Source: a virus. Taken from it: a stretch of 41,481 bases of DNA. Below are positions 1 through 41,481 of the stretch, in pieces. The stretch is taken from positions 1 to 41,481 of IMG/VR virus record IMGVR_UViG_3300036865_000018; one strand, given 5' to 3'. Both the position numbers and the translations under genes were made by a program. Under the pieces are notes generated by a model that worked only from the letters and a program-made list of their open reading frames with translations, did no database searches and had not been told where the DNA came from. Position 1 is the stretch's first letter, and each line of letters begins with the position of its first letter.

Positions 1-34
1 ACAGAGAAGGGTCACGCCACCCCCTCCAACACCC
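1..34. repeat. Left copy of a 34-bp inverted repeat
   Basis: The first 34 bases are the exact reverse complement of 40820-40853. The match runs up to the window edge, so the repeat may be longer outside. On the minus strand it covers the last codons of the 12-122 gene (ending VLEGVA) and the GTG start of a following gene beginning VTLLC, which is cut by the edge. The right copy holds the same arrangement on the plus strand. It may be a duplicated gene junction, a terminal inverted repeat, or the place where an assembly stopped. Confidence 0.85.
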
Positions 35-122
35 ATAGTGCGAAAGCAAGAAGGTATTCTTTAGGGATGTACTCATAATCACCGTACAGGAACAGATCGC
101 CGTCGTCGTCTATATACGCCAT
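12..122 (-). CDS. Small acidic hypothetical protein (36 aa)
   Basis: The ATG at 122 opens a 36-residue acidic and aromatic peptide, with DDDGDLFLYGDYEY near the start, ending in VLEGVA. Its last residues and stop match those of the 40648-40842 gene because both sit in the inverted repeat. It follows the methyltransferase gene in the leftward operon after about 56 nt. No family recognised. The shared 3' end with another compact gene supports its being real, but it is very short. Confidence 0.5.
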   Translation of the reverse strand: MAYIDDDGDLFLYGDYEYIPKEYLLAFALWVLEGVA

Positions 123-178
123 GACAGTCCCATGAGCGTCTTTGAATGGTGGCGGCGCTATCGCGTCTCGGGCTTTGG

Positions 179-883
179 TCACCGGTGATCCTCAGCCATC
201 CTCGCATCATGCAGTCGGCCGTGCACCATCGACGGCCCGCGACGTTCAGCCACGACCACGAGCATCCGCCCAGCGAGCACATTGAACCACGGCACGCGCT
301 TGATCCAGCGCCAGCGCTGTCGTGTGCTTGGGCTCATCGCTTTCACAGTCGGATGACTCGTGCCGAGATAGGCGACCCTGAGCACGCGAAATCCAGCGGC
401 GTCAAGGATCTGACAAAACTCGCGTCGCCCGAATGCGTATTGATAAAACACGCCAGCCTTCTCGTGATTCCATGCGAACACGCGGCGCAGATTCAGATAC
501 GGCACCGAGACGACGACACGCCCGCCAGGTCTCACGACCCGAGCAGCTTCCGAAGCAAACGCATAGGGTCCGCGCTCGTCATGCTCCCACACGCCGAGCG
601 AGACATAGCCGTCGAACCACCCACTCGGGAACTCAATCGAGCGACCATCCATCCGCATCGCGGGCCCCACGAGATCCACGCCGACCGCATCGTGTCGGTG
701 CGCCTTAAACCACGCGACGACGGTGCCATGCCCGCTCCCGACGTCGATGATGCGACCACGACTCGGAAACGCGAAGCGTAATAGAGTCGCTAGTGCGCCG
801 CGCTCCTCGATAGGCTCAGCAGCCGAGGCAAGATGCTCGTCCCAGAGCGTGTCCAGCGAGGTCCGCGAGTACGAGGCTTCCAC
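179..883 (-). CDS. Class I SAM-dependent methyltransferase
   Basis: This is a 234-residue Rossmann-fold methyltransferase. Motif I (IIDVGSGHG, residues 45-53) binds S-adenosylmethionine. An acidic residue closes strand 2 (VGVD, near 70), a motif IV-like segment YVSLGVWEH lies at 93-101, and RPGG (118-121) precedes strand VVVSVP. The layout resembles the Methyltransf_11/23 type that acts on small molecules, sugars or lipids, rather than a DNA methyltransferase; no DPPY or PC motif is visible. The start is GTG at 883, directly after the stop of the upstream gene. It lies two genes after a formyltransferase, so both may modify a nucleotide sugar or surface polysaccharide. The substrate is not shown by the sequence. 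Confidence 0.85.
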   Translation of the reverse strand: MEASYSRTSLDTLWDEHLASAAEPIEERGALATLLRFAFPSRGRIIDVGSGHGTVVAWFKAHRHDAVGVDLVGPAMRMDGRSIEFPSGWFDGYVSLGVWEHDERGPYAFASEAARVVRPGGRVVVSVPYLNLRRVFAWNHEKAGVFYQYAFGRREFCQILDAAGFRVLRVAYLGTSHPTVKAMSPSTRQRWRWIKRVPWFNVLAGRMLVVVAERRGPSMVHGRLHDARMAEDHR

Positions 884-1075
884 CTACTTCGGCTCGTCGT
901 CGCCCTTGAAGATGAACTTCCCATCGCCGTCGCGCTTGATGGACACGAAGCAGATGGAGCCGCCGAGCTTCGCGAGCGACAACTTTTCGAACTCGTCAGT
1001 GCTGTCGGGTGTGGTTGGTTCTGGTGGCGTTGGCACTCCTTCAACCGGATAGTTTCCTTTGAGATATTCACTCAC
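884..1075 (-). CDS. Small hypothetical protein (63 aa)
   Basis: A GTG start at 1075 overlaps the formyltransferase stop by 4 nt (GTGA), and the stop directly abuts the methyltransferase start. The N-terminal half is rich in Pro and Thr; the C-terminal half looks like a short beta hairpin (SICFVSIKRDGDGKFIF). No family recognised. Tight coupling on both sides suggests it belongs to the formyltransferase/methyltransferase group. Confidence 0.65.
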   Translation of the reverse strand: MSEYLKGNYPVEGVPTPPEPTTPDSTDEFEKLSLAKLGGSICFVSIKRDGDGKFIFKGDDEPK

Positions 1076-1800
1076 GCGCGCACCTCCGTCCAGAGGTTCA
1101 GAAACTCTTGACAGACTTCTTCGGTAAAGTCTTTGGCCCGAGTATAGCGCAGCTCATGCGCTCGGTTCTGTGGTAGCCCCTGGGGTAGATCGAGATGATA
1201 GTCGTGGCAGAGCGCCAGCATGGAGACCACGCGACGGTGGCCCTGGCGCACCGCTTCCATGCTATTCGTCCACGGGTCACACTCGGGACGATGCGGATTA
1301 AAGGAACGATCGTTTCGGCGGCACCAGAAGACACGCTCAAGGATTGGTCCCGTATCAAGGCCCTTCGCGAGATAGTGCAGCGTCGTCCCCACCAGATCCG
1401 GACGATGGTCGTACTCCGCCCAGAAGTTACAGGCGGTGCCGCGATATTCCGGCGCGATACCCGCGTGCAGATTGATCGCGCGAGCGGCGATCAGGTCATC
1501 GACGAAAGGCTCGCGTATCCAGGACGTGCCGTTGACGAGCACGTAGTCGTAGGTCGAGTTCATCCCGAGTCCCGATAGCGTATTGAAGGGCACTCGATAT
1601 GTCGCGGTATCGCGGGGATCACCGAACACTTTCACCTCAGCCTCGGCCATTTTCGCCATATAGGCGTGCCATGCGGGGCCGCGCTGAGCCGAACTCCGCC
1701 CAGGCTGCTCTTGCACATAGTCCACGTCCCCGAGGGTCCTCATCGAGACGGCCAGCGCCCGATGACGACGCGCGGCTCCGGCCAGCAACAAGATCCTCAT
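1072..1800 (-). CDS. Formyltransferase-family protein (sugar N-formyltransferase or Fmt-like)
   Basis: This 242-residue protein has the signature of the folate-dependent formyl transferase family. NLHAGIAPEYRG at 110-121 supplies the catalytic Asn110 and His112 and the following YRG, and LDTGPIL at 148-154 supplies Asp149. Together they form the N-H-D triad of Fmt, PurN and nucleotide-sugar N-formyltransferases. The N-terminus (MRILLLAG) is a Rossmann-like strand. There is no Fmt C-terminal OB domain, and the length fits sugar formyltransferases better than Fmt (about 310 aa). It starts with a 4-nt ATGA overlap on the previous gene and is followed by a small gene and a methyltransferase. A role in surface-sugar modification is inference. 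Confidence 0.85.
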   Translation of the reverse strand: MRILLLAGAARRHRALAVSMRTLGDVDYVQEQPGRSSAQRGPAWHAYMAKMAEAEVKVFGDPRDTATYRVPFNTLSGLGMNSTYDYVLVNGTSWIREPFVDDLIAARAINLHAGIAPEYRGTACNFWAEYDHRPDLVGTTLHYLAKGLDTGPILERVFWCRRNDRSFNPHRPECDPWTNSMEAVRQGHRRVVSMLALCHDYHLDLPQGLPQNRAHELRYTRAKDFTEEVCQEFLNLWTEVRA

Positions 1801-1901
1801 CGAAACGCCAGACTCATCATCAACCCTCCGATGACCCCCAACCAGAACGCGAAACAGATCGACAGGATGTAGTCGATCGGATCACTGTGGTCGTCGTTCA
1901 T
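1797..1901 (-). CDS. Small single-pass membrane protein (34 aa)
   Basis: The ATG at 1901 overlaps the previous stop (ATGA) and the gene ends in an ATGA overlap with the formyltransferase. After a short acidic N-terminus (MNDDHSDP) there is one hydrophobic helix of about 22 residues (ILSICFAFWLGVIGGLMMSL). Function unknown. The ORF extends upstream in frame, but the internal start is preferred because of the coupled overlap and protein-like composition. Confidence 0.55.
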   Translation of the reverse strand: MNDDHSDPIDYILSICFAFWLGVIGGLMMSLAFR

Positions 1902-2071
1902 TTCGCAGGCGTCCCCGGCACAGGGACGACCATCTGCACGCATTCCCCGTATCGTACCTGAAGATGCAGGTCGTTGTCGCATTCGTTGAGCGTCCGATAC
2001 TGCCCACGAAGCTCCCAGGCACACGAGCCCGGTGCCGCGCAGATCCACACGAGCAAGAGGAAGTAACTCAT
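1898..2071 (-). CDS. Small secreted Cys-containing protein (57 aa)
   Basis: The start at 2071 overlaps the upstream stop (ATGA); AAGG lies a few bases upstream. The N-terminus MSYFLLLVWICAAPGSCAW looks like a short signal peptide, followed by about 40 polar residues with two more cysteines (NEC, GEC) that could pair after export. The gene ends in an ATGA overlap. No family recognised. Confidence 0.6.
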   Translation of the reverse strand: MSYFLLLVWICAAPGSCAWELRGQYRTLNECDNDLHLQVRYGECVQMVVPVPGTPAK

Positions 2072-2199
2072 ACCGCCTTCGGGTGCTGGAGTCGCCAACG
2101 CACGAGGATGAGCGCCTGCGCATAGTCTCGCAGATTCGCGGCTTGGCGCTCTAGTACATCCGCGCGGTGGATCGCTTGCTCGATCCGGCGCGTCAACAT
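2068..2199 (-). CDS. Small helical protein (43 aa)
   Basis: The preferred start is ATG 2199 (MLTRRIEQAIHRADVLERQ). The product is a short amphipathic, probably coiled-coil helix ending in VRWRLQHPKAV. It ends in an ATGA overlap with the next gene. A longer in-frame ORF reaches 2292 but would run into the end of the upstream gene. Function unknown. Confidence 0.5.
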   Translation of the reverse strand: MLTRRIEQAIHRADVLERQAANLRDYAQALILVRWRLQHPKAV

Positions 2200-2245
2200 G
2201 GGCTCAGTCGTGATGCCGTGTCGCAAGGTGCCAGACCAGTGCCCT

Positions 2246-2899
2246 CTAGAGTCCAACGCCGGTGAGGGAGCGTTGCGGCGGCGGGCCGCCACCGGCCTTG
2301 GTCAGGCGCAAGTGGGCAATAGCACTAAAGTTGATTGCGCCCATGATGAGCTTCATTGTCGTCGTCGCGAATGTTTTGTTGACGGTGGTGCCCGTCCAAT
2401 TCACTGTGGCAGCAACATCCGCCCCCGTCGCATCCTCGAAATGGCCCGCCGCGAGGGTCGTGCCGGTGCCCGTGATGAGGACGGTTGCGCTGTCTTGCAA
2501 CGTGAAGGTACTGGTATACCCAAACGCCGCCCCACCCGCCGCGAGGTCGATGGTGTAGGCTCCTGATCCAGGAGCCGATCCGCTGCTTAAATCACCCTGA
2601 AAGGTTTGCTGGTTCGCGCTTTCAGCCGCTGCATGAAAGTAGTCACCCGCGATGCGCGGATCGTTTCCTGCCGCCGAATCCTCGGGGTGACCCGGAATCG
2701 TGGTGAGCCATCCCGCGTTCAGACTATCCCCATTGGCGTTGGTGTAGGTCGTAGGGTAAGTGTCGAGCAGCACCGGAACGCCGCAACTCGGATCAGTGAC
2801 GAATCCGGCCGTCTTGCGGAAATCGAAGCACATATCGAATGCATAGACTGGCGTGATCCACGCGAGCACAATAACGAGCGCGAGTCTGAGGCGTCTCAT
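2246..2899 (-). CDS. Secreted beta-rich protein, possible virion surface or fibre component (217 aa)
   Basis: A Sec signal peptide (MRRLRLALVIVLAWITPVYA) precedes a Thr/Ala/Gly-rich, beta-type mature part. The start overlaps the upstream stop by one base (TGATG). The last part, from about residue 140, contains VNWTGTTVNKTFATTTMKL, resembling repeated beta-sandwich fibre domains. It belongs to the run of secreted proteins from 2246 to 10258. Its exact virion position is unknown. Confidence 0.65.
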   Translation of the reverse strand: MRRLRLALVIVLAWITPVYAFDMCFDFRKTAGFVTDPSCGVPVLLDTYPTTYTNANGDSLNAGWLTTIPGHPEDSAAGNDPRIAGDYFHAAAESANQQTFQGDLSSGSAPGSGAYTIDLAAGGAAFGYTSTFTLQDSATVLITGTGTTLAAGHFEDATGADVAATVNWTGTTVNKTFATTTMKLIMGAINFSAIAHLRLTKAGGGPPPQRSLTGVGL

Positions 2900-3363
2900 C
2901 AGAAGGGCAACATGGCGGCCGGAACGTTCGCCAGCACTGCGGCCACGCCTGCATCAAGTTGCGTCTGGTTCGTGATCGTCGCCGTGGCGAGCCGCGAGGA
3001 CCAATCGACCAAGAGCGCCTGGACGGCCGTCACGTCCGATGGCAAGATCCCCAACGCGGTCGCGCCCGCTGAGAGTTCAGTCGGGAAGTTCGTCATGATC
3101 GTCTGATTCAGCGCGAGACGCTGGAGAAAGGCGGTGCCGAGATCCTGCGTTGCCTTCTGCACCCTCGGCCAATCTTGAAAGAGCGGTTGCCCCGGAGTCT
3201 CCGCGCTGTGCTGGATGATCTGCACGTTGGCCCGCATGTTGTTCTGCATCGTGGAGAGGTTCTGCGTGATCTCGACGACCGCGTAGAATCGGTCGATGGT
3301 GGTGGGCGCGGCGACGGCCACCCACAGGACGACGAGGCATACGAGCTCGGCAAGGCGCCTCAC
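2899..3363 (-). CDS. Secreted or membrane-anchored helical protein (154 aa)
   Basis: I place the start at GTG 3363, which overlaps the stop of the large fibre gene as GTGA. A longer ORF reaches 3600 only by reading antisense-like sequence inside the fibre gene. From GTG, the N-terminus VRRLAELVCLVVLWVAVAAP is a signal peptide or membrane anchor. The rest is helical and Ala/Gln/Thr-rich, with a QNLSTMQNNM segment and repeated ATATITNQTQLDAGVAAV-type stretches. No family recognised. Confidence 0.65.
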   Translation of the reverse strand: MRRLAELVCLVVLWVAVAAPTTIDRFYAVVEITQNLSTMQNNMRANVQIIQHSAETPGQPLFQDWPRVQKATQDLGTAFLQRLALNQTIMTNFPTELSAGATALGILPSDVTAVQALLVDWSSRLATATITNQTQLDAGVAAVLANVPAAMLPF

Positions 3364-6300
3364 GGACACGCCACTACGTTCGGCCCGAAGATCGCCGACG
3401 CCCCCGCCGAGTCCGTCACGTTGGCGGTCACGCTTGCCCCGTCCCGCACGAGGGTCTTCGTGAACACAAAGGGCGCGGTCGTCTGCGTGGGCTTGCCGCC
3501 CGGCGTGGTCGAGATGGTCTGCACCCCATCCACATACCACGTGACGGCCGTGATCGGCAATGCCCCCGAGGTCACCCCGAGGACCAGGGACACCGGGCAC
3601 CGCTTATTCGACTGCGTGACGATGAACCCGGTCGGCCCTCCCGAGCCCGCGAGGGTAAAGGTCGCCACGCAGGACTTCGCCGAGTCCATCAGGACCGTCA
3701 GCGGCGAGGTGGTGCCCGAGCACCCCGCGCTTCCGCTCCAGCCCGAGAACACGGACCCCACGTTGGGGGTCGCCGTGATGATGGCATTCGCGCCTTGAAT
3801 GAACGACCCCGAGCCCGTCACGGTCCCGAGCCCGCTCCCGGTGGCCGTGGCCGTCATCGTCACCGTGGGCAGGAGTGTGAAGGTCGCCGTGCAGGTCGTG
3901 TCAGCCGTCAACGTCACGGTGCCCGTCGAGCACGCCGCCGGCGACCAGCCCCCGAAGAACGAGGCCGCATTGGGCGCAGCGGTCATCGTGACCACTGAGC
4001 CATCCGGGTAGGTGCCCGCGCCCGTGGTCGTGCCGCCGCCTGTGCCTGCGGTGTTGATCGTCAACACGCGATTGGGCTGCGCCACGTTCGGCGTGCTGAA
4101 GGACGCGAGGCACACGGTATCGAGGTTCAGCGTCACGTTTACGGTCGGATTCGTGGGGTCGGTGCAGTTACTCCCCGAGGTCGTCGTCCAGCCTGCGAAC
4201 GCGGACGCGGGATCCGGGATCGCCTGGATCTGCACGACGGAGCCCTGATAGTAGGTACCCGCCCCAGTGACCGTCCCGGTGCCAGCTCCAGTCTTGTTCA
4301 GGGTCAGCGGATGAATGTTGACCGATGGCGCCGTGGCAAGCGAGGACAAGAGTAGTGCCCAATTCGGCGTCGTGCCGATCGCCAGCGCGGGCGCATAGCT
4401 ATCGCCAGTTCCGGTGAAGCGCCGAGAACCGTAGAAGCTCGCCACGTTCGCTGTGCTCGCCCCGCCGTTGGTGCCATTACTCGTCGTCCCGGAGGCGTAG
4501 TTGGGCGCTTGGGTAAACGTGGTGCTGGACGGACCCTCGACGCCCAATGCCCCGAGGAACAGGCGCACGACGTTACTGAGTCCCGTCATCACCGCTGAGG
4601 GGGAGGCCGAGGCGCCGTTGGTCCCGATGGTGGAGGAGTTCGTGAACGTGGTGCTCGCGTTCAACGCATATTCTTCGAGTGTGATCGAGCTGGCGATCGT
4701 CGGCGCCGAGAGCGTCAGCGTGACGGTGTTCGCAGAGGTCAGCGACGCGAACGGGCGCGAGCCCCAGAGCGAGACCGTGACCCCGTTGCCCGCCGCGCCC
4801 CCGGAGCGTGTCTGCTCGCCGAGCTTCACGTATTGATTGCCGAGGCTATCGACCATCTTCACGTGATCGGACGTCTGCCCGCTCGTGGTGCTGAGGTTGT
4901 CGGTCACCGCCCGCACGATCAGGAGGTTGTTCTTGTTCGCAGTCGCGGTCGGCGTGGCGGTGATGACGTTGCTCAGGGACTTCGTCGCGGTCGCCCCACG
5001 GTTGCCGAGGTAGGCGAAGTCGCCGAGTTGTGTGTTGAAGGTGGCGGTGCAGATCGTGCTCGAGGTGATCGTCACCGAACCATCAGTACAGTCGGCGGCG
5101 CCCGTCCAGCCCGCGAAGTCCGAGGTCGGCGTGGGCGTGGCCGTGAGGTTCACGACGGTTCCATTGACGTAGGTCGTCGTGCCGGTCGGGATCGTGGTGC
5201 CGGTGCCAGTGCCGGCGTTCGTGATCGTGAGGGAGATCGGGCCTCCGGTGGCGCAGGCGATATTTGAGAGGCCGCTCCCGTTCGTGCCCGCAAGAGACGC
5301 TTGGACTTGATAACAACTCGTCGGGTTGCCGGAGAGCGTGTCAATGTACGAGACCGAGGCCCCGCCAACCGTGGCATAGACGACCGTCGTCGGGGTACAC
5401 GTGGGAGTGGTCGTCACGCACCGATAGATGTTGAATCCATCTTGCGTGAACGGCGCGGTCGGCGTCCAGTGCAGCGTGCGCGTGGTGGAGTTGGTCGTGG
5501 TCGTGGACGCACTCGTAGCAAAGGCGCTTGTGTTCCCCGCCGCATCCCGCGCCCGGACCTGCCACGTGTACTGCGTGCTGGCGCTCAGCCCCGTATCAGT
5601 AAAACTAGTCGTCGTCGGCGTCGCGATCTGGACGAAGGCATTGGTGCCGAGCGCGCGTTGGAGATCATAGGCGGTGACGCCGACGTTATCGGTCGAGGCG
5701 GCCCACGCAAGATCCGCCGACGCGGACGTGACATTCGAGACCGAGGGGACTCCGGGCGTCGTGGGCGGCGTGACGTCGCCGCTCGCCGCCGCCTGGAAAT
5801 TCGCGCCCGTCATGACCGATTTGTCCCAATTCAGCCCGCCCGTCGTCCACGTATGCGTTGGATTCGCCGTGCCGGGGCCTCGGTCGCCCCCGGTCGGGTT
5901 AAAGACTGAGTCGGTCCACAGCCCCGTCTGATTGGTCGTGGGGGTGCCGGTCCCGTTGAAGCCCATGAAGGACGTCGCCGACAGATCCCCGGCCGCGCTG
6001 GTGATAGACAGCGAGACCGTGCCGCCCGACCCTCCGCTGACGGCATTCCCGTGATTGACCGGCGTCGTCGTATCGACACCCGTCGCGCTGATCGCGCCAG
6101 ACTCCATGATGTAAGTACCGCCGCCATGCACGGTAAAGGCGATCGAGACGGTCTGGGCGCCGACGAGCGCGGTCGACCCTCCCCAGCTCTCGGCGTGAAG
6201 CAGCGTGTCCACGCTATCCGCCGTTGATCCAGCAATCAGCGCGAGCCCCGTTGATCCGACCGACACCGAATTGATGGTCGGCATGGACCCAAGCGTCTGA

Positions 6301-6497
6301 TCCGAGATCAGGATATGCACGATCACGCCCTTGGTGCCCGCACCGAGCGTGATCGAATAGGTGAACGGCGAGGCGGGATTGGCCGACTGGACCCCGTTAC
6401 CGAATGCGTCGAATGAGACGGCGGCCTCCACGGGGGACGCGCGCAGGATCGCGAGCGCCACCAGGAGGAGCACGCCACGGCGTATCAGGCGCGTCAT
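3360..6497 (-). CDS. Large secreted fibre/adhesin-like protein with FN3 and InlB-B-type repeats
   Basis: The ATG at 6497 (ATGA overlap upstream) gives 1045 residues. A signal peptide (MTRLIRRGVLLLVALAILRA, cleavage near VEA-AV) is followed by a beta domain (about 27-240), a fibronectin type III domain (about 240-335, with ADLAWAASTDNVGVTAYDL and YTWQVRARDAAGN), and a second FN3-like unit (to about 415). Next comes an InlB-B-like repeat (about 420-490), a second copy of an N-terminal-like beta domain (about 490-725), and three more InlB-B-like repeats (about 725-960; each has AGTG..T.G.GTY..GSVV, a central FxGW and a closing Cys-x-A-T/S-F). The C-terminus is Ig-like. Such domains bind host surfaces or glycans. 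A role as receptor-binding fibre is inferred; a secreted phage-encoded adhesin is also possible. Confidence 0.75.
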   Translation of the reverse strand: MTRLIRRGVLLLVALAILRASPVEAAVSFDAFGNGVQSANPASPFTYSITLGAGTKGVIVHILISDQTLGSMPTINSVSVGSTGLALIAGSTADSVDTLLHAESWGGSTALVGAQTVSIAFTVHGGGTYIMESGAISATGVDTTTPVNHGNAVSGGSGGTVSLSITSAAGDLSATSFMGFNGTGTPTTNQTGLWTDSVFNPTGGDRGPGTANPTHTWTTGGLNWDKSVMTGANFQAAASGDVTPPTTPGVPSVSNVTSASADLAWAASTDNVGVTAYDLQRALGTNAFVQIATPTTTSFTDTGLSASTQYTWQVRARDAAGNTSAFATSASTTTTNSTTRTLHWTPTAPFTQDGFNIYRCVTTTPTCTPTTVVYATVGGASVSYIDTLSGNPTSCYQVQASLAGTNGSGLSNIACATGGPISLTITNAGTGTGTTIPTGTTTYVNGTVVNLTATPTPTSDFAGWTGAADCTDGSVTITSSTICTATFNTQLGDFAYLGNRGATATKSLSNVITATPTATANKNNLLIVRAVTDNLSTTSGQTSDHVKMVDSLGNQYVKLGEQTRSGGAAGNGVTVSLWGSRPFASLTSANTVTLTLSAPTIASSITLEEYALNASTTFTNSSTIGTNGASASPSAVMTGLSNVVRLFLGALGVEGPSSTTFTQAPNYASGTTSNGTNGGASTANVASFYGSRRFTGTGDSYAPALAIGTTPNWALLLSSLATAPSVNIHPLTLNKTGAGTGTVTGAGTYYQGSVVQIQAIPDPASAFAGWTTTSGSNCTDPTNPTVNVTLNLDTVCLASFSTPNVAQPNRVLTINTAGTGGGTTTGAGTYPDGSVVTMTAAPNAASFFGGWSPAACSTGTVTLTADTTCTATFTLLPTVTMTATATGSGLGTVTGSGSFIQGANAIITATPNVGSVFSGWSGSAGCSGTTSPLTVLMDSAKSCVATFTLAGSGGPTGFIVTQSNKRCPVSLVLGVTSGALPITAVTWYVDGVQTISTTPGGKPTQTTAPFVFTKTLVRDGASVTANVTDSAGASAIFGPNVVACP

Positions 6498-7486
6498 ACA
6501 GCGGCCGCGAACCACCTCGGAACAGAGCCCACACCAAACCAGCGCAAGATCGTCGTGGTCAGCCAGGAGATGGTCAGATTGGCCGGAGTTCCGGGGGTAG
6601 CCGCCGTTCCAGCACATCCGATCCGCGTATCGCCCGCTGCCGGATCGTCCCAGTAGATGATCGAGCCCTGAGCCGCCGACTGCCGATACAGCATGAACCC
6701 GCCGAACGTAGCATCGGCAAAGTTACTGCCCGTGGTCGTCGGCGCGCGCGTTTCCAGGTTCTGAAGGTTGATCTGGAGCGCGCCATCAATCCAGGATTGG
6801 ATCACGCCATCCCGCACGCCCGGGGTGTTGAGCTTGTAATGATACTCTAGGCAGTGCCACGAATTATCGGGGATCGGGACCGCCAGCCCACCGTCTCCGG
6901 CGAACGGCTCACAGTCATTGAACCAATTTGTTGTGTAGGCGCCGCCCACCTGAACCCCGCCGACGATGTTGCTTGAATAGCAGGCGTAAGAGTCAACCGT
7001 ACCCGTGTGTGCGAGTCGGTTGCCGAGGTTTTCGGGGATGAACTCTGGAAAGGCGCCGGTCCCCGTCGAGGGCGAGAAATTCTTGATGTACATCATCTTC
7101 GAGTGCCCATTGACCGGGGACGGAAAGTAATTAATCGTGTAGCGCCAGGCCCGGAAGTACATCTCGGTCACATGCGGGAGCGCCGTCAAATCCCCGGCCG
7201 ACTGCTGATTGCCCTTCGACATATCGCAGGCGTCGAAGTTGTCTTGCGAGGCGTCGGTATTCGAGTACGTGAACTTCACCGACTTCGTGCCCGAGTGAGC
7301 CTGTTCCGTCGAGATCACGCAATGATCGACGCCATCGGGAAAGTTGTTCGTCCGTAATGTCCAGCCCGAGGGCGGCGTGAATGGGACGACCGCTGTCTCG
7401 AAGTTCTCATCGAAGAACACAGTGGCATCGGCGCCACCCGAGAGCATCCCGATCACCGTCAGCGCGAGGAGGAGACGCCAGATCAT
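6494..7486 (-). CDS. Secreted ConA-like jelly-roll protein (polysaccharide lyase/lectin-like)
   Basis: The start at 7486 overlaps the upstream stop (ATGA). The 330-residue product begins with a signal peptide (MIWRLLLALTVIGMLSGGAD). The mature part has features of concanavalin-like folds: FFDENFE near the start, a WHCLEYHYKLNTPG strand pair, a VIQSWIDGALQ strand near 235-245, and IIYWDDPAAG near 280. This pattern is typical of polysaccharide lyase and LamG-type jelly rolls. It may bind or degrade host polysaccharide as a tail protein. Catalytic residues cannot be assigned by eye. Confidence 0.6.
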   Translation of the reverse strand: MIWRLLLALTVIGMLSGGADATVFFDENFETAVVPFTPPSGWTLRTNNFPDGVDHCVISTEQAHSGTKSVKFTYSNTDASQDNFDACDMSKGNQQSAGDLTALPHVTEMYFRAWRYTINYFPSPVNGHSKMMYIKNFSPSTGTGAFPEFIPENLGNRLAHTGTVDSYACYSSNIVGGVQVGGAYTTNWFNDCEPFAGDGGLAVPIPDNSWHCLEYHYKLNTPGVRDGVIQSWIDGALQINLQNLETRAPTTTGSNFADATFGGFMLYRQSAAQGSIIYWDDPAAGDTRIGCAGTAATPGTPANLTISWLTTTILRWFGVGSVPRWFAAAV

Positions 7487-7989
7487 GGCGCGAAATACCC
7501 GCAGAGCGCGAGATGCCACCCCATATTGGTCACCGACGGCGCGACGACCGTGACGGCCACGCCTGCCGCCGCCGCCTTCATCCCGTTTCCGGAGAACGAC
7601 CCGAAGTAACTCCCCATCTGCGTCCCCGCCGTGTTGACGAGGTTGCTCGTGCCCGCGAACATCCCGAACGTCGGCGAGTTCGGCAGATTAGTAGACGTGA
7701 GCGACGCTGGCGTTGAAATGCCGACAGAGCCCCCCTGGGCGAAGGCGTTCGCCTCCAGCGAATTGAGATAGACGAACATCCCGGCCGGCGGCGTGAGGGT
7801 GACCGTTTGGGCCCCCGTCCCCCGAGCCTCGGCGCACACCTGCGACGCCCGAAGCTCGGTCGGGACTTGCTGGACCGGGGCTTGAGCGTGAGCGAGACGT
7901 ACGAGGATGTACAACACGAGCGCGACGATAACTGCGCCGATCGCCACTCCTTGGAATACATCGGCGGCGACGTTCTTGTCTTGCTTCAT
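7483..7989 (-). CDS. Membrane-anchored small beta protein, paralogue of 7986-8441
   Basis: The start at 7989 overlaps the upstream stop (ATGA). The 168-residue product has an N-terminal membrane segment (IGAVIVALVLYILVRLAHA) ending in a signal-peptidase-like AHA. The mature part is clearly related to its neighbour: both contain AQAPVQ.VP.ELRASQVCA, LTPP.G.F.Y.NS.E, SGNG and an ending LCGY.AP. Here the n-region is longer and acidic/basic (MKQDKNVAADVFQG), so it may stay anchored. Probably a surface or fibre-tip component; no named family. Confidence 0.65.
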   Translation of the reverse strand: MKQDKNVAADVFQGVAIGAVIVALVLYILVRLAHAQAPVQQVPTELRASQVCAEARGTGAQTVTLTPPAGMFVYLNSLEANAFAQGGSVGISTPASLTSTNLPNSPTFGMFAGTSNLVNTAGTQMGSYFGSFSGNGMKAAAAGVAVTVVAPSVTNMGWHLALCGYFAP

Positions 7990-8441
7990 GGCGCGTAGTA
8001 CCCACACAGGGAGATATGCCACGCGACGCCCGTGATGGCTGGGGTCGTGATCGTGACGGCCGTCCCCGGTGCGCTCGACTTCAACCCGTTGCCACTGAGC
8101 GCGTAGAAGAAGTCGCCGATCTTCACGCCCGCCGCCTGCGTCTGGATCGGAAACGCGCCCATCGTCGGCGTGCCGGGGATATTCGTGGTGGTCGCGCTCG
8201 CGGGCGTGCCGAGCGTGGCCGCCGCCGCCGTCGAGGCCGCTGCGTTGATCTCAATACTATTGATGTAGAGGAAGTTCCCCGAGGGCGGCGTCAGCGACAC
8301 CGAGCCAGCCGCCGCCGCCGCCGAGCGCGAGTCCGCGCACACCTGCGAGGCGCGCAACTCTGACGGCACCGACTGGACGGGCGCCTGCGCGTAGGCGGGC
8401 GCCGCCAGCAAGAGAAGCACGAGACCCCACACAGCGCGCAT
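7986..8441 (-). CDS. Secreted small beta protein, paralogue of 7483-7989
   Basis: ATG 8441 has a near-ideal SD (AAGGAGG, 5 nt spacing), which decides the start over the longer in-frame ORF. The signal peptide MRAVWGLVLLLLAAPAYAQA is followed by about 130 residues of beta-type sequence with two conserved cysteines (QVCAD and LCGYYAP). It is a tandem duplicate of the next gene. The strong SD suggests high expression, as expected for a multicopy virion component. Confidence 0.7.
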   Translation of the reverse strand: MRAVWGLVLLLLAAPAYAQAPVQSVPSELRASQVCADSRSAAAAAGSVSLTPPSGNFLYINSIEINAAASTAAAATLGTPASATTTNIPGTPTMGAFPIQTQAAGVKIGDFFYALSGNGLKSSAPGTAVTITTPAITGVAWHISLCGYYAP

Positions 8442-8452
8442 ACACCCCTCCT

Positions 8453-10258
8453 TCAATATTGGCCCCATGTTATCAGTCCTGAGACGTTCACGGCCGCGTC
8501 TTGAATCAGACAGATATTGTCGCCCGGCACCATGCTCGGGATGGTAATCCGATCACTGACGCCATGAAAGCCGCCCGTCGCCGAGAGCCCATAGGACGCC
8601 GAGGTGCCGCCGATGATCCCAAGGGGATTCGTGCCGCACGTGGTCCCCGTGCCCTCGATGACGGAGATCCGCACGGCGGTATCCCGCGCGTTGATCGAGA
8701 GCGTGCAGATCATCGTCGTCTTCCCGGCGACGCCATTGATGAGCGTCGTCGAGGCGGTCTGGGAGATCGGCGTCGTGTTCGGGCACTGCAGCGACGGGAG
8801 GGGCGACTGCGTGACCACGAGCGCCGAGTCCGTGGGCGCGGGCGCCCGATTCGCCGGACTGATCGACGGGCTATGCTGGCCGTCCGTCAGCATCGCCATG
8901 ATCTGCCCCGCGCCCCACGCGGGCGACCCGACGCCGGAGCGCACCGAGCGATTGTCGGCGGTCAACTGCGAGAGCGTCGGCTTCGCGAGCGCCTGGAGTT
9001 GCGGCTGCTGATTCACCTGGACCGCGACGTTGTTGGCACCGGGGAGCTTCGCCCCGAGCTGCTGCCCCGAGCTGTCGTACCGCACGGAGCCGATCGCCCC
9101 ATTCGACCCGGTGAGGCTCGCAAACGCCCCATTCGCGTCCTTGTACCCGATGCCGGTTCCCTGGGTCGGCGCGGCGGACCCGTAGGTCGTGCCCGTGGTC
9201 CCGCCCGCCACCACGTTCACGCGCAACGCCTTGTTGGTCGCATCGCCCGCGCGAACCATGTTCCCCGAGTCGTCCACGTTGATGATGGGCCACGCATTCG
9301 CCGTGCTCGAGCTGGCCCCTTGGTTCGCCGTGGCGATCAAGGTCGAGTCCGCGCCCACGATCACATTCTGTCGCCCGTTCGCGCCCGTGAAGGAAGCAAA
9401 CGAGCCGTTGCCGTCCTTGTACCCAGCCGCGATGCCCGTCGTCGGGAACGTCACGCCGAAGGAGGAGTTGGTCGTCCCGCCCGCGACCACGTTGACCCGC
9501 ATGGCCTTGTTCGTGTCGTCACCGGGTCGGACCATGATCCCCGCATCCGTCACCGTCACGAACGGCCAGGCGTTGGCGGTGGTCGCACTGGCGCCTTGAT
9601 TGGCGGTGGCGACGAGGGTGGACTCATTGCCGACGATGACGTTCTGCTTACCGTTGGCTCCGGTGAAGGAGGCGAAGGCGCCGAGGGCATCGCGATACCC
9701 ACCTGATACCCCCTGGGAAGGAAACGCGGTCCCAAACGCCGAACTCCCACCGCCACCCGAGAGTACGTTGACATTGAGTCCTCCGTTGGAGCCCGTCACG
9801 CTCGCGAAGGCGCCGAGCGCGTCCTTATAGCCGATCGCCCCGCCGTTCGCCGGATAGACCGTCCCGAAGTTTGCCGCGGAGGAGGAGCAGTTGTCGCACG
9901 TGACCCCAAGGCGCCCCGTGCTGGAGACGGTCAGTGAGGCGATCAGACCGTTGGGATCGAGCGCGCCCACCGCGACGCCCGAGAAGGGCATCGCCGTATT
10001 GAAGACGGCCAAGGGCTCGCGGATCGCCGCCTCGACGTTCTGCACGGAGACATCGGTGGCCGCGCCCGTGGGGAGGACCGAGGAGATCACATTGACGTTG
10101 CCCCCGCCCGCGCCCCCCGCGACGATGTTGACGCGGAGTGCCGAGTTCACCGGGTCGAAGGTGGGACCGAAGCCCTGCGCGGGCTGGCCCAAGGTCTGCG
10201 ACGCGAAGACGGTCAGCAAGAGGATGGTGACGAGGACCGTCGCGCGCGTACGGGTCAC
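8453..10258 (-). CDS. Secreted repeat-containing fibre-like protein (601 aa)
   Basis: The GTG start at 10258 overlaps the upstream stop (GTGA). A signal peptide (ATVLVTILLLTVFASQTLG) leads into repeats of about 88 residues, at roughly 176-264 and 265-355. Each contains GYKD/GYRD..G.FASFTGANG, QNVIVG..STL.ATANQGAS, ANAWP and a final MRVNVVAGGTT. Partial units flank them at about 130-175 and 356-400. The C-terminal third holds a Cys-containing beta domain ending CLIQDAAVNVSGLITWGQY. This is a trimeric-fibre-like layout, so a tail spike or fibre is likely, but no enzyme domain is recognised. Confidence 0.65.
   Translation of the reverse strand: MTRTRATVLVTILLLTVFASQTLGQPAQGFGPTFDPVNSALRVNIVAGGAGGGNVNVISSVLPTGAATDVSVQNVEAAIREPLAVFNTAMPFSGVAVGALDPNGLIASLTVSSTGRLGVTCDNCSSSAANFGTVYPANGGAIGYKDALGAFASVTGSNGGLNVNVLSGGGGSSAFGTAFPSQGVSGGYRDALGAFASFTGANGKQNVIVGNESTLVATANQGASATTANAWPFVTVTDAGIMVRPGDDTNKAMRVNVVAGGTTNSSFGVTFPTTGIAAGYKDGNGSFASFTGANGRQNVIVGADSTLIATANQGASSSTANAWPIINVDDSGNMVRAGDATNKALRVNVVAGGTTGTTYGSAAPTQGTGIGYKDANGAFASLTGSNGAIGSVRYDSSGQQLGAKLPGANNVAVQVNQQPQLQALAKPTLSQLTADNRSVRSGVGSPAWGAGQIMAMLTDGQHSPSISPANRAPAPTDSALVVTQSPLPSLQCPNTTPISQTASTTLINGVAGKTTMICTLSINARDTAVRISVIEGTGTTCGTNPLGIIGGTSASYGLSATGGFHGVSDRITIPSMVPGDNICLIQDAAVNVSGLITWGQY
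9194..9733. repeat. Two tandem repeat units within the fibre-like gene
   Basis: Two adjacent coding repeats of about 88-91 codons encode near-identical blocks (FASFTGANG, QNVIVG, ATANQGAS, RVNVVAGGTT). They probably arose by duplication and could vary in number between relatives. Confidence 0.7.
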
Positions 10259-10578
10259 GCCACCAGCTCCCGGTAATAGGTCGCCCGCAGGGTCGCATTA
10301 CTCGCGGTCGTGGCGATGGCCTGGAGCCCCCGGACTTCCTTCGCGCCGAATACATCGGATTGGCCGGGCTCGAGGAGATGGCCGACCGTGACCGTGGGCG
10401 CCGGCCCGTCCAGGCGAATCCGGATCTCGCCGCGCTCCACTTCGATCCACGCGAAATCGAACTTATCGGGGATGGCGGCGAACGCCTTGGCGGCCCCGTT
10501 CGTGATCCCGGTCACTTCTTCGTAGGCGACGGGGGTCGGGTTATCCCGGAATCCCGGCATCCCACGCTTGATCGGCAT
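10255..10578 (-). CDS. Small beta-rich virion-associated protein candidate (107 aa)
   Basis: The product is a compact, beta-predicted, soluble protein without a signal peptide (FDFAWIEVERGEIRIRLDG, TVTVGHLLEPGQ). It starts at ATG 10578, three bases after the coiled-coil gene, and ends in a GTGA overlap with the fibre gene. VRGLQ near the C-terminus also occurs in the 11074-11358 protein, a weak hint of common origin. Similar small proteins sit among tail genes in other phages. Function unknown. Confidence 0.6.
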   Translation of the reverse strand: MPIKRGMPGFRDNPTPVAYEEVTGITNGAAKAFAAIPDKFDFAWIEVERGEIRIRLDGPAPTVTVGHLLEPGQSDVFGAKEVRGLQAIATTASNATLRATYYRELVA

Positions 10579-10581
10579 GGG

Positions 10582-11070
10582 CTACACGATGGGAACGGCG
10601 GCGACGACAGCCTTCAGGCTTGCGGCGAGATTGTCATAGTGCGCCTGGAGCGCGGCGATCTCGTCCTGGATCTTCTGGCGGGTCGCCTGGAGCTCGAGGA
10701 GGCGCGCGTGGTGCGCGCCCGTGGCGGCCTGCATGTCGGCGTCGAGCGCCTTACGCCCCGACGAGCGTTCCGCCTCTCGCGCCATCTTATCCTTCTCCAA
10801 CCCCTGCATCTCAGCCGTCCGGAGCGCCTTCACCTGCTCCAACTCCGCGAGCACGTCCTGCTGCGCCTTCACCCCCTCGGCGTAGGCGACCACGTAGGCG
10901 TCCTTGAGCTTGGCGATGTCCGCCGTCAGCGCCGCCTTCTTCGCCTCCAGCGCCGGCACGTCGGCCTCGATCATCAGCGCGTGCTCCACGATGCCGAGAA
11001 GATCGAGGAGTTGCTGGGCGGCGGGCGCGAGGGCTTTCAGCGCGTCGTAGCTATCGCTCAATTCGTTCAT
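10582..11070 (-). CDS. Coiled-coil protein (162 aa)
   Basis: The product is almost wholly helical, with long Leu/Ala/Glu/Lys heptads (PALEAKKAALTADIAKLKDA, AELEQVKALRTAEMQGLEKD). It has no signal peptide. The start is ATG 11070, shortly after the preceding stop. It could be a structural rod, a chaperone or an assembly factor for neighbouring fibres; no family recognised. Confidence 0.6.
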   Translation of the reverse strand: MNELSDSYDALKALAPAAQQLLDLLGIVEHALMIEADVPALEAKKAALTADIAKLKDAYVVAYAEGVKAQQDVLAELEQVKALRTAEMQGLEKDKMAREAERSSGRKALDADMQAATGAHHARLLELQATRQKIQDEIAALQAHYDNLAASLKAVVAAVPIV

Positions 11071-11073
11071 GGC

Positions 11074-11358
11074 CTACCTCTGCATCAAGACGGTCGCGCT
11101 GCCGATCACGACGCGCGGGCGCACGAGCGCTGGCGCGTTCATGGACGTCAGCGGCTGCAATCCCCGCACTCGCTCCAGGCGCACCGCGCCCTGACTCGGA
11201 TCGAGCGTGCCCTGCATCTCCACGATGGTCGAGGGCATCTCGCACACGATCTGCACCCAGACCGTGCCGTGGCGCCCGTGCTGCCACTCGCACTCATCGT
11301 CCTGCCCGACGTTCTCCCACACCACGATCCCGTCCGCGCGGTTCTGGGGCTTAATCAC
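11074..11358 (-). CDS. Small beta-rich protein (94 aa)
   Basis: GTG 11358 overlaps the upstream stop (GTGA) and gives VIKPQNRADGIVVWENVG at the start. The product contains WVQIVCEMPSTIVEMQG and ends VVIGSATVLMQR. A longer ORF reaches 11712 only by crossing two upstream genes, so I rejected that start. RVRGLQ links it weakly to the 10255-10578 protein. Function unknown; probably virion-associated from its position. Confidence 0.55.
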   Translation of the reverse strand: MIKPQNRADGIVVWENVGQDDECEWQHGRHGTVWVQIVCEMPSTIVEMQGTLDPSQGAVRLERVRGLQPLTSMNAPALVRPRVVIGSATVLMQR

Positions 11359-11549
11359 GAGCCAAGCTCCACTTTGGTCCGCTCGTACCATTCCAGAAAG
11401 ATGGCGCGCATGACTTCGAGCTCCGCCAACCGCTTCTCGGAGCGGGTCGATTTCCAGATCACCAAGGCCTCCCCATCGGTGTAGTCGGGGCCTCCGGGCG
11501 TGTAACGCCCCCGCACGACCACGGAGAACGGCTCGGTCTCGGTGCTCAT
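11355..11549 (-). CDS. Small hypothetical protein (64 aa)
   Basis: The start at 11549 (MSTETEPFSVVVRGRYTPGG) overlaps the upstream stop (ATGA). A beta N-terminus is followed by a helix with many charges (RSEKRLAELEVMRAIFLEWY). It ends in a GTGA overlap. No family recognised. Confidence 0.6.
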   Translation of the reverse strand: MSTETEPFSVVVRGRYTPGGPDYTDGEALVIWKSTRSEKRLAELEVMRAIFLEWYERTKVELGS

Positions 11550-11797
11550 GGCTTCGTCTCCACGGTCGCGGTCGTCGTCGCGCTCGGCGTGGTGGTCGTG
11601 ACGCTCGGCTGGGGCGTTTGCCCGCGCGTGGCGAACCACCAGCCGAGCACGCCCGCGTAGATCGAAATGAAGGCATCGGTGGACACCGTGCCGTCGAGGA
11701 ATTTCCAGCCAAAGGCGACCGTGAGCACCGACAGCACCCCGCCCCGGATCAGCGAGTTGAACTGCTCGACCTTGGTGGGGGTCGGAAGGTCGCCCAT
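11546..11797 (-). CDS. Small membrane protein, holin-like candidate (83 aa)
   Basis: ATG 11797 has a strong SD (GGGAGG) inside the end of the previous gene. The protein has two hydrophobic stretches (GGVLSVLTVAFGWKFL and AFISIYAGVLGWWFAT) separated by a short polar loop, then a Thr/Pro-rich tail (TTTTPSATTTAT). This resembles class II holins or small inner-membrane phage proteins. It lies away from the lysozyme gene, so holin is only one option. Confidence 0.6.
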   Translation of the reverse strand: MGDLPTPTKVEQFNSLIRGGVLSVLTVAFGWKFLDGTVSTDAFISIYAGVLGWWFATRGQTPQPSVTTTTPSATTTATVETKP

Positions 11798-11973
11798 CAG
11801 ATCCTCCCGAATGCCATCTGAAGGTACAGCGTATTGATGGGGCACCCCATCAGCATCTTCTCGGCCGGAATCTCACCGGGACGCCTTACGTTCTCGACAA
11901 TCGCTCGGCACTCGCGATCAGTCTCCCGGTGCAGATTGTAGAAGGATACGACGAATGCTTCGTCGCGCGTCAT
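11797..11973 (-). CDS. Small hypothetical protein (58 aa)
   Basis: The ATG at 11973 overlaps the upstream stop (ATGA) and the frame stays open to a TGA at 11797 that overlaps the next start. The product begins MTRDEAFVVSFYNLHRETDR and contains two cysteines. Exact overlaps on both sides and protein-like composition support it. Confidence 0.6.
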   Translation of the reverse strand: MTRDEAFVVSFYNLHRETDRECRAIVENVRRPGEIPAEKMLMGCPINTLYLQMAFGRI

Positions 11974-12341
11974 CCCCCACTCCGCTCGATCCCTTCGCGT
12001 GCCCCCGCCTTCTGCTGCGTCATCTTCGGGGTCCCGAGCCCGGCCGCCGTATTCAGAGACCCGTCAAGGTGATTCTCGGGGAGGACGCGCTTGTCGCGAA
12101 TACTGCCCGAGGACTGCGGCGCGCCCAAGGTGAAGTCCGCGCGCGACGGGGAGGCGAGTGATCCGCGCCCCGTGGTCGGGCTGCCGAAATCCTGGCACCG
12201 ATTGAGCGGGTCGCGTGGGACGTAGCAGAGCGCGCCGCGATCATTGTCCACGTCGCTCAGATTCGGGCCGGTCTCGCCGGGGCGGTTGACGACACCGGGC
12301 AAGCGACGAAACCCTGGCTCCTTCGCGCGTCCTCTTGGCAT
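11970..12341 (-). CDS. Hypothetical protein (123 aa)
   Basis: Soluble, Gly/Pro/Arg-rich and probably extended (NRPGETGPNLSDVDNDRGAL, GRGSLASPSRADFTLGAP). No signal peptide and no known motif. It sits between two small genes and ends in an ATGA overlap. Function unknown. Confidence 0.55.
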   Translation of the reverse strand: MPRGRAKEPGFRRLPGVVNRPGETGPNLSDVDNDRGALCYVPRDPLNRCQDFGSPTTGRGSLASPSRADFTLGAPQSSGSIRDKRVLPENHLDGSLNTAAGLGTPKMTQQKAGAREGIERSGG

Positions 12342-12344
12342 GAC

Positions 12345-12593
12345 CTATCTCCTCTTTCGCTCGCCCCACCACGTCGGCACGTGGACGGCGAGCGTAAACA
12401 CGCATGCAGCCGCAAACCGGATCCACTCCGGCCGGGCGCACACCCACGCGAACAGGCTGAACGCCCCCGCCGCCGTGAGCCACCGAAACACCCGCGTCGC
12501 CAGCACGTCGAGGGACATGCGGAGGACGGTCACGGGCTCCAGGCGCGGCGGGAGCGTCACATCGCCCTGTGGCGCGTAGCGGTCGTTATCCAC
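12345..12593 (-). CDS. Small two-pass membrane protein (82 aa)
   Basis: An N-terminal cytoplasmic-type segment (MDNDRYAPQGDV) is followed by two predicted helices, FRWLTAAGAFSLFAWVCA and IRFAAACVFTLAVHVPTW, and a basic end (GERKRR). Its start lies within the end of the upstream gene. Holin-like or another inner-membrane phage protein; function unknown. Confidence 0.6.
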   Translation of the reverse strand: MDNDRYAPQGDVTLPPRLEPVTVLRMSLDVLATRVFRWLTAAGAFSLFAWVCARPEWIRFAAACVFTLAVHVPTWWGERKRR

Positions 12594-12849
12594 GCTTGAG
12601 GTATCTCCTCAGCCCGTCTGGCAGATGATTTAGCCCGTTACCCGGCACGACGCGCGGTGCCGCCTGCTGCTGCCACTGCAACCGCAGAATCTCCCCGCCC
12701 TTGTCGTAGAGTCCGCGCGAGGTGATCTCGTCGGGGCAATTCTGCTCGACCTTCGTCCCGGTCTGGCCCGGCGCGATCTCCACGAGAGAGACGACGATCT
12801 GCGCCAGCACCTTCGGCCCCTCGTTCTTAATCAGGTCTTCAGGGTCCAT
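12586..12849 (-). CDS. Hypothetical protein (87 aa)
   Basis: Starts MDPEDLIKNEGPKVLAQIVV and contains a mixed helix/strand region with a QWQQQAAP stretch. ATG 12849 lies within the last codons of the small membrane gene upstream. No signal peptide and no family recognised. Confidence 0.6.
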   Translation of the reverse strand: MDPEDLIKNEGPKVLAQIVVSLVEIAPGQTGTKVEQNCPDEITSRGLYDKGGEILRLQWQQQAAPRVVPGNGLNHLPDGLRRYLKRG

Positions 12850-12943
12850 CGTCTCTCCACAAGTTGGCGAGGATCATCCCGATCGCCGTGACCAGGGCCG
12901 CCACGAACAGCGCCCACGCGATCCACTCGGCGGCCTGTCTCAC
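12839..12943 (-). CDS. Tiny single-pass membrane protein (34 aa)
   Basis: GTG 12943 overlaps the previous stop (GTGA). VRQAAEWIAWALFVAALVTA continues into IGMILANLW and a short charged end, forming one transmembrane helix. Overlaps on both sides support it as a real small gene. Function unknown. Confidence 0.5.
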   Translation of the reverse strand: MRQAAEWIAWALFVAALVTAIGMILANLWRDDGP

Positions 12944-13119
12944 TTCTTCGCCTCGTTCAGCGCGGCGCCCCAGACCTCATCCTGCTTGGACGCATACCGC
13001 TTTTCCCAGAACTCGATGGCCGCCTTGACAGCGGGCGTCAGGTCCTTGGGCTCCGTGCACATGGTCAAGAGGTCTTTAATTCGCTGTTCTAGCATACTTT
13101 CGAGGGTGTTGTCACTCAC
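12940..13119 (-). CDS. Small helical protein (59 aa)
   Basis: GTG 13119 overlaps the stop of the 348-residue gene (GTGA). The product is helical and charged, with LTPAVKAAIEFWEKRYA and a Lys-rich end. The frame is open from GTG to TGA and overlaps genes on both sides. No family recognised. Confidence 0.55.
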   Translation of the reverse strand: MSDNTLESMLEQRIKDLLTMCTEPKDLTPAVKAAIEFWEKRYASKQDEVWGAALNEAKK

Positions 13120-14162
13120 CGAGCGTGCCTCGCGAGATCGGCGAGGGTCGAGCCTTCCGCGCCGAGGATCGGCAGGAGCGCATTCGGGACGCCCGGCGCG
13201 ACGCTCTCGGCGGTGCCTTCCGCTTCGAGCCCGGCCCGCATGCCCGGACTCCGGGTCATCTCTAGCACCTTGGTCGCCGCCCGCTCAGTGGGGGTGCCCT
13301 TGTACACGAATCGTTCCGGGGTCGCGCGCATATTGAACGCTTGACCTGCGTAGGGGGTCGGCCCCCGCATCCCCTTGACGCCCCGCTGCATGTCGAGCCG
13401 GGTCAGTTCGGAGACCACCTCGCCGCGCGCCTGCTTGAAGTCATCGCCGGTCAGTTTCTTCAGGCCCGCGACCGCCTCGTCAATCGTCAACCGCTTGTCG
13501 CTGATGGTCGGGACGTTGAGCCACTTCGCCTTGGGAAGCCGGTCGCGGATCGCATTTAGCGCAGTGTCGAGGGATTGCGTCCCACCTGCGTACCCTTTCG
13601 CTGCCCCCGGCACCTTCTCGCCGAGATCCTTGAGGCTCGGCGTCCCCTTCAACCCCTCTCGCGTGAGATACGGAATTCGGAGCCGCGTGGCCAGGGCCGT
13701 TCCGGCCTCAGTCGCACCCCCCACGAGCGCGTCCACGAACGCATCCCACGCGATCCCGCTTGGCCCCTTGCCCTGACTTGCACCTCGCGCCCCACCGAGG
13801 AGGCCCGAGGTCAGGGCGCGTCCGACTGCTGGCGCGGCGGGAAGGAGTTCGCCGCCCGCCGCAATCGTCGGCGCGGTCACGAGCGGCGGCAGGACGGCAT
13901 TCCCAACGCGCTGCACCACGTCGAGCGGCTTGGGCTGGCCGGGATTCAAGAGAGCCGCTTGCGTGCTCTCAGGCGTCGAGGGTCCCATCACCTTGTCGCC
14001 CTCGCCACGAGGCACCTCAGCCTTGAGAAATTCGTACTGCGGATACTTCGCCGCGAGCGCGTTGCCGAGCTCCAGATCCGGCATGTCCTGATACTGCGGA
14101 TACATCGCGCGGACGTGCGCCAACGTCTCGATCCGATCTGGTATCTGCGACTTGTCAGCCAT
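13116..14162 (-). CDS. Putative internal virion/DNA-ejection protein (348 aa)
   Basis: Soluble, with an N-terminal helical segment (IETLAHVRAMYPQYQDMPDL), a central Ala/Gly-rich hydrophobic part (about 95-160, with PAVGRALTSGLLGGARGAS) and a helical C-terminal half. This mixture resembles the internal, membrane-penetrating ejection proteins of podoviruses. It is the last large gene of a block of three such proteins. Assignment is by composition and position only. Confidence 0.45.
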   Translation of the reverse strand: MADKSQIPDRIETLAHVRAMYPQYQDMPDLELGNALAAKYPQYEFLKAEVPRGEGDKVMGPSTPESTQAALLNPGQPKPLDVVQRVGNAVLPPLVTAPTIAAGGELLPAAPAVGRALTSGLLGGARGASQGKGPSGIAWDAFVDALVGGATEAGTALATRLRIPYLTREGLKGTPSLKDLGEKVPGAAKGYAGGTQSLDTALNAIRDRLPKAKWLNVPTISDKRLTIDEAVAGLKKLTGDDFKQARGEVVSELTRLDMQRGVKGMRGPTPYAGQAFNMRATPERFVYKGTPTERAATKVLEMTRSPGMRAGLEAEGTAESVAPGVPNALLPILGAEGSTLADLARHAR

Positions 14163-15728
14163 CTATTTCTTCTCAGGCTTGGCGAGAATGCCGAGCGGGT
14201 CGTTGGGATCGGTGCTCTCAGGCGGCGGCGGGGTCGGCGGTCCCTGAATGCGCCCGCCAAAGGTATCGAGTTCGCCCAAGAGCCGACGCTCCTCGGTGCG
14301 GTTCGCCTCGATACTCCGCTGGGCGTTCTGGCGCATCTGCGTCGCGACGGCCTTGATTTGCGCGGGATTCAACTGCGGCGTGACCGACTTCCGGACTTCT
14401 TCGCGTGACGCCTGATCCCCTTGCGAGCCTCCGGGAACTTGGACGCGCGCCTGCTCCATCGCCGCCTCAAGAGCCTGGAAGACATAGGCCGCCGCCTCGG
14501 GCGATCCCTTGTAATCGCGCTCGCCTTTCAGGATGGCGGCATTGATCGCCGGGATCTCCGAGCGCGGCACCATATCCGACAGCTTCACAAGCTGATCGAG
14601 ATGGCTATCCAGGCGTTTGATCGCCGTCTCTTGCGTCGCATTGTTCCGGCGCACCGTGTCCAGCGCCTTCCGCGTCGAGGCGACTTCCGCTCGCACAGTT
14701 TGAGAGGACATCGGGTCGATGCCCATGTCCTGCGCCCACTGAATGCCTGCCTTCACGACGGCCGTTCGCACCGCGACGGCCGCGCCCCCGCGACCCTGAC
14801 CGATCGACGGCATCTTGCCATCGACAAACCAATCCTTCCCCATGACCTTGAGCGACATCTCGTCGGGCATCGCCGCATTGACTGCCGCCTTCTGGTCTGC
14901 AAGTCGTTGCTCGCGCGCCTCGCGTCGCAGTTGCAACAGAAACTCCTCGTGCTGCTTCTTCTCGGCCGCCATCTGCACGAGTTTGTCCCGATGTTCCTGC
15001 ACCTTGTCGATGTGGTCGCGATACTTCTCCAACTCCTTCACGTCCTCATCGAAGTTCTGCCGATCGAACGTCTTCACCGCGAGGTCATGCCCCGCCGCAA
15101 GCCCCTTCAGCTTCAATAGCTCCATCTTCTGCGCCACGTTGGTATCCGCGTCGTCCATGATGGCCTGATAGGACTGCACGAGGTCGCGATGCTCCGCGAT
15201 CATCTTGTCCGTCGCCGCCTTCCAGTCCTTAAAGTGCCGATCCGCGCTATCGCGAACGCCTTCGTTCCAACCCTTGAATGCGCCCTGGAGTGATGCGAGG
15301 GCGGTGGAGGCATTGCCGCGTCGCAGACCCGTGAAGCCGCTCGCTAGTAACTCGACGCTTTGCAGCAGCTTCATAATCGTGTTCTCGGGCTGCTCGCCCT
15401 GCACGGGCGCGAGGAAATCTGTCAATTGTGGCGGCGGCGGGGGCGGGAGCGAGATCGTCGCGGGGCGCCCTTGCGCCAACTGCTCACGCTGGCCCATCGC
15501 CGACTCGACCGCCGAGACTTGCGGCTTGAGCGCGGCGGCCCCGGTCTCCATCTGCGTCCGCTCAGTCGCGCGCGCTTTATCGCGCTCCGCTTTCGCCGTC
15601 GCCATCTCCTGCTCGTTCTTTAGCCGGAGCGCGGGAAGGTCGGCGCTGGACGCGAGGTCGGAGAACGACGACGCGGGGGCGTCGGGCTTGGTGACGTAGT
15701 AGGGCGCTTCGGTGTCAGTCTCGGCCAC
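14163..15728 (-). CDS. Coiled-coil internal virion protein candidate (521 aa)
   Basis: GTG 15728 lies within the end of a small basic gene. The product is long, helical and highly charged. Heptads run through about 30-65 (LRLKNEQEMATAKAERDKA) and again through about 190-300 (VKELEKYRDHIDKVQEHRDK), and the C-terminal third is also helical. No signal peptide. In podoviruses a large coiled-coil protein in this block is usually an ejection-channel protein or is packed inside the head. Function inferred. Confidence 0.5.
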   Translation of the reverse strand: MAETDTEAPYYVTKPDAPASSFSDLASSADLPALRLKNEQEMATAKAERDKARATERTQMETGAAALKPQVSAVESAMGQREQLAQGRPATISLPPPPPPQLTDFLAPVQGEQPENTIMKLLQSVELLASGFTGLRRGNASTALASLQGAFKGWNEGVRDSADRHFKDWKAATDKMIAEHRDLVQSYQAIMDDADTNVAQKMELLKLKGLAAGHDLAVKTFDRQNFDEDVKELEKYRDHIDKVQEHRDKLVQMAAEKKQHEEFLLQLRREAREQRLADQKAAVNAAMPDEMSLKVMGKDWFVDGKMPSIGQGRGGAAVAVRTAVVKAGIQWAQDMGIDPMSSQTVRAEVASTRKALDTVRRNNATQETAIKRLDSHLDQLVKLSDMVPRSEIPAINAAILKGERDYKGSPEAAAYVFQALEAAMEQARVQVPGGSQGDQASREEVRKSVTPQLNPAQIKAVATQMRQNAQRSIEANRTEERRLLGELDTFGGRIQGPPTPPPPESTDPNDPLGILAKPEKK

Positions 15729-15870
15729 GGCGCCCCACTCTGCGATACCCGCCGCGCTTCGTCAGGCGCCCCGCGCGCTTCATGTTGAGCGCGGTCGCGA
15801 CCGCTTGCCGTTGCGGTGTGCCCTCGCGCACGAGTGTCGAGATCTTGCGGGAGACGGCGCTACGCGGCAC
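15715..15870 (-). CDS. Small Arg-rich protein, DUF6496-like (51 aa)
   Basis: A GTG at 15870 opens a 51-residue, strongly basic peptide with SRKISTLVREGTPQRQAVAT in the first half and TKRGGYRRVGRRGR at the end. The pattern K.IS.L..EGKPQKQAVAIAL is a common small phage family (DUF6496-like, from memory). It overlaps the genes on both sides by 11-14 nt. Probably a nucleic-acid-binding virion or internal protein. Confidence 0.6.
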   Translation of the reverse strand: MPRSAVSRKISTLVREGTPQRQAVATALNMKRAGRLTKRGGYRRVGRRGRD

Positions 15871-16657
15871 TGGCCGTCAGCCTCGCCAACACCTGATTCG
15901 TCTGATTCATCAGCGCGTCGATGGAGCTCTGCTGCTGAGTTGCCCCGGCGGCAATATTGCCCGCTTGCCCACCAGAAGACGCAAGGGCCTGAGCGCCACT
16001 CGTCAGGCCCTGAATTCCGAGGCTCTGCTCTTGTTGCAAGTAAGCAGCCTCCATTGCCTTTGCTTGCTCTTCAATATACGCGGCCCACTGCGTCATCGCC
16101 TGCGAGTTACCCTGACCCGAGCGCGCCATGTAGTCCTTCGCCTGCGCGAGCGCCCCTTGTTTCCACTCGTCAATCTTCGCCTGGATCGCGGGAGGAATCT
16201 GCCCGCCTGCGGCCTGCTGCAATTGTTGCGAGCCGAATTGCGTGAGCGGAGCCGCCGCCGCCGCCGTCTGCCCCGCCGTCTGCTCCTGCAACCGCTGGGC
16301 GCGCTTCTGAATCGCCGCCTGATCCGCCGCAGTCCTCGCGCCCTGAATCCCGGAGGCGATGCCCATGCCAGCGGTGGCGAGGCCGGCGAGGGGAAGGAGG
16401 GGCTTGGCGACGTCGGCGACGGGCTGGAGCGCGCCGCTCACGCCTTTGCCGATCCCGCCCGCCACGTCCTTCACGCCAGAGGTCAACGCATCGAAGCCGC
16501 TCGGCTGCGGTGTACTTACATCAGGTACATTGAAGTCGAAGCCTGACGTGGCTGCCGGGCCGAGGTTGAGCCCCGCGCCGAACGCCGGGCCGGTCGTCTC
16601 AGGGGCGGTCAGCGAGAGCGAGGACGCGATGTCACCGAAGCCGAAATCATCAGCCAT
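15860..16657 (-). CDS. Putative internal virion/ejection protein (265 aa)
   Basis: The N-terminal half is Gly/Pro/Ala-rich with a hydrophobic stretch (PLLPLAGLATAGMGIASGI, about 85-105). The C-terminal half is helical and Gln/Ala-rich (IQKRAQRLQEQTAGQTAAAA). A hydrophobic segment plus a Gln-rich coiled coil is typical of podovirus ejection proteins that insert into the membrane at infection. No signal peptide. Inferred from composition and gene order. Confidence 0.55.
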   Translation of the reverse strand: MADDFGFGDIASSLSLTAPETTGPAFGAGLNLGPAATSGFDFNVPDVSTPQPSGFDALTSGVKDVAGGIGKGVSGALQPVADVAKPLLPLAGLATAGMGIASGIQGARTAADQAAIQKRAQRLQEQTAGQTAAAAAPLTQFGSQQLQQAAGGQIPPAIQAKIDEWKQGALAQAKDYMARSGQGNSQAMTQWAAYIEEQAKAMEAAYLQQEQSLGIQGLTSGAQALASSGGQAGNIAAGATQQQSSIDALMNQTNQVLARLTASAA

Positions 16658-16666
16658 AGTCGCCCC

Positions 16667-17011
16667 CTATGATAGTCCAGCCGCCTTGCGAATGCGCTCC
16701 AGATCCTCGGCCACGATAAAGGTGAACGACGCGAACTCGCTCGGGTCGCGAAGGTCGAACTCGCTATAGCTCCCCGGCCCTGCGATCCCCAGGGCGTCGG
16801 TCTCACTCTGCGTCTGCTTCGTCAAGGCGTCCAGCCACGCCGCATCCCCGCCGTTCGCATTCCCGATGGGCAGGAGCTTGACTCCCGTGCCCGTGTTCCG
16901 CGCGATCGTCTGCGCGAGCGCCGCGTGGTAGAGCGCCAGAATCCCCACCATATCGTTGAACGCGGTACGGTTGCGGAAGGGCGTGGACGCGAGGAGGCTT
17001 GGCGCCAGCAT
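16667..17011 (-). CDS. Hypothetical protein, virion-associated (114 aa)
   Basis: Starts with one-base overlap (TGATG) on the upstream gene. The product has LALYHAALAQTIARNTGTGV and an acidic C-terminus (EFDLRDPSEFASFTFIVAEDLER). No signal peptide. It lies between two internal-virion-type proteins. No family recognised. Confidence 0.6.
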   Translation of the reverse strand: MLAPSLLASTPFRNRTAFNDMVGILALYHAALAQTIARNTGTGVKLLPIGNANGGDAAWLDALTKQTQSETDALGIAGPGSYSEFDLRDPSEFASFTFIVAEDLERIRKAAGLS

Positions 17012-18105
17012 CAGTAGGGTCCGCCCGGCCCGGAGGCGCCTTCCGCAGCCATCCCGCCGCCTTGACCTTGGCCCTCGCCCGATGGCGCGGTAGCCCCTTG
17101 TCCGGTCCCGGCCTCCACATCCGGTGAAATGGTCGGCGCCTGAGGCCCGCCAAAGATTGATTGCGCGAGATCCCCGAGTGTCATGGAGTGACCTGTCGGC
17201 TGCCCGAGGGCATTGGAGATGGTCCCGGACGAGTCGATCGAGAATCCGCTCCCGAGGGACGTCGAGCCGCCATATCCGGCGCCGGGACCGATGCTCGTGC
17301 CAGGCGCGGAGAAGGCAAAACTGCTCGTATTCGCCGCAATCTCGTCGGCCAACGAGTTGAGTTGCCCAAGCGCCTGCTCGGCGATCTGCGGGTCGGGGTC
17401 CACGAGGCCCTGCGAGAGGGTCGCGATCTGCGTGTCGTTGGTCTGGACCCCGAAGGCGTTGAGGAAGCCGTTGATGACGGCTGGGAGCGAGATCACGGCA
17501 TTCGCGAGCCCGAGGGCGCCGACGAGGGAGGGCGCGACGAGCCCGATCAGATTGAGGCCGGTCTTGAAGCCGCCTTGATTGAGCGCTTGACCGAGGACGC
17601 TATTCGACACGGTGTCGATCGCGGTATTCCCGGTCGGGCTGATCGTGGCACTCAGGTTGCCGAGGGGACCGAGTGAGATATTGGCGCTGGGGGAGCTAGG
17701 CGTGCCGAAGGTGTGCCCCCCAACGCTCCCGAATCCGCCTTCTGGCCCGACCCCGAGGCTCGCGACCGAGGACCCGAGACCGGGCCCTCCGATACCGGCG
17801 GCTGGACCGCCCCCGAAGTCGCCAGCGGAGCCCCCCGCTGAGCCCGCCTCATTGCCCCCGAGTTGCGAGGCGAGGTCGGCGAAGGTAGTCTCACCTACCG
17901 GGCCGCTCGTTTGGGGCTGGAGCGGCCCCTGGAAGGCCCTGCCGATGGCTGTGGTGGGCGGTGCGGCCCCTCCGGGTGCGGGTCCAGCGCCCGAGGGGAG
18001 GGCGGGCTGGCCCCGGAACGCAGTCGGAGATCGGACCCCGAGGTAGTCGAGGCTCGTGCCCTCTTGGGTGACCCCCTGATCCTGAACTCCGAGGGCGTCA
18101 GGCAC
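17011..18105 (-). CDS. Gly/Ser-rich protein with hydrophobic core, ejection-protein-like (364 aa)
   Basis: GTG 18105 gives a 364-residue product. The first third is low-complexity Gly/Pro/Ser. A hydrophobic middle (GLNLIGLVAPSLVGALGLAN then VISLPAVINGFLNAFGV, about 185-220) could span a membrane. A short helical part and a Gly-rich tail follow. It lies between the lysis cassette and the other internal-virion candidates. Probably an ejected membrane-active protein; this is inference. Confidence 0.5.
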   Translation of the reverse strand: MPDALGVQDQGVTQEGTSLDYLGVRSPTAFRGQPALPSGAGPAPGGAAPPTTAIGRAFQGPLQPQTSGPVGETTFADLASQLGGNEAGSAGGSAGDFGGGPAAGIGGPGLGSSVASLGVGPEGGFGSVGGHTFGTPSSPSANISLGPLGNLSATISPTGNTAIDTVSNSVLGQALNQGGFKTGLNLIGLVAPSLVGALGLANAVISLPAVINGFLNAFGVQTNDTQIATLSQGLVDPDPQIAEQALGQLNSLADEIAANTSSFAFSAPGTSIGPGAGYGGSTSLGSGFSIDSSGTISNALGQPTGHSMTLGDLAQSIFGGPQAPTISPDVEAGTGQGATAPSGEGQGQGGGMAAEGASGPGGPY

Positions 18106-18113
18106 CTATCCCC

Positions 18114-18335
18114 CTATTTGACGCTCCCCGCGCCACGCAGCAACGTGTCCAGCGCCCCGAAGAAGGCCCGGTCATCATGCTCGCCAAGCCTCCGGGCCTT
18201 GGCGTCCGACGCCTTGAGATCCACGCAGTTCTGATACCGCTCACCCTCGGGATTCTCGGCAACATACACACATGGTTTCGTCGTCGCGCACCCCGCCAAG
18301 AGCACCAGCGCCACGATTCCAGGAACGGTCTTCAT
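18114..18335 (-). CDS. Small lipoprotein, o-spanin-like candidate (73 aa)
   Basis: MKTVPGIVALVLLAGCATTK is a lipoprotein signal with lipobox LAGC. The mature part is short and charged, with two further cysteines. ATG 18335 has a GGGGGAG SD about 8 nt upstream. It follows the lysozyme and a holin-like gene, so it may be an outer-membrane spanin (Rz1-like) for the last lysis step. No matching i-spanin is obvious. Confidence 0.6.
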   Translation of the reverse strand: MKTVPGIVALVLLAGCATTKPCVYVAENPEGERYQNCVDLKASDAKARRLGEHDDRAFFGALDTLLRGAGSVK

Positions 18336-18359
18336 GGTCGTCTCCCCCCGCGACCATTA

Positions 18360-18554
18360 TCACCCATCCCGGTCGTGGCCGTTGATCAGGTTCTTGACGC
18401 TCTGGATCTCGGCGTGCGTCGCGCCCGCGACCAGCGTGGCGTGCTCGGCGGCGATCTTCGCCTTGCGACTCGTCCACCAGGCGAGGATTGAAAAGATCGT
18501 GACGGAGACGTAGTAGAGGATCGCGGCGAGGGCAACGAGGCGATCCAGAGTCAC
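18360..18554 (-). CDS. Holin-like single-pass membrane protein (64 aa)
   Basis: GTG 18554 overlaps the lysozyme stop (GTGA). The product has one hydrophobic helix (LVALAAILYYVSVTIFSILA) followed by a positively charged, helical C-terminal tail (SRKAKIAAEHA). Position directly after the lysozyme fits a holin or i-spanin-like role. The longer ORF reaching 18770 is the lysozyme antiframe and was rejected. Confidence 0.6.
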   Translation of the reverse strand: MTLDRLVALAAILYYVSVTIFSILAWWTSRKAKIAAEHATLVAGATHAEIQSVKNLINGHDRDG

Positions 18555-18976
18555 CACGTCCCGCTCACCATATGCCGTTCCAGCCGGATCGCCCGGTCCC
18601 CGACCTGCCTCGCCCATTTCGAGTCCCGCATCGCATCCGCCGCGCGCTCCCAATTCTGGGCGCGGATCGCGGAAATCATGTCGTGAAACCCGAGCAGCCC
18701 GTCCACGCCGAGGTTGAAGGCCATGTTCATCAGGACTGTGAACCGCACCGGGTCGAGGCCCGTCAGCCACGGAAGGGCCGAGACCAGCTCGCGCTCCTTG
18801 GCGGCAATGTCATCGTCCCGGATCACGTCGATGGCGTGGTCGCTCAGCGGCGTGGATTCTAGGTTGTGTCCGACGCCGACCGTCCAGACCCCGCGTGAGT
18901 CCTGATAGGCGCGGTTCTTCCGGCCCTCGTCCCGTTCGAGTTGCGCGATCAGGTGCAGGCGCGTGAGATCGTCCAT
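18551..18976 (-). CDS. Phage lysozyme (GH24, T4-lysozyme family)
   Basis: 141 residues. The start of the fold matches T4 lysozyme: a catalytic Glu in LERDEGRKNRAY, an Asp nine residues later (QDSRG) and a Thr/Gly strand (VWTVGVGHNL). Together they give the E-x8-D-x5-T arrangement. It continues with helices carrying NMAFNLG and ends RLERHMVSGTW. It cleaves peptidoglycan glycan strands during lysis. There is no signal peptide, so it needs a holin. It begins at ATG 18976, overlapping the upstream stop (TAATG). Confidence 0.9.
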   Translation of the reverse strand: MDDLTRLHLIAQLERDEGRKNRAYQDSRGVWTVGVGHNLESTPLSDHAIDVIRDDDIAAKERELVSALPWLTGLDPVRFTVLMNMAFNLGVDGLLGFHDMISAIRAQNWERAADAMRDSKWARQVGDRAIRLERHMVSGTW

Positions 18977-19200
18977 TAGCGTTCCTGCCCCTTCTCCATC
19001 GCGTCCTTCATCTGATCCAGCAGCTCCTCGGTGGTAAATCCGCGCTCCTCGCATTCGCTTGTCTTGCCCACGTCAGCGACGGCTGCGCGCGCTTGCTCGC
19101 AGGTGCCGCGCGAGATCCAGAAATTGACCGGGTGCGCCAAGTCCGGGTGCCCCGAGCGCAAGAGGAGGTAGAAGGTCCAGAACAGGCACTTAAGGATCAT
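18976..19200 (-). CDS. Small secreted or membrane-anchored protein in the lysis cassette (74 aa)
   Basis: The N-terminus MILKCLFWTFYLLLRSG is hydrophobic and could be an anchor or signal. The rest is charged and helical at the end (TTEELLDQMKDAMEKGQ) with two cysteines (GTCEQ, SECEE). It overlaps the upstream gene by 4 nt (ATGA). A spanin-like or lysis-regulatory role is possible. Confidence 0.5.
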   Translation of the reverse strand: MILKCLFWTFYLLLRSGHPDLAHPVNFWISRGTCEQARAAVADVGKTSECEERGFTTEELLDQMKDAMEKGQER

Positions 19201-19448
19201 CCGAAGAGCAGCTCATCAAGGACTTTGGTCATCTCCTCATCAGTCGCGCCGGTCTTGTGCTTGATCCAAGCGACGACGTCGAACCGACCGAGCCGCTTAT
19301 AGAACTCGTACTCCTCGACTCCGCAGATATAGGTGCTCGGCCGATCAGCGACCCTATCGGCCTCGGCGATCGCCTTCCGCAGATCAGCGACCGTGAACGG
19401 CTTCGTTGAGGGTCTGATCGCCGATGACCACCAGTCACTATTACTCAT
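19197..19448 (-). CDS. Hypothetical protein (83 aa)
   Basis: A soluble, mixed helix/strand protein (FTVADLRKAIAEADRVADRP, GVEEYEFYKRLGRFDVVAWI). It lies between the tail-fibre gene and the lysis cassette and ends in an ATGA overlap. No family recognised. Confidence 0.6.
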   Translation of the reverse strand: MSNSDWWSSAIRPSTKPFTVADLRKAIAEADRVADRPSTYICGVEEYEFYKRLGRFDVVAWIKHKTGATDEEMTKVLDELLFG

Positions 19449-20543
19449 CTAGTTCCTCAACGGGTCGTACCACCCCACCGTGACGATCCGGAGCACGTCC
19501 GAAGCCCCCGATGCCACCGTGCGGAAGCGATACGCCTGCGCGGTGTTCGTCCACACCCACGTCTGGCCGCCCATGTGCGCGGGCGTCGCCAATCCGGTCT
19601 GCGCGGCGGTGGTCAGCGGAGTCGCGGTGTTGCTCGGGGCGAGGTCCGCGTCCGAGAGCGCGGAGATGTAGATCGGCAGATTCGCGGTGGACCCGTTCTC
19701 CAGCGAGACGTTCAAGAGCGCCTGCGTCACGACGCCGTTGGGGGTTGTCGCCGTCGCCGTGACCGCCGCCGCCGGGCTCCCCGGATTCGTCTGGTTCACG
19801 TTGAGGGCGCTCGGCGTGGCCCACGTGAACCAGAAGACCGCGCGCTGCGTGAAGAAATTGATGGCGACCGACGCGTCCGTGAGGATCGAGCCCAGCCGCC
19901 GCTTCTTCGTGTAGTTGGTCGGCATCACGGGCGCCGTGGCGCTGGCGCTGCACAGCACGTCCACGTTGCCGGTGTCGGTGCGCTGGATCAGAAAGACCGA
20001 GTACCATGTGCTCGCGGCGACGGTGCCCGTGTCGAGACACCCCGCCGCCGTGCCCGCCACCCATGTCGCCGTGGTTTTCGTGAACGCGGAGGGGAGGATC
20101 ATCATCACGCGCGCGGTGATTGTCGCGTCGTCGCTGGACGCGCCCCCCGCCGCGATGCCGATGGTGGACGACGGATTGGTCACGCCGTTGGAGAGCGTCA
20201 ACCCCGTGAACTGCTCCGCGAGGGCGCCTTGCACGGAGCCCGCGACCTGCGTCCACGCGGAGCCGGTGTCGTTGTAGAGGGTGCCGCCGTTCAGATTGGT
20301 GGCGAAGTACCATCGGCCCTTGACCCCGGCGGCCGGGCGATTCGCCGAGAGGTCTTGCGTGATCTCCCGATTGTTGATGTAGTCCCGCACGGCGTTGAAG
20401 GTCGTGTCAAAGAGCGAGAGGTTCTGCGTGGACGGACCCGCGAGGTTGCCGAAGACGACCGGGATCGTCAGCGTGCCGGTAGACTCGGCGGCCACCGGGA
20501 GGAGGATCAGGAGCGCGAGGGCGAGAGCAACGTAGCGCCTCAT
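19449..20543 (-). CDS. Tail-fibre-like protein with signal peptide (364 aa)
   Basis: The start at 20543 (ATGA overlap) gives MRRYVALALALLILLPVAAE, a Sec signal peptide. The next segment, about 25-100 (IPVVFGNLAGPS, SLFDTTFNAVRDYIN, AGVKGRWYFATNLNGGTLY), matches the common N-terminal part of phage tail fibre/collar proteins. The rest is beta-rich, ending VLRIVTVGWYDPLRN. I see no chaperone or enzyme domain. It probably binds the host receptor. A signal peptide on a tail fibre is unusual. Confidence 0.7.
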   Translation of the reverse strand: MRRYVALALALLILLPVAAESTGTLTIPVVFGNLAGPSTQNLSLFDTTFNAVRDYINNREITQDLSANRPAAGVKGRWYFATNLNGGTLYNDTGSAWTQVAGSVQGALAEQFTGLTLSNGVTNPSSTIGIAAGGASSDDATITARVMMILPSAFTKTTATWVAGTAAGCLDTGTVAASTWYSVFLIQRTDTGNVDVLCSASATAPVMPTNYTKKRRLGSILTDASVAINFFTQRAVFWFTWATPSALNVNQTNPGSPAAAVTATATTPNGVVTQALLNVSLENGSTANLPIYISALSDADLAPSNTATPLTTAAQTGLATPAHMGGQTWVWTNTAQAYRFRTVASGASDVLRIVTVGWYDPLRN

Positions 20544-20731
20544 GGGGACTTCTCCTCCAGATCCCAGCAGCGCATCTGCGTCTCTGAGCATTCGCACGCG
20601 ATTCCGGGGATGGGCAAGAAGTCCGGAGCCTTGGTGAGCACGCAGCTATACCACCGTGTCTCCTGCTGCCGAGTGGTCGGCGCACATCCCGCCGAGATGA
20701 TGATAAGCGCGAGGGCGAGGTAGCGGGTCAT
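20540..20731 (-). CDS. Small lipoprotein (63 aa)
   Basis: MTRYLALALIIISAGCAPTT shows a lipoprotein signal with lipobox SAGC. The mature part contains four more cysteines (YSC, IACECS, MRCW), probably disulfide-bonded. Both ends overlap neighbours by 4 nt. Possible roles: spanin partner, superinfection exclusion or periplasmic factor. Function not shown. Confidence 0.6.
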   Translation of the reverse strand: MTRYLALALIIISAGCAPTTRQQETRWYSCVLTKAPDFLPIPGIACECSETQMRCWDLEEKSP

Positions 20732-20964
20732 CGTGTCCGAGCCCGGATATCACGCTCAATCACTTGAGCTTCGGCGATCCTACTCCGCGTCTCATCCGTA
20801 TCAGGACATAGAAGTCCTAGGCCGATGGCACGAGACCGAGCGATGTTCGCGCACGCCTCGCGCTCATGTTGCATCGCCAGCGCGACCGCCTTTTTCAGGG
20901 CCCGCGCATGCTCGGCCCTCGTGTACGCGAGCATATCGTTCTGTGCCTGCTCGGGCGTAATCAT
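20728..20964 (-). CDS. Small EREAC/IRAR-motif protein (78 aa)
   Basis: A helical protein with HEREACANIARSRAIG in the middle and VIERDIRARTR at the end. The EREAC...IRAR pattern is frequent in small phage proteins and occurs twice more in this window (39401-39646, 39669-39938). Starts and ends with 4-nt overlaps. Function unknown. Confidence 0.6.
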   Translation of the reverse strand: MITPEQAQNDMLAYTRAEHARALKKAVALAMQHEREACANIARSRAIGLGLLCPDTDETRSRIAEAQVIERDIRARTR

Positions 20965-22496
20965 GGCGTGATCCAGTCCTCGTCGGGGGTCTTGGTGTAC
21001 TGGAGCTGCACGGCTTGGATCAAGTAGGGCGGGTCATTCCCTGTAATCGTGAAGCCGATGTAATGCCCCCACATATTGGACACCTCCCGGCTGAGTATCA
21101 TACCCTGACCGGCCCACGCGATGGGCTGCCCCGCGTTGTTCGCCCACGAGATGACCTGGCCCGCCGCGTTCACCCAGGTGATCGGCGCCGTGGTCTGGAG
21201 GTTTGCCACCTCGGTCGCGCTCGTCTCGTTCTCGATGACCATTTGTGGGGAGACCGGGAAGGACGCCTGAAACTCCAGGCCGCTCGCCAGCACGGTCTTG
21301 ACGGTCGTCGCCAGCCCGAAGTCCGAGAGGCGCCATTGCACCTTGTACGGGACGGCCTGCGATGCGGGCGCCCCGAACAACTGAAAGACGTGCGTGCCGT
21401 CTGTGGCCCACGCCTGCGCCTGCCCATTCACGAGCACATCGGTGATCCAGGTCACGGCGCCCTGCGACGCGAAGCACCACTTCCCGCCCGTGAACAGGAG
21501 GAGGAGCGGGATCGGTCCCGGCCCCGCGATGGAGGACTGCCCCGTGTACGTCACGCGGAAGATCAGGCAGAGGAGGTTCTGCACGACGGCGACCGCCGCC
21601 GACGCCTCCTGATGGTTGATGACGATATTCGGGAACAGCCCATCGAGCTTTTCGCTGATCTTCTGTGGCGTGACCCCCGAGAGCGCGTAGGCCCCGAACG
21701 GGGCCAGGAACGCGAGCGCCCGGAAGTAGCCGGTGACCGAGTGCTGGGCATTCGACCCGAGGTTGGTCACGATGTTCGTCAGGGAGAAGGTCGTCACCGT
21801 AGGCCCGGTCGTCGTCACGATGTTCGCCAGCGCCTCGACCGCGCCGTCGCCGACGAGCCACAACTGCTCCAGGGCCGACACCGCCGCGTTGATGTTGCCG
21901 GGAAAGGCTTCATCCGAGAGCACGGTGCTGGTCGCGCCGTTCGTCGGGTTGAAGTCGTTGAAGGTGTTGGGCGAGGTGAGCTTGATCGTGCGCCCGCTCA
22001 CGACGACTGCGCGCCCCTGAAAGACCGCGAGGGCGGTGCCGGTCTGCGCGGCGTCGATCACCGTGAAGGTCGCCCCGTCCCAGGACATATAGCCCGTGTT
22101 GGGATCGAGGATCAGGACCGTCGTCCCGCGCCAGACCGTGACATGACAGGCGCCCGCCCCCGCCGTCACCGCACCGGCCCCCGAGATCACCGTCGCGACG
22201 CCGCCGACCGTGAGTTGGGTGAGCGACCCGTCCAGCCCGACGACGATGAAGATCGGCGAACCGTTGAGGGTCAGGCCCCAGAGCGTGGAGATGCCTTGGG
22301 CGAACGTGGCGATGGGTGCCCCGGGGCCGTTGAGAATCTGAATCGCGCCCGCGCCGATGGTCATCGCGTTCTCGAGCCAGGCGAACTCGTCATCCCCGAT
22401 GGCGACGCGGGAGTCCGTGAGGTTGACGCCTTTCCACTGGCGAAACTGGACGGTCTTTTGCTGGGGCGGTTTCCGCTGCCCGGCCCGGCCGCCCAT
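20961..22496 (-). CDS. Tail nozzle/stabilisation protein candidate (P22 gp10 / T7 gp12-like)
   Basis: 511 residues, no signal peptide. The N-terminus KGVNLTDSRVAIGDDEFAWL fits the start of podovirus nozzle and packaged-DNA-stabilisation proteins, which form beta-propeller-like rings. The rest is repeated beta strands (IFIVVGLDGSL, VTVWRGTTVLILDPNTGYMS, YALSGVTPQKISEKL). It follows the adaptor-like gene, matching the adaptor-nozzle order of podoviruses. It closes and extends the short tail tube. Assigned from pattern and order only. Confidence 0.6.
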   Translation of the reverse strand: MGGRAGQRKPPQQKTVQFRQWKGVNLTDSRVAIGDDEFAWLENAMTIGAGAIQILNGPGAPIATFAQGISTLWGLTLNGSPIFIVVGLDGSLTQLTVGGVATVISGAGAVTAGAGACHVTVWRGTTVLILDPNTGYMSWDGATFTVIDAAQTGTALAVFQGRAVVVSGRTIKLTSPNTFNDFNPTNGATSTVLSDEAFPGNINAAVSALEQLWLVGDGAVEALANIVTTTGPTVTTFSLTNIVTNLGSNAQHSVTGYFRALAFLAPFGAYALSGVTPQKISEKLDGLFPNIVINHQEASAAVAVVQNLLCLIFRVTYTGQSSIAGPGPIPLLLLFTGGKWCFASQGAVTWITDVLVNGQAQAWATDGTHVFQLFGAPASQAVPYKVQWRLSDFGLATTVKTVLASGLEFQASFPVSPQMVIENETSATEVANLQTTAPITWVNAAGQVISWANNAGQPIAWAGQGMILSREVSNMWGHYIGFTITGNDPPYLIQAVQLQYTKTPDEDWITP

Positions 22497-22497
22497 G

Positions 22498-22593
22498 CTA
22501 GGATGTCACCGGCTCGCCGAGAACCGAAAGATCATCGGAAGGCCCGGGCGTCGGTTCAATTCCGGACAGGCCGTGCTCGGCGAGCCCCCTCAT
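22498..22593 (-). CDS. Possible tiny protein between adaptor and nozzle (31 aa)
   Basis: ATG 22593 overlaps the adaptor stop (ATGA) and the frame closes with TAG one base before the nozzle start. The peptide (MRGLAEHGLSGIEPTPGPSD...) is short and shows no known motif. The spacing fits a real coupled gene, but the region also holds an 11-bp inverted repeat. Confidence 0.35.
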   Translation of the reverse strand: MRGLAEHGLSGIEPTPGPSDDLSVLGEPVTS

Positions 22594-23693
22594 CGCATCA
22601 TCTGCAAGCCGGTGTACTGATTCGGCACCCGGCCCACGCGCGCATTGGTCGCGATCCCCAACTGCTGCTCGTAGCGCGTCAGGAACTCTTGCGCCTCGTC
22701 GTCCTTCTGCATGTTCATCTTCGCGAGATACGCGGCGTAGTACGGCACCGGCTGCGTGTAGGGATACGGCAGCACGTCGGTGTCGGTGAGGTTGATGAGC
22801 GGCGAGGAGTAGACCGCGCAATCCCATTCAGTCGTGAACGCCGTGTTCGGTGTCGGCCCGAAGATCACCGTGGAGGGGCCGAAGCGCGCGAACGCCTCGG
22901 GGATCGCGGTGTAGGTCGTCCACGGGCGATATTTCATGTCCAGTTCGGTCTTCGGGAGGTTCTGCAAAAGGATGCGCGTCGCCCCGAAAAAGAGATTAAT
23001 CGAATACAGATCGAACGCCTGCCCGTTGCCGACCTGGGCGAGCGTGTAGGTGCCGGTCCCGGGCGTGAGCACGAAGGTCAGGAGTTGCCGGTTGGCGCCC
23101 GTGTCAATGTCGCGGCGTCGGATCGCCCGGTTGATGTAATTCGCCTTCTGCTGCGGATTCGTGTTGCTCCAGAAGCGATTGTTCGGGTCGTGCAGGAGAT
23201 CGTTGAGCTCGTCGAGATAGTCCGCGAGCGAGACGGTGCCCACAGTCGGTGTGAACACGAACCAATCGACATTGCCACCGCCCGGCGGCGCGGGGTTGGC
23301 GAAGTTGATCGTGAATCCGCCCGCCGTCTTGTTGACCACATCGCCGCCCGTCACCCAACTCGCGGACCAGGCGACCTGATAGCTGGCCGGGAGGGACGCG
23401 GCGGGGACGATGGCAGCCGTTGCGATCCCCGCCGCGACCGCCTGCGTGGCCCCCGAGAGCGCGGTGGTCGTCGGGAGCGCGGTATCGTTGACGAGCCAGT
23501 CGAACGTCGAGCCGCCTGCGGGCGCGGGGTTGGCGAAGTTGACGGTGAAGCCCGCTGCCGTCTTGGCGGTGACGTCGTAGCCCGTCACCCAGCCCGGCGA
23601 GATGCCGACCTGATAGGTGCCGCTGAAGACGCCGACGACGTTCGCCGTCGCCACGCCCGCACCGATCGCTTGCGTCGCGCCCTTAACGGACAA
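22590..23693 (-). CDS. Head-tail adaptor with two N-terminal beta-sandwich repeats (367 aa)
   Basis: The N-terminal 155 residues are two copies of a beta-sandwich unit (GATQA..AG.ATA, YQV..S..WVTG.DV..KTA.GFT.NFANPAP.GG, then DWLV/DWFV). From about 155, LADYLDELNDLLHDPNNRFW and QQKANYINRAIRRRDIDTG resemble podovirus head-tail adaptors (gp4/gp11-like), which plug onto the portal. No signal peptide. The start is probably TTG 23693, overlapping the previous gene by 11 nt. The same beta unit ends the previous protein, so a frameshift join is possible. Confidence 0.6.
   Translation of the reverse strand: MSVKGATQAIGAGVATANVVGVFSGTYQVGISPGWVTGYDVTAKTAAGFTVNFANPAPAGGSTFDWLVNDTALPTTTALSGATQAVAAGIATAAIVPAASLPASYQVAWSASWVTGGDVVNKTAGGFTINFANPAPPGGGNVDWFVFTPTVGTVSLADYLDELNDLLHDPNNRFWSNTNPQQKANYINRAIRRRDIDTGANRQLLTFVLTPGTGTYTLAQVGNGQAFDLYSINLFFGATRILLQNLPKTELDMKYRPWTTYTAIPEAFARFGPSTVIFGPTPNTAFTTEWDCAVYSSPLINLTDTDVLPYPYTQPVPYYAAYLAKMNMQKDDEAQEFLTRYEQQLGIATNARVGRVPNQYTGLQMMR
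23229..23693. repeat. Two beta-sandwich repeat units in the adaptor gene
   Basis: Two coding units of about 75-78 codons are homologous to each other and to the last 70 codons of the gene just upstream, so three tandem units cross a gene boundary. Confidence 0.65.
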
Positions 23694-24756
23694 GGATCCA
23701 GTCGCAGGCGTTCGAGTTGGAGACCGTCGCCGTCATCGTGAAGCCCGAGGCCGCCTTCGACGTAATGCCGACGGGATGTACGTTCGCCGCCGCCGCCGCG
23801 CTGCACGAGGTCGCAAGGCGGTAATTCGCGTCGGGCTCGTTGTTGGCGAAGGCCACCACGCAGGTCGAGGCCGCCGAAAAGGAGCAGGTGCCGCTTAGGT
23901 TGTTCGCCTTGCTCGAGGACGCCGACAGGCCACGGATGTTGGTCAGGTTGGCCCCGTTGCCGCTCGCGACGAGCGCCGAGAGGCCGTTGATGAACGTGGC
24001 GCTGGCGACGTTGAGCGTCCCGGCGCCTTGCTGCACAAGGGTCGAGGGCCCGATGTTCACGCCGCCGGTCGAGGCGATCGTGAGGAGCTGTACGTTCGAG
24101 CGCACGATGTCCATCATGCTGCCCGACGCGGCGGTGGTGTCCTGAATGCGGAGGAGCGGCGCGGTGAAGTCGAAGCCCCCGAGGCCCGCCGCGACCCGCG
24201 TGACGTAGAGGCCGGAGTAGATGTTGTTTCGGCCGAGCGTGGACCCCGCGCCAGTGATCGCGCCCTGCTGGACGTAGGCCCCGTTCGCGTAGATGGATTG
24301 CGCGACCATGCCGATATGGTCGGCGTTGACCACATCCGAGCCGCCGTCCGTGATGTTGGCGAACGAGCCGCCGTAGAAGCCGCTCGACAGGCCGCGCACG
24401 GCGGGCGTGGTCGTCGGGGTCGCGGTGCTGATGCCGGAGACCGCGATGCCCTGACCCGAGGCGACCGCGTTCACTCCGACCCCATCGACCACCGTGATCG
24501 TGAGCGCGTTGTTACTGCCGGTGGCCGAGGCCAGCGTTGTCCAGATCGCGCCATTCCAGGACTTGAGCGTGTTGCTGGTCTGGTCGAAGCACCACGTCTG
24601 CCCGGCGACGACGTTGGTGAGGGTCGTACAGTCGGCGCGCGAAAAGATCCCGACGCCTTGCGCCCATGCGGGCGGGACGTCGGGGCGCCAGAGCAGCGCG
24701 AGGAGGACTAGGCCGCCGAGACCCCCCGCGAGGAGAACGCGCCAGGTCGGCCGCAT
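23683..24756 (-). CDS. Fibre-like protein with membrane or signal N-terminus (357 aa)
   Basis: The N-terminus VLLAGGLGGLVLLALLWRPD is a signal peptide or anchor, with possible cleavage near AWAQ. The next segment (CFDQTSNTLKSWNGAIWTTL) is typical of fibre N-terminal domains. The middle is a beta-helix-like Gly/Ala/Thr sequence with IRGL and INGLSALVASGNGANLTNI repeats as in trimeric fibres. The last 70 residues are a beta-sandwich unit (FANNEPDANYRL, ITSKAASGFTMTATV, DWILVR) homologous to the start of the next gene. It lies directly after the MCP gene. Confidence 0.65.
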   Translation of the reverse strand: MRPTWRVLLAGGLGGLVLLALLWRPDVPPAWAQGVGIFSRADCTTLTNVVAGQTWCFDQTSNTLKSWNGAIWTTLASATGSNNALTITVVDGVGVNAVASGQGIAVSGISTATPTTTPAVRGLSSGFYGGSFANITDGGSDVVNADHIGMVAQSIYANGAYVQQGAITGAGSTLGRNNIYSGLYVTRVAAGLGGFDFTAPLLRIQDTTAASGSMMDIVRSNVQLLTIASTGGVNIGPSTLVQQGAGTLNVASATFINGLSALVASGNGANLTNIRGLSASSSKANNLSGTCSFSAASTCVVAFANNEPDANYRLATSCSAAAAANVHPVGITSKAASGFTMTATVSNSNACDWILVR

Positions 24757-24766
24757 CCCATCGCCA

Positions 24767-25903
24767 CTACACGCCCGACACGGAGGGCATCCCGGTCGTG
24801 ATCGTCACCGTGGAGGGCTTCACGCAGACGAACTCCAGCACCGCCACGAGCGCCCCGACATAGCCGAGTTGCATGTTCGGCAAGGTGCTCGCGAAGCCGG
24901 TGAACGCGAAGGCCGCCGCCTCGTGAATGTAGAAACTCACGTAGCGGGTGTTGAACAGGATTAACTGGCCGTCCGGCGCCAGCGGGTCGATGTAGATCGG
25001 CACGCCGCCGACCATGATCGCGGTGAACGCCCCGCGCACGCCCTGCGTGTCCTGGTCAAATCCGGTGCCCGGCGTGACGCGGTAGTTCTCGACGCCCGTG
25101 AAGTCGTTTGCGAGCTGGAGCCAGGTGCCCGGCGAGAGGACACCCATGTTCGGCATCTCGCCGCCCGCCGCGCGCGCCGCCGAGACGATCTGCGTCAGGA
25201 CGCCGAATCGCGTGCTGACGGCCGAGGTGCGGACGTTCGCGTTCCAGAACGAGTTGGCGGCGACGGTGCGGTCGATGTTGCCGTAGGTGCCCGCGCTCGC
25301 CTGCGCGATCAGCGGCCAGCCGTCGATGTTGATCGAGTTCTGGACGGCGTTCGTCCAGAGCTGCGTGGAGAGATACGCGGCGATCTGGTTCCCGGCGTCG
25401 TTCATCCGCGCCTCGAGCAGCGGAATCACGGCGGCGTTCATCTGCACGATGCCTTCCATGCCGAGGAAGGGGATCGGCACCACGACGGCCTTCAGGTTGA
25501 AGTCCGCCTCGGTGATGCCCTGCTGCACGGCGGGCTGCGTGAACGAGCCGGAGTAATCGGTGGGCTGCGCGGTCACGAACGGCGAGCCTTGGACTGGGAC
25601 CGTGATGGACGACACGCCGCCGCTCGCGGTCTGTGCGTTGGCGAGGCCCGCCGCGAGCACCGGGGTCGCAGAGTAGATTTGCACGATCGCTTTCGGGATG
25701 AACGCGCGCCGGGTGACGGCGTTCAACTCGGTGCCGATCGCGCCGGTCGGCACGATGCCAGAGCCGAGGAGGATGCCGACGCCGATCAGGAGACCGGCCG
25801 CGACATGCCACCAGGAGGAATCCCCGCCGCCGAGGGTCGCCGCGTGGGCGAAGGTCGGCACCGTGAGCAGAAGGAGCGTGGCGAACAGTGCGCGGCGAAT
25901 CAT
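24767..25903 (-). CDS. Major capsid protein (HK97-fold candidate) with Sec signal peptide and second hydrophobic segment
   Basis: 378 residues. From about 75 the sequence reads as a phage coat protein: TASGGVSSITVPVQG, an ITEADFNLKAVVVPIPFLGM region, PLLEARMNDAGNQIAAYLST (spine-helix-like), VLSPGTWLQLANDF, PIYIDPLAPDGQLILFN, and a closing LGYVGALVAVLEFVCVKPST. It starts at ATG 25903 with a strong SD (AGGAGG, 7 nt spacing). That start adds a Sec signal peptide (MIRRALFATLLLLTVPTFAH, cleavage near AHA-A) and a second hydrophobic stretch (WWHVAAGLLIGVGILLGSGI, 31-50). The only nearby alternative, GTG at residue 51, has no SD. Signal peptides are not expected on tailed-phage coat proteins. Confidence 0.8.
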   Translation of the reverse strand: MIRRALFATLLLLTVPTFAHAATLGGGDSSWWHVAAGLLIGVGILLGSGIVPTGAIGTELNAVTRRAFIPKAIVQIYSATPVLAAGLANAQTASGGVSSITVPVQGSPFVTAQPTDYSGSFTQPAVQQGITEADFNLKAVVVPIPFLGMEGIVQMNAAVIPLLEARMNDAGNQIAAYLSTQLWTNAVQNSINIDGWPLIAQASAGTYGNIDRTVAANSFWNANVRTSAVSTRFGVLTQIVSAARAAGGEMPNMGVLSPGTWLQLANDFTGVENYRVTPGTGFDQDTQGVRGAFTAIMVGGVPIYIDPLAPDGQLILFNTRYVSFYIHEAAAFAFTGFASTLPNMQLGYVGALVAVLEFVCVKPSTVTITTGMPSVSGV

Positions 25904-26124
25904 CAGGCAACCTCCTGGGGCGTAGTAAGAGGACCAGCGTGGTCAATGGTCTGCCCGTAGCATCGGGCGCCATACATCAGGGCATCCCACGCCGGGAACG
26001 CGACGCGGAGCGTGCGACCATCGTCCAGTTCGACCGCGAGCGTGACGAGATATTGCATCCCGGCGATGGCGGGGCCAGGCGTCAGCCCGAGACACCGCTT
26101 CGGGATGATCGCGTCATCCGTCAT
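25903..26124 (-). CDS. Small hypothetical protein before the coat gene (73 aa)
   Basis: ATG 26124 overlaps the Wzy-like stop (ATGA) and its stop overlaps the coat start by one base. Mixed strands (AGMQYLVTLAVELDDGRTLR) and no signal peptide. A head accessory protein is possible from position; no family recognised. Confidence 0.55.
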   Translation of the reverse strand: MTDDAIIPKRCLGLTPGPAIAGMQYLVTLAVELDDGRTLRVAFPAWDALMYGARCYGQTIDHAGPLTTPQEVA

Positions 26125-27275
26125 GCCATCTCCTGGGAAGCATGGGGGGTGGCGAGCCCGATCAGGACGAGACCGAGCAGCGCGACACTGACAACCTGAA
26201 AGGTGAAGAACGTGGCCGAGGCGACGGCGAGCGCGACCAGACACGCGCCGACCATCGGGTCTCGGAACATCGTGCGGTGATGCCAGAGCCAGCCCGCGAG
26301 CAGCGACGCACCGAGCAGGCCGTAGTTATAGAGCCATTGGATGTACTCGTTATGGGCCTGGGCGAACACTTCGCGGGTCGGCAGGACGTTGTACTTCTTC
26401 TGCAAGAGCCCGACGCGCGGGAGCCATTCCCCGTTGCCGGTGATCAGGTGCGTGGATTGCCACGCGAGGAGCTTGTCGCCGGCCCAGAGATCCCAGAGCG
26501 CCAGTCGCCAGACGGCGATGCGCGCGCTCACGGTTGAGGGGATGTTCCACTGCTGAATGTGGACGTAGTAGTAGGCGAAGCCTGCGAGGATGGCCCCGAC
26601 CAGCACGCCGGTCAGATACCAATTCTTGTGGTACCGCACGAGGAGCCCCGCGCAGAGGGCGGCAATCGCGCCGATCGAGTGGCCCTGGAGCACGAGCGCG
26701 ATCGAGAAGGGCAAGGCCCACCACGGGATCAGCGGCGCGACGATGGCGACATACGCGGTCGCGGAATCGACCGTGCCGAGCGTGCCGTACAAGCCGAGCT
26801 GATGATGGGCAGCCCCCGTGCCGCCGACGAGCCCGCGCCCGCCCCAGAAGACGTCGTAGCCGAGGAACTGGAGCAGCAGGTACGAGGTCTGAAAGACACC
26901 CGCCGCTGCGATCAGCGAGACCGCCAGCGGCTTCTTCTCGGCGGGGATGTGGCGCATGGCCCAGAGCAGGAGCGCCCCGCCCAGGAAGACGATGCGATGC
27001 GTGATGTCGATGGTGCCGCCCCAGAGGAACGTCGTGGCGCCGACCGTGAAGACGGCGCACCCGAGCCAGGCGTCACGTTCGCCCACGAGCGCCGCGACGA
27101 TCCCGAAGGCGATGAACCAGAACGTCTGCATGTGCCAGATGTCGATGCCTTGCGCGGAGTCCGAATAGGGCGGCAGACCGAGCCACGGAGCCCGATAGGC
27201 GAGGATCGTGAACCAGGTGACCAGGGGGGCGAGGACCGCCCCCCCGACCGGGATCATCCAGAGGCGATTGGTCAA
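26121..27275 (-). CDS. O-antigen polymerase/ligase-like polytopic membrane protein (Wzy/WaaL superfamily)
   Basis: 384 residues with about ten hydrophobic helices from the start. The C-terminal half has the Wzy/WaaL pattern: a loop with ITGNGEWLPRVGLLQ, then FAQAHNEYIQWLYNYGLLGA, where His-Asn before a helix matches the conserved HN.ylq.l...Gl.G motif, followed by further helices. Family members polymerise O-antigen or ligate it to lipid A-core. The start is TTG 27275, preferred because GGGGAG lies 6-7 nt upstream and the later ATG has no SD. Phage Wzy-like proteins are known in serotype conversion, but one inside a head operon is unusual. Confidence 0.65.
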   Translation of the reverse strand: MTNRLWMIPVGGAVLAPLVTWFTILAYRAPWLGLPPYSDSAQGIDIWHMQTFWFIAFGIVAALVGERDAWLGCAVFTVGATTFLWGGTIDITHRIVFLGGALLLWAMRHIPAEKKPLAVSLIAAAGVFQTSYLLLQFLGYDVFWGGRGLVGGTGAAHHQLGLYGTLGTVDSATAYVAIVAPLIPWWALPFSIALVLQGHSIGAIAALCAGLLVRYHKNWYLTGVLVGAILAGFAYYYVHIQQWNIPSTVSARIAVWRLALWDLWAGDKLLAWQSTHLITGNGEWLPRVGLLQKKYNVLPTREVFAQAHNEYIQWLYNYGLLGASLLAGWLWHHRTMFRDPMVGACLVALAVASATFFTFQVVSVALLGLVLIGLATPHASQEMA

Positions 27276-27278
27276 CCG

Positions 27279-28019
27279 CTACTCCCCGACCTTCAGGAGG
27301 CGGCTAAAGAGCGTCCACATGTTGGCCGAGTTCGCCGACGTCCAGCGCCCGACGACGTTGAACCGGGTCGGCGAGGCGAAGTTGACGCCCGCGATCACCG
27401 AGGAGTTGACGACCGTCTCCGTGCCCGACGAGTTCACGTAGGCGAAGCGCGCGGTCAGGAAGGCGTTGTTGGTCGAGTTCGGCGACGCGGTGCCGGTCGC
27501 GAACGGCACGATATACACGTCGAGGCGCGCGAGAGTGCCGGGGCCCGCGATCGCGCCGACCACGCCGATGTTGTTCAGCGTCAAGGTCGCGGTGCCACCG
27601 CCCGTGCTCGGGGGCGCGATGCCGTCATTGAGGTTCACGCCGATATTCAGGAAGGTGCCCGCGCCCCCCGCGAGGAGGCCGACCGCGCGGAAGTGCAGGG
27701 GTTGCGGCACGTTCCAGAGGGCGCCGGTGGGATTGATCCCCGCTGTCCCCGCCTGGTTGCCCGACGTGAAGATGTTCGTGGCGACGTTGCCGACCGCCGA
27801 GGCCGTCGCGACGTAGGCGGCCGGGATGATGTACTGGAACACCGAGACTTCGGACGTGGAGTTGACCGCCGTCACCGAGGCGTCCGAATAGATCAGCGTC
27901 CCGGAGGGGCCGACGATCGGAAAGACCGACTGCGCGCCGACGGGCGCGGCGGTCAGCGGCGGCAGAACCAGCGCCGCGATGAGCACGAGTGCCAGATACC
28001 GGAGCACGGTCTGCCGCAT
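27279..28019 (-). CDS. Secreted protein between scaffold and coat genes, possible decoration protein (246 aa)
   Basis: ATG 28019 is 9 nt after AAGGAG, so it is preferred over ATG 28028, which touches the SD. The N-terminus VLRYLALVLIAALVLPPLTA is a Sec signal peptide (cleavage near VGA-Q). The mature protein is Gly/Ala/Thr-rich and beta-type (TATLTLNNIGVVGAIAG, LDVYIVPFATGT). Order is scaffold, this gene, Wzy-like, small gene, coat, which suggests a head-surface or decoration protein. No named family recognised. Confidence 0.6.
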   Translation of the reverse strand: MRQTVLRYLALVLIAALVLPPLTAAPVGAQSVFPIVGPSGTLIYSDASVTAVNSTSEVSVFQYIIPAAYVATASAVGNVATNIFTSGNQAGTAGINPTGALWNVPQPLHFRAVGLLAGGAGTFLNIGVNLNDGIAPPSTGGGTATLTLNNIGVVGAIAGPGTLARLDVYIVPFATGTASPNSTNNAFLTARFAYVNSSGTETVVNSSVIAGVNFASPTRFNVVGRWTSANSANMWTLFSRLLKVGE

Positions 28020-28035
28020 GGTGGTCATCTCCTTG

Positions 28036-28596
28036 TTAGGCCCACTTGTCGCCACGGCCGGCCGCGAAATCCGCGTGGATCTCATCGACGCGCCGCTTGG
28101 TCACTCGATCGAGCACGCTGCGATTGCCGAGATCGCCGAACGCGGGCTTGAGCCAGCCGGTCTCGTCGCCGCCCGCGCCGCCGAGTCCCGGCACTTCCAT
28201 CGAGTACGAGGTGGCGCGCGGGGCGGCCACTTGGTTGCGCGTGCGATAGACGAGCGCGGCGTCTTCGTAGGTGCCGATGTACCGCTCACCCATGATCTTC
28301 TCGACCTCCGCGACCTCCTCGGGCTTGATCCGGAGCGTGGGGTCGTTCTGAATGCGCTCAATGGAGGCGTCCCGCGACCGCGCAGCGCGCTCCTTCGCGA
28401 TGTCCTGCTTGAACTCTTCGCGCGCCTTGGTGATCTCGGCCACGCCCTGATCGACGGTCTTCTTCGCCGCCACGCGGGCGTGCACGCCGGGGTAGACCGT
28501 CTCGGCGGCCTTGTCGAGGACCGCCTTGACCTCGGGGTCCGCTTCGTAGAGTCGCGAGGCGAGCTCGCCCATTTCCTTGAGCTGCTTCTCGTCCAT
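28036..28596 (-). CDS. Scaffolding-like protein (186 aa)
   Basis: A soluble, charged, helical protein with coiled-coil stretches (ELASRLYEADPEVKAVLDKA, ITKAREEFKQDIAKERAARS) and a less ordered Gly-rich C-terminal part. It lies after the portal block and before the coat gene, where scaffolding proteins usually occur. Its start overlaps the upstream stop (TGATG). No protease domain is visible. Assignment from composition and order. Confidence 0.55.
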   Translation of the reverse strand: MDEKQLKEMGELASRLYEADPEVKAVLDKAAETVYPGVHARVAAKKTVDQGVAEITKAREEFKQDIAKERAARSRDASIERIQNDPTLRIKPEEVAEVEKIMGERYIGTYEDAALVYRTRNQVAAPRATSYSMEVPGLGGAGGDETGWLKPAFGDLGNRSVLDRVTKRRVDEIHADFAAGRGDKWA

Positions 28597-28787
28597 CAGG
28601 GCGCCTCCGGAGCGCGAAGCACGTGGTCGTGCTGCGCGCAGTAGTCGCGGGGATTCTCGGGGTCAGCGGCCGCCGCCGCGCAGTCCGGGCAGGTGTCGGC
28701 CGGATGGTCGCCGACCTTGATCTGCTTGTTGGGACCGCCGACGTTCAGGTGGAGCGCGCCGGGCTTGTCCTTGGGGTCGTAGACCAC
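28596..28787 (-). CDS. Small zinc-ribbon-like protein (63 aa)
   Basis: GTG 28787 overlaps the previous TAG by one base. The product contains CPDC, then CAQH some 15 residues later, a possible zinc site, and a basic N-terminal half (KPGALHLNVGGPNKQIKVG). It lies between two small virion-region genes. Function unknown. Confidence 0.6.
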   Translation of the reverse strand: MVYDPKDKPGALHLNVGGPNKQIKVGDHPADTCPDCAAAAADPENPRDYCAQHDHVLRAPEAP

Positions 28788-29035
28788 TAGTCGTTCTCGC
28801 GCGAGGACTTGTGGACCATCTTCGTGCTGGTCGGCTTCTCGACCCGCGCGATGTTGGCCTGGGGCGACTGCGCGAACGAGTGATTGCCGCCCTCTTTGTT
28901 CCAGATTCCCGGCCCGGAGATCCCGCCGATTTCATAGAAACGCGGGGGATTCGCCATCCGGCCGTTGGTCATCGACTTGTCGCGGGGGTCGCGGATCGGA
29001 TAGTTGTCTGGGCTGACCAGTCCTGGGGCTGCCAT
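28787..29035 (-). CDS. Small hypothetical protein (82 aa)
   Basis: ATG 29035 with AGGAG upstream is preferred over GTG 29038. The product is hydrophilic and probably partly extended (MAAPGLVSPDNYPIRDPRDK, FAQSPQANIARVEKPTSTK). No family recognised. Confidence 0.55.
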   Translation of the reverse strand: MAAPGLVSPDNYPIRDPRDKSMTNGRMANPPRFYEIGGISGPGIWNKEGGNHSFAQSPQANIARVEKPTSTKMVHKSSREND

Positions 29036-29044
29036 CACACTCTC

Positions 29045-29437
29045 CTATGCCGCGCCGGGAAGGCCCTGCGAGGCTTGATGCTGCTTGATTGCTGCTTGAA
29101 ACTTGTCGCCCTGCATCGGCGTCGGTTGCTGGACGCCGGGGATCGACTCGCCCATCACCTTCAGTTGCTGGCGCTGGAGATCCGGCTCCGCGCGCCCGAA
29201 TCGCTTGCGGAGCTTCACGATCATGCTCAGGAGTTCGCGCCCATCCTCGGTCGTCGTCCCCCCGAGCATCCCCGCCGCCTGCTCCAGCTGATCGAGGCCG
29301 AGATTCGCCTTAATCCGGCCCTGCATCATCCGGCCCGACTGGATCGGCGGGACGGTGGCGGGCGCGGTCGGCCCCGGTGGCACCTGGGGCGGCGGCGTCG
29401 GCATCGGGGGCGCAGCAGCGCCCGGCATGTCAGGCAT
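29045..29437 (-). CDS. Virion-region hypothetical protein (130 aa)
   Basis: A Pro-rich N-terminus (about 1-35) is followed by a helical part (IKANLGLDQLEQAAGMLG, LLSMIVKLRKRFGRAEPDLQ). No signal peptide. A flexible Pro-rich arm on a helical body is common in head-completion and accessory proteins, but the function is unknown. Confidence 0.6.
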   Translation of the reverse strand: MPDMPGAAAPPMPTPPPQVPPGPTAPATVPPIQSGRMMQGRIKANLGLDQLEQAAGMLGGTTTEDGRELLSMIVKLRKRFGRAEPDLQRQQLKVMGESIPGVQQPTPMQGDKFQAAIKQHQASQGLPGAA

Positions 29438-29545
29438 TCATTTCCTCGACGTGCGCTGAGCCCGGCGTCCCGTGTGGCGGCGAAGTCTGGCCTTGTACAG
29501 GTTCTTTCTCGCCGCGCGCGCGTGCGCCGGGCTCAGGCGGGCCAC
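29438..29545 (-). CDS. Possible tiny Arg-rich peptide (35 aa)
   Basis: A GTG at 29545 opens 35 codons with about a third Arg/Lys (ARAARKNLYKARLRRHTGRR), closing directly before the next start (TGAATG). It fits exactly between its neighbours, but SD support is weak. It might bind DNA or RNA. Confidence 0.4.
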   Translation of the reverse strand: MARLSPAHARAARKNLYKARLRRHTGRRAQRTSRK

Positions 29546-29547
29546 GC

Positions 29548-29604
29548 CTACTTGCGCCGGCCGCGCCGCTTGCGCCGATACGCCACGAGTTCCTTCGTGA
29601 ACAT
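29548..29604 (-). CDS. Possible tiny basic peptide (18 aa), first gene of the left operon
   Basis: The ATG at 29604 has an ideal SD (AAGGAGG, 6 nt spacing) and encodes MFTKELVAYRRKRRGRRK. Such a short product might be a leader peptide for coupling translation of the next gene rather than a functional protein. Confidence 0.4.
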   Translation of the reverse strand: MFTKELVAYRRKRRGRRK

Positions 29605-29710
29605 CAGCAGCCTCCTTCGAGTCCGCTTCCCCTGGTGGGGGCGGGCCGCAGATTTAACGACGGCGCTATCGTGGGCGTGGTGGTACGTTCTTGACTAGCC
29701 ATAGAAAGGT
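29605..29710. promoter_or_regulatory. Divergent intergenic region between left operon and plus-strand cassette
   Basis: About 106 non-coding bases separate divergent genes, so promoters for both directions are expected. I see possible weak elements (TTGACT near 29690 on the plus strand, TTAAAT on the minus strand), but no convincing -35/-10 pair. Confidence 0.4.
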
Positions 29711-29902
29711 GTGGCAGCATTCCCGATGGCGGTGAAAGCACAGACTCTGGCAGATCGGAAAGACTTGGCGATGCGCGACGTGATTCGTGTCGCCCTCGCC
29801 GAGCACAAGGGCAATCGGGCGCGGACGGCGCGCGCGCTCGGGATCGAGCGGTATTACCTCTTGAAACTGATTAAACGGTACGGACTCAAGGGGGCGGTGT
29901 GA
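29711..29902 (+). CDS. Fis-type HTH DNA-binding protein (63 aa)
   Basis: The C-terminal 40 residues (VALAEHKGNRARTARALGIE then YYLLKLIKRYGL) match the Fis/NtrC C-terminal helix-turn-helix (HTH_8), which binds DNA as a dimer. The start could be GTG 29711 or ATG 29726; neither has a well-placed SD. It lies next to the divergent promoter region, so it may regulate the left operon. The target is inference. Confidence 0.75.
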   Translation: MAAFPMAVKAQTLADRKDLAMRDVIRVALAEHKGNRARTARALGIERYYLLKLIKRYGLKGAV

Positions 29903-30018
29903 TGGACCTCGGGAAAGAACTCCGAGAATTACAGGTCGAGCCGGTCGAATGGCCCGCGCAGACTCCGGTGCCGCAGAAGGTCGAGGAGCAGGAGCCGGTC
30001 GAGGTGGAGGAGGAGTAG
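29902..30018 (+). CDS. Small acidic protein (38 aa)
   Basis: Starts MDLGKELRELQVEPVEWPAQ at an overlapping ATG (TGATG) and ends in a Glu-rich tail. AAGGGGG lies upstream. Small acidic peptides with this type of start are common in phages. Function unknown. Confidence 0.55.
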   Translation: MDLGKELRELQVEPVEWPAQTPVPQKVEEQEPVEVEEE

Positions 30019-30735
30019 GTGGCGCAGGGGCTCCCGGACCCGAACCAGCCGCGCAACGCCGACTTTTACCGAGAGGTCGAGGAGTATTTGACCAAGCGGT
30101 ACGGGAAGGCGAAGCAATGGAGCCTCGCCGACCTGATGAAAGCGGCGCAGAACTTCGCGCTCAAGGGGGTCACGTCGAGAGTGCCATACTCGATGACCGC
30201 CACTGAGGCTCAGGATCTCATAAAGATTATGCAGGGGGGGCTTATGGCAACACTGTCGCCTTACCCGGGATCTCTCCCCGCACACTACGCGCCACCGCCG
30301 AAACCCGAGCCCTCGATGATCGCGGGGCCCATCATCGCATGGCGACTCTGGAAGATTCGGCAGGACGGGATTCTCCTCTCGGTGGCGATGAATGTCGCAT
30401 GGCCTGCGGGGGCGCCGCTGGAGGGAATCCAAGAGCAGACGGGCTACTCCGGAGTCGTCACCCGCGTCGCCACGAACAATTCAGCGGGTGTCTACGCGAT
30501 GAAAACCCGCGAGCACCTGGCCGGACAGGAGTACGGGCGCGATTGCCTCGTCGGTCAGGTGGCGCTCTGGGGAAAGGTGATCGAGCACGAGAAGGGCTAT
30601 CGTGCGGAGTTCGCCTATCCGGTGATGATCGACTTGGAAGTGAAGTCGCCGATGCCGGGATTCCCGCGCCCGAAGCGTCGGAGTGATCTTGCGCGGATGA
30701 TTCGGGAGAACTACGGGTGCGAGGTGAGGGAGTGA
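30019..30735 (+). CDS. Conserved hypothetical protein, two domains (238 aa)
   Basis: GTG 30019 follows a GGAGGAGGAG SD. N-terminal part (1-75): helical, RNADFYREVEEYLTKRYGKA. C-terminal part (from about 95): IAWRLWKIRQDGILLSVAMN then CLVGQVALWGKVIEHEKGYR and AEFAYPVMI, a pattern I recall from small uncharacterised bacterial and phage proteins (W, Cys/Gly and GYRAE signature). A G-rich stretch before the internal ATG at 30244 could allow a shorter product. Function unknown. Confidence 0.6.
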   Translation: MAQGLPDPNQPRNADFYREVEEYLTKRYGKAKQWSLADLMKAAQNFALKGVTSRVPYSMTATEAQDLIKIMQGGLMATLSPYPGSLPAHYAPPPKPEPSMIAGPIIAWRLWKIRQDGILLSVAMNVAWPAGAPLEGIQEQTGYSGVVTRVATNNSAGVYAMKTREHLAGQEYGRDCLVGQVALWGKVIEHEKGYRAEFAYPVMIDLEVKSPMPGFPRPKRRSDLARMIRENYGCEVRE

Positions 30736-30738
30736 GGG

Positions 30739-32502
30739 CTACTTCATCGCCCGTAGCACCTTCGCCTCGACCTCCTTCTCCTTCAGGCTGATGACCTTTT
30801 CCGTCTGCTCGCCCTGCGCCTTCTCCAGTTTCTTCTGCGTCCGCAAGAGCATGTCCGTCCCCGGCAGATTCAAGAACGTGAGCGCGTCGCGCCCGTCGAT
30901 GAGCTTCTGCTTGTGGGCGATCAGCGCCTTCTGCGTCAGGTGCTCGGTGTAGATCGGCGAGGCGGAATGCGCCCACACGCGCGCGATGAAATCGCTCGGC
31001 ATCTGGCGCAAGAGGAAGCGCGTGCCGTCCGACTTCACCAGCGGGCGGTCGAGGAGATTGCGGTGGAGGCGCATCATCGCCGTGGCGACGTGCTCCAGCC
31101 AGTCCTCGACCAGCATGGCGCGGGAGAGCGTGGGGCCAGCGCCGAGCATCGCGGTGGCGATGGTCTGATCGCCTGACCGCTGCGCCTGGTCCGCTTGCCC
31201 CGCCATTGATTTCGGGATGCCCTGCATGGCGCGGAGCATCCCGTCAATCTCGCGGATGAACTCGAACTTATCGGGGAGGGGCGCGGGCTTGATGGGCTCG
31301 CAGACGGCCTGCGGATTCGTCAGCGGAATATCGCCGCCCGGCTTGCGATACGCCTTGGTCGTCTCCCCGTCGCGCATCGGGACGCCGTACATCTTGTAGG
31401 GCGGGTCGATGTCGATCTTATCCCGCAGATCCAGTTCCGCGAGTTTCTGCTCGCGCCAGAGTTGGAGCGCGACCAGGTGCTCTTGCGGCGCGATGCCCCA
31501 CGTATATCCCGGCATCGGCCCGAGGGTTAGCGGGAAGAAGGCGTGCCCTTCGATGCCGAGCGGGTTGACGGGCTCGTAGAGAATGTCTTCGGTCGCCAGA
31601 AAGTTCGTCACCACGCGCCAATCCGGGATGTAATCGCCGGGGTCGTACTCGTGCCCTGAGCCGTCCTTGATCCACGCTGAACTATGCCGCCACGAGTCTT
31701 TGCGCTCCAAGCACCCGGCGCAGAGTCGCCCCGCGCGGTCATCCCACACCCACAGCTCCGCAAGCTGCACGACCGGCGTCCGCGATTGCGGGATCGCGAG
31801 CATCGTGTCCCGCACGCTCTGGACGTTGCCGACCATCGTCGGGGACGCCGAGGCGAGGATCAGAGACTGGACGGCAGGCGGGAGGTTGTCGTTCTTGTTG
31901 TCCTCGTAGGGGGTCGCGTGATCCATCCCCCGCGCCCAGGCCGCCTCGCGCGCCCGCTCGTCCATGTCGGCCGCCTGGATCATGCGCCAGAAGGTCGGGA
32001 GACTCGCGGAGTACCAGTGGACGAAGACCTCTTGCTGCTCGATGGGCAGGTGCTCATCGCCGACACCGAAGTCTGACGGGTCCGCGATGATGGCGAGGGA
32101 GGCTTCATTCCGGTTCACGATCAGCTTGGCGATGGCGCTGTCCGCGTAGTGGGCCTGGCTCACGACCTGATTGGCGACCTCGGTCGCGTCGCCATCGAAC
32201 CAGAGGCGGTGGAGTTCTTCGCGGGCGAGCACCAGTTCCTCGTCCCAGCGGTCGCCGTAGTAGGGCGGGACGGTCATGCCGAATTGCAGATTCTCGCTGG
32301 CGTAGACGAGGGACGTGGAGAGTTGTTCCCACTCCTTGAGGGCGTTGTACCGGGCGCGATCGAGGGTGTCGGTCCCGGTCAGGTTGAGGCCGCGCATCCT
32401 CCGGAAGCGTTCGCGACGGTCCTGGCGGGAGGGGAGTTCGATGGTTCTGATTAAGTCACGAAAGAAGCCGTGGCGCTTGCCCTGATTCTCGGGGAGCTTC
32501 AC
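30739..32502 (-). CDS. Portal protein
   Basis: 587 residues, GTG start. It resembles tailed-phage portals: an N-terminal helical part (DRARYNALKEWEQLSTSLVY), a mixed alpha/beta stem (AELWVWDDRAG, WRVVTNFLATEDILYEPVNP), a wing-like region, and a C-terminal helical part with GMLRAMQGIPKSMAGQ and coiled coil ending LKEKEVEAKVLRAMK. It forms the dodecameric DNA channel at one head vertex and binds the terminase. It lies next to the terminase region, as usual. No signal peptide, unlike the coat protein. Confidence 0.75.
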   Translation of the reverse strand: MKLPENQGKRHGFFRDLIRTIELPSRQDRRERFRRMRGLNLTGTDTLDRARYNALKEWEQLSTSLVYASENLQFGMTVPPYYGDRWDEELVLAREELHRLWFDGDATEVANQVVSQAHYADSAIAKLIVNRNEASLAIIADPSDFGVGDEHLPIEQQEVFVHWYSASLPTFWRMIQAADMDERAREAAWARGMDHATPYEDNKNDNLPPAVQSLILASASPTMVGNVQSVRDTMLAIPQSRTPVVQLAELWVWDDRAGRLCAGCLERKDSWRHSSAWIKDGSGHEYDPGDYIPDWRVVTNFLATEDILYEPVNPLGIEGHAFFPLTLGPMPGYTWGIAPQEHLVALQLWREQKLAELDLRDKIDIDPPYKMYGVPMRDGETTKAYRKPGGDIPLTNPQAVCEPIKPAPLPDKFEFIREIDGMLRAMQGIPKSMAGQADQAQRSGDQTIATAMLGAGPTLSRAMLVEDWLEHVATAMMRLHRNLLDRPLVKSDGTRFLLRQMPSDFIARVWAHSASPIYTEHLTQKALIAHKQKLIDGRDALTFLNLPGTDMLLRTQKKLEKAQGEQTEKVISLKEKEVEAKVLRAMK

Positions 32503-32521
32503 GGCTGTCTACATTAGCACA

Positions 32522-33016
32522 CTACGCTTTTTCGATAGTCGGCCCGTCAGGTCCCCGCTTCAAAGTGTATTCCCTGTCTACGGCCGCAATATTTCTCGGC
32601 ATCCGCGCCGACTGGAGATCCTGCACCACGGCCGGCAGGCTCCCGCCCAGGTCCGCTTTCCGGGTCAGCGCGGAGTGATCGACGGATGGCACGCCCGCTG
32701 CCCCACTCCCCATATACACCTGCTGGAGATTCGCCCCGAGCTGGCGCATCGGCACCGCGTTGACCATCGGGTACAGGCGCGCTTTCTCCCGGATCTCGTC
32801 ACGCTTGGCGAGAGCCTCGGTGATCGGGCGCTCGGCGATGGCGTCTACCTTGCGGGCGACGCCGTGAGAGATATTCACTGAGTTGAACAGGCGCTTGATC
32901 CGCTTGGAGCCGCACGCGGGGCAACAGACCGCGTTGACGGGCAATTCGTAGGCGGGCGCGCCTTCCGGGGTCGCGCACTTCTTCGAGAGGCAGATGAAGT
33001 CAGCGCGGGGGGACAA
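32522..33016 (-). CDS. N-terminal zinc-ribbon protein (FmdB-like start, 164 aa)
   Basis: The start is probably TTG 33016, immediately after the upstream stop. The N-terminus has FICLSKKCATPEG and VCCPACGSKRIKRLF, a C-x5-C...C-x2-C zinc ribbon as in FmdB-type proteins. The rest is helical with basic patches (ALAKRDEIREKARLYP). It sits between portal and terminase, so a packaging or head-accessory role is possible. Confidence 0.6.
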   Translation of the reverse strand: MSPRADFICLSKKCATPEGAPAYELPVNAVCCPACGSKRIKRLFNSVNISHGVARKVDAIAERPITEALAKRDEIREKARLYPMVNAVPMRQLGANLQQVYMGSGAAGVPSVDHSALTRKADLGGSLPAVVQDLQSARMPRNIAAVDREYTLKRGPDGPTIEKA

Positions 33017-33220
33017 TCAGTATTCTCCATCCACGAGGATACGGACCTCAGCACCAGCCAGCATCGGAACGAGTGTCAGGGTTCGTGTGCCCTGCGGGAG
33101 CCCGCGCTTCTCAAGAGCCTCGCGGAGCATGGCCTCAGCGATCTCCGCGTCCGGTGCCGTCACCACGGCCGCCGCCCCGACCGGATTAAACCCCATGAAG
33201 TCCTTACACGTGAACGTCAC
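33017..33220 (-). CDS. Small hypothetical protein (67 aa)
   Basis: GTG 33220 overlaps the terminase stop (GTGA). The product is alpha/beta (AAVVTAPDAEIAEAMLREAL, TRTLTLVPMLAGAEVRILVD). A longer ORF to 33355 runs inside the terminase antiframe and was rejected. No family recognised. Confidence 0.6.
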   Translation of the reverse strand: MTFTCKDFMGFNPVGAAAVVTAPDAEIAEAMLREALEKRGLPQGTRTLTLVPMLAGAEVRILVDGEY

Positions 33221-34995
33221 CGCGTCCTCCCCGTCCTCACGAGCCGATCCATGAATCCCGCCACCAGTTGGTGGGTGACCGTGGTCGGCGCCGCCCTTTC
33301 CGCCGCCTTCGGCGCGACGGTCGCCACCAGGTCCATCATCGCGAAATCCGTCCACGCCTTCACCGCCAGGGCCGCGCAGATCGCATGAGCGTCCGAGCGC
33401 CCCGCGCCCCCCTCGATCTGGTCATTATCACCGGACTCCCCCCGGCGCAAGCCCGCCAGCGAGTTGATGAGGTGCGCGGAGCGCACGGTCATGTGCCCGC
33501 GAATCACGGTATCCGCGAGCGAGTGCAGGAGATACGGTCGAATGTCGGGATTGGTCTTCCAGTCCAGCGGCGCCGACTTCCACGCGAGGTTATCCGGGCG
33601 CGCGTAGAAGTAGCGGCGGAAGGTGCCCGCGAAGTCTTGCAAGCCCGCGGCGCGGCGCGCGGACGACAAGCCATAGCCGAGTTCCTGAAACAGCTTGATC
33701 TGGTTCATCACCGCGTAGCCCGGCCCGTTCGCCTCCACGATCAGGAACGGGGACGCGGAGAGGTTGTAGGCGCCGCAGAGATACATCAAGAGCCACGCGA
33801 AGCCATAGGTCGTGCCCTCGTCGGCGGTGTACTCCGCGACCTGGACGAGGGAGTCGGGCCAGGCGCGATAGACTTGCGCCACCCATTGCGTGGCGTTGGC
33901 GCTCGAGGAGCCCCACGGATGGCCGGCGACGATGTAGGCGCCCCACTGTTCCGGCTCCTCCCACACGAGGAGGGGGGCTTGATCCACGGGCGCCTTCACC
34001 ATCTTCGACTCGTCCCAATGCGGGGCGACCTCGTAGCGGTAGCCGAGAGGCTTGGGCGCTTTCTTCGCGTCGAGGCGCAGGCGCGCCACGTCGGCGGGCG
34101 GGATGAAGCGATCCCCGAATGCCTGGAAGGCGTCCTCGGGGAGGCACGGAAACTCTTGCGCCCGCATCGCCTCGTCGCCGTAGAACTTCTCCTCCAGCAC
34201 GTAGCGGTACCAGACGACTTGCTCGGCGGTGATCTCCAACCCGTAGAGGCGCTTGACTTCGCGCATCCACGCGCGCTCCTCGCTGGTCAGGCGCCCGTTG
34301 TACTGCTCCCACACGGCGGGCTGCTCGTCCTCGTTGATCCGGTAGAGTTCGTGGCGATACCACCCGATGAAGATGAAGCGCTGCGTCGCCGCCTTCTGCG
34401 CCTCCTGGCACATATCCCAGAAATGATTGAAGCCGCGCGCAGTGCCGTTCCACGAATAGAACCGCTTGGGGTGCCGATCCGAGAGGGACGCGCGCAGGGC
34501 TTCAATGTCGTGCGGCGACTCCCAGAGTCCCACCTCATCCGCGTCGAGAAAGTTCACGCCGCGCGAGCGCCCGAGGTCACTCTCTGACCGCGAGCCCGCC
34601 GCGTCGAACATGAGGCGCGCGTTCGGCCACGCCAGCAGGTTCTTATTGTTCACGCGCACGGGGAGTCGATAGGCTCGCGGGAGGGACGCGAGCATTTCGA
34701 GACATACGTCGCGGCGATAGTCGCGGTTCTCGTCGGAGTTGGAGACAAAGAGCCCTTGCGTGCCCTCGTAGTATTGCGGCCACCAGATCCGCACGGCGTC
34801 CATGATGGTCGTGATGCCCTCCTGCCGACCCTTCTCGACGGTGAAGTCGTGGATGCCGTCCGCAAGCCCGCGCGCGTATTCCTCCAGCAAGTAGCGCTGC
34901 GTGCCGTAGAGGTGATCGAACGTCACGAGTCCGATGTCTTTACTTGGAATCGTGATGTGCGCGCAGAAGTCGGTGAGCGCGGGGAGATTAATCAT
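33217..34995 (-). CDS. Terminase large subunit (TerL)
   Basis: 592 residues from ATG 34995. The ATPase half shows a Walker-A-like KGRQEGITT near residue 75, in which the usual Lys is Ile (a pattern seen in ARQxGxS/T-type terminases), and a Walker B in GVNFLDADEVGLWES near 170. The C-terminal nuclease half has the expected strand order: AYIVAGHPWGSSSANAT, FLIVEANGPGYAVMNQ and a distal SDAHAICAALAV. The first catalytic Asp of the RNase H-like nuclease (normally GxD) appears to be His here. It packages genomes into heads through the portal. Confidence 0.85.
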   Translation of the reverse strand: MINLPALTDFCAHITIPSKDIGLVTFDHLYGTQRYLLEEYARGLADGIHDFTVEKGRQEGITTIMDAVRIWWPQYYEGTQGLFVSNSDENRDYRRDVCLEMLASLPRAYRLPVRVNNKNLLAWPNARLMFDAAGSRSESDLGRSRGVNFLDADEVGLWESPHDIEALRASLSDRHPKRFYSWNGTARGFNHFWDMCQEAQKAATQRFIFIGWYRHELYRINEDEQPAVWEQYNGRLTSEERAWMREVKRLYGLEITAEQVVWYRYVLEEKFYGDEAMRAQEFPCLPEDAFQAFGDRFIPPADVARLRLDAKKAPKPLGYRYEVAPHWDESKMVKAPVDQAPLLVWEEPEQWGAYIVAGHPWGSSSANATQWVAQVYRAWPDSLVQVAEYTADEGTTYGFAWLLMYLCGAYNLSASPFLIVEANGPGYAVMNQIKLFQELGYGLSSARRAAGLQDFAGTFRRYFYARPDNLAWKSAPLDWKTNPDIRPYLLHSLADTVIRGHMTVRSAHLINSLAGLRRGESGDNDQIEGGAGRSDAHAICAALAVKAWTDFAMMDLVATVAPKAAERAAPTTVTHQLVAGFMDRLVRTGRTR

Positions 34996-35102
34996 TCGAG
35001 CGATCGGATGATGTGCCGGATGCCCTTGATGAGAAAGAAGATCCCCGCGCCGCATTCAATCATTCCGAGCAGGGACAGCACATAGTATTCCCACGTGCCC
35101 AT
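34992..35102 (-). CDS. Tiny single-pass membrane protein (36 aa)
   Basis: ATG 35102 gives MGTWEYYVLSLLGMIECGAG then IFFLIKGIRHIIRSLE, mostly one transmembrane helix with a basic end. It overlaps the terminase start by 4 nt (ATGA). Function unknown. Confidence 0.5.
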   Translation of the reverse strand: MGTWEYYVLSLLGMIECGAGIFFLIKGIRHIIRSLE

Positions 35103-35110
35103 GCGCCGCC

Positions 35111-35383
35111 TCACTCCTTCTTCCTTCTCACCTTCAGATCCTCCACAACGACCGCCAACTCCCGCACCTCGGCCCGCAAGCGCTCGATCGCCGTCAACGC
35201 CTCCGGATCGCCCGTCAAGAGCACCGGCGTCGGCAACCCCTTGACGAACGCGAGCCGGATCGCGTCGCCATCCGCATCGGGACACAACATCAGCGGGAGC
35301 CCGGCGATCATGGCGATGGCCTCGTGCGTTTGCTTGCAGCGACAGGGATAGGTCCGGACGAGAGGGGCGGCGGATGGTCTCAT
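35111..35383 (-). CDS. Hypothetical protein (90 aa)
   Basis: Soluble; N-terminal YPCRCKQTHEAIAMIAGLPL with two cysteines, then a helical, charged end (LRAEVRELAVVVEDLKVRRK). It lies upstream of the terminase gene, where a small terminase subunit would be expected, but no TerS HTH is visible. Confidence 0.5.
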   Translation of the reverse strand: MRPSAAPLVRTYPCRCKQTHEAIAMIAGLPLMLCPDADGDAIRLAFVKGLPTPVLLTGDPEALTAIERLRAEVRELAVVVEDLKVRRKKE

Positions 35384-35610
35384 GGTTTCTCCTCGAAGGT
35401 GTCGAGAATCCAGTGGGCGAAGCGCACAGCCTCCGATGGCCGAAGGCTCTGGCCATCGCTATGTTGCTTTACGTCGAGTAGTAACTGCCCTTGTGGCCCG
35501 ACGATGGCGACAAACGGCACCCACTTCCTTCTCCGGTGATAGCGCGTCAGACGCTCAGAGAACCGCATCACCTCTCGGCCGCGCCGCGCCCACTTGCTTG
35601 CCTTGCTCAT
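35380..35610 (-). CDS. Small basic protein (76 aa)
   Basis: ATG 35610 is preferred over GTG 35619. The N-terminus is strongly basic (SKASKWARRGREVMRFSERL) and the C-terminus contains FVAIVGPQGQLLLDVKQHSD. First gene of the portal/terminase operon. A nucleic-acid-binding role is possible from charge only. Confidence 0.5.
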   Translation of the reverse strand: MSKASKWARRGREVMRFSERLTRYHRRRKWVPFVAIVGPQGQLLLDVKQHSDGQSLRPSEAVRFAHWILDTFEEKP

Positions 35611-35656
35611 GACCCGCACTCTACCACAAGCCGCTTCTATGTGATACTATCCGCTC
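35611..35656. promoter_or_regulatory. Divergent region between terminase operon and right operon
   Basis: About 46 bases separate divergent genes. On the plus strand GATACTAT (near 35643-35650) is a possible -10 without a good -35. On the minus strand TAGAGT lies near the gene start. Both assignments are weak. Confidence 0.35.
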
Positions 35657-35818
35657 ATGGCACACATGAAACCCTCCCCTGCGACCATCTCCCGCGTCAT
35701 GGCCGTCTTAGGTGCGATTAAGACCAAGAAGAAGGCGGCCAGTAGCTCCAAGAATCTCGCCAAGGCCCGCGCGGTGTGGGCCAAGCAGAGAAAGCTTGAC
35801 ACGCGCAGTAACGGGTAG
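35657..35818 (+). CDS. Small basic protein (53 aa)
   Basis: Starts MAHMKPSPATISRVMAVLGA and continues with KTKKKAASSSKN and AVWAKQRKLDT. The Lys-rich middle suggests nucleic-acid binding. First gene of the right plus-strand operon. Confidence 0.6.
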   Translation: MAHMKPSPATISRVMAVLGAIKTKKKAASSSKNLAKARAVWAKQRKLDTRSNG

Positions 35819-35824
35819 TAGAGT
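35796..35824 (+). promoter_or_regulatory. Putative sigma70-type promoter
   Basis: TTGACA (35796-35801), a 17-bp spacer and TAGAGT (35819-35824) form a good consensus pair inside the end of the 53-aa gene. The next gene has GGAGGG at 35834-35839 before ATG 35847. TAGAGT also occurs near 35625 (minus strand) and 41310 (plus strand). Confidence 0.55.
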
Positions 35825-35846
35825 GAGGGGCATGGAGGGCGTGACG

Positions 35847-36086
35847 ATGACGACGACCACTGAGGACCCGATCCGGTTGACCGCGACCTTCAACGGCTAC
35901 GCCTGCCCGAAGCGGTCGCGCAAGCCACTCGATACGCATATCCAGATATTCCGCAGCGACAAGCGGCTCGGCTGCTACCCGGTCGCTCAGTGCTGGACGG
36001 CTGGCACCATCGCGGATCTTCGCCGAGAGGCCGACGACATGTTGGCCCATGTTCGCGAGCGGATCATCGACGAGATCGGGGGCTAG
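35847..36086 (+). CDS. Hypothetical protein (79 aa)
   Basis: ATG 35847 has GGAGGG 7 nt upstream; ATG 35832 is possible but would be nearly leaderless from the promoter above. Product: MTTTTEDPIRLTATFNGYAC, then beta strands and a C-terminal helix (LRREADDMLAHVRERIIDEI). No family recognised. Confidence 0.55.
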   Translation: MTTTTEDPIRLTATFNGYACPKRSRKPLDTHIQIFRSDKRLGCYPVAQCWTAGTIADLRREADDMLAHVRERIIDEIGG

Positions 36087-36089
36087 GCC

Positions 36090-36278
36090 ATGAGGATCGT
36101 CGCCGAGATCACGCCCGAGCCGCTGCGGTACATTCTGCGGTGTCTGGAGCCGAAGTGCTATCGGAATCAGGGCCAGAACGTGCCTCATCGGTTCCGGGAT
36201 CTGGAGTCGGCGCGGAATACTGCGGTCGTCCACGCCAACGACTACCAGCACCGGGTCGTCGTGGAGGTGGAGGAGTGA
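36090..36278 (+). CDS. Hypothetical protein (62 aa)
   Basis: MRIVAEITPEPLRYILRCLE then KCYRNQGQNVPHRFRDLESA. An alpha/beta product with two cysteines and a basic middle. It starts three bases after the upstream stop. No family recognised. Confidence 0.55.
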   Translation: MRIVAEITPEPLRYILRCLEPKCYRNQGQNVPHRFRDLESARNTAVVHANDYQHRVVVEVEE

Positions 36279-36427
36279 CCCCCGCGCAGCTCGAAGCTTG
36301 GGGCGCACTCTTTCCGAATGCAACCCTTGTGCTTTTCATCCTCACAATCGCCGAGGAGCTGCGTCGCCGGGGCCAATTCGACGCGGCGAACTATTGCGAG
36401 AAGGCCGCGAACGCGATGGAGGGGTAG
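36275..36427 (+). CDS. Small helical protein (50 aa)
   Basis: GTG 36275 overlaps the upstream stop (GTGA). Product TPAQLEAWGALFPNATLVLF then ILTIAEELRRRGQFDAANYC, with a hydrophobic middle helix. Function unknown. Confidence 0.5.
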   Translation: MTPAQLEAWGALFPNATLVLFILTIAEELRRRGQFDAANYCEKAANAMEG

Positions 36428-36428
36428 G

Positions 36429-36521
36429 GTGGTCGAGATCGGCGAGAATCTGCGGATCGCTGTCGACACCGTTGCGATATGTCTATTCCTATCCGTGTTG
36501 GTGTGGGCAGCGTCCCGATGA
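36429..36521 (+). CDS. Tiny single-pass membrane protein (30 aa)
   Basis: GTG 36429 gives VEIGENLRIAVDTVAICLFL then SVLVWAASR, one membrane helix. It ends in an ATGA overlap. Function unknown. Confidence 0.4.
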   Translation: MVEIGENLRIAVDTVAICLFLSVLVWAASR

Positions 36522-36718
36522 CCCGCCGTGACGTCCTCGCCCTCATCAAGGCCATGCGCGAGCAGGACGCGAAGTCCTCGGTCGTGGAGATCGCGCGCGT
36601 GGCGTCGGGGGCACACACGTTCTCAGTCAAGGCGGTCGGGCGGGACGTGCGCGCGGTGGCGAAGCGGGCGGAGGAAGTGTTCGAGAGACTGAGCGCGAAG
36701 TATAACGGGGGGAAGTGA
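36518..36718 (+). CDS. Small hypothetical protein (66 aa)
   Basis: ATG 36518 overlaps the upstream stop (ATGA). MTRRDVLALIKAMREQDAKS then a C-terminal VRAVAKRAEEVFERLSAKYN helix. Basic; function unknown. Confidence 0.5.
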   Translation: MTRRDVLALIKAMREQDAKSSVVEIARVASGAHTFSVKAVGRDVRAVAKRAEEVFERLSAKYNGGK

Positions 36719-36955
36719 ATGGCGCCGCGCTATCTGCTTGGGATAGTCGGGGGTCTCGCGTTCCTGGGCTGGCTCTTGCTTCCCGTGATGACGCAGCGCT
36801 GGCCAGAGCCGGAGCCTATTACTATGCAATGCGTAGCCGGATGTTCTCTGGATCCCGCTCAGTTTCTAGTGCAATGCATGGGGTGCAGTGGGGTCGGGTT
36901 GGATTGGTTAACCAAGTCACACAGCAACGCCGCCCCGGTAGGCGGCGTCCCGTAG
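36719..36955 (+). CDS. Membrane-anchored Cys-rich protein (78 aa)
   Basis: The N-terminus MAPRYLLGIVGGLAFLGWLL is a membrane anchor, followed by MQCVAGCS and VQCMGCSG, two CxxC/CxxxC pairs. The start directly follows the upstream stop. A disulfide-bonded or metal-binding periplasmic domain is possible. Confidence 0.55.
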   Translation: MAPRYLLGIVGGLAFLGWLLLPVMTQRWPEPEPITMQCVAGCSLDPAQFLVQCMGCSGVGLDWLTKSHSNAAPVGGVP

Positions 36956-36968
36956 GGGAGGACACGCG

Positions 36969-37799
36969 ATGAACGAGGACAAGGGTAACACACAAGCGCA
37001 GGAGTCGCGAATGGGCGGCATCGGGGCTGCCATGCAGAACACACAGGCGCTCGCGAAGGCAAGTCCGGAGGCGTTCCTGATGTTCGACCGCGCCGACGAC
37101 GAGGCGATTCTGGCGCGGATGCGCGGGGCCGCTCTCAAGGAGATGGTGTATAGCTTCCCGCAGGGCCGCGACTCGATCTATGGGCTCAGCGTCGAGGGTG
37201 CCGACGAGTGCAAGCGTGAACTCGCAAAGTTGGGCGAAGTGATCCGGGAAGAAGACGCTAGGATCGAGAGCGAGACCGCCGACGAGGCGCGCTTCGTCGC
37301 CCGCGCGACGCGCTACGCGGTCTTCTTCGACGGGCGCCCAGAGATCAAACTGGACACGGCACTCGAATTCAAACGGCAAGAGAAGTACATCACCTTCCGG
37401 AACGGGCAACAGGGGCCGGATGACTCATGGTACGAGAAGGGCGGTTCCAAGGCTATGCGGAACGCCGTCCTCAAACTGGTCCCACAGACGATCAAGCAGC
37501 GCGTGATCGAGATGTACAAGGCGCAGGCGAAGAACGTCGCGCCGTCGCCCGAGCAGGTGGATGCCGATGTGGCGAAGTACCACGCGACGATGGACGCGAA
37601 GGACGAGCGGGACGCGCTGGTGACGGAGCTCAAGGAACTCTGGCGCTATCTCGCGTGGACGAAGGCGCAGGTCAAGGCGTGTCTGCGGGCGCGCGATCTG
37701 TCGGAGTCGCTGGTGGACGCGCACGTGTCGTGGGGGACGGTGGATCTTGCCACCATCACCGATCTGCGGGACGCGATGAAGAAGGAGGCGGGGCGGTGA
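36969..37799 (+). CDS. Possible recombination-associated protein, RecT/Erf-like candidate (276 aa)
   Basis: GGGGAGG lies 7 nt before ATG 36969. The central region (about 60-150) has IYGLSVEGADECKRELAKLG, acidic strands, then SKAMRNAVLKLVPQTIKQRV, where a conserved Lys/Arg-Asn-Ala helix after strands recalls ssDNA-annealing proteins such as RecT/Erf. The C-terminal part is helical. An Hjc-like nuclease follows about 350 bp later. No diagnostic motif proves the family, so I give no gene name. Confidence 0.4.
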   Translation: MNEDKGNTQAQESRMGGIGAAMQNTQALAKASPEAFLMFDRADDEAILARMRGAALKEMVYSFPQGRDSIYGLSVEGADECKRELAKLGEVIREEDARIESETADEARFVARATRYAVFFDGRPEIKLDTALEFKRQEKYITFRNGQQGPDDSWYEKGGSKAMRNAVLKLVPQTIKQRVIEMYKAQAKNVAPSPEQVDADVAKYHATMDAKDERDALVTELKELWRYLAWTKAQVKACLRARDLSESLVDAHVSWGTVDLATITDLRDAMKKEAGR

Positions 37800-37933
37800 G
37801 GTTCCTCTCTGAGAGAGAGAAATTGGCGTCAATCTGCGAGGGCGTCGGGGTCATGGCCATTACGGTGGTCTGCATCTCCATGATCGTGTTGGCCATCACT
37901 GGCCTATATTGCGTCATCACGGGCCACCCATGA
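37796..37933 (+). CDS. Small single-pass membrane protein (45 aa)
   Basis: GTG 37796 overlaps the upstream stop (GTGA). VRFLSEREKLASICEGVGV then MAITVVCISMIVLAITGLYC, a C-terminal membrane helix. It ends in an ATGA overlap. Function unknown. Confidence 0.5.
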   Translation: MRFLSEREKLASICEGVGVMAITVVCISMIVLAITGLYCVITGHP

Positions 37934-38145
37934 GCACCCTCTCCGTCCACCACCACTGGACCCTTCGCCAGGACGACCAGCGCGCGTGTACCTGCGGGCC
38001 CGCGAATCCGCGACATACGTCCGGGACGCAGTGCTTCAAGCGGGCCGAGGTGGCGGCGTTCATGCGGGCGCATGGGATCGGGAGTGAGGGGAAGGCGCGC
38101 GCCCTTCTTTTCATCGAGTCTTTCGCCCCGAGCCCCCGCCCATGA
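37930..38145 (+). CDS. Small Cys/His protein (71 aa)
   Basis: ATG 37930 overlaps the upstream stop. MSTLSVHHHWTLRQDDQRAC then TCGPANPRHTSGTQC, with His and Cys residues that could bind a metal, and a helical C-terminus. No family recognised. Confidence 0.55.
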   Translation: MSTLSVHHHWTLRQDDQRACTCGPANPRHTSGTQCFKRAEVAAFMRAHGIGSEGKARALLFIESFAPSPRP

Positions 38146-38537
38146 CCGAGCGCCCGGCGCACGATGAGGACTGTGAAGTGAGGCGAGATGCCGTGGCCCT
38201 GGTGCGCCTGCTCCTACCGGGCGAGCCTTGTCAAGTTGGAGCGGGGATGACGAACTACGCAAAGGGCGCACGCTCCGAGAAAAAGACGCGCGTCTGGCTC
38301 GAAGCGCAGGGCTATTGGGTGATCGAGGCGCGCGGGAGTCACGGCGCGGTGGATCTCGTGGCGATAGATCCGGATCGCGTGCTCTTGATCCAAGTCAAAT
38401 CCGGGCGAGCGCTCGGTCCTAAGGAGCATCGACTTGCGGTGGACGCGCTCCTTGCCATCCCGATTCCGACGATCGGGGAGCGCTGGTTGCTCTCGTGGCC
38501 GAAGTATGCGAGAACTCCGACTGTGGAGATGGTGTGA
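38142..38537 (+). CDS. PD-(D/E)XK nuclease, Holliday-junction-resolvase-like (Hjc) (131 aa)
   Basis: The fold matches archaeal-type Hjc resolvases: YAKGARSEKKTRVWLEAQGY provides the first helix with its Glu, GSHGAVDLVAID provides the catalytic Asp, and VLLIQVKSGR provides the Q-x-K motif, completing the E-D-Q-x-K set. Many Hjc proteins begin near YAKGAR, about residue 38 here. ATG 38142 overlaps the upstream stop and gives a 35-residue extension; ATG 38247 (GGAG upstream) is an alternative start. It may process replication or recombination junctions before packaging. Confidence 0.75.
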   Translation: MTERPAHDEDCEVRRDAVALVRLLLPGEPCQVGAGMTNYAKGARSEKKTRVWLEAQGYWVIEARGSHGAVDLVAIDPDRVLLIQVKSGRALGPKEHRLAVDALLAIPIPTIGERWLLSWPKYARTPTVEMV

Positions 38538-38722
38538 CCATTCACTACTTCCAACGGAACACGGCGCGGCGCCTGATGACGCGCGCGGAATCAGACTGGT
38601 GCGATATTGCCTTGAAGAACTTAGCCCTGGCCGGGCTCGTGCGTGACGTCCGCACCCATAACGGCGACGAGACGAGCACGATGGATCGCGAGCCCGGCCA
38701 GTCACAGAAGAAGGAGAGATAG
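38534..38722 (+). CDS. Small hypothetical protein (62 aa)
   Basis: GTG 38534 overlaps the nuclease stop (GTGA). TIHYFQRNTARRLMTRAESD continues into a helix and ends in a Lys/Arg-rich tail. It lies between the nuclease and the Acb2-like gene. Function unknown. Confidence 0.5.
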   Translation: MTIHYFQRNTARRLMTRAESDWCDIALKNLALAGLVRDVRTHNGDETSTMDREPGQSQKKER

Positions 38723-38723
38723 G

Positions 38724-39404
38724 GTGGACAATCAGCATCGCGAGATTAAGGGGTATCGGGAACTCGACGCGACCGAGATCGCCTTAATGAATGAGGTCAA
38801 GGAGGCAGGCGTGGGCCTTGGGGATCTCGTCGCGAGACTCCGCAATATGAGCGCGAGCCTCGACCAGCGCTGGGTGTCCATTGGCGCCACGCACCTCCAA
38901 GAAGGTCTGATGGCTTTGACGCGCGCGATTGCCAAGCCGACATTCTTCGTCGCGTTGTGTGCGCTCCTCTTTGCCGCCTGCACCTCCGGCGTAGACATTC
39001 AGCTCCCCCAGCATCCCCAGCCGCAGTCCCTCGGGGAAGTGCTCGCCAACGTCAAGGGGGATACGCTCCTCGATCTTGACGCGGCCCAAGCGATTGCGGT
39101 GGCGCATGGTGACGTGATCGCCCAGGCGTGCTATCCCGTGCTCAAGAAGTATCTAGCGCCGGCTACTGGGCAGGCGACTGTCGATCAGGTGGTGGGTCTC
39201 GTGTCCGGATTCGAGAAGATCCGCGTGGAGCGCATGGCGATTGAGTCCGGGAGCGGGGGCGTTCCGGGGATTCCTGCCGATCTGCGCCTCGGCTGCGCCG
39301 CGCTCATGCAGACCGAGAAGGAATTTGCGATCCGCATGGCGGCCCTGATCGCGGGGGGCGTGGTGCCGGGCGTGGGTGTCATGGCGCCGCTGTTGCCGAA
39401 GTGA
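38724..39404 (+). CDS. Acb2-like anti-CBASS protein fused in frame to a lipoprotein (226 aa)
   Basis: GTG 38724 has AAGGAG upstream. Residues 1-72 match the phage Acb2/Tad1-type helical hairpin (DUF7681-like): NQHREIKGYRELDATEIALM, then DQRWVSIGATHLQEGLMALT and RAIAKPTFF. Acb2 forms a hexameric sponge that sequesters cyclic nucleotides from CBASS; from memory its ligand-binding residues are Tyr11 and Lys26, and both occupy those positions here. Then, in the same frame, MALTRAIAKPTFFVALCALL continues into a lipobox (FAAC) and an exported domain of about 135 residues. A fused or two-product gene is possible. Confidence 0.6.
   Translation: MDNQHREIKGYRELDATEIALMNEVKEAGVGLGDLVARLRNMSASLDQRWVSIGATHLQEGLMALTRAIAKPTFFVALCALLFAACTSGVDIQLPQHPQPQSLGEVLANVKGDTLLDLDAAQAIAVAHGDVIAQACYPVLKKYLAPATGQATVDQVVGLVSGFEKIRVERMAIESGSGGVPGIPADLRLGCAALMQTEKEFAIRMAALIAGGVVPGVGVMAPLLPK
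38910..39404 (+). CDS. Internal start: putative lipoprotein (164 aa) from within the Acb2-like gene
   Basis: ATG 38910 lies in frame in the Acb2-like gene and is preceded by GAAGG. MALTRAIAKPTFFVALCALL with lipobox LFAAC is a good lipoprotein signal if translation starts here, whereas it would be internal in the full-length product. The mature part (TLLDLDAAQAIAVAHGDVIA, IPADLRLGCAALMQTEKEFA) is helical with paired cysteines. I do not recognise its family. Possibly superinfection exclusion or defence interference. Confidence 0.5.
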   Translation: MALTRAIAKPTFFVALCALLFAACTSGVDIQLPQHPQPQSLGEVLANVKGDTLLDLDAAQAIAVAHGDVIAQACYPVLKKYLAPATGQATVDQVVGLVSGFEKIRVERMAIESGSGGVPGIPADLRLGCAALMQTEKEFAIRMAALIAGGVVPGVGVMAPLLPK

Positions 39405-39646
39405 CGCTGGAGGATACGGCCGCGAAGCAACTTGGTGACCTAGATCTTGATGACTATTCACTGCGGATCATCGACGCACGGGTTAAGTTGATAGTGCGTG
39501 AGGCGATTCGCCTAGAGCGCGAGGCGTGCGTAGAGGTATTTCTGTCTCTTGCGTATGATCCTGAGTATCAGAAGCTAGATGCGCTATCCGGCGACTACAT
39601 GATCGACGCGGAGAAGGTCGCCGCCGAAATCCGGGCGCGGACATGA
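39401..39646 (+). CDS. EREAC-motif small protein, first copy (81 aa)
   Basis: GTG 39401 overlaps the upstream stop (GTGA). AIRLEREACVEVFLSLAYDP and a C-terminal VAAEIRART place it in the same small family as the 20728 and 39669 proteins. Related to the next gene by duplication. Function unknown. Confidence 0.55.
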   Translation: MTLEDTAAKQLGDLDLDDYSLRIIDARVKLIVREAIRLEREACVEVFLSLAYDPEYQKLDALSGDYMIDAEKVAAEIRART

Positions 39647-39672
39647 CCACCAAAGGCGAGTTCCTGAAGTGA
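39643..39672 (+). pseudogene. Nine-codon remnant of the zinc-finger/HTH gene start
   Basis: ATG ACC ACC AAA GGC GAG... closes after nine codons. Its first codons match the start of the 39935 gene (MTTNG...), and it follows an EREAC gene just as that gene does, so it is probably the truncated end of a tandem duplication. Confidence 0.5.
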
Positions 39673-39938
39673 CGCCAGAGGAAAGGGTGCGTCAAGCGTT
39701 CAAGCCGTATGACGATGTTGTGATGGGCGATCCTGGCGGTCACGGACCAGATGAGAAAACCGTGCTGGATCTCGTGATAGCCGCGATTGCTGAGGAGCGC
39801 GAGGCGTGCGCGAAAATTTCGGAGACCGCTACTATGGGGCCGATCCCGATACTTAGCGCGTCGGAGGCACGTGGTGCAGGCCACGGCGCGTCATTTATGC
39901 GAGATAAGATCGCCACCGCGATCCGGGGGCGCGGATGA
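39669..39938 (+). CDS. EREAC-motif small protein, second copy (89 aa)
   Basis: GTG 39669 overlaps the nine-codon remnant. AIAEEREACAKISETATMGP and a C-terminal KIATAIRGRG are related to the 39401 gene; GAGCGCGAGGCGTGCG is shared at the nucleotide level. Tandem paralogues. Function unknown. Confidence 0.55.
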   Translation: MTPEERVRQAFKPYDDVVMGDPGGHGPDEKTVLDLVIAAIAEEREACAKISETATMGPIPILSASEARGAGHGASFMRDKIATAIRGRG

Positions 39939-40273
39939 CCACCAACGGCGCCTCACTCGCGAAGAATAACGGCTATCCTGAGCCGACCGAGAATGAGCAC
40001 ACATGCCCGAGTTGTGGCGCTCCGATGCTCTGCGACTTCAAGGTAATCGCGCAGGCGAAAGCGCACGCGAAGTCAGAGTTTATGATCGCGTCCAATCTTG
40101 AGCGGCGGTTGCTCGGGCTCCCGCTCGGGGCCCCACGCAAGCTCAATCTCACGCCGGAGCAATGCCGGGAGATGGTCACGCAATTTGGGAGCATCAATCG
40201 GGCGCGCAAGCAGCTCGGGGTCGGCTACAATACCTTCGTGCGGTACATGACGGGGGATAAAAGTAAGAGATGA
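39935..40273 (+). CDS. Zinc-finger plus HTH DNA-binding protein (112 aa)
   Basis: N-terminal CPSCGAPMLC is a compact zinc ribbon. The C-terminal part has LTPEQCREMVTQFGSINRAR then LGVGYNTFVRYMTG, which reads as a helix-turn-helix. Overlaps the EREAC gene (ATGA). Probably a transcriptional regulator in the right operon; its operator is unknown. Confidence 0.6.
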   Translation: MTTNGASLAKNNGYPEPTENEHTCPSCGAPMLCDFKVIAQAKAHAKSEFMIASNLERRLLGLPLGAPRKLNLTPEQCREMVTQFGSINRARKQLGVGYNTFVRYMTGDKSKR

Positions 40274-40452
40274 ACAACAAGACGACCAAGGACGCGAAGA
40301 TCAACCTGATTCCGATTCCCGAGATCGTTCGCGTCAATGAGGCGCGGAAGGTTGAGGGGATGCCGGCGATCCCGGATGACGCGGCGTTGAACGCGACACT
40401 CCAGGCGGTGGGGATTATGGAATGCTTGGGGAAGAAGTATCCGTGGGCGTGA
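40270..40452 (+). CDS. Small hypothetical protein (60 aa)
   Basis: ATG 40270 overlaps the upstream stop (ATGA). MNNKTTKDAKINLIPIPEIV then a helical AALNATLQAVGIMECLGKKY. No family recognised. Confidence 0.5.
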   Translation: MNNKTTKDAKINLIPIPEIVRVNEARKVEGMPAIPDDAALNATLQAVGIMECLGKKYPWA

Positions 40453-40655
40453 CTGAGTGCCCCGGATGCGGGAATTCCTTGGAGCATACTAGCGGTGATC
40501 CTATGAAGACCCTGGCCTCCATCGAAGCACACTATATCTTCTGTGCGCCGCCAACATCACTCGATGCCATTCTTATGAAAGAAGGTGCCGTCAGCACGGC
40601 TCTAGGCTTGTGGGTTGGCCGTAGCATAGAGAAGATGGTCCGTTCCCTTGCATAA
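40449..40655 (+). CDS. Small zinc-ribbon protein (68 aa)
   Basis: GTG 40449 overlaps the upstream stop (GTGA). VTECPGCGNSLEHTSGDPMK gives a CxxC pair, followed by a strand with a Cys (HYIFCAPP). An alternative in-frame ATG at 40422 exists. Function unknown. Confidence 0.5.
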   Translation: MTECPGCGNSLEHTSGDPMKTLASIEAHYIFCAPPTSLDAILMKEGAVSTALGLWVGRSIEKMVRSLA

Positions 40656-40842
40656 CGATCCTGAGCGCCAGAAGATTGCTCGTGATCTCCGCACGGAGTC
40701 GCCGAGCTTGTTCGAGCGCTCAGGGCTCCATGAGATGCGGCACGTCGCCGTCGTGTGGTGCCGCACGCATCCCGTGGAGGCGGCGGAGATGCCGTCGTGG
40801 AATGTGGACGTGTTGCGACGGGTGTTGGAGGGGGTGGCGTGA
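40648..40842 (+). CDS. Small hypothetical protein sharing its 3' end with 12-122 (64 aa)
   Basis: The start is probably TTG 40648, overlapping the previous gene by 8 nt. LHEMRHVAVVWCRTHPVEAA then WNVDVLRRVLEGVA. The last residues and stop lie in the 34-bp inverted repeat shared with the window start. No family recognised. Confidence 0.45.
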   Translation: MHNDPERQKIARDLRTESPSLFERSGLHEMRHVAVVWCRTHPVEAAEMPSWNVDVLRRVLEGVA

Positions 40843-40853
40843 CCCTTCTCTGT
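40820..40853. repeat. Right copy of the 34-bp inverted repeat
   Basis: Exact reverse complement of 1-34. It covers the end of the 64-aa gene (VLEGVA) and the first codons of the next (VTLLC). Confidence 0.85.
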
Positions 40854-40925
40854 CCCCTCTGCCATCTCCTCTGGCCCTTCCACCACGCGGGGTGTCCGCA
40901 CAAGGGGGAGCTCCCGAGTGAGTGA
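40839..40925 (+). CDS. Tiny Cys/His protein (28 aa)
   Basis: GTG 40839 overlaps the upstream stop (GTGA). TLLCPLCHLLWPFHHAGCPH has Cys and His spacing that could bind zinc. Its first codons are repeated, inverted, at the left window edge. Confidence 0.45.
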   Translation: MTLLCPLCHLLWPFHHAGCPHKGELPSE

Positions 40926-41064
40926 GAAACGGTTTGAGTGGCCGAAGGATCAGCTCGACGCCTTGAACGCGCGACTGGACTTCGAGTACGAAGCTGATCG
41001 CTATAAAATTCTCTACAGCGATCAGATCCGGATTGATCGCAAGGAGACGTACAGACACTTCTAG
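40918..41064 (+). CDS. Small charged hypothetical protein (48 aa)
   Basis: GTG 40918 overlaps the upstream stop. VSEKRFEWPKDQLDALNARL continues to YKILYSDQIRIDRKETYRHF. Last gene of the right operon before the non-coding end. No family recognised. Confidence 0.5.
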   Translation: MSEKRFEWPKDQLDALNARLDFEYEADRYKILYSDQIRIDRKETYRHF

Positions 41065-41481
41065 ACGCTGCGCGAGATCTACGCCGGCAGAGATGTTGTC
41101 TCAGACGCGCACGTAGCAGCAACCGCGTGGCGATCTGGTCCCTGAACAAGCGACGGCCGGCGCGAGCTTTCGCCCGGCCGGCCGTTCCTTACTACCGAGG
41201 CCCACCAGCCGCACCCATTTAACCACACCTTATATCTATAGGTCAAGTGCGACATGCTATCGCTTTGTCCTATAACTCCAAACCTGTCTAGACAACTTGA
41301 CAGGGTGTAGAGTGTTTTCGAGTCGCGCGCGTCTTCGCGAAACATTTTCAACAAGAAAATGTCCTGCAGCTTCTCGGGGCCGCTCAGCGCCCCGAAATTA
41401 GTGCCAGGTATGTCCCTATAGCGACCCCCCTCCCGAAGTAGGCTCTGAGAGGCGCACAGGCACGCACAGCGGCACCCAGAG
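41065..41481. other. Non-coding end region with palindromes
   Basis: About 417 bases without a convincing gene (a minus-strand 91-codon ORF here lacks protein character). It contains a terminator-like hairpin, the perfect palindrome TGTCTAGACA (41285-41294) just before TTGACA (41297-41302), an 8-bp stem ACATTTTC/GAAAATGT with 5-nt loop (41342-41362), a 7-bp TCGGGGC/GCCCCGA stem (41374-41395), and a possible minus-strand promoter (TTGACC, 18-bp spacer, TTAAAT, 41217-41246). It may hold operators, an origin or packaging signals. Confidence 0.5.
41153..41190 (+). terminator. Possible terminator of the right operon
   Basis: ACGGCCGGC (41153-41161) pairs with GCCGGCCGT (41177-41185), with a smaller GCGA/TCGC stem in the loop. 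Only a short T/C stretch follows, so it is a weak intrinsic terminator. It lies about 90 bases after the last gene. Confidence 0.5.

Follow-up and report, generated by a model that had tools for sequence, protein, structure and literature searches.

An Acb2-type hairpin domain in frame with a lipoprotein in a metagenomic phage record

Can a single phage gene carry both an Acb2-type anti-CBASS domain and a lipoprotein and, if so, what would be made from it? The question arises from a virus record of 41481 bases, analysed here over its whole length (the window), which has genes for a terminase, a major head protein and an endolysin. A sequence-only reading had placed at 38724-39404 an Acb2-like domain continuing into a lipoprotein, possibly as a two-product gene. 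Its coordinates and frame were right, a 226-codon ORF extending from a GTG (38724) to a TGA (39402-39404) with no internal stop. The 20 nt upstream of the GTG gave a duplex energy of -8.8 kcal/mol, and the GGAG in front of it, together with the overlapping start of the following ORF at 39401, is arranged as in an ordinary phage operon (Table 1). Codon-position G+C is similar in the two halves of the frame (0.65/0.41/0.74 and 0.73/0.45/0.80). Just 5' of the fusion, a 131-aa ORF (38142-38537, + strand) matched Holliday-junction resolvase and PD-(D/E)XK nuclease families weakly, the best E (0.0006) being under the cut-off. Elsewhere in the window, a 1085-aa protein (3360-6617, - strand) with a fibronectin type III domain and four InlB B-repeat-like stretches is perhaps a tail or surface-binding protein.

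Table 1. Coordinates of the features in and around the Acb2-lipoprotein reading frame
Feature	Position	Strand	Basis
GGAG Shine-Dalgarno core, 7 nt spacing to GTG 38724	38713..38716	+	sequence
Acb2-lipoprotein fusion gene, 226 aa	38724..39404	+	ORF translation; stop overlaps GTG of next ORF (39401)
Acb2 part, residues 1-75	38724..38948	+	Pfam, PDB sequence, alignment, ends of relatives, fold match
Tyr11 codon	38754..38756	+	invariant in alignment
Lys26 codon	38799..38801	+	invariant in alignment
GAAGG, SD-like, 4 nt before ATG 38910	38901..38905	+	codes conserved Gln-Glu-Gly motif
Met63 ATG, where a stand-alone lipoprotein might start internally	38910..38912	+	sequence
Predicted lipoprotein export signal MALTRAIAKPTFFVALCALLFAA	38910..38978	+	residues 1-13 of the signal belong to the Acb2 C-terminus
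Putative mature lipoprotein domain (141 aa, Cys86 onwards)	38979..39401	+	two further family-invariant Cys, profile match

The Acb2 half

The Acb2-type domain with Tyr11 and Lys26, for which a profile search had been proposed as a check, was borne out. In the Pfam search, PF24729 (Acb2_Tad1_hairpin) covered residues 10-71 over all 58 profile positions with an E of 6.7e-17 and 61.9 bits, against a curated cut-off of 27, and PHROG 717 matched the same half with an E of 1.6e-19. When compared by phmmer with PDB sequences, the Acb2 half retrieved 8h2j, 8h2x, 8h39 and 8ixz 'p26' (E 3e-12). The AlphaFold model of this half is a two-helix hairpin with pLDDT 83-96, whose meaningful Foldseek matches were Acb2 (8h2j, 8h2x) and T4 Vs.4 (7uq2), with probability 0.99-1.00, target TM-score 0.57-0.66 and a best E of 1.8e-3. 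Over its N-terminal 74 residues the ORF product shares with Acb2 (PF24729; 8h2j, 8ixz; T4 Vs.4, 7uq2) the fold, a hairpin of two long helices, as well as Tyr11 and Lys26, the RW motif and, at the C-terminal end, MALTRAIAKPTFF.

Eighteen Acb2 relatives, with identity up to 82%, were found in viral contigs. A 16-row alignment contains 18 invariant columns, including Y11, K26, R49, W50 and R67, and no column invariant in the 15 other sequences is changed in the window. In Acb2, a hexamer that takes up cyclic di- and tri-nucleotides and counters CBASS, Tyr11 is a residue of the di-nucleotide pocket, and both Y11 and K26 contact the ligand. Against the relative L003 the Acb2 codons gave a dN of 0.14 and a dS of 1.42, so that the domain has been under purifying selection over that divergence. 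Two Acb2-like genes, in L016 (frame from 4692) and L017 (frame from 1636), lack the N-terminal NQHR-I-GYREL motif, Tyr11 position included, and retain the C-terminal half.

The other Acb2 genes end at one place: 141 of the 147 loci with an Acb2 match (window excluded, some sharing a contig) stop exactly at the Phe matching F75, and in the remaining six the end lies anywhere from one residue short of it to seven beyond. Since the window chain runs 151 residues past this Phe, it contains an Acb2 domain and is not a free-standing Acb2 protein; the other Acb2 proteins in this analysis are some 70-110 aa long and finish with the terminal Phe, whereas the window adds those residues with a predicted export signal. 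A hairpin with an additional domain is already known from Tad1 (PMC12043709). The window has the hairpin in common with Tad1 and phrog_717-type proteins (match at 199-285 of the 289-position profile), but there the extra domain lies N-terminal of the hairpin, while here it lies C-terminal and would be exported.

The lipoprotein half and the joint

The C-terminal part gave no match by tblastn in phages and plasmids, by a peptide-pattern scan of viral contigs, or in Pfam, PHROGs and NCBIfam scans. Its family was reached only through a hand-made motif, AxAxGDxxAxxCYxxL, scanned over viral contigs, which returned five matches, every one a lipoprotein with its own signal peptide. The alignment search found these five to be homologous with the window C-domain and added L032, so that the members are L023 (7386-7907), L024 (9556-9987), L025 (4476-4913), L026 (4996-5466, - strand), L027 (545-919, - strand) and L032 (5863-6345), the last with a type I signal unlike the lipoprotein signals of the others. 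A leave-one-out profile of these six relatives, window excluded, found the fusion frame with an E of 2.5e-20 as the best of 605 window frames; the next frame reached 0.21, and among 500 shuffled copies the lowest E was 0.077. By these comparisons the C-domain belongs to a real protein family, which no named Pfam or PHROGs entry matches. Window and relatives share DL..A...A.A.GD..A..CY..L, F...R and a later Cys at 25-33% identity, but all six relatives have a short signal of their own and none has an Acb2 part. Besides the lipidated Cys the family keeps two invariant ones, encoded in the window at 39129 and 39294, which would suit an exported, oxidised C-domain. The AlphaFold model of this domain is poor (mean pLDDT 57), and fold comparison with it gave no significant match. 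A joint alignment of Acb2 and lipoprotein relatives was misaligned and was dropped.

In four relatives the neighbours are of lysis type or small membrane proteins. Upstream of the L032 gene lie an endolysin gene (phrog_181, 7e-38) and a lipase gene, with a weak holin match as well; a small membrane protein without significant match precedes the family gene in L026, L024 and L030. A link of the family to lysis is only a lead, because clear lysis genes occur in L032 alone, the neighbours in the other three having no significant match. The fusion itself is not beside lysis genes, the window endolysin (18551-19054) being on the opposite strand and 20 kb off. This endolysin belongs to a separate lysis-type cluster (18114-19054, - strand), in which a possible membrane protein overlaps it and a small lipoprotein, MKTVPGIVALVLLAGCATTKP, is encoded at 18114-18335; this lipoprotein has no relation to the fused one.

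At the joint, MALTRAIAKPTFF passes straight into VALCALLFAAC with no stop between, right behind Phe75, the last conserved Acb2 residue. Indeed, the lipoprotein is in the same frame and its predicted signal begins inside the Acb2 C-terminus, as the sequence-only reading had it: MALTRAIAKPTFFVALCALLFAAC leads in frame from ATG 38910 to Cys86 (38979), with basic residues preceding the hydrophobic run. This signal and those of the relatives all pass one simple pattern and hydrophobicity test, although lipobox position -3 is an unusual F in the fusion as against L or V in the lipoprotein relatives. In the AlphaFold model a break at K71-P72 is followed by a separate low-confidence helix (residues 73-87). 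The signal peptide of the free relative L025, MRSIFFATATLSLLAAC, contains an FF equally far from the Cys as in the fusion; exactly this joint could thus have arisen by loss of the DNA from one FF codon pair to the other.

A related arrangement is found in phage nested genes such as the Rz/Rz1 spanin pair, with Rz1 in another frame from Rz. As there, a lipoprotein signal overlaps another coding sequence, but the window uses one frame, with no stop between the parts.

Occurrence of the arrangement

Within the sequences searched, the window so far holds the only copy of the fusion. Scans for longer Acb2 genes, which reach only genes of the specified codon make-up, gave three viral matches with a codon starting in A, C or G after the Acb2 motif, each with 1-2 extra residues, and none with TYN codons at that place; in genome contigs there were eight matches, none of them an Acb2 gene. 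The same pattern retrieved at least 120 stop-terminated acb2 genes, as against no other long extension. Among 398 bacterial genomes the Acb2 domain occurs in nine, and the five loci whose C-terminus was readable by tblastn are unfused; the lipoprotein domain gave no match in these 398 genomes, in a search run without a positive control.

It is unusual for acb2 to adjoin a lipoprotein gene: this is so at 2 of 135 loci, where the lipoproteins are of other families. In L085 a lipoprotein gene from another family (MKKVILALAGLTVLAACSN) lies 41 nt 3' of acb2. The L032 phage has both genes unfused, with about 8.5 kb between them and each on a different strand. Relatives with a stop codon between the two halves had been named as what would point to a sequencing error; this condition does not strictly fit the case, as a stop does follow Acb2 in the relatives, but in none does this lipoprotein adjoin. 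In the literature searched on Acb2 with a lipoprotein, or on Acb2 domain architecture, we found no Acb2 C-terminus fronting a lipoprotein signal, and the earlier statement that no such arrangement was known agrees with both searches. Acb2 itself is known, and its C-terminus as the front of a lipoprotein signal is new so far within the sequences and literature searched.

A proposed single precursor and the other explanations

As an alternative to a single precursor, the gene might give the full fusion from GTG 38724 and, by internal initiation at ATG 38910, a stand-alone lipoprotein, which we consider rather unlikely. Phages offer familiar cases of in-frame internal initiation (f1 gene II/X, phi-X174 A/A*, lambda C/Nu3), and this would count for such a product, as does the well-formed signal that ATG 38910 opens, with Arg and Lys ahead of the hydrophobic run. 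The GAAGG noticed by the sequence-only reading is also present 4 nt 5' of this ATG, but does not exceed expectation: both are codons of the conserved Q-E-G-L-M motif, the spacing is short, and 39% of 135 unfused relatives have an SD-like stretch as strong or stronger at the matching site. The duplex energy there is -4.0 kcal/mol, as against -8.8 for GTG 38724, and initiation at ATG 38910, while possible, is not indicated, since its ribosome-binding site is no stronger than the coding motif gives. The separate cytoplasmic sponge that had been envisaged fares no better; with no stop codon after the Acb2 half, all ribosomes starting at 38724 enter the lipoprotein, so that initiation there must yield the fusion and free Acb2 would need proteolysis.

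The fusion could also be a recent accident (stop loss or deletion) in one phage lineage, with at least one half no longer functional. It is a singleton, Acb2 elsewhere ends strictly at Phe, and of the 16 columns that the six other family members hold invariant the lipoprotein half deviates at 3. Against this, stops and frameshifts are absent, all Acb2 invariant columns are kept, the coding signature is intact in both halves and the strong SD is retained, which makes an accident of this kind improbable.

That two separate genes were joined by an artefact of assembly or sequencing is likewise improbable. In favour of it, the record is metagenomic, with one copy of the joint, and the only close relative of the phage found, L028 (4418 bases, 89-95% DNA identity over most of its length), spans about 29.6-34.4 kb of the window and ends short of the fusion. 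Against it, two genes are not recovered by any one-base change, a chimera would need its join to be in frame, to coincide exactly with the final codon of Acb2 and to make up an export signal, and the operon goes on with the overlapping start at 39401. A simple one-base error was rejected from the junction frames, since the Acb2 half is complete as far as F75, its final residue, and the lipoprotein would then have no usable start of its own; the sole start codon between the Acb2 end and Cys86 is TTG 38955, eight residues ahead of the Cys.

We therefore favour, at roughly even odds (a probability of about 0.5), a genuine in-frame fusion giving one precursor from GTG 38724, with the sponge in the cytoplasm and the lipoprotein outside. 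Both homologies, the unbroken invariant columns and purifying selection in Acb2, the position of the junction with the matching FF of L025, the strong SD of the GTG, the alike codon-position G+C and the two further Cys of the C-domain argue for it; the single copy, the F at lipobox -3 and the poor C-domain model without a significant fold match argue against. In addition, the strict end at Phe in 141 of 147 loci may mean that a free C-terminus matters, and a helix after Phe75 might disturb the Acb2 hexamer.

In such a fusion, the acb2 stop would have been lost and the last sense codon joined to a phage lipoprotein gene, at the codons for the hydrophobic core of its signal peptide. Starting at GTG 38724, translation would give a single precursor, whose Acb2 hairpin would remain cytoplasmic and sequester cyclic nucleotides, while Arg67 and Lys71 with the following hydrophobic helix would act as a single membrane-spanning, N-in/C-out export signal. 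Cys86 would be lipidated, with the C-domain outside the inner membrane, and a cut by signal peptidase II before Cys86 would leave Acb2 as a membrane-anchored 'signal peptide', which intramembrane proteolysis may later free. More tentatively, Acb2 may serve as the leader of the lipoprotein, being tethered at the inner membrane through export and signal peptidase II, perhaps released later, and made in a fixed ratio with the exported lipoprotein.

If the gene is expressed as read here, a sponge-type immune evasion protein would be tied to the membrane and made together with a second, exported protein. Acb2 would then tolerate a C-terminal extension even though nearly all its relatives stop at one residue, and there would be a testable case of a folded cytoplasmic domain forming the front of a lipoprotein signal. 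If Acb2 does act as a leader, the sponge would be placed at the inner membrane, the site of action of CBASS membrane effectors. The fusion also draws attention to an unnamed family of phage lipoproteins.
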